In this document: piece after piece, positions 1-21,410 of the stretch | Position numbering within the stretch: the stretch's first letter is position 1 | How the letters are laid out: every line of letters begins with the position of its first letter | DNA from: a virus | Virus record (IMG/VR): IMGVR_UViG_3300037109_000097 | Span: 1-21,410 of that record | DNA: 21,410 nucleotides | Strand: one strand, 5' to 3' | Notes under the pieces: model-generated | What the model was told of the DNA's origin: nothing | Databases searched by the model: none | The model's input: only the letters and a program-made list of their open reading frames with translations | Program-made: the position numbers and the translations under genes

Positions 1-1717
1 TGGTATTCCTGGCGATCTCCATAACGGTAGAGGAGTTGCCCTGCAGCGAAAGCAGGCTCCGGGCGTTGAAGGTGCCCACGACCCCCGTCTGACGCAGGGC
101 CTCATCCATCGGACCGTGGGGACCCGCTGGAGGCGCCGGAACGCCAGGGGCGGGCTTGGATTCTTTGGCGGCCTTGACCGCTGCGTCGAACCCTTTTTTT
201 GCGGCATCCAGCTCATCCTGAAGCTGCTTCATCTTTTCATCGTGGGCTATTTTGTTGAGGCGACGATTTTCCTCAAAGCCTTTGAGTATTTCTTTTTGGC
301 TTTCATCGTGAGATGGTTCGTGCACCCATCCGCCATTTTCATAATTCCATCCGGACTGTGCTTCCATGCTGGGTTTGACAAAGTTGTCATTCATGAATGC
401 CTTGAAGTCATTCCAGCAGAGCTTCATGCCGGTGATGACGGTATTCCAGTAGGTTGTCATTCCATCGAGAGTGTTCTCCCATACTTCTTTGATCGCGTCA
501 CAGCCGCGGGTCCATTCCAGATTTATGAGGGATACTGCGACCTTGACCGCTGCGCCGATATTGCCAGACATGAAGGCTGCGACGATGCCGTCCCTGGCAT
601 CGGTAACATCGCTAACTATGTCTCGAAATCGCTCGCCGATCCAGTGCGTGGTCTGGCCGATATAATTCCCCTGCCACGCGACGACCGCTCCCACCCCAAT
701 AATAGCCGCCGAAATCGCTCCCAACGGAGTGAGCAGGGCCATCATCAAAGGGCCGAGAGCGCCGATGATCGTGAATATACCGGAGAGAGCGAGGTGGAAA
801 ACACCGACCGCCAGGCGGGCGACCGAGATCACCGGGGCCAGAAGTTTGAGGGCGTTACCCAGGACGTACAGGCCGGCTCCTGCGGCGATGACGCCGGCGG
901 TCAGTTTTGCGATAGAGACAACAACTCCGGAATTGGCCTTGACCCAGCCGGCCACATTGCCGACAACGGAGGCGAGTTTCCTGACGTGGTCCTGCAAGGC
1001 GCCTGCCAGCGCTCCGCCGACGCGGAAACCCAGCATCTTTATCACGTCACCCAGATTGATGAGAGATATTTGCCAGGCTTTCGAGGCTGCAACATCTTCT
1101 GCCGTCATCGAGATTCCCATCTCTCGTGCCTTGCGCTGCAGGGCGTCGATGCCGGATGATCCCTGCATCAGCATCGGCAGCATCTTTGCGCCTGCCCTGC
1201 CGAATATCTCGATCGCTTTCGATGCACGCATCGCGGGGTCAGGGATGGCCGCGAGTTTATCTGCCAGGGCCTTGAACTGCTGGTCGGGAGACATGTTGCG
1301 GAGCGTTGCGGCGGAGAGACCAAGTTCTTTAAGGGCCTCGGCGGCTTTCTTGCCGCCCTCGGTGCCGGTGACCAGGAATTTCTGCATTCTACTTATGGCC
1401 AGGGCCAGTTCGTCAACGTCGACGCCGCTCTGCTGGGCGGCGTATTTCAGTTCTGATAGGACCTGGACAGCGATGCCCGTCCGCATGGCCAGTTCATCGA
1501 GGTTCTTGCCCATCTCGCCGAATATCTTAGCGGAGGCGATAAGTGGCGCTGCCATCGCCCCACCGGCAAACATCAGGCTCTTGCCGATGCTCGATACCCG
1601 GTTGCCGAAGCTCTTGACGCTGTTCTCGGCGGCGGCCAGCCCTTTGACCAGGCTGCTGTTGTCCGCGAAGATCTCTACGAAGGCGGCTCCGGCTCTTATT
1701 GAACTTGAGGCTGGCAT
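1..1717 (-). CDS. Tail tape measure protein (3' end beyond window)
   Basis: This gene sets tail length and lines the tail tube before DNA ejection. The 572 visible codons begin at ATG 1717, preceded by AAGGGA about nine bases upstream, and overlap the preceding reading frame by 22 bases. The N-terminus (VEIFADNSSLVKGLAAAENS) and the following FGNRVSSIGKSLMFAGGAMA segment are typical of TP901-type tape measures. A conserved helical block follows, around residues 70-200, including GVDVDELALAISRMQ. Residues about 235-350 form several hydrophobic segments, as expected for a membrane-penetrating region. A charged coiled-coil stretch (DEKMKQLQDELDAAKKGFDA) lies close to the left edge. The C-terminus is missing only because the window ends. 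Its place directly after a tail assembly chaperone is the standard siphovirus order. Confidence 0.9.
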   Translation of the reverse strand, partial: MPASSSIRAGAAFVEIFADNSSLVKGLAAAENSVKSFGNRVSSIGKSLMFAGGAMAAPLIASAKIFGEMGKNLDELAMRTGIAVQVLSELKYAAQQSGVDVDELALAISRMQKFLVTGTEGGKKAAEALKELGLSAATLRNMSPDQQFKALADKLAAIPDPAMRASKAIEIFGRAGAKMLPMLMQGSSGIDALQRKAREMGISMTAEDVAASKAWQISLINLGDVIKMLGFRVGGALAGALQDHVRKLASVVGNVAGWVKANSGVVVSIAKLTAGVIAAGAGLYVLGNALKLLAPVISVARLAVGVFHLALSGIFTIIGALGPLMMALLTPLGAISAAIIGVGAVVAWQGNYIGQTTHWIGERFRDIVSDVTDARDGIVAAFMSGNIGAAVKVAVSLINLEWTRGCDAIKEVWENTLDGMTTYWNTVITGMKLCWNDFKAFMNDNFVKPSMEAQSGWNYENGGWVHEPSHDESQKEILKGFEENRRLNKIAHDEKMKQLQDELDAAKKGFDAAVKAAKESKPAPGVPAPPAGPHGPMDEALRQTGVVGTFNARSLLSLQGNSSTVMEIARNT

Positions 1718-1908
1718 GGCATAAATCCCTTACAAAATTCCCGCAGCGCGGCGATGTCGCCCGCTTGCGGCTCTTTTTTTTCGGCGAACGGGTTAAAATC
1801 ATCGGGGGCAAAGACCCGGTCGCTTTCTTTGGTCCTGTTCTGGTTGGCCATAAGCGCCATGATCGCAGAGGTAAGGCTCCAGGCATGACGCGCCAGACCA
1901 TCGCTCAT
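1696..1908 (-). CDS. Tail assembly chaperone, downstream frame (gpT-like part)
   Basis: This is a 70-codon frame (from ATG 1908) with motifs WMSDGLARHAWSL, ALMANQNR and DDFNPFAEKK. It lies between the first chaperone frame and the tape measure, where many siphoviruses encode the second half of a frameshifted chaperone. The open frame continues upstream of ATG 1908 and encodes LWQGIYEIAGAVGIDPAG and TLREICWM, which looks like genuine protein. The natural product is therefore probably made by a -1 shift from the 1944-2408 gene rather than from ATG 1908. No canonical slippery heptamer is visible. Independent initiation at 1908, with a weak GGGAAA upstream, remains possible. Function is inferred from position and layout. 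Confidence 0.6.
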   Translation of the reverse strand: MSDGLARHAWSLTSAIMALMANQNRTKESDRVFAPDDFNPFAEKKEPQAGDIAALREFCKGFMPCQPQVQ

Positions 1909-1943
1909 CCAGCATATTTCCCGCAGGGTAAAGCCGGCGGGGT

Positions 1944-2408
1944 CTATGCCGACGGCTCCGGCGATCTCGTAGATGCCTTGCCAAAGGCTCCGTCGATGAT
2001 CGCCTCCATGTCCATCGCGTCCACCATCGCCTCGCCCCGCTTGGCCGCCAGCAGGATCAGTTGGCGCTGAGCCAGGATCATCTTTGACCGCAGGGGCTGG
2101 CTGCGGCTCTGGAAAAAATCCGAGAGGGCCTCATAGAACGCATCGAAGAGCGAAGCGATCACCGCTCCGCCCAGGGCGGAGTCAAATTCGTCCGCGGTGA
2201 TGTTGGCGGTCTTTAGTTGCGGCTCGAGGAGGCTCCTGACGATGTCACATACAAGTATCGTATCGGTGCCCAGCCTGGTCAAAAGAGGCGGATCGCCCGC
2301 CTCCAGTTCCAGCAGGTCGACGCCGAGTGCACTCTTAACCCGCTTGACCGAGCCGATGGTCATATCTATCGACCAGACGCGGCTCTTGTTGTCCGTAAAC
2401 GACTTCAT
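1944..2408 (-). CDS. Tail assembly chaperone, upstream frame (gpG-like part)
   Basis: The product is 154 residues, starting at ATG 2408 (MKSFTDNKSRVWSID) with GGAGAA just upstream. A longer frame back to 2444 exists, but it lacks a ribosome site and overlaps the tail tube stop. The sequence begins with a short beta-rich part (DMTIGSVKRVKSALGVDLLE) and continues as a helical protein, as in the TAC families that coat the tape measure during tail assembly. It sits between the tail tube gene and the tape measure gene, the expected place. Near its 3' end it overlaps in the -1 frame with the reading frame described at 1696-1908. No enzymatic motif is present. Assignment rests on size, start region and position. 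Confidence 0.7.
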   Translation of the reverse strand: MKSFTDNKSRVWSIDMTIGSVKRVKSALGVDLLELEAGDPPLLTRLGTDTILVCDIVRSLLEPQLKTANITADEFDSALGGAVIASLFDAFYEALSDFFQSRSQPLRSKMILAQRQLILLAAKRGEAMVDAMDMEAIIDGAFGKASTRSPEPSA

Positions 2409-2422
2409 CTTATTCTCCGAGA

Positions 2423-2878
2423 TTAGGCACCCTTGGTGAACCATGTATCAAAGACCGACAGCGAAAGCGTCACATCGATCGTCTGCCCCTCTTTGAGAGG
2501 CTGATCGATGGTGAAATTCGTGACGCTGAAGTCGCCTTTTGGTCCCTGGGCGCCGGTGGTGGCTTGGGCCTGGTCGAGGGCGGCGATATGCACCGTACTC
2601 TTGGCCTGCCATGCAGCCAGCAGGGCCGTGAAAAATGCGTCGCCAGGTTTCCAGAGCATCTTGAATGTCAACTTCAGATTGATGAGCGTGGCGACCTCTG
2701 CTGCGTAGCCGCCGTTGGCCCTGGTGGTGATGTCGGCGACAGTGGTATCACCGGGGATTTTCAGGTCCATGATGTTGCTTGCCTCGACCAGCGTGGTGAT
2801 TGCCGGGATGGGAGAGGCGGTGGCCCCGTAATACAATTTCGCATTCATGCCGAGAAGAAAATTTACTGGTGCTGTCAT
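2423..2878 (-). CDS. Major tail tube protein
   Basis: This is a 151-residue protein starting at ATG 2878, with an excellent AAGGAGT ribosome site. It is mostly beta-rich, with turns such as IPGDTTVADITTRANGGYAA, a tryptophan-containing middle (FKMLWKPGDAFFTALLAAWQ) and a C-terminal strand pair (GQTIDVTLSLSVFDTWF). This matches tail tube subunits that stack as hexameric rings around the tape measure. It lies after the neck genes and directly before the tail assembly chaperone, as in lambda-like and HK97-like tails. The downstream chaperone starts 15 bases after its stop. No signal peptide or membrane segment is seen. The family is assigned by size, composition and order. Confidence 0.75.
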   Translation of the reverse strand: MTAPVNFLLGMNAKLYYGATASPIPAITTLVEASNIMDLKIPGDTTVADITTRANGGYAAEVATLINLKLTFKMLWKPGDAFFTALLAAWQAKSTVHIAALDQAQATTGAQGPKGDFSVTNFTIDQPLKEGQTIDVTLSLSVFDTWFTKGA

Positions 2879-2900
2879 GATACAACTCCTTAGAGATCAG

Positions 2901-3356
2901 TTACGGTGTTACGCTGGCGGCCCACATGGCCGGGAGCTTTGGCAATTCCTTTTGAAGGGCCGGCGACATGAACGGCCGGGCTTTTATGTAAACGGTTCTT
3001 TCGTGGCTGTGATAATCCTTGATCGTACTATATCCGCCATATTCCAGTGCTTCGGCGCCAGTGTGAATGCCTCGGAATGGCACGGGACCAATCACCACGC
3101 TTTGGTGATATAAATCGTATGAGAAGAAAATAGAATCTCGCAATATGCCAGTCTGATTGAATGGAGGTTGGCCGGGAAGAGAGACGCTCTGGCCGGCAAA
3201 TTTACCACGCTTGGCGACCTTGCTGTGACTTCTGATGCTCTGCATGGCAGTCGTGCGGACGTAGGCCCCGAATTTCGAGAGCACCTGCCTCGTGGCCTTA
3301 TCGACCGCCCGGATCACCGTCGGAGCGTCGAAAAATAGGTATTTGGGTTTGATCAT
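2901..3356 (-). CDS. HK97 gp10-like neck / tail completion protein
   Basis: The product is 151 residues. ATG 3356 is chosen because it shares an ATGA overlap with the stop of the upstream gene and has AGGAG nine bases upstream. A longer frame to 3512 has no such support. The sequence has a basic helix (VIRAVDKATRQVLSKFGAYV), a PGQPPFNQTGILRDSIFFSY motif and a C-terminal YIKARPFMSPALQKELPKLP motif. The pattern of PG.PP, then TG.L, then ARPFM.PAL is characteristic of gp10-like head-tail connector proteins, which join the filled head to the tail. It sits between a probable tail terminator and the tail tube gene, which agrees. Confidence 0.75.
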   Translation of the reverse strand: MIKPKYLFFDAPTVIRAVDKATRQVLSKFGAYVRTTAMQSIRSHSKVAKRGKFAGQSVSLPGQPPFNQTGILRDSIFFSYDLYHQSVVIGPVPFRGIHTGAEALEYGGYSTIKDYHSHERTVYIKARPFMSPALQKELPKLPAMWAASVTP

Positions 3357-4036
3357 CCCACGCTCCTGAATGTAAAGGTCACTATCCCGGTGGCCACGCG
3401 CATGCCCTGCAGATCCGCCGGCGAGAATATCGCCGGGCATTCTGTTGCGACCTGGGCGGCCAGGCTTGAAGAAAGGATCACACCTTCGCACATGGTGATG
3501 ATCTGGTCGCATATCTCCATCATCTGCTCAATGACGACGGCATCATTGGAGGCGGAAGCATCCGCCGGGAGCTTTCGCTGGACGGCCACGTCCAGGCGAA
3601 TATCCCGCTGGCTGGCGCCGCGGGTGAGGAATTCGTCTTTCCTGTCCTTGGGGACTATCACGATCCTGCCGACGGCCAGCTCGGCGAGTTTGCAGGTGGG
3701 GTCGTAGAGTTTGACGACATCGACAAAGACACGTCTTTTCAGGGAGACAACACTATTATTGGCCAAGGCCGGAGAAAATGCCGAGGCCACATAGAGAGAT
3801 GTCTTCTGTGTGTCGAAATCCATAGTGGCGCGGGTCACTTGTTTTATCTGCTGGCCAAAGACCAGAAAACACGTTCCGTCGCCTGTAATATCGGAGATGG
3901 GGCCGCTAAAGACCACATAGCTGCCGTGATCGGAATAGACGGCCAGATCACCGCCCGCTTCCAGCTCGGCTGGTATCGTGGAGGCGTTTAGAAACGTCAC
4001 CAGGCCATCGGCGATTTGTCCGATAAGTGCGGGCAT
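3353..4036 (-). CDS. Probable tail terminator / minor tail protein
   Basis: The product is 227 residues, starting at ATG 4036 with a GAGGA element upstream inside the end of the preceding gene. The C-terminal half (about residues 120-227) resembles tail terminators: a strand VGRIVIVPKD, a basic turn QRDIRLDVAVQRKL, a helix with EQMMEICDQIITMCEG and a final strand VATGIVTFTFR. The N-terminal 100 residues form an extra beta-rich part (SYVVFSGPISDITGDG) that a minimal terminator lacks. It is coupled by an ATGA overlap to the gp10-like neck gene. The function, capping the tail and joining it to the neck, is inferred from position and this weak pattern. A different minor tail role cannot be excluded. 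Confidence 0.5.
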   Translation of the reverse strand: MPALIGQIADGLVTFLNASTIPAELEAGGDLAVYSDHGSYVVFSGPISDITGDGTCFLVFGQQIKQVTRATMDFDTQKTSLYVASAFSPALANNSVVSLKRRVFVDVVKLYDPTCKLAELAVGRIVIVPKDRKDEFLTRGASQRDIRLDVAVQRKLPADASASNDAVVIEQMMEICDQIITMCEGVILSSSLAAQVATECPAIFSPADLQGMRVATGIVTFTFRSVG

Positions 4037-4039
4037 CTA

Positions 4040-4405
4040 TTAATTCATCCTCGTTTTACTTGCCGCGATCTCTTCGCTGCCGACCAACACCTGGCCATTC
4101 TCCAGGATGCGGATCGTAAAAACATTGTCCGGCGCGGAGGCGACTGTGACGGCAGAGGCGGCGGCGTAATAGTTTATCAGGTGATATTCGCCGGCGGGCA
4201 GAGAGGGAAGGACCCGCTCGAAGGCGTTGGTAACAGAGTCCTTGCTGCCGGTGGTCCCGGCGTTCTTGAGACTGTTGGCGAATAATGTCGTTGGCGATAG
4301 TGCTGAGGCATTAAAGTCGTAAACCGCCTTAGTCTCACATTGCCTTATGCGAAAACAACAGGCAGCATGCGAATTGGAAAGATCATAGTCTGGAAGATTC
4401 TTCAT
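4040..4405 (-). CDS. Unrecognised protein in the neck/tail region
   Basis: This is a 121-residue protein I do not recognise. It starts at ATG 4405, with a clean GGAGA ribosome site that lies inside the last codons of the beta-helix gene. It has an N-terminal part with two adjacent cysteines (HAACCFRIRQCETK), a middle region rich in Asn and Ser, and a C-terminal beta-like part (NVFTIRILENGQVLVGSEEI). No signal peptide, membrane segment or catalytic motif is visible. The tight spacing on both sides (one base after the beta-helix stop, three bases before the next ATG) puts it in the structural operon. It may be a small virion or fibre-associated protein, but that is only positional. Confidence 0.65.
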   Translation of the reverse strand: MKNLPDYDLSNSHAACCFRIRQCETKAVYDFNASALSPTTLFANSLKNAGTTGSKDSVTNAFERVLPSLPAGEYHLINYYAAASAVTVASAPDNVFTIRILENGQVLVGSEEIAASKTRMN

Positions 4406-4406
4406 G

Positions 4407-5771
4407 TCAGTCTCCTAAGGGTTTCTCCGGAAGGCCGGTCGTTGGATTTTTGCCGGCGCTGGAGCCGGAAGCCGTCGCGCTGGCATTGATATGTATGCCA
4501 TATCCCGTTGTTACGTTCACTGCAGTGTTCGTCAGATATATATTCGCCACGGTATCGAAATACATGCCGCAATTCGCACCAGTAGCGGCGGTCTGATTGA
4601 CTGTACAGCCGGTGAAGGTCAAAGTCCCCACCGTCGAGATGGCGGAGTTGTTCACGTTCACCGTAATGCCGCCGACCGCTGAGCCGGTGAACGTGCTGGA
4701 GGTGGCGGAGATATTGCCGGAACCCAGCATATAGAGGGCGATGTTGTTCGCCGTTACCGTACTGCTGGTAAACGTCAGTGGGCAGACATAACCGACATAG
4801 GTCTCGATGCCGTATCCCGATGTAACCGAAATTGGGCTGTTAGTTAAGGTTATCCCGCCGAACGACAGACTTCCCGTCGGATGTACGTAAATTCCGCAAT
4901 TCGTACCAGTTGCCGCAGTCTCGGAAAGTGTGCAGTTGGTTAAGGTGAGTGTATCGGCTGTGGTGACGCCACCTTCAAGGCAGATACAGTATGCCCCACC
5001 TGCCGTCGAGTTTGTGATAACCACATTGTTAAGTACGGTGTTTGAAGTATGGCCGCCGGACGCTTCACTTATCAAAAGACCCGTAGCATTATTATTCCCG
5101 ACGATGGTAAGGTTTTTCAAGGTCATGGTCTTGTCAGACTGAAGCTGGTTTTGAACGACATACCCGATGGCCGACTTTCCGGTAAGCGTCACATTAGCTG
5201 CAACCCCGCTTGCCCCCTGAATCGTCACTGTCGCACTATAGTTTATGTTCAGGTAGTCTGTCGCTCCCCTGCTTGATACCGCAGCCTCGTTATCCATATC
5301 ATAATTGCCGTCAGCCAGCGAGACGGTACAGGTATCGTCATTGTAGGCGACGAGAGCATACGCGGCGGTTATCGTCTTTGTCGGGCCATGAAGCGTTCCG
5401 GCGGATGTCGCAGTAGTCGTCCCATCATTACCAAAGGCCAATGTGGTGTTGTCACAATCATAGTCCTCGCCATCGGCATAGCTGTCAATCTCTATGCTGT
5501 CATCGTTATTCCTGCTGCTAATGATGAAATAGCCCGTCTTTGCACCAGTTCCGCCTGTAATATATATCTCATCGCCAATGTGCCAGGTATAGCTGGCAAA
5601 CGCCCCCGTTTTGGTAACAGAGGTCAGCGTCCCCGTATCATACGCAACGTCGTATCCGGCAGCAGAGGCAACAGCATCATTGCCGGTGGAGGGGTTCACA
5701 TAGTATGTCGCCGCTCCGGCAACCCCGCAGAAAACCAGCAGCATCAAGCCTGTCGCAAAAATCCGTTTCAT
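4407..5771 (-). CDS. Secreted right-handed beta-helix repeat protein
   Basis: The product is 454 residues, from ATG 5771 with a GAGGC element upstream. The first 20 residues form a clear Sec-type signal peptide: MKR, a hydrophobic core LMLLVFCGVAG, then a probable cleavage near AGA/ATYY. After YYVNPSTGNDA the protein is Thr, Asn, Gly and Ser-rich, with many short strands separated by turns (TLTLTNCTL, TLTFTGCTV, SGYGIETYV, TGYGIHINA). This is the pattern of parallel beta-helix (pectate-lyase-like) proteins that bind or cut polysaccharide. I cannot identify catalytic residues. Its place inside a head-tail operon is odd, because phage tailspikes normally have no signal peptide. It may be an exported surface protein of the lysogen or infected cell, or a virion protein with an unusual leader. 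Confidence 0.8.
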   Translation of the reverse strand: MKRIFATGLMLLVFCGVAGAATYYVNPSTGNDAVASAAGYDVAYDTGTLTSVTKTGAFASYTWHIGDEIYITGGTGAKTGYFIISSRNNDDSIEIDSYADGEDYDCDNTTLAFGNDGTTTATSAGTLHGPTKTITAAYALVAYNDDTCTVSLADGNYDMDNEAAVSSRGATDYLNINYSATVTIQGASGVAANVTLTGKSAIGYVVQNQLQSDKTMTLKNLTIVGNNNATGLLISEASGGHTSNTVLNNVVITNSTAGGAYCICLEGGVTTADTLTLTNCTLSETAATGTNCGIYVHPTGSLSFGGITLTNSPISVTSGYGIETYVGYVCPLTFTSSTVTANNIALYMLGSGNISATSSTFTGSAVGGITVNVNNSAISTVGTLTFTGCTVNQTAATGANCGMYFDTVANIYLTNTAVNVTTGYGIHINASATASGSSAGKNPTTGLPEKPLGD

Positions 5772-5779
5772 CTATCGCC

Positions 5780-6088
5780 TCACTTTTTATCCAGCGCCAC
5801 TTCGGATGGCGTATTTTCAGAGGAATGTTGAAGGTGTCTATCCATCTTCGCATTGAGGTCTCGAAGCAGACTCTTTATCTCAGCGTGGTCGGCGTCGTTG
5901 CGGGTTGCAGCCGCCAGATAAATCTCTTTGGAGACTTTGCTGGTTTCCAGATCGCTGGTCCTTTGTTCCACCGCCGCGACACGGTAATTGAGGAGCGCGT
6001 ACGTGGTGGAAAATCCCACGATCAGGATGAGCATTTTTGTCGCCAGAGATACTGGAGTTGTCACCTTCTCGAAAATATCTTTTGTCAT
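5780..6088 (-). CDS. Small membrane-anchored coiled-coil protein
   Basis: The product is 102 residues. ATG 6088 is preferred because GAGG lies about five bases upstream; a frame to 6127 starts inside the preceding gene. Residues about 14-36 (ATKMLILIVGFSTTYALLNY) form one hydrophobic membrane segment. After it comes a heptad-rich charged helix (VEQRTSDLETSKVSKEIYLA and AEIKSLLRDLNAKMDRHL). One transmembrane helix plus a coiled coil is seen in phage holin-accessory, spanin-like and XhlA-like proteins, though XhlA has the reverse order. It lies directly upstream of the secreted beta-helix gene, with its stop inside that gene's ribosome site. The two may form an envelope-directed pair. Function unknown. 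Confidence 0.65.
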   Translation of the reverse strand: MTKDIFEKVTTPVSLATKMLILIVGFSTTYALLNYRVAAVEQRTSDLETSKVSKEIYLAAATRNDADHAEIKSLLRDLNAKMDRHLQHSSENTPSEVALDKK

Positions 6089-6095
6089 AGCATCC

Positions 6096-6461
6096 TCAAG
6101 ATTGTGCCAGGTCGACCGCCCTGACATGTATTCTCATCATCACATTGCCGCCGTCGCAGTACCTCCAGCATCCCATGTGCCCCAATTCCAAAGCTTCATA
6201 TATCACCGTCCCAATCGTTATCCGGTCGCCGGGGGCAGGCTCGACCAGTGCGCCTAAGTCCGCAGCCGACAGGATAATATCCCTGCACTCCGACAGGATG
6301 CTGCTGGCATCATCTGAGCCGACCTGAGACTCCGTCTTGCCGATCGTCACAGACGCCGACAGGCTGACTGAGCCGCGCGTGTAAGTGGCGTCCAGCGAGA
6401 GGTGAGCCTTACGCTGAGCATCCAGCCAGGCGGCGGCCCTGTCCAGCATCGAGGCGGTCAT
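6096..6461 (-). CDS. Head-tail joining (head completion) protein
   Basis: The product is 121 residues, starting at ATG 6461 immediately after the stop of the decoration gene. The sequence starts with an amphipathic helix (MLDRAAAWLDAQRKAH), continues with beta strands (GSVSLSASVTIGKTESQ) and has a small-barrel core: APGDRITIGTVIYEALELGH and a final strand MMRIHVRAVDL. This layout, with the PGD.I.I....YEV..L motif and an MRIHV-like end, is common in head-tail joining proteins of the gpFII or HK97 gp7 type. These close the portal and provide the tail docking surface. The position between capsid decoration genes and tail genes supports the role. Confidence 0.65.
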   Translation of the reverse strand: MTASMLDRAAAWLDAQRKAHLSLDATYTRGSVSLSASVTIGKTESQVGSDDASSILSECRDIILSAADLGALVEPAPGDRITIGTVIYEALELGHMGCWRYCDGGNVMMRIHVRAVDLAQS

Positions 6462-6788
6462 CTACGTCAGCCTTACGTCGATGGTGGTATCGCCGCTTGC
6501 CGCGGCGAAAAGGGCCGTAAGCGTGGCATCGGCGCTGCCGCTGGTCTTGTTGATATAGGGGCCGGCGGCGTGCCAGTAGATGGTGTCGCCGACGGCGATC
6601 GCCAGGGGCGCAGCCTTCGGCAATGTCACGATTCCGAAAACCAGCAGTGAACCCAGAACATTGGCTGCTATATCCTCGCTGGCGATGCAAAGACGGCCGG
6701 CAAGCACGACCACGTCGCCGGCGGAAACGTTGCCGCTGGGCGTATAGTCGATCCGGTCGCCATCCGATTTAATTATTGCTGTTGCCAT
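6462..6788 (-). CDS. Capsid decoration protein, DUF2190-like (copy 2)
   Basis: The product is 108 residues, from ATG 6788 with GGAG about nine bases upstream. It begins MATAIIKSDGDRIDYTPSG, then a small beta-barrel with a DVVVLAGRLCIASEDI strand, a conserved AIAVGDTIYWHAAG motif, and a C-terminal GDTTIDVRLT strand. The VGDTIYW motif and size match DUF2190-type capsid cement proteins, which bind the outside of expanded heads. It is a paralog of the gene at 6844-7191: both open with nearly the same 17 residues and share the VGDTIYW block, while their middles have diverged. Its stop directly precedes the ATG of the joining protein gene. Confidence 0.8.
   Translation of the reverse strand: MATAIIKSDGDRIDYTPSGNVSAGDVVVLAGRLCIASEDIAANVLGSLLVFGIVTLPKAAPLAIAVGDTIYWHAAGPYINKTSGSADATLTALFAAASGDTTIDVRLT
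6738..6788. repeat. Direct repeat, copy 1 (5' end of decoration gene)
   Basis: This 51-base segment is identical to 7141-7191 except at one position (t6776 against c7179). It covers the start codon and first 17 codons of each decoration gene. The identity at nucleotide level is much higher than in the rest of the two genes, which points to recent duplication or gene conversion. Confidence 0.9.
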
Positions 6789-6843
6789 GTTTTAATTCTC
6801 CGTTCGATTCTATGTTTGAGTTTCAGGTTATATCCGCCGGGCG

Positions 6844-7191
6844 CTAGACCTGACGGAAAAGTATGGTGGTTGCGGTCTGGGCGGCGGCGAAGAGACTCCT
6901 TCCGAGATTCGTGTGAGCGACGGCAGGAGAGCCTCCGTCATCGGCGTCGGTGCATATCTGAGCGGCCACGTCGTCCCAGTAAATGGTGTCGCCGACCGCG
7001 ACGGCCTCGGATGCACTCTTGGGGAAGAGCGCCACATACGCGGCGGCCAGAGCACCTTTGACGCCGGAGGCGATGGCTTCAGAGGCCAGGAAGAGTTTGC
7101 CGTTCAGAAGGATTATCTGGCCGGCGACGACATCGGTAAGGGGCGTATAGTCGATCCGGTCGCCATCCGATTTAATTACTGCTGTTGCCAT
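6844..7191 (-). CDS. Capsid decoration protein, DUF2190-like (copy 1)
   Basis: The product is 115 residues, from ATG 7191 with GGAG upstream. It starts MATAVIKSDGDRIDYTPLTD and has a small-barrel pattern: GQIILLNGKLFLASEAI, then AVAVGDTIYWDDVAAQIC, then a C-terminal ATTILFRQV strand. This matches DUF2190-like capsid cement proteins. It is the first gene after the major capsid fusion and the hairpin terminator at 7216-7247, so its level may be set separately from that of the capsid protein. A diverged second copy follows after 55 bases. Two different cement proteins could occupy distinct sites on the head, or one could be variable. Confidence 0.8.
   Translation of the reverse strand: MATAVIKSDGDRIDYTPLTDVVAGQIILLNGKLFLASEAIASGVKGALAAAYVALFPKSASEAVAVGDTIYWDDVAAQICTDADDGGSPAVAHTNLGRSLFAAAQTATTILFRQV
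7141..7191. repeat. Direct repeat, copy 2 (5' end of decoration gene)
   Basis: This is the partner of the repeat at 6738-6788, with 50 of 51 bases identical. It covers the first 17 codons of the upstream decoration gene. Confidence 0.9.
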
Positions 7192-7215
7192 TGTTCATAC
7201 TCCGAAAAATCTCTG

Positions 7216-7247
7216 AAAAAAGGGCGGCCCGTTATTCCGCCGCCCTT
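7216..7247 (-). terminator. Rho-independent terminator after the major capsid gene
   Basis: On the minus strand a perfect 9-bp stem AAGGGCGGC / GCCGCCCTT with a 10-base loop is followed by a run of six T. It begins about 18 bases after the capsid stop codon and lies before the first decoration gene. It probably terminates or attenuates transcripts from the packaging/head operon. Confidence 0.75.
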
Positions 7248-7265
7248 CCCGGGTCGTTATAAACA

Positions 7266-9287
7266 CTATGAGTTGCAGCGAACTCCAGCCTTGGGGTCCT
7301 GAAGGCCGGCGCCGAAGTCGTGATAGCCGCGGAACTGGACGCCAAGGGCGTTGAAGTCCGCGCTGCTGGTCTCGATGGTCGGGATGTCACGGCCGTTGAG
7401 GAAGGCTATCTCTATCGCTGCCAGGTCCAGAGGATCGGCCAGCAGATACCAGCTCGTGGCCGAATTCCCGGTCATCGAGGCGTTGTCGAGATAGGCACTG
7501 ACCACCGGTTCGTACTTGCCCGCCTGGACGTTGGTGGTGCCAATTTCCTTGCTGGCGGTGGTGTCTCGCATCTCCGTGCTCTTGTATATCTGGTTGGCCA
7601 GGGCCTCCAGGGCGCTGGGGACGACCAGGTATTTCGGCGTGGCGCCGACGAGCTTGTTGTTCTGATCGACCATCTGGCGGAACAGTGCGACGGCGGCGCC
7701 GAGTTTACTGATGGAAAGCGCGCTTGAGGTGGCCAGGTTCTTGTTGCCGGCGGTGAAGAAGCCGGTGTTGGCCAGGAAAATGGTCCAGAAGACCTCGTTG
7801 ACGGTCAGGGCGCCGCTGCGGCCAAGACGCTGTGGAACGGCGGAGAGTGCACCAAGGTCGTCGTTGATGAGGTCCTGACGTGTCAGGGCCAGCATCAGTG
7901 CGTAGGTGTCAACCTTATTGGTGAAGCTCTCGTTGCCGAGGGTGCCGTGCTTTATCTCGCCGCCGGCGCCTACCTTCTGATAGCTGCCGGTAGAGGTGAG
8001 GCGGTAGCTGGTCATCGTCTTGAAATCGCGTGCGTTGCGAACGCCGGCGATCTTGCGCCAACTCTGCTCGACGCTGGTGAAGCCAGCGAGCAGGAATTTG
8101 TTGGCGATATTCGAGAGGATACCGCCAATATCGACTGTCGAGAAGGCGCCTTGTATATGGCCGGGGAAGGCGGCGCGGAGCATTGGCTCCAGGTCGCGTG
8201 CTCGGCCGGTATATCCGCTGTTGATCTGCGCAGCAGCGAGTATCGCCTCGCCAATACCGATGCTGCCGCGGAAGGCGCGATGAGCAGCCTCCAGTGTCGC
8301 GGTCGGGTAATGCTTTTCCACCTCCGGCAGGCGGCAAGTCTGAGCCAGTGCCGCCTCGATGATCCCGCCATCGATGCCGCCTTCGCGGAGGATGGTGTTG
8401 TGGGCCTTCGGGCGGGAGGCACGCAGGACCTCCAACTCGGCCTTTTCAGGCGACCACTTTTCAGTGATGGCCCTGGCCTGAATGTCAACGGTGATGCCGG
8501 AGATCGCCATGATGGCGGACTGCCTCCGGAGTTCCGCGCCTGCCTCGATGGCAAGTTTGTCGGCGACCGAGGTGGCGGAGGCGGCGAGCACCTGTTTTTC
8601 GGGCTCGGCGACGGCCGAGGCAGCCTGTACTTGGGGTTCGGGGGTTTCGGCCGCGGCGACCGGTTCGCCCGGTTTTGCTTGTTTCTTGTCCATGATTGTC
8701 TCCTGTATTGATGACGTTGCGGCGACCGAGACGGTGGTTTGTGTGTCGGCGCCTATATCTACAAAACTCAGTTCGCCCAGCGTGGCCGCTTTGACCACTG
8801 TTACCGGGCCGGAAAATGTCTGACCATTGACTATGACCTGCGCCCCGGCGTCGATGAACTCTCGACGCTGCACGCTGGCGCCGATGCTCATCTGCCAGGG
8901 AAAGCCGTTCTTGCCGCTCTGTGTGACGTCTTGCGCAGAGGGTGTGACGCGGGAAATGATGCCGGAACACCTAAGCTCGTTATCCGCCACCGTGATGCCG
9001 GTGGTGTGACCTACGCCCAGTAAGGAATCATGCTGCAGACGAACGGGAAGATTCTGCTTTGGAACTGACAGTCCGGCCAGATCCACGACGCATGGATATG
9101 ACCAGCCGGCCAGGATCATCAGCCCGCCGGTATAGCCGACACCCTTGAAGGTCGGAAGCGACTGCTTGCCGCCATCCGCGGCGGCGATGGTCCATTCGAT
9201 CGGCACGGCGTCGAAATGCAGCCCGGCCAGTATCTCAGGTTCGGCGGCGGCGGCTTCAAGCCGCCTGTTTGTTCGGGTTTTGTTCAT
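7266..9287 (-). CDS. Prohead protease / major capsid protein fusion
   Basis: The product is 673 residues, starting at ATG 9287 inside the end of the portal gene with GGAG upstream. Residues 1 to about 190 form a prohead protease of the HK97/U35 type. The likely catalytic His is H86 in RLQHDSLLGVG and the likely Ser is S134 in WQMSIGASV, followed by the conserved AATLGELSFVDIGAD. Residues about 199-250 are Ala, Glu and Pro-rich, like a scaffold or delta domain. The rest resembles Mu gpT-type major head proteins (NIANKFLLAGF, FKTMTSYRL, GEIKHGTLGNE, ALTRQDLINDDLGAL). Such fusions are known in phages. An in-frame ATG at 8693 (residue 199) has its own strong AGGAGA site, so a separate 475-residue capsid product is likely. 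Confidence 0.88.
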   Translation of the reverse strand: MNKTRTNRRLEAAAAEPEILAGLHFDAVPIEWTIAAADGGKQSLPTFKGVGYTGGLMILAGWSYPCVVDLAGLSVPKQNLPVRLQHDSLLGVGHTTGITVADNELRCSGIISRVTPSAQDVTQSGKNGFPWQMSIGASVQRREFIDAGAQVIVNGQTFSGPVTVVKAATLGELSFVDIGADTQTTVSVAATSSIQETIMDKKQAKPGEPVAAAETPEPQVQAASAVAEPEKQVLAASATSVADKLAIEAGAELRRQSAIMAISGITVDIQARAITEKWSPEKAELEVLRASRPKAHNTILREGGIDGGIIEAALAQTCRLPEVEKHYPTATLEAAHRAFRGSIGIGEAILAAAQINSGYTGRARDLEPMLRAAFPGHIQGAFSTVDIGGILSNIANKFLLAGFTSVEQSWRKIAGVRNARDFKTMTSYRLTSTGSYQKVGAGGEIKHGTLGNESFTNKVDTYALMLALTRQDLINDDLGALSAVPQRLGRSGALTVNEVFWTIFLANTGFFTAGNKNLATSSALSISKLGAAVALFRQMVDQNNKLVGATPKYLVVPSALEALANQIYKSTEMRDTTASKEIGTTNVQAGKYEPVVSAYLDNASMTGNSATSWYLLADPLDLAAIEIAFLNGRDIPTIETSSADFNALGVQFRGYHDFGAGLQDPKAGVRCNS
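8691..8704 (-). promoter_or_regulatory. Internal ribosome binding site and start for the capsid part
   Basis: On the minus strand the sequence AGGAGACAATC is followed directly by an in-frame ATG (8693-8691), with ideal Shine-Dalgarno spacing. It encodes MDKKQAK at the protease/capsid boundary. This would give a free capsid subunit in excess of the protease fusion. Confidence 0.6.
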
Positions 9288-10731
9288 CTATCGGCGGCTC
9301 CGTTTTGGTTTTCTTGACCAGGTCGGCGGGTTCCAGCCCCAGTTGCTTCATCACCGCTTTTTCAGAGGCGATCTGCTGGAACTCTTCCTGCCAGTCGAGG
9401 CCCTTCTTGGCGTATTCGCGACCGTATGAGGTCATAAGATTCTGCAACTGCATCGATTGTGCCGTCGCTTCTTTTTCAGGGTCAACGTGCTCGGTCCCGT
9501 CGAACATCCACTGGCGGACCTGGGGGAATTCGATCTCCTCTTCCATAGCCAGCGATGCCTCCTGACAGAACGACCGGAGTATCGGATTGAGCACCTCTTC
9601 CTCAATGCTGCTTCGCTCGACGGTGATGCTCTTGTAATAGGTCTGATGGTCCATGCGACCGCTGGCGTAGTTGTAACTACTGCTGTTGCAGGCGGCGATG
9701 TTGTACGGCATGTTGACGCAGCGTGCTATCTCGTTGACGATCTCATGCTTGAACATGACATAGGTGGTCGTCGGCTGCTCGGGTTTGACCTGGTAGGGCT
9801 TCCACCCTTCCGGGACGCTGGTCATGGTGTTGCGAGGCAGGTCGAATTCGACCATAGGAGCGACATCGGCAGCCCCATCCGGCGGATTGTCGGTCGTCAG
9901 GAAAGCAGACATATTCGCCGCGCTCTCCGCCGAATCGAGCACCGCCAGGGTATATCTTCGCAGTTGTGCAAAAAGAGGCAGTGCCGAAACTATCTCGGGA
10001 ATGCCTCGTATCTGGCCGGGGCGGTCCTTGCGGAACCAGTGAATGACAAATCGGGCGGGAACTTTGTCGTACATGACCTTATCAAAGCCCAGCATACCCA
10101 GAGAGCCAGGGTGCTGCTTAAGAATGTAATACATGGCGGGGTTGCCATATTCGTCAAATTCGATGCCGCTCCAGACCCCTGCGCCGAGTTTTACGTTAAG
10201 GAACAGTCCGGCGTCAACCTGGTCGGCCTCGATGAGCTTCATGTTAAGTTTAATGCGGCTGGTGAGTTTTGGGTTGGTGACGAAGAGGGCGAACGCCTCG
10301 CCATCCTGAACCTTGCTTTTTCGCATCAGCCGCAGTTTTGCGGCAAGGTGGATCTCGTCGGCCCAGGCGTTGAATTCTTTTTCCAGGTCGAAGGCGTTGC
10401 TGCTCTTTATGCGACCCGAGGCGGTTGTGCCCGTCGCGCCGGAGAGTTGCAGACGCACGCCGGTGCCGACACAATCGTTGGCCAACGTCTCGATGATGCC
10501 ACGGGCGATGGAGTTGTTCTCGACCTCATAACGGCAGCGACTCCGCAATATCTGGCGCGTGGCGGGAAGAGCGGCTATCTCCGCACTGAGCAGGTCGGCA
10601 TTGGCCCAGTGGTTGCGATTATCGGGGGTAGTCTGGGCAGCATCGTATCTGGCGCGGATTGTGCGCTCGACGCCGCCCGGGCGGGCAGGAGCCGCACTGG
10701 AACTAAACAAACCAAAAGGCCAGAATCTCAT
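9256..10731 (-). CDS. Portal protein, lambda gpB family
   Basis: The product is 491 residues. ATG 10731 is chosen because it forms an ATGA overlap with the gpW-like gene and has GGGAG upstream; an open frame continues to 10797. It forms the dodecameric portal ring through which DNA is packaged and ejected. Family features are an N-terminal arginine-rich stretch (VERTIRARYDAAQTT), the block NNSIARGIIETLANDCVGTG, then DGEAFALFV, an EADQVD motif, FVIHWFRKDRPGQIRGIPEI, and a C-terminal ASGRMDHQTYYKSITVERSS. The order W-portal-protease/capsid is that of lambda-like heads. It overlaps the protease gene by 32 bases. Confidence 0.92.
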   Translation of the reverse strand: MRFWPFGLFSSSAAPARPGGVERTIRARYDAAQTTPDNRNHWANADLLSAEIAALPATRQILRSRCRYEVENNSIARGIIETLANDCVGTGVRLQLSGATGTTASGRIKSSNAFDLEKEFNAWADEIHLAAKLRLMRKSKVQDGEAFALFVTNPKLTSRIKLNMKLIEADQVDAGLFLNVKLGAGVWSGIEFDEYGNPAMYYILKQHPGSLGMLGFDKVMYDKVPARFVIHWFRKDRPGQIRGIPEIVSALPLFAQLRRYTLAVLDSAESAANMSAFLTTDNPPDGAADVAPMVEFDLPRNTMTSVPEGWKPYQVKPEQPTTTYVMFKHEIVNEIARCVNMPYNIAACNSSSYNYASGRMDHQTYYKSITVERSSIEEEVLNPILRSFCQEASLAMEEEIEFPQVRQWMFDGTEHVDPEKEATAQSMQLQNLMTSYGREYAKKGLDWQEEFQQIASEKAVMKQLGLEPADLVKKTKTEPPIDEQNPNKQAA

Positions 10732-10925
10732 ACCGCTCCCGGAGGAATAATTTTGGCCCGGCGAAGCGCGGCAAAGGGATTGCTGACAACAGAGCACTTG
10801 CGAGCGTACTTATCCGCCTCGATCTGCTGTGTGATGTCGTGCTGCGTGACGGTCTGACCGTCTACGGTAGCCGTCTTGGGGGCAAGCGAGTTGTTAGCGA
10901 TAGCCTGCGAGTTGTCAGTTGCCAT
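10728..10925 (-). CDS. gpW-like head-tail joining protein
   Basis: The product is 65 residues. ATG 10925 (MATDNSQAIANN) is chosen for its AAGGA site nine bases upstream; in-frame ATGs at 10931 and 10940 are alternatives. The sequence has a TVDGQTVTQHDITQQIEADK segment typical of the small gpW-like proteins encoded just before portal genes, and ends RAKIIPPGAV. Its TGA overlaps the portal start as ATGA. By analogy with lambda gpW it would join the head after packaging, though the C-terminal half differs from classical gpW. Position supports the assignment more than sequence does. Confidence 0.65.
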   Translation of the reverse strand: MATDNSQAIANNSLAPKTATVDGQTVTQHDITQQIEADKYARKCSVVSNPFAALRRAKIIPPGAV

Positions 10926-11010
10926 ATACATCCTTGTCAAAACAAAATCAATCTGTCTAGTTATAGCCTACAGAACTATTACAAGCAGTCAATGGGCTAT
11001 TGGCGTTTTC

Positions 11011-11042
11011 GGCAAAACAGTGCTACCGGTAGCACTTTTGCC
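11011..11042. repeat. Long perfect palindrome between packaging and head genes
   Basis: The core 11019-11036 is an 18-base perfect palindrome (AGTGCTACCGGTAGCACT). It is flanked by GGCAAA and TTTGCC, which extend the pairing with only a two-base bulge. There is no loop and no long T-run, so it is a poor standard terminator in either direction. It lies in the roughly 175-base gap (10926-11100) between the zinc-ribbon gene and the gpW-like gene. It could be an operator or a processing hairpin. Confidence 0.7.
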
Positions 11043-11100
11043 AAAGATTCCTGGAAGATTTCATCACAGATGTCACAAAAAACACGAAGGGCAAGATAAG

Positions 11101-11292
11101 TCAGGGCTTCGGGGCACCCTCATAGGTAGTGATAACTTTGCCGCAATTGCGGCAGAGGCGGTAGCGTTTTATTCTTCCATCGGGTAAGGGGATCGTGTTG
11201 CGGACGCGAAAGTCGCAGCAGCCGCATTTCCAGCAGCTAGGACCATTTGCCGGGGCATCCGGCGGGTATTTCTGACGCTCGCTGTCGCTCAT
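11101..11292 (-). CDS. NrdR/Ogr-like zinc-ribbon protein
   Basis: The product is 63 residues, from ATG 11292, which overlaps the terminase stop as ATGA. A longer frame to 11451 lies inside the terminase gene and is not supported. It has two cysteine pairs, C20-x2-C23 and C47-x2-C50, spaced like a zinc ribbon. The segment RIKRYRLCRNCGKVITTYE closely resembles the zinc ribbon of the NrdR repressor (RRR.C..CG.RFTTYE). Only the ribbon is present, without the NrdR ATP-cone. It may be a small DNA-binding late regulator, comparable in position and size to phage Ogr/Delta proteins, or a packaging accessory factor. The biochemical role is inferred. Confidence 0.7.
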   Translation of the reverse strand: MSDSERQKYPPDAPANGPSCWKCGCCDFRVRNTIPLPDGRIKRYRLCRNCGKVITTYEGAPKP

Positions 11293-13535
11293 CCTGTCCT
11301 CCTTGCAAAATCGGCCTGGGTGTATTTCTTGCGCGGCCGGCGTGCAACCACCTGGCCTGTGATGTTGCATCCGCACATCGAGGCGGCAACGCAGCAGCCG
11401 ACCAGACAGTCGAACCAGTGGTTGTCGGGACCGGTCGGTTTGGGCGACCATTGGTAGACGGTGCGGCCGTGGCCCTCGGTTTTCACGCAGAACTCAGAGC
11501 CGGCAACATGCTCGGCAAACAATCTGTGCTGGCTGGGGCTTTTGCCGAACAGCGTGATACTGCCGCGATCACCGCCTGCTGTCTGGAACCGCTCATGGGC
11601 AAACGACTTCCAGTAATTTGTGTCAATCGCCACGTGCGGAAACTCGTTTGTCCTGTTTACATTGGGCATATACCAGTTCTGGCCATACCGCTCGCCGGCT
11701 TTGCGCCGGTAGGTGCTCATGGGCTTGTTCGATGCCCTGATGCCGACGCCCTTCGAGGCTGTGATGGCGGAGGCGCCCAGCTTGTGCCGCACATTTTCGA
11801 CGATCCCAGGCATATATCCGCAGTCGATGAACAGACGATCTATGTGCATCGCCGCCCCGCCGGAGCGTTTGAACTCCCTGCCAAGCAAATCCCGGCATAA
11901 AGCTTCAAGTCCCGCCTGGATTGCGCCCTCTTTCTCGGTGCCAGGCGCGGCACTTTGAAGGGTCCTCTGTGCCTTTCGAAGCGTAAACTGCAGGCGTTTC
12001 TGGTCGGGATATGTGCCATAATCGACGACATAGCCCGTAAAGTCCTCCTCCCAGCCGCAGATCACATAGAAGAGCAGCTTGTCATGTACGTCAATAAACG
12101 CGGTCAGGTACTGTGATCGAAGCGGAGGCTCGCCGCGACCGCGGCCGCTGGTCTTTTCGGCAACCTCCTGGGGCGTAAGTACATCCTCATCGGACTGCTG
12201 CGAGATTGGATCGTTCTGATATTCCGCAAAGAAGGCCGCCTCATCCCGGTACATCAGATTCATGGCATGCTGGATGGCGGAGATCTCATCTTCGTTATGG
12301 CGAGCACTCCACGCAGCTATTGAACCGGCATCCATATCAGGGCGGTTCTTCTCATAGAACTCGGTCGCCTCTTTGCCACCATTGCCAGAGCGGAGGCTGT
12401 CCGCACGGATCTGTGAATATTCATCCCACAGTTTGGTATTGGAGGGGAAGGCATATACCATGCGGGTGCACTCCCCCTGCCACTCCGGGTTCTTATCCTT
12501 ATCGAGAATCTGGTCGGCCAGGTCGCCATCATAGATCTTGGTACATGTCAAAAGGCCGGAGATTTTCTTACCGGGGCCTGCCATGCCGAGCACATCACCG
12601 CTCAAGGTACTTAGTCTCTGGGCAGTCTGCTCCGCCGAACGTGCCGATTCCCGCGTCTGCGGGTCGTCGACGAGCACCAGATCAGGCCGAATGATCCTGC
12701 CATCGATTGTCGTATGCGACTGGCCTCGGATATTGCTGTCGAGACTATCGACCGTGATCACGGAACCAGAGGCGATGCTGCCCGGAATAGAAGGAATCAC
12801 GATCTTGTGTATTCCCCAGGTCGGATAGGTAAGGCTACCCTGATACCGCTGACCACGCTGTTTGTGAGCGGAGTTTTCAAGGCACTGGATCGGATAGACC
12901 ACCTCCGGGAAATCAACCAGCAATAAATCGTTACCCAGCAGCGCCGCCTGAACGCTCTGGAACAGATTTGCCGACTGGCGGGTTGCACTTCCGATGAGGC
13001 AGACGTATTTCCGGCTGCCAATGAGAACTGCCCATATCGCAGCCGAGCGGGTCAGTGCCGATTTACCGCTGCCGCGAGGCATGGCAAATGCAAAGAGGCC
13101 GCCATGCAGGACCGACTGCTCTATCTTGGAGATCACCCGCAAATGGTCGTCCGACCACGGCAGGTAGAAGACATCGGGGAAATACGTCTCGCAGAAGAAC
13201 CGGAAGTCCTGGCAGGCCCGCTCTCTTCGCTGGGGATTCTCAACCTCCGGCATCGCACCGATGTCCTGGGCCTCCTTGCGCGCAGCGTTCTTTGCGATGA
13301 GGTCTTTGACGCGGGACTCCTCGACCGAAAGTTTGGGCGAGCGGGGTTTTTCAAGCTCACGGGCCAGCCATGAAACATACCTCACCATATTGATGTGTTT
13401 ACCATCGCCGATGCGGTATGCGGCAACGTCCATCTGCCTCCGCAGTTTGGGCCGGTCCAGCACCACGCCAAGCGGGGTGTGGTTGATGAGCTGCAAAAAC
13501 TCCGATTGCGAGAGGTTGTTTACATCAATCGCCAT
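11289..13535 (-). CDS. Terminase large subunit
   Basis: The product is 748 residues, from ATG 13535 with AGGA about eight bases upstream. It pumps and cuts phage DNA. The ATPase part has Walker A MPRGSGKS (152-159) and Walker B LVLVDD (286-291), followed by a likely coupling motif near SGLLTCTKIYDGD. The C-terminal nuclease has candidate acidic residues at D482 (FIDVHD), D571 (RLFIDCGYM) and in DNHWFDCLVG near residue 720. The first 60 residues (ending INMVRYVSWLARELE) resemble the DNA-binding domain of the small terminase encoded just upstream, which is not usual. At 748 residues it is longer than most large terminases, in keeping with the added domain. It overlaps the small terminase by 11 bases. 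Confidence 0.92.
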   Translation of the reverse strand: MAIDVNNLSQSEFLQLINHTPLGVVLDRPKLRRQMDVAAYRIGDGKHINMVRYVSWLARELEKPRSPKLSVEESRVKDLIAKNAARKEAQDIGAMPEVENPQRRERACQDFRFFCETYFPDVFYLPWSDDHLRVISKIEQSVLHGGLFAFAMPRGSGKSALTRSAAIWAVLIGSRKYVCLIGSATRQSANLFQSVQAALLGNDLLLVDFPEVVYPIQCLENSAHKQRGQRYQGSLTYPTWGIHKIVIPSIPGSIASGSVITVDSLDSNIRGQSHTTIDGRIIRPDLVLVDDPQTRESARSAEQTAQRLSTLSGDVLGMAGPGKKISGLLTCTKIYDGDLADQILDKDKNPEWQGECTRMVYAFPSNTKLWDEYSQIRADSLRSGNGGKEATEFYEKNRPDMDAGSIAAWSARHNEDEISAIQHAMNLMYRDEAAFFAEYQNDPISQQSDEDVLTPQEVAEKTSGRGRGEPPLRSQYLTAFIDVHDKLLFYVICGWEEDFTGYVVDYGTYPDQKRLQFTLRKAQRTLQSAAPGTEKEGAIQAGLEALCRDLLGREFKRSGGAAMHIDRLFIDCGYMPGIVENVRHKLGASAITASKGVGIRASNKPMSTYRRKAGERYGQNWYMPNVNRTNEFPHVAIDTNYWKSFAHERFQTAGGDRGSITLFGKSPSQHRLFAEHVAGSEFCVKTEGHGRTVYQWSPKPTGPDNHWFDCLVGCCVAASMCGCNITGQVVARRPRKKYTQADFARRTG

Positions 13536-13731
13536 GCGTAATCCTGGTATTTAACCACGCCCCGTAATGGATAAGATTAATGGACCCATCCGCCGCAGTC
13601 GGGGCACCTTCCCCTATATGTTTGCGGAGGATTTCCAGGGGTAATCCAAGCAACTTTGCAGCCATTTCCGGAGTAAGAGAAGCGGGATTTAGCGGCTGTT
13701 TTTCGGGGTTATTGGGCATATTTGGGGCCAC
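13525..13731 (-). CDS. Probable small terminase, Nu1-like winged helix
   Basis: The product is up to 68 residues. The longest start is GTG 13731 and an in-frame ATG lies at 13719; neither has a clear ribosome site, so the start is uncertain. The sequence LTPEMAAKLLGLPLEILRKH followed by GAPTAADGSINLIHYGAWLN is a compact winged helix of the Nu1/MerR type. Small terminases use such a fold to recognise the packaging site. It immediately precedes and overlaps the large terminase, which fits. It is short for a small terminase and lacks an obvious oligomerisation coiled coil; the similar domain at the large subunit's N-terminus may compensate. Confidence 0.65.
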   Translation of the reverse strand: MAPNMPNNPEKQPLNPASLTPEMAAKLLGLPLEILRKHIGEGAPTAADGSINLIHYGAWLNTRITHGD

Positions 13732-13774
13732 ATAAAAATTGTCATAAATACTTGAAAATAATGGACTTAGCGAG

Positions 13775-13802
13775 TTGCATAGATGTTTTTCAATGGTATA
13801 GT
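13775..13802 (+). promoter_or_regulatory. Candidate promoter of the plus-strand small-gene cassette
   Basis: TTGCAT (13775-13780) and TATAGT (13797-13802) are separated by 16 bases in an AT-rich divergent region between the small terminase and the first plus-strand gene. The site resembles a sigma-70-type promoter, and transcription would start about 40 bases before ATG 13851. The assignment is by eye only. Confidence 0.4.
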
Positions 13803-13850
13803 ATGTATAGAAAAAGACATAAAAGCCTTAAACCTTGAAAGGGAAAAAAG

Positions 13851-14102
13851 ATGAAAAACGAAACACAAAAAAGCGACACGACCACCCAGACCGCCAAACG
13901 CCATGCAGCCTACGACCAGGCAAGGGCGGACATAGCCAACCTGCTCGGATGGATGGAATGCGAATTGACGAAAGAGACCGACAGGACCTGGGGCCAGGTT
14001 GCAAATCTCAGCAAGGTACGGAGCGACCTGATTGATACCCTGGCATTTTTCAGCAACAGCGAGCCGGAACAAATCAAAGAGGCGATGGAAGACGCCCGCT
14101 AA
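13851..14102 (+). CDS. Small unknown protein, paralog A
   Basis: This is an 83-residue protein with AAAGGG about nine bases before ATG 13851. I do not recognise a function. It is helical and charged: an N-terminal Thr/Gln/Lys-rich tail, then ARADIANLLGWMECELTKET, then LSKVRSDLIDTLAFFSNSEP, then EQIKEAMEDAR. It aligns along its length with the next gene (ARTDIANLMRLLESELGERT, LQRLRRDLIETLSEFSGRST, CEIEDATQNAR), so the two are tandem duplicates. No zinc, membrane or catalytic motif is seen. It is the first gene of the only plus-strand block in the window, and a role in counter-defence or host takeover is speculative. Confidence 0.75.
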   Translation: MKNETQKSDTTTQTAKRHAAYDQARADIANLLGWMECELTKETDRTWGQVANLSKVRSDLIDTLAFFSNSEPEQIKEAMEDAR

Positions 14103-14143
14103 CCAAACAGACACAACCAGCATATCGAAAGGCAAAAAGATGA
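14100..14143 (+). repeat. Repeated intergenic leader, copy 1
   Basis: From the stop codon of one gene to the start codon of the next, this stretch closely resembles 14628-14670. Shared parts include TAACCA, ACAACCAGCA, CGAAAGG and AAAAAGATGA. The two copies precede unrelated genes. Confidence 0.7.
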
Positions 14144-14367
14144 GACTACCAAAAGGATACAAAGAAACGAGCACCAAGAACGCCCGCACCGACATCGCCA
14201 ACCTGATGAGGCTCCTCGAAAGCGAGCTGGGCGAGCGGACCGAAAAAACAGACTGGCTCGAGGTTAAAGAATTGCAACGCCTCCGCAGGGATCTCATCGA
14301 AACACTTAGCGAGTTTTCCGGCAGATCAACCTGCGAGATAGAAGACGCCACACAAAACGCTCGATAG
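14140..14367 (+). CDS. Small unknown protein, paralog B
   Basis: The product is 75 residues, from ATG 14140 with GAAAGG upstream. An open frame reaching back to 14032 lies inside paralog A and is not used. It is a diverged copy of the preceding gene. Shared positions include AR.DIANL, a conserved ESEL/ECEL segment, the LRRDLIETL/VRSDLIDTL helix and the final DA..AR. The N-terminal tail (MRLPKGYKETSTKN) differs. Two predicted helices separated by a short linker suggest a helical hairpin that could dimerise with paralog A. Function unknown. Confidence 0.75.
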   Translation: MRLPKGYKETSTKNARTDIANLMRLLESELGERTEKTDWLEVKELQRLRRDLIETLSEFSGRSTCEIEDATQNAR

Positions 14368-14393
14368 TAAACTTTTTTCAAAGGATACCAGCC

Positions 14394-14630
14394 ATGAAAA
14401 ACGCAGAAAACAAAACCACGACATCGAAATATCCCAAAATAGACGCATACTACAGCAAGCGAGAGGCGATCGAAGCAGCCAGCAAGCAGCCTGGTGCAAA
14501 GGCGATCACGATGGAAGGCCGGGCCTACGTTGTGCATCAGGACTACATCGATGCCCTGAACGCCGGCGGAGCAGAGTTCGCATATATCTGCGACCACGAA
14601 GGGCGCATCGTAACGGTTCCCGCGAAATAA
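14394..14630 (+). CDS. Small unknown protein
   Basis: This is a 78-residue protein from ATG 14394, with AAAGGA upstream. I do not recognise the family. It has a Lys/Thr-rich N-terminus, then YSKREAIEAASKQPGAKAIT, then a strand-like MEGRAYVVHQDYIDALNAGG and a C-terminal EFAYICDHEGRIVTVPAK. The alternating helices and strands suggest a small alpha/beta fold. There is no signal peptide or membrane segment. It lies in the middle of the small-gene cassette, 26 bases after paralog B, and is probably co-transcribed with it. Confidence 0.7.
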   Translation: MKNAENKTTTSKYPKIDAYYSKREAIEAASKQPGAKAITMEGRAYVVHQDYIDALNAGGAEFAYICDHEGRIVTVPAK

Positions 14631-14670
14631 CCAGATAGAAACAACCAGCAAGCCGAAAGGAAAAAGATGA
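14628..14670 (+). repeat. Repeated intergenic leader, copy 2
   Basis: This is the partner of the leader at 14100-14143. It again runs from a TAA stop to the next ATG and contains the ribosome site GAAAGG. Confidence 0.7.
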
Positions 14671-14825
14671 AGATCATAATCACAAAAGGAAAGCTCAAAG
14701 GCACACGCGGCAAGGTTGTCGGAGTCTACATGGACGGACGGTTCGACATAGACGTCACCAACCGAAAACCAAACCAGCCAAAACAAAGAATTGTCAAAAT
14801 AAGCGATTGTCAGGAAGTCAGATAA
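14667..14825 (+). CDS. 52-residue KOW/SH3-like protein
   Basis: This is a small gene of 52 codons plus stop, with GAAAGGA about six bases before ATG 14667. The sequence KGKLKGTRGKVVGVYMDGRF followed by DIDV and a C-terminal RIVKISDCQEV has the shape of a KOW motif or small SH3-like barrel (G.LKG.RGKV..V). KOW domains bind RNA polymerase, ribosomes or nucleic acid, but at this size the match is only suggestive. The product is very basic. Its start lies inside the repeated leader and its stop is 12 bases before the next ATG. A role as a small nucleic-acid or polymerase binding protein is inference. Confidence 0.65.
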   Translation: MKIIITKGKLKGTRGKVVGVYMDGRFDIDVTNRKPNQPKQRIVKISDCQEVR

Positions 14826-14837
14826 GAAAGGCAAACC

Positions 14838-15098
14838 ATGAAGGTAACACGAGTCGAGATCAAAGGACGAACCGGAACAGCAGCCATCAGCCGCGAATCG
14901 GAAAATGAAGTTGAATGTATCTTTTGTGAAATCCGCAACCCCGCTGGCGAGCGGGTTGCAATCCACCACGCAGATGTAAACGATCGGGATGATCAATTCT
15001 CGATGGCCCAGGGCGTCCAGGGCCAGCTCGACGGATACATCGGCACCAACAGCGAGATTAATGAAGTTTTCAATTACATCACTCTTTTTGCAGATTAA
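14838..15098 (+). CDS. Small unknown protein
   Basis: This is an 86-residue protein from ATG 14838, with AGAAAGG upstream. I do not recognise it. The N-terminal half is beta-rich (MKVTRVEIKGRTGTAAISRE) and includes a Cys pair in ECIFCEIRNPAGER, which might bind metal but lacks a second pair. The C-terminal half is acidic and partly helical (DVNDRDDQFSMAQGVQGQLD then EINEVFNYITLF). The acidity in the second half recalls DNA-mimic or partner-binding proteins, but this is weak. It lies between the KOW-like and HARE-HTH genes of the same cassette. Confidence 0.7.
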   Translation: MKVTRVEIKGRTGTAAISRESENEVECIFCEIRNPAGERVAIHHADVNDRDDQFSMAQGVQGQLDGYIGTNSEINEVFNYITLFAD

Positions 15099-15131
15099 AC
15101 CAATAACTATTTTTTTGAAAGGACCAGAACC

Positions 15132-15602
15132 ATGAAGAAAGCAGACATCAAGATCAGCGGCATCTACGCCGTGAAAATCGGCAGGAATACCGTGGGTATT
15201 CGCATCATGCGCCAGAACCAGGACGGGCACTGGGTTGGCATCAACGTCAAGACCAACAAAGAGGTCATCATCAAGTCCGCCGACCGGCTCTGCGGAGTGT
15301 ACCACGCCAAACGCGGCAAGGCGGCAAAGGACCAGGAGACGGCCGCAACCGCCAAGAAGGAACGCGCCACAGCCAAGCCTGGCGGCTTGAATGGGGCGGT
15401 ACGGGTCCTCGAGGAGGCCGGCAACGGCCCGCTCGGGTGCTTGGAGATGGTCAAGCAGATGCTCGAAAAGGGATACTGGAAGACGGGGGGCAAGACCCCT
15501 GCCGCCACGATCTACAGCGCCATCATCCGCGAGATCAAGGTAAAGGGAGCCGCCTCCCGGTTCCGCAAGACCGAGCGGGGCAAGTTCGAACTGGCCAAGT
15601 AG
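15132..15602 (+). CDS. HARE-HTH domain protein
   Basis: The product is 156 residues, from ATG 15132 with GAAAGGA upstream. Residues 1 to about 55 form a small beta domain (KISGIYAVKIGRNTVGIRIM) that may be SH3-like. A basic Ala/Lys linker follows at about 58-82. Residues about 83-156 match the HARE-HTH winged helix: LNGAVRVLEEA, CLEMVKQMLEKGYWKTGGKT, PAATIYSAIIREI and a final RFRKTERGKFEL. HARE-HTH domains occur in RNA polymerase delta subunits, ASXL proteins and restriction or modification-linked proteins, where DNA binding is proposed. It is the last gene of the cassette and converges on a DNA methyltransferase gene eight bases away. Confidence 0.8.
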   Translation: MKKADIKISGIYAVKIGRNTVGIRIMRQNQDGHWVGINVKTNKEVIIKSADRLCGVYHAKRGKAAKDQETAATAKKERATAKPGGLNGAVRVLEEAGNGPLGCLEMVKQMLEKGYWKTGGKTPAATIYSAIIREIKVKGAASRFRKTERGKFELAK

Positions 15603-15610
15603 AGCGACCA

Positions 15611-16834
15611 TCATCTCTTCTCCACATCAACCCCGGCCGGTGCCGGGGTTTTCTCGTTGGACAGAACCGCCTTTTTGCCAGTGAACTTTGACCACCTTTC
15701 AGTGATAACATCGCAGTACACCGGGTCAATTTCCATGCCATAGCACCTGCGTCCGACCTGCTCACAGGCGATGAGCGTGCTGCCGGAGCCGAGGAAGCCA
15801 TCAAAAATGATTGCCCCTGGCGATGAACTGTTCGTTATGCCCTTTATGCACAACTCAACGGGTTTCATGGTCGGGTGGAGCTTTGAGTTCAGCGGCCGGT
15901 TTATCTCCCAGACCTCTGTCTGGGTTCGGTCCTCGCCAAATGTGCTCTTGCCAAACCAGCCGTAAAAGCAAGGCTCGTACATTCGCTGATACTTTGCCGG
16001 GCTTAGAACTAGCTGCTGCTTCTTCCAGATAATCGTTGCCGACCAGTGGCACCCCATCTCGGTCAGCCACAACCGCATCCTCATCCCTTCGGGGCCGGAG
16101 GCACCCCACATGTAAATATCGCCGGTGTTAAATTCCTGGAATATCTCATACATCTTGTGGCAAAAGATGCTCCAATCCTCCGACGACATGGAATCGTTTT
16201 CGATTGACCTGATTTTATGGCGTGGGTTCTTCGACGCGCCGTAATCGACGTTATAAGGCGGGTCGGTAAAGATCATGTCCGATGTGGCCCCATCCATCAG
16301 GCAGCATACATCTTCCCTGTGCGTACTGTCGCCGCACAAGAGCCGGTGGTTGCCCAGGAGCCAAAGGTCGCCGGGCTTGGTGATAGCCTCGGCGGGAGGA
16401 TCGGGCACTTCATCCGGGTCGGTCAGACCTTCGGCAACCGCCTGCTCGAGAATCCGCCTGAGTTCTCCTTCGCTAAAGCCCAGTAAATCGAGGTCAAACT
16501 CCATGCCCTGGAGGTCTTTGAGTTCGATAGGCAGCAGGTCATAGTTCCAGTCCGCTATGGTGGCCGTCTGGTTGTCGGCGATACGGTATGCTTTTATCTG
16601 CGCCTCGGTCAGGTCTTTAGCCATATGGACGGGCACTTTATCGAGGCCAAGTTTCTGGGCGGCCTTGTAGCGGGTATGGCCGACGATAATGATGCCATCC
16701 TTATCGACCACAATCGGCTGGCGGAACCCGAACTCCCGCAAACTGGCCGCCACAGCATCGACCGCCTTGTCGTTAATGCGGGGGTTGTTTTCATAAGGGC
16801 GGATTCCGGTAATGGCTCGTAATTCAATTTTCAT
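15611..16834 (-). CDS. ParB-domain / DNA methyltransferase fusion (beta-class amino MTase)
   Basis: The product is 407 residues, from ATG 16834 with GGAG ten bases upstream. Residues 1 to about 95 form a ParB/sulfiredoxin-like domain with the VGHTRYKAA motif. Residues about 150-390 form an N6-adenine or N4-cytosine methyltransferase: CGDST (168-172), DPPY (191-194), HPTMKP (320-325) and the AdoMet-binding FDGFLGSGST (344-353). DPPY before FxGxG places it in the beta class. Such ParB-MTase fusions are common in phages. They may protect DNA from host restriction or mark the packaging or replication region. No restriction enzyme is present. Its 3' end contains the terminator of the convergent cassette. 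Confidence 0.93.
   Translation of the reverse strand: MKIELRAITGIRPYENNPRINDKAVDAVAASLREFGFRQPIVVDKDGIIIVGHTRYKAAQKLGLDKVPVHMAKDLTEAQIKAYRIADNQTATIADWNYDLLPIELKDLQGMEFDLDLLGFSEGELRRILEQAVAEGLTDPDEVPDPPAEAITKPGDLWLLGNHRLLCGDSTHREDVCCLMDGATSDMIFTDPPYNVDYGASKNPRHKIRSIENDSMSSEDWSIFCHKMYEIFQEFNTGDIYMWGASGPEGMRMRLWLTEMGCHWSATIIWKKQQLVLSPAKYQRMYEPCFYGWFGKSTFGEDRTQTEVWEINRPLNSKLHPTMKPVELCIKGITNSSSPGAIIFDGFLGSGSTLIACEQVGRRCYGMEIDPVYCDVITERWSKFTGKKAVLSNEKTPAPAGVDVEKR
15630..15656 (+). terminator. Rho-independent terminator of the small-gene cassette
   Basis: A perfect 8-bp stem ACCCCGGC / GCCGGGGT with a four-base loop is followed by TTTTCT. It acts for the plus strand, 28 bases after the HARE-HTH stop, and is embedded in the 3' coding end of the opposing methyltransferase gene. 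Confidence 0.8.
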
Positions 16835-16880
16835 ATCGCAAAAGCTCCTACGTCAAAACGTTTTCACATCCGAACAATGC

Positions 16881-16960
16881 CCTCACAGGCCCCGACAATG
16901 CCCAACAGGCCCTCACAGGCCCCAATAATGCCTCACAAGACCTCACAGGACCCGACAATG
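16881..16960. repeat. Tandem 30-base repeats built of 10-base blocks
   Basis: CCTCACAGG recurs at 16881, 16911 and 16941, exactly 30 bases apart. Each copy is followed by CCCgAcAATG-type blocks at 16891, 16921 and 16951, with degenerate blocks CCCAACAGG (16901) and CCTCACAAG (16931) filling the third slot. All blocks are in 10-base register. Confidence 0.85.
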
Positions 16961-17106
16961 CCGTTTTTCTTTCTAAAAACGCCATTTTTCGGTCCATCTA
17001 AAAAATGTTCACTTCCGACCGAATGTCTTATTGGGGGCGATTGTTCCCGATGGGGGCTCCGCCTGATTTGGCGTCGGGAGGACCCGCTCGGGTTGCCATG
17101 TCGCTC

Positions 17107-17187
17107 CACGTTGGCTCACGTTGCGAGATGTCACTTGATTCGCCCAAACACCCGCATTGATATTTCGTTTGAACGTGTGCGAACGTG
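17107..17187. repeat. Paired, inverted AACGTG sites in helical phase
   Basis: CACGTT occurs at 17107-17112 and 17117-17122, and its reverse complement AACGTG at 17172-17177 and 17182-17187. The second pair lies in a perfect tandem 10-mer (GAACGTGTGC twice, 17171-17190). Each pair is spaced by one helical turn. Confidence 0.75.
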
Positions 17188-17214
17188 TGCGATCACTGCG
17201 CAATGTAGTTTTGG

Positions 17215-17586
17215 TTATCTTGCACATGCGACGCTTTCCTTTGTGGGTTCTTTAATGCCCGCTCTTACCAATATTTCATCTGCCTCTTCAATTGACTTCT
17301 GGCGAGCCAGGTCGGAAGGACGTCGGTGCTTGCGTGGCAAGTGAACATCACTGGAGAACTGTTTGACCTTATCAGCATCAGCAAGCGATACAAAAAATCT
17401 GTTCAATGCCTCAGAGCTGGTTGCGATCTTTTGCCCGACGCGGACATATTCAAGGTTAATGCCGCGAAGTCCTTTCTTGCACCACCGCCACAGGGTTGAA
17501 ACATTCATCCGTTTGCCATTCACTCGCGGCAACATCTTGGTCGCTTCGGTCAATGTTATGAGTTGTTCATCCATCGAAATCGACAT
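17215..17586 (-). CDS. DUF1580-like helix-turn-helix protein
   Basis: The product is 123 residues, from ATG 17586, whose A is shared with the primase stop (TAATG). An in-frame ATG four codons later is an alternative. The sequence LITLTEATKMLPRVNGKRMN, then STLWRWCKKGLRGINLEYVR, then SSEALNRFFVSL is an excisionase/MerR-type winged helix. It fits the DUF1580 family that I know mainly from planctomycetes. The C-terminal helix with IEEADEILVRAGI is also typical of that group. It is the last gene of the replication operon and abuts the repeat-rich region 16835-17214, which it might bind as regulator, origin-binding protein or excisionase. No integrase is visible to support the excisionase reading. 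Confidence 0.8.
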   Translation of the reverse strand: MSISMDEQLITLTEATKMLPRVNGKRMNVSTLWRWCKKGLRGINLEYVRVGQKIATSSEALNRFFVSLADADKVKQFSSDVHLPRKHRRPSDLARQKSIEEADEILVRAGIKEPTKESVACAR

Positions 17587-19328
17587 TAGTTTTCTTTCTT
17601 GATTATCAAACCGAGTTCTTTAAGGGTGAGTTGTTCGGAATTAAATTCACACGCTATTGACATCCCATGGCCCTTGCCGTTTCTGGCCTTGAGTATGTGG
17701 ACTGTTCTGTTATGGCTATCTTCTGCAGTGCCGCAGGCGGTTTTTATCTTGCTCTCTTTATCTTTATGGCTGTGCAGCCAGAGAATTGCCTGTGCAAATC
17801 GACTGTACGCCGCTGATCCGGCCATTGCTGATAAGTCAGGCTTGTTTAATGTCTTGGCGGGATGAGTTACCAATACAAACGAGCATCTATTATCAGTAGC
17901 AACGCGTTTAATCCGCTGTAGGAATGCACTGTCTTCAATCCAGGGTTTGGCGGTCTGCACTGCGGCGGTAACAGGGTCTATACAGATTATCCTATATCCT
18001 GCAGCGGCTCTGTCTTCTGACCATTTTGCTAACTGATCAAGAGTAAGCTGGTTGTCAGGGCAGGCCCACATATTACGGCCTATGGTGTCAATAAACTGTT
18101 TGTGTTCTGTGAGTGTCTGCCGTGCCTGCTGCGGGTTTGCCTTGACCCAGTCCATACGGGTGACATCAGCATTGCCGGACCGCTGAGCCAAAGCCCTCAT
18201 CAAGTGAAATTCTCTATCCTCCTCAAGTTCATAAATGCAGGATTTGACGCCGTTATCAAGCCAGTAGCAAATAGCCTGAATCAACATAAAGCTTTTTGAT
18301 GCACCAGGACTTCCGCAAATCAGCGTGACCGTTCCGGGAATTATCGCATTTGTAAGATGAGAAAGACTTGTCCAGGGCAAAGGCACGGATTCAAGTTTGC
18401 CTTCGATAATTTCCTCTATCCGCTCGGATACTCGTGCAGCTATTCCTTTCGGCTTTGCCTGCTGGATAACCCTATAAAGTTCATTATTGACATCTATGCC
18501 AACCGTTTTGAGCTGCTCGATATAATCCGCAGCGTCTTCGCTTTCCTCAAGATCGAGGTCTGCCGGTTCTATGGCTGAAATTCTAACGGCAGGTTCAAGT
18601 TTTTGCAGGATTGCCTCAACCTGCATCATGTGCTTTCGTCCTGTCGCGTCATTATCAGGCCAGATGATTACATTTTTGCCAGCCAGTATATTCCAGTCTG
18701 CGTATTCGGCCTTACCTGCCCCGGCTGGACTTGTAGTGGCAGTTATGCCGCCGCTGTGAAGAGCATGAACACATTTTTCGCCCTCGACGATAACAACCGT
18801 ATCAGCATTTAAGATTCGCCCGCGATTGTAGAGTGGCCACGGTTTTTCCGGTGCTTTCATCTCAAAACCGCCGCTGCACGGCCGCGCCTGCCTAAAGGTT
18901 TTGCCCTCGGCAGTTTGACTGCGCACAACGATCATGTCCGGCTGTTGTGTTTGCGGGTTGGTATATGTATAAACCGCCTCGACCGTTCCCGGACAAGCAG
19001 CTTTCAAATCGTCAACTGCGGCAAAAACTCTGCCTGGGCTGCTTGGCGTAGTATGCGGTTTCCTCGTTTCGCTGCTAACTGCCTTCAATAGTTCGGATAC
19101 TTCTTTGCCTTCGTTGCGGGCCTGAATATCCCAGACATCACCGGAAACACCACAGGCTTGGCACTTAAACCGCCAGTTACCACCATCATCCTGGTAAATG
19201 CCGGCACTTGGCGTGCGATCATCGTGGAACGGACAGTTGCAGCTATTATTGTGAAATTTGGCTCCAGCTTTGACGAGTTCATCAATGAGCGGCTGCCTGT
19301 CTTTTTTTCTGATTTCAATGATATTCAA
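17586..19328 (-). CDS. Primase-helicase: CHC2 zinc finger, Toprim and RecA-like domains
   Basis: The product is 580 residues, from ATG 19328, which overlaps the upstream gene by four bases. A zinc finger at about residues 30-59 has C30, C32, H35, C56 and C59 as likely ligands. A Toprim domain follows, with VEGEK (181-185) and WPDND (223-227) for primer synthesis. After a linker comes a RecA/DnaB-like ATPase with Walker A GSPGASKS (339-346), an acidic strand YELEED, Walker B IICIDP (446-451) and FVLVTHPAK. The layout is like T7 gp4 and many phage replication proteins. It would unwind DNA and prime lagging-strand synthesis. The replication initiator lies upstream and a DUF1580-type protein downstream. 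Confidence 0.93.
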   Translation of the reverse strand: MNIIEIRKKDRQPLIDELVKAGAKFHNNSCNCPFHDDRTPSAGIYQDDGGNWRFKCQACGVSGDVWDIQARNEGKEVSELLKAVSSETRKPHTTPSSPGRVFAAVDDLKAACPGTVEAVYTYTNPQTQQPDMIVVRSQTAEGKTFRQARPCSGGFEMKAPEKPWPLYNRGRILNADTVVIVEGEKCVHALHSGGITATTSPAGAGKAEYADWNILAGKNVIIWPDNDATGRKHMMQVEAILQKLEPAVRISAIEPADLDLEESEDAADYIEQLKTVGIDVNNELYRVIQQAKPKGIAARVSERIEEIIEGKLESVPLPWTSLSHLTNAIIPGTVTLICGSPGASKSFMLIQAICYWLDNGVKSCIYELEEDREFHLMRALAQRSGNADVTRMDWVKANPQQARQTLTEHKQFIDTIGRNMWACPDNQLTLDQLAKWSEDRAAAGYRIICIDPVTAAVQTAKPWIEDSAFLQRIKRVATDNRCSFVLVTHPAKTLNKPDLSAMAGSAAYSRFAQAILWLHSHKDKESKIKTACGTAEDSHNRTVHILKARNGKGHGMSIACEFNSEQLTLKELGLIIKKEN

Positions 19329-20068
19329 GCTAACCCCACCTTTTTCAAGAGTGCATCTGCTTCGTTTTCCGTTGGCTCATAGGTATTCTGATCGAGAAAT
19401 GCACCCTCCTCAGCCGGTGTAAATGGGCGAGGCTTGTCATTATGCTGTGGCTGCGCCTGCGGCGGTTTGGCTCGTGATAACCAGCCGCCTAGAAAGCGAG
19501 GCATACCCTTTGCCGTCTTACGCCGGTCGGAATTATCATTGAGCCATTGTGCCGCCTTACGAATCTCGTTTTCTACATCGAGGGCAGGATAGGTGGCTTT
19601 GTATTCGTCAAGCTTTGCCTGTGGTAAGTGCCAGAAACCATTACCCCTGAGCACAAAGGCAAAAGAAGAATTTACACTATGAGTCTTATATGAGTCTGTC
19701 TGGTTCGGTTCAAGTTTCTTGAACGCTTCCGTACAAGATTCTTTAACGGTGGCGTGTAATGTTCTTGACCGGTTTAATTTCTTTGCCGGTATAATTTCTT
19801 TATCGCCTTCAGATATAGCATAATGGCTGCTTTTGCCATTGCCTCTGCGCTCAACATTCAGGAGGTGCGCTGATTCCAACCGCTTGATACAATCGATGAC
19901 AGTAACGGATGTCATACCCGTTCTTTGTGCAAGGGTCCTTATGCCAGGCCAGCACTTATCGTTGTCGCCCTGGCAATCTGAAATTACGGCAAAGATGATT
20001 TTATCTGAAGCGTTCAGATCTTTTCGGATAGCTATATCATGTGGGAATTTATAAAATCGTTTGCTCAT
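19325..20068 (-). CDS. Winged-helix phage replication initiator (O-like)
   Basis: The product is 247 residues, from ATG 20068, which overlaps the stop of the small HTH gene as ATGA. Residues 1 to about 95 form a winged helix: FYKFPHDIAIRKDLNASDK, then CWPGIRTLAQRTGMTSVTVI and IKRLESAHLLNVERRGNGKS. This is the usual N-terminal domain of phage replication initiators and conserved phage DnaD/RepO-like proteins. The C-terminal part has a helical block (YPALDVENEIRKAAQWLNDN, RFLGGWLSRA) typical of the helicase-loader-like end of such proteins. It directly precedes the primase-helicase, so origin binding and helicase recruitment are likely. DnaD-type motifs are only partial. Confidence 0.8.
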   Translation of the reverse strand: MSKRFYKFPHDIAIRKDLNASDKIIFAVISDCQGDNDKCWPGIRTLAQRTGMTSVTVIDCIKRLESAHLLNVERRGNGKSSHYAISEGDKEIIPAKKLNRSRTLHATVKESCTEAFKKLEPNQTDSYKTHSVNSSFAFVLRGNGFWHLPQAKLDEYKATYPALDVENEIRKAAQWLNDNSDRRKTAKGMPRFLGGWLSRAKPPQAQPQHNDKPRPFTPAEEGAFLDQNTYEPTENEADALLKKVGLA

Positions 20069-20262
20069 TTGCCCCCCCTGTGCTGTTCCATCCCCTCCCT
20101 GTACTCAACTTTCACCCCTAGCCGTTCAAGTTGACGGAGCGCGGCCTCTTGCCGCTCCTGGTAGAAAAGGCTCACAGATATGCTCATTCGCCGGGCAACT
20201 TCGGTAATGGGTATCAATAGCCTGTCATCACACTCGGCCTGGGTAGTGATCGTATCACTCAT
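20065..20262 (-). CDS. Small AlpA/MerR-like helix-turn-helix protein
   Basis: The product is 65 residues. ATG 20262 is preferred because GAGGG lies about seven bases upstream and the preceding 37-codon gene ends just past it. An in-frame ATG at 20292 with AAGG is an alternative. The core LLIPITEVARRMSISVSLFY is a short helix-turn-helix with a predicted recognition helix, followed by an amphipathic helix (RQEAALRQLERLGVKVEYRE). This is the general build of AlpA, excisionase and MerR-type small regulators. Being second in the early operon, it may regulate its promoter or aid the replication initiator, with which it overlaps by four bases. Confidence 0.7.
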   Translation of the reverse strand: MSDTITTQAECDDRLLIPITEVARRMSISVSLFYQERQEAALRQLERLGVKVEYREGMEQHRGGK

Positions 20263-20368
20263 CGCGTGCCCTCTTGCCTTCTGTTGGGGCATGGACCTTA
20301 TGCAACAGTACGGCCATTCCCTCTGTATCGGAGACCCATGTCATGTAATAGTTCATTAGGATTGTCAT
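20255..20368 (-). CDS. 37-residue leader gene of the early operon
   Basis: This is a short gene from ATG 20368, with a strong GGAAGGG ribosome site about six bases upstream. The 37 residues include MTILMNYYMTWVSDTEGM, AVLLHKVHAPTEGK and a basic/acidic end. Its TGA lies seven bases inside the next gene, giving the overlapping ATGAGTGA that suggests translational coupling. The N-terminal residues are fairly hydrophobic but too short for a confident membrane call. No family is recognised. The strong ribosome site and overlap argue that it is translated. It might instead be only a coupling leader that controls the HTH gene. Confidence 0.5.
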   Translation of the reverse strand: MTILMNYYMTWVSDTEGMAVLLHKVHAPTEGKRARDE

Positions 20369-20431
20369 ATGTGCCCTTCCATGGCCACATTATATGTACT
20401 ATATGTAGTATTTTTAGTATATCATCCGTGT
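20369..20431 (-). promoter_or_regulatory. AT-rich promoter/operator region of the early operon
   Basis: On the minus strand there is a TATAAT box (20394-20389), an inverted repeat TACTAcataTAGTA and a near-direct repeat ACATATAGT/ACATATAAT. These lie between the terminator of the metalloprotease gene and the 37-codon gene. A good -35 box is not seen, so either the promoter depends on an activator or the box is degenerate. The repeats are natural targets for the XRE regulator. Confidence 0.4.
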
Positions 20432-20458
20432 AAAAAAATTAGCCTTCAGCGATAGGCT
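20432..20458 (-). terminator. Rho-independent terminator after the metalloprotease gene
   Basis: On the minus strand AGCCT / AGGCT pairs across an eight-base loop and is followed by AATTTTTTT. The stop codon of the metalloprotease gene lies in the loop. The stem is short but the T-run is good. It separates the regulator/protease pair from the early operon. Confidence 0.55.
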
Positions 20459-21219
20459 GATAGTGTGGCCTCCACCAGTTGGCCGATAGTTCTGACATCG
20501 CTTCCAATGTCAAACGGTTTACCCCAGTCAAATCCGTTCGGATCGATGAAGACAGGCGATACCTGATAAGACAACGCCTCTGCGGAAAGCCCCCCAAAAT
20601 AGGGTTGAATCACCTTTGCAGTAAGCCATGCTAGGTTCTGGGGAGTCGTCGCATATACCCGCCTGTTGCCGATAAAGTAGTGCCCTGGTCCGATGAAACG
20701 GATTCTTCGGTCGGTTCCGAACACACGGGTCCCGATAACGCGGATATAGCTCTGTGGAGCGGCTACGTTGCTGGCAAAGAGGTTGGCTTGGCGTTCAAAT
20801 GTGTTCTCCCAGAGCCTAATACTCTCCTGTGTGGTAAACAACTTCGGGTGCTTGCGAAGGTTCTTACGCAGATAACGGCCCTGCAAGACTCCATGACCAA
20901 CTACCTCATGCCAGCATGTGAAGACCTTGCGCGGGTCATTGCCTTCAACAAGGACCCGGCTTATCCGAGCCACATTCTCCTTTGGCAGAAACTGGCCAAG
21001 AATCTGGATGCCGTCATCGTCCAAACCCAAGTCGCAGGCAATATCCATGGCTATCTCATACTGCGGGTAGATAATGGCATCATAGATTTCGTCAAACCGT
21101 ATTCCGTTGGCAATCAAATAGTCCGCCCCAAACTTGTTAACAACCGTCTTGAAGAACGTGTGGGCAAGCTCCCGGACTCGGTTTTCGGACATCGGCATTG
21201 GCGCTGGTAGCTGATACAT
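20446..21219 (-). CDS. ImmA/IrrE-like metalloprotease with an HExxxH motif
   Basis: The product is 257 residues, from ATG 21219 with AAGGGT upstream, three bases after the XRE regulator stop. The putative zinc site is CWHEVVGHG (H104, E105, H109), one residue longer than the usual HExxH, followed by FERQANLFASNVAAP (about 141-155). That segment has the E..AN.FA.....P pattern of the third ligand helix in ImmA/IrrE proteases. ImmA partners cleave XRE repressors to induce phage or mobile elements, and the direct XRE neighbour supports this. The inserted residue recalls the HELLGH motif of M49 peptidases and may alter geometry or activity. No membrane segment is seen. The C-terminal 90 residues are not recognised. 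Confidence 0.7.
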   Translation of the reverse strand: MYQLPAPMPMSENRVRELAHTFFKTVVNKFGADYLIANGIRFDEIYDAIIYPQYEIAMDIACDLGLDDDGIQILGQFLPKENVARISRVLVEGNDPRKVFTCWHEVVGHGVLQGRYLRKNLRKHPKLFTTQESIRLWENTFERQANLFASNVAAPQSYIRVIGTRVFGTDRRIRFIGPGHYFIGNRRVYATTPQNLAWLTAKVIQPYFGGLSAEALSYQVSPVFIDPNGFDWGKPFDIGSDVRTIGQLVEATLSAYR

Positions 21220-21222
21220 TAG

Positions 21223-21410
21223 TTACTTACCCTTCGCCTTGCTTGTCTTCCTGTAGAGGGCAAGGGCATCCTCGTACTTCCGTTCCACGTTATGCTTGAG
21301 TTGATCACCCTTTTCACCCTTGGCCATAACTATCAGTTCGTCAGCCTTTCCGCCGAGTTCCACAGCAAGTTTGATTATCATGTCCGGGCTAGGTATCTCA
21401 CCTCGAACCT
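21223..21410 (-). CDS. XRE-family regulator, C-terminal part (5' end beyond window)
   Basis: The last 61 residues are visible, ending at TAA 21225-21223. RGEIPSPDMIIKLAVELGGK followed by ADELIVMAKGEKGDQ matches the end of the Cro/CI helix-turn-helix domain (RGE..PS.D...KLA..L....DEL...A). A short basic C-terminal helix (HNVERKYEDALALYRKTSKA) follows. The domain is cut by the right edge, so the recognition helix is not visible. It is paired with the ImmA-like protease three bases downstream, as in ImmR/ImmA systems, and is likely the repressor or switch regulator. Confidence 0.75.
   Translation of the reverse strand, partial: VRGEIPSPDMIIKLAVELGGKADELIVMAKGEKGDQLKHNVERKYEDALALYRKTSKAKGK

Follow-up and report, generated by a model that had tools for sequence, protein, structure and literature searches.

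What is a block of small genes doing on the strand opposite an otherwise one-directional phage genome, and how does the operon that it faces cope with it? The question arises in a 21,410-nucleotide stretch of the IMG/VR virus record IMGVR_UViG_3300037109_000097 (positions 1 to 21,410, hereafter the window), where a sequence-only reading had proposed a plus-strand cassette of six small genes from 13767 as a candidate accessory or counter-defence module. The features concerned are as follows.

11289-13535, minus strand: large terminase subunit gene (terL), matching annotated large terminases
13525-13731, minus strand: putative small terminase subunit gene (terS), left neighbour of the cassette, adjoining terL and conserved in relatives
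13743-13778, no strand assigned: conserved block of the divergent terS/island control region (20.6 bits against a null maximum of 9.9; conserved, too, where close relatives are aligned)
13767-15614, minus strand: antisense open frame of 615 codons, the candidate pass-through ORF, its ATG overlapping the methyltransferase stop
13775-13802, plus strand: candidate cassette promoter (TTGCAT, 16 nt ending in TGG, then TATAGT, an extended -10), in the position of the motif conserved in relatives
13851-14102, plus strand: A1, 83 aa, three predicted helices; first of two paralogues
14140-14367, plus strand: A2, 75 aa, paralogue of A1
14394-14630, plus strand: B, 78 aa, with relatives in loci L024 and L138
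14667-14825, plus strand: KOW-like gene, 52 aa, sub-threshold KOW match, family found in 10 loci
14838-15098, plus strand: D, 86 aa, four strands and two helices predicted, 44 non-redundant relatives
15132-15602, plus strand: HARE-HTH protein, 156 aa, Pfam PF05066, core gene of the island
15629-15650, plus strand: predicted intrinsic terminator of the cassette
15611-16834, minus strand: ParB-like DNA methyltransferase gene, right neighbour of the island (phrog_498, E=3.3e-137)

The six genes are present between 13851 and 15602, with ATG starts and GAAAGG-type ribosome sites, and their products of 83, 75, 78, 52, 86 and 156 aa agree with the 52-156 codons claimed. They do oppose the rest of the genome, whose remaining main genes all lie on the minus strand. 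The supposed duplicates are A1 and A2, the first two genes, a paralogous pair that has diverged (36% identity in the alignment of their family), and the HARE-HTH call is secure (E=2e-12; 47.7 bits against a cut-off of 25.9; 47 of 47 relatives match). The KOW-like gene retains a weak KOW match, but one below the Pfam cut-off (E=0.012; 15.9 versus 22.3 bits). In the HARE protein, the C-terminal HARE-HTH is joined to a conserved N-terminal domain of no Pfam family; each of seven genomes has one or two full-length copies, and a few additional ones match the HARE part only. AlphaFold2 models of A1 and D are confident (mean pLDDT 88.9 and 92.5), and structure and fold searches with A and D returned no significant match; D gave fold hits resembling PUR-alpha, but all were weak (probability reaching 0.96, E near 0.2), and we claim no function for it. 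Sequence searches of PDB and a search of Rfam gave no matches, among annotated phage records A1 and D had no relative and the HARE protein a single partial match, and terS matched no named family in the profile search, only an unnamed PHROG. Differences within the HARE, D and A families concentrate at third codon positions, which indicates that the plus-strand genes are selected as proteins.

Using TerL as the anchor for finding relatives, and picking genes by codon log-odds, we surveyed 89 loci and replicated the results on 62 further loci fetched later. The island occurs in phages and prophages of Planctomycetota at one fixed site, between terS and the ParB-methyltransferase gene and facing both neighbours. 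Its content turns over as predicted for an accessory site: the cargo of the 89 loci comprises 99 families, 55 of them seen once, and overlap is low at every TerL distance (mean Jaccard 0.12 for loci with TerL 70-79% identical). Conserved content with virion roles across relatives, which would have spoken against an accessory module, was not found. The site is not purely accessory, however, as the HARE-HTH gene is nearly fixed, lying on the plus strand in 82 of 89 loci and in 61 of the 62 later ones. The A1 family is present in about 30 loci. Identities of HARE, D and A track TerL identity only weakly (Spearman 0.1-0.2), and we do not claim that they are co-inherited with TerL.

Phage morons are accessory genes with their own promoter and terminator. 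The island resembles them in its promoter-like motif, predicted terminator, opposing orientation and variable presence among related phages, and differs in its fixed site, its near-fixed HARE core gene and an open antisense frame across all of its genes. The reading that we prefer makes the cassette one local form of an accessory, moron-like island carried by temperate phages of planctomycetes.

A counter-defence module comparable to an anti-CRISPR locus, with HARE as a putative self-repressing, Aca-like regulator, is another reading, possible but improbable. In acr-aca loci, small variable genes accompany a conserved DNA-binding gene that comes last in the operon (PMC7648647); the HARE-HTH gene likewise stands beside small variable genes and is last in the operon of the window. 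A Mom DNA-modification gene in the interval of one relative and Fic and amidoligase genes as cargo in others also favour this reading, and such cargo would fit a host-interaction role without proving it. On the other side, searches of Pfam, PHROGs, NCBIfam and PADLOC matched no cassette gene to a family for defence or counter-defence and turned up no known Acr, HARE-HTH is not a known Aca family, and HARE is not the last gene in many islands. A counter-defence role is compatible with the pass-through frame described below.

The island is also marked by a promoter-like motif, TTGATG-N17-TGG-CTCAATGTG, which precedes the first gene and, in large islands, many individual genes as well, ending about 46 nt upstream of the start codon. 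The motif was trained on terS-side sites only; beyond these, we found 69 island copies on the plus strand, none on the minus strand and none inside coding sequence, with 11 copies in all outside sequence, and the new loci gave 88 copies inside islands and 5 outside. Start-associated sequences of cluster K mycobacteriophages, which lie 3-7 bp from the start codon and overlap the ribosome site (PMC3203893), are similarly short, single in orientation and repeated before many small non-structural genes; unlike them, the island motif sits further upstream, has a promoter-like form and is restricted to the island. As for the promoter claimed for the cassette, an extended -10 candidate exists at 13775-13802, adjoining a block conserved in relatives, but a plain sigma-70 scan was empty, and with the general matrix the window's copy alone is not significant. 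A hairpin that fits the claimed terminator is present within the 3' end of the methyltransferase gene (nine pairs, seven of them G-C, then TTTTCTCGTT); the hairpin scan as a whole yielded a count no higher than in shuffled DNA.

The conserved control block, together with a near-fixed HARE gene close to terS, could instead point to HARE as a late-transcription switch at the divergent terS/island region, making the island a regulatory module and not accessory cargo. The winged helix of HARE also occurs in the delta subunit of RNA polymerase in Firmicutes, in keeping with such a switch. We consider it unlikely: HARE is missing from the island site in 7 of 89 loci, L028 carries it elsewhere, and the changing cargo is left unexplained.

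Position 13767, the proposed start of the cassette, is the end of the 615-codon minus-strand ORF, which the sequence-only reading had missed. This frame begins at an ATGA shared with the stop codon of the methyltransferase gene and terminates shortly before terS; the other two minus frames over the cassette contain 20 and 29 stops. A1 lies in the register of the frame and has no TTA, CTA or TCA codon. A2 is the sole cassette gene out of that register; although it carries a CTA and a TCA in its own register, the antisense frame passes through it without meeting a stop.

Most of these phages hold the strand opposite the island free of stops in one frame. Fully open islands numbered 44 of 57, against 6.3, 1.4 and 4.9 expected under three nulls, and 21 of 32 in the replication set. 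The frame is open, for instance, in locus L117, a prophage of the cultured strain Planctomycetales bacterium ZRK34. Openness is kept by a shared register of the plus-strand genes, avoidance of TTA, CTA and TCA, and in-phase spacers. Adjacent island genes share a frame in 290 of 357 cases (81%; 76% in replication), and the three codons make up 25 of 45,227 in island genes versus 931 of 94,898 in controls (p=8e-122); in the HARE gene alone the count is 6 of 1,493 Leu and Ser codons, versus 7.4% in TerL. The corresponding counts for out-of-register genes are 4/332 in their own register and 0/337 in that of the antisense frame. The HARE gene of L028, which lies on the genome strand, was rejected as a control because that phage hardly uses the three codons anywhere. 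As a rule the frame opens at the methyltransferase stop and closes at the terS start or shortly before it: in 37 of 54 loci it is the frame that overlaps the stop, the remainder using another one, so that stop counts limited to the ATGA-start frame are too strict, and in 29 of 54 its end lies no more than 20 nt from the start of terS. Given the right frame, chance will often produce an ATGA or GTGA overlap at a TGA stop, and start position alone is therefore weak evidence. A single frame covers 90% of the interval in only 74 of 142 loci, or 91 of 142 with chained ORFs; large Pirellulales islands often have a broken frame, and some of these phages thus manage without an unbroken one.

GC-rich genes often have long antisense ORFs, and the open frame might be a by-product of base composition or of the codon preference of island genes. 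Between 5.7% and 10.7% of matched control windows are fully open, and in many GC-rich islands the frame survives codon shuffling inside genes. We nevertheless regard a by-product as very improbable. The effect is strongest in AT-rich loci: below 50% G+C, the three codons account for 0 of 2,254 island codons versus 2.7%, with no Leu TTA and no Ser TCA in islands against 149 and 149 in controls. Codon avoidance cannot explain the shared frames or the in-phase spacers, and the frame stays open through an out-of-register gene that itself carries CTA and TCA. Composition or codon avoidance as the sole cause is contradicted by these observations.

Were the frame to encode a genuine protein, overprinted on the island and with a function of its own, this would account for its placement like an operon gene between the methyltransferase stop and the terS start. 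Products of related islands match one another by BLAST, and fourfold sites diverge slightly less in HARE than in TerL (0.50 versus 0.64, 0.36 versus 0.43, 0.56 versus 0.58), which leaves room for selection on the peptide. Yet the BLAST matches are expected from the shared plus-strand genes, the frame ranges from 267 to 2,356 codons with a sequence that follows the cargo opposite, and differences peak at plus-strand third positions, which are the first positions of the antisense frame. We judge a functional protein to be quite unlikely. Antisense overlapping genes of Escherichia coli O157:H7, proposed to make proteins, also place an open frame opposite real genes, but they overlap single genes (PMC9927249, PMC7103648), whereas a single island frame can extend across as many as 16 unrelated, exchangeable genes and remains open as their content changes.

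We infer that the frame is translated, and to what end. The account that we favour, by a slight balance of probability, is a moron-like island with a translated frame passing through it, by means of which antisense transcripts running from methyltransferase to terminase escape polarity. The main minus-strand transcript would proceed from the replication and methyltransferase genes, antisense through the island, to terS and the late genes; that it crosses the island is an assumption, as a separate terS promoter in the divergent region is possible. If these 1-7 kb of antisense RNA were left untranslated, Rho would cut the stretch and it would be degraded. Ribosomes finishing the methyltransferase would instead begin again on the pass-through frame and continue translating as far as terS, and the operon would stay continuous while cargo is swapped. 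Island transcripts would come from promoters of the island itself, active perhaps in the prophage or at an early stage of infection, with HARE a probable regulator of the island or of RNA polymerase. The product, its sequence dictated by the cargo, probably has no function of its own. We lean, with modest confidence, towards a content-free ORF: selection would keep an exchangeable, opposing island translatable in antisense, with ribosomes escorting the main-operon transcript and coupling methyltransferase to terS, so that only openness matters and the peptide is irrelevant. We did not find this layout described in the literature searched.

Lambda N antitermination is a phage answer to Rho polarity. 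Psu of P4 is another (PMC11718236), and like both, the proposed frame would let transcripts cross a Rho-sensitive stretch; the proposed means differs, in that an open frame would be translated and no protein would have to target Rho or RNA polymerase.

If this account is true, multi-gene islands evolve under a constraint read only on the opposite strand: genes arriving as cargo have to match a single frame, or be adjusted to it, and give up three codons. Selection would then act on synonymous codons and spacer lengths in a form that we have not found described, and whether antisense transcripts are shielded from Rho by their translation could be tested directly and cheaply in a natural phage. 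Automated gene prediction may report the very long minus-strand ORF and overlook the real genes. For finding host-interaction genes in phages of Planctomycetota, the HARE-HTH gene and the recurring promoter-like motif can serve as markers.

The window, a virus record of 21,410 bases, contains all six small genes proposed by the sequence-only reading as an accessory or counter-defence cassette, each with an ATG start and a ribosome site. The first two are paralogues, and the block opposes the other main genes of the window, which lie on the minus strand. Its HARE-HTH domain is secure; the KOW-like assignment scored under the cut-off. Position 13767, given in that reading as the cassette start, doubles as the end of a 615-codon open reading frame on the minus strand, which we call the lane. 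The features considered here are:

7266-9287, minus strand, 673-aa ORF that, by appearance, joins a prohead protease to a major capsid protein in a single polypeptide
13525-13731, minus strand, terS, putative small terminase subunit
15614-13767, minus strand, lane
13851-15602, plus strand, six-gene island: A1, A2, B, KOW-like, D and HARE-HTH (HARE)
15611-16834, minus strand, ParB-like DNA methyltransferase
17215-17586, minus strand, DUF1580 protein (PF07618, E=5.6e-10), with relatives similarly placed in loci L024 and L032
20446-21219, minus strand, 257-aa protein with a HEVVGH zinc-peptidase-like motif and a weak CapP match (PADLOC E=5e-5), possibly an ImmA/IrrE-like peptidase near a lysogeny region

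The lane's ATG (15614-15612) overlaps the TGA of the methyltransferase gene, and its end lies 35-47 nt short of terS, according to the terS start chosen. Over this length it contains its terminal stop only; the other two minus-strand frames contain 20 and 29 stops.

Hundreds of relatives of the window TerL occur, some in viral contigs and others in genomes that are nearly all Planctomycetota and include finished chromosomes. Mapping the window proteins onto these loci revealed a common layout, with terL-terS on the minus strand, the island on the plus strand and the ParB-methyltransferase on the minus strand. Of 89 dereplicated loci spanning TerS to methyltransferase, 82 had HARE on the plus strand and none had it on the minus strand of that interval. 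The interval genes (median length 92 aa) formed 99 families, 55 of them singletons, and cargo (island genes other than HARE) overlapped little between loci, closest relatives excepted, bearing out the guess of an accessory site. Plus-strand cargo with known domains included Fic, amidoligase, DUF6900 and DUF4314. A counter-defence role is possible for individual cargo genes; those of the window have no tie to one. On the minus strand of the interval, L015 carries a Mom DNA-modification gene (PF25680, E=3e-41; 3611-4414 (+) on the contig, between HARE and methyltransferase) and L126 a DUF1937 gene. Seven loci lack HARE, and in four of these (L006, L040, L098, L100) a minus-strand gene of ~470 codons, radical-SAM-like by appearance, occupies the site between methyltransferase and terS. 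Seven planctomycete genomes each hold one or two copies of the full-length HARE protein; the few extra copies match the HARE part only. In L028, HARE and D lie past terL in genome-strand orientation (10710-12545 (+)) rather than in an island at the usual site, which another gene occupies. In L069 (14695-17978) the methyltransferase and HARE genes recur as a second pair, on the same contig and downstream of the portal gene, perhaps part of another prophage fused to the first.

Open antisense frames recur in these relatives. One frame covers 90% of the interval in 74 of 142 loci (both locus sets), or 91 with chained ORFs (control, 11), and 29 of 54 lanes end <=20 nt from the terS start. The L065 frame is a 2,392-codon ORF antisense to 14 genes; that of L350 lies opposite 16 genes and stays open across 7.4 kb. 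The lane is often broken in large Pirellulales islands; some of these phages therefore get by with a discontinuous one. A limited search of open-access literature, which does not prove absence, turned up no account of a frame like this.

We assessed whether such frames arise by chance. The tests were then rerun, under models and thresholds fixed beforehand, on 62 newly fetched loci dissimilar to the first set; HARE was present in 61 of the 62. In-register island genes used TTA, CTA or TCA, which read as lane stops, at 25 of 45,227 codons versus 931 of 94,898 in control genes of the same phages (p=8e-122; replication, p=6e-72); these p-values ignore shared ancestry, and the effect is seen in AT-rich and GC-rich groups and in many unrelated cargo sets. 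At ten loci below 50% G+C the counts were 0/2,254 in islands versus 2.7% in controls, and in HARE alone, whose sense strand is certain, 6 of 1,493 Leu and Ser codons were of this kind versus 7.4% in TerL. Out-of-register genes had 4/332 in their own register and 0/337 in the lane register. Of 357 neighbouring pairs of island genes, 290 were in a common frame (replication, 239/314). Fully open islands numbered 44 of 57, against expectations of 6.3 under each phage's own codon usage, 1.4 when spacer phases were randomised as well and 4.9 when phases were randomised but native codons kept; 5.7% of matched late-region control windows were fully open (replication, 21/32 islands versus 10.7% of windows).

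The island genes are on the plus strand, where Pfam families with relatives elsewhere lie, ribosome sites stand upstream and differences between homologues of HARE, D and A peak at third positions. Because these are lane first positions, the antisense peptide varies freely. Divergence at HARE fourfold sites is slightly below that of TerL, and this slight conservation therefore leaves room for weak selection on the antisense peptide. For an antisense frame in register with the sense codons, TTA, CTA and TCA would be the sole sense codons giving stops; Leu and Ser have alternatives, so a lane could be opened with the protein unchanged. Opening either other register would cost amino-acid changes, which is probably why island genes keep one phase.

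The divergent terS/island region contains a conserved sequence. A matrix trained solely on terS-side sites (consensus TTGATGT....GC.AA..CATGGCT..ATGTG) matched 69 further copies inside islands, all on the plus strand and none within coding sequence, versus 11 on both strands in ~1.08 Mb outside (replication, 88 inside versus 5 outside). The motif is promoter-like and ends a median of 46 nt before the next start, and many single genes of large islands have their own copy. The Pirellulales prophages L134, L142 and L152 combine large islands, motif copies before many single genes and a broken antisense frame. The window island is one compact operon; its candidate promoter, TTGCAT-16-TATAGT, is motif-like, without significance under this matrix.

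We propose that the main operon transcript would run from the replication genes through the methyltransferase, the island in antisense, and into terS and the structural genes. Left untranslated, 1-7 kb of this RNA would invite Rho termination and decay; ribosomes re-starting at the methyltransferase stop and translating the lane would prevent both and bring ribosomes to terS. The putative cassette terminator lies inside the methyltransferase gene, in its translated 3' end; the hairpin would thus probably be stopped from folding by ribosomes moving along the minus transcript. Expression of the island would come from promoters of its own at times when the main operon is silent.
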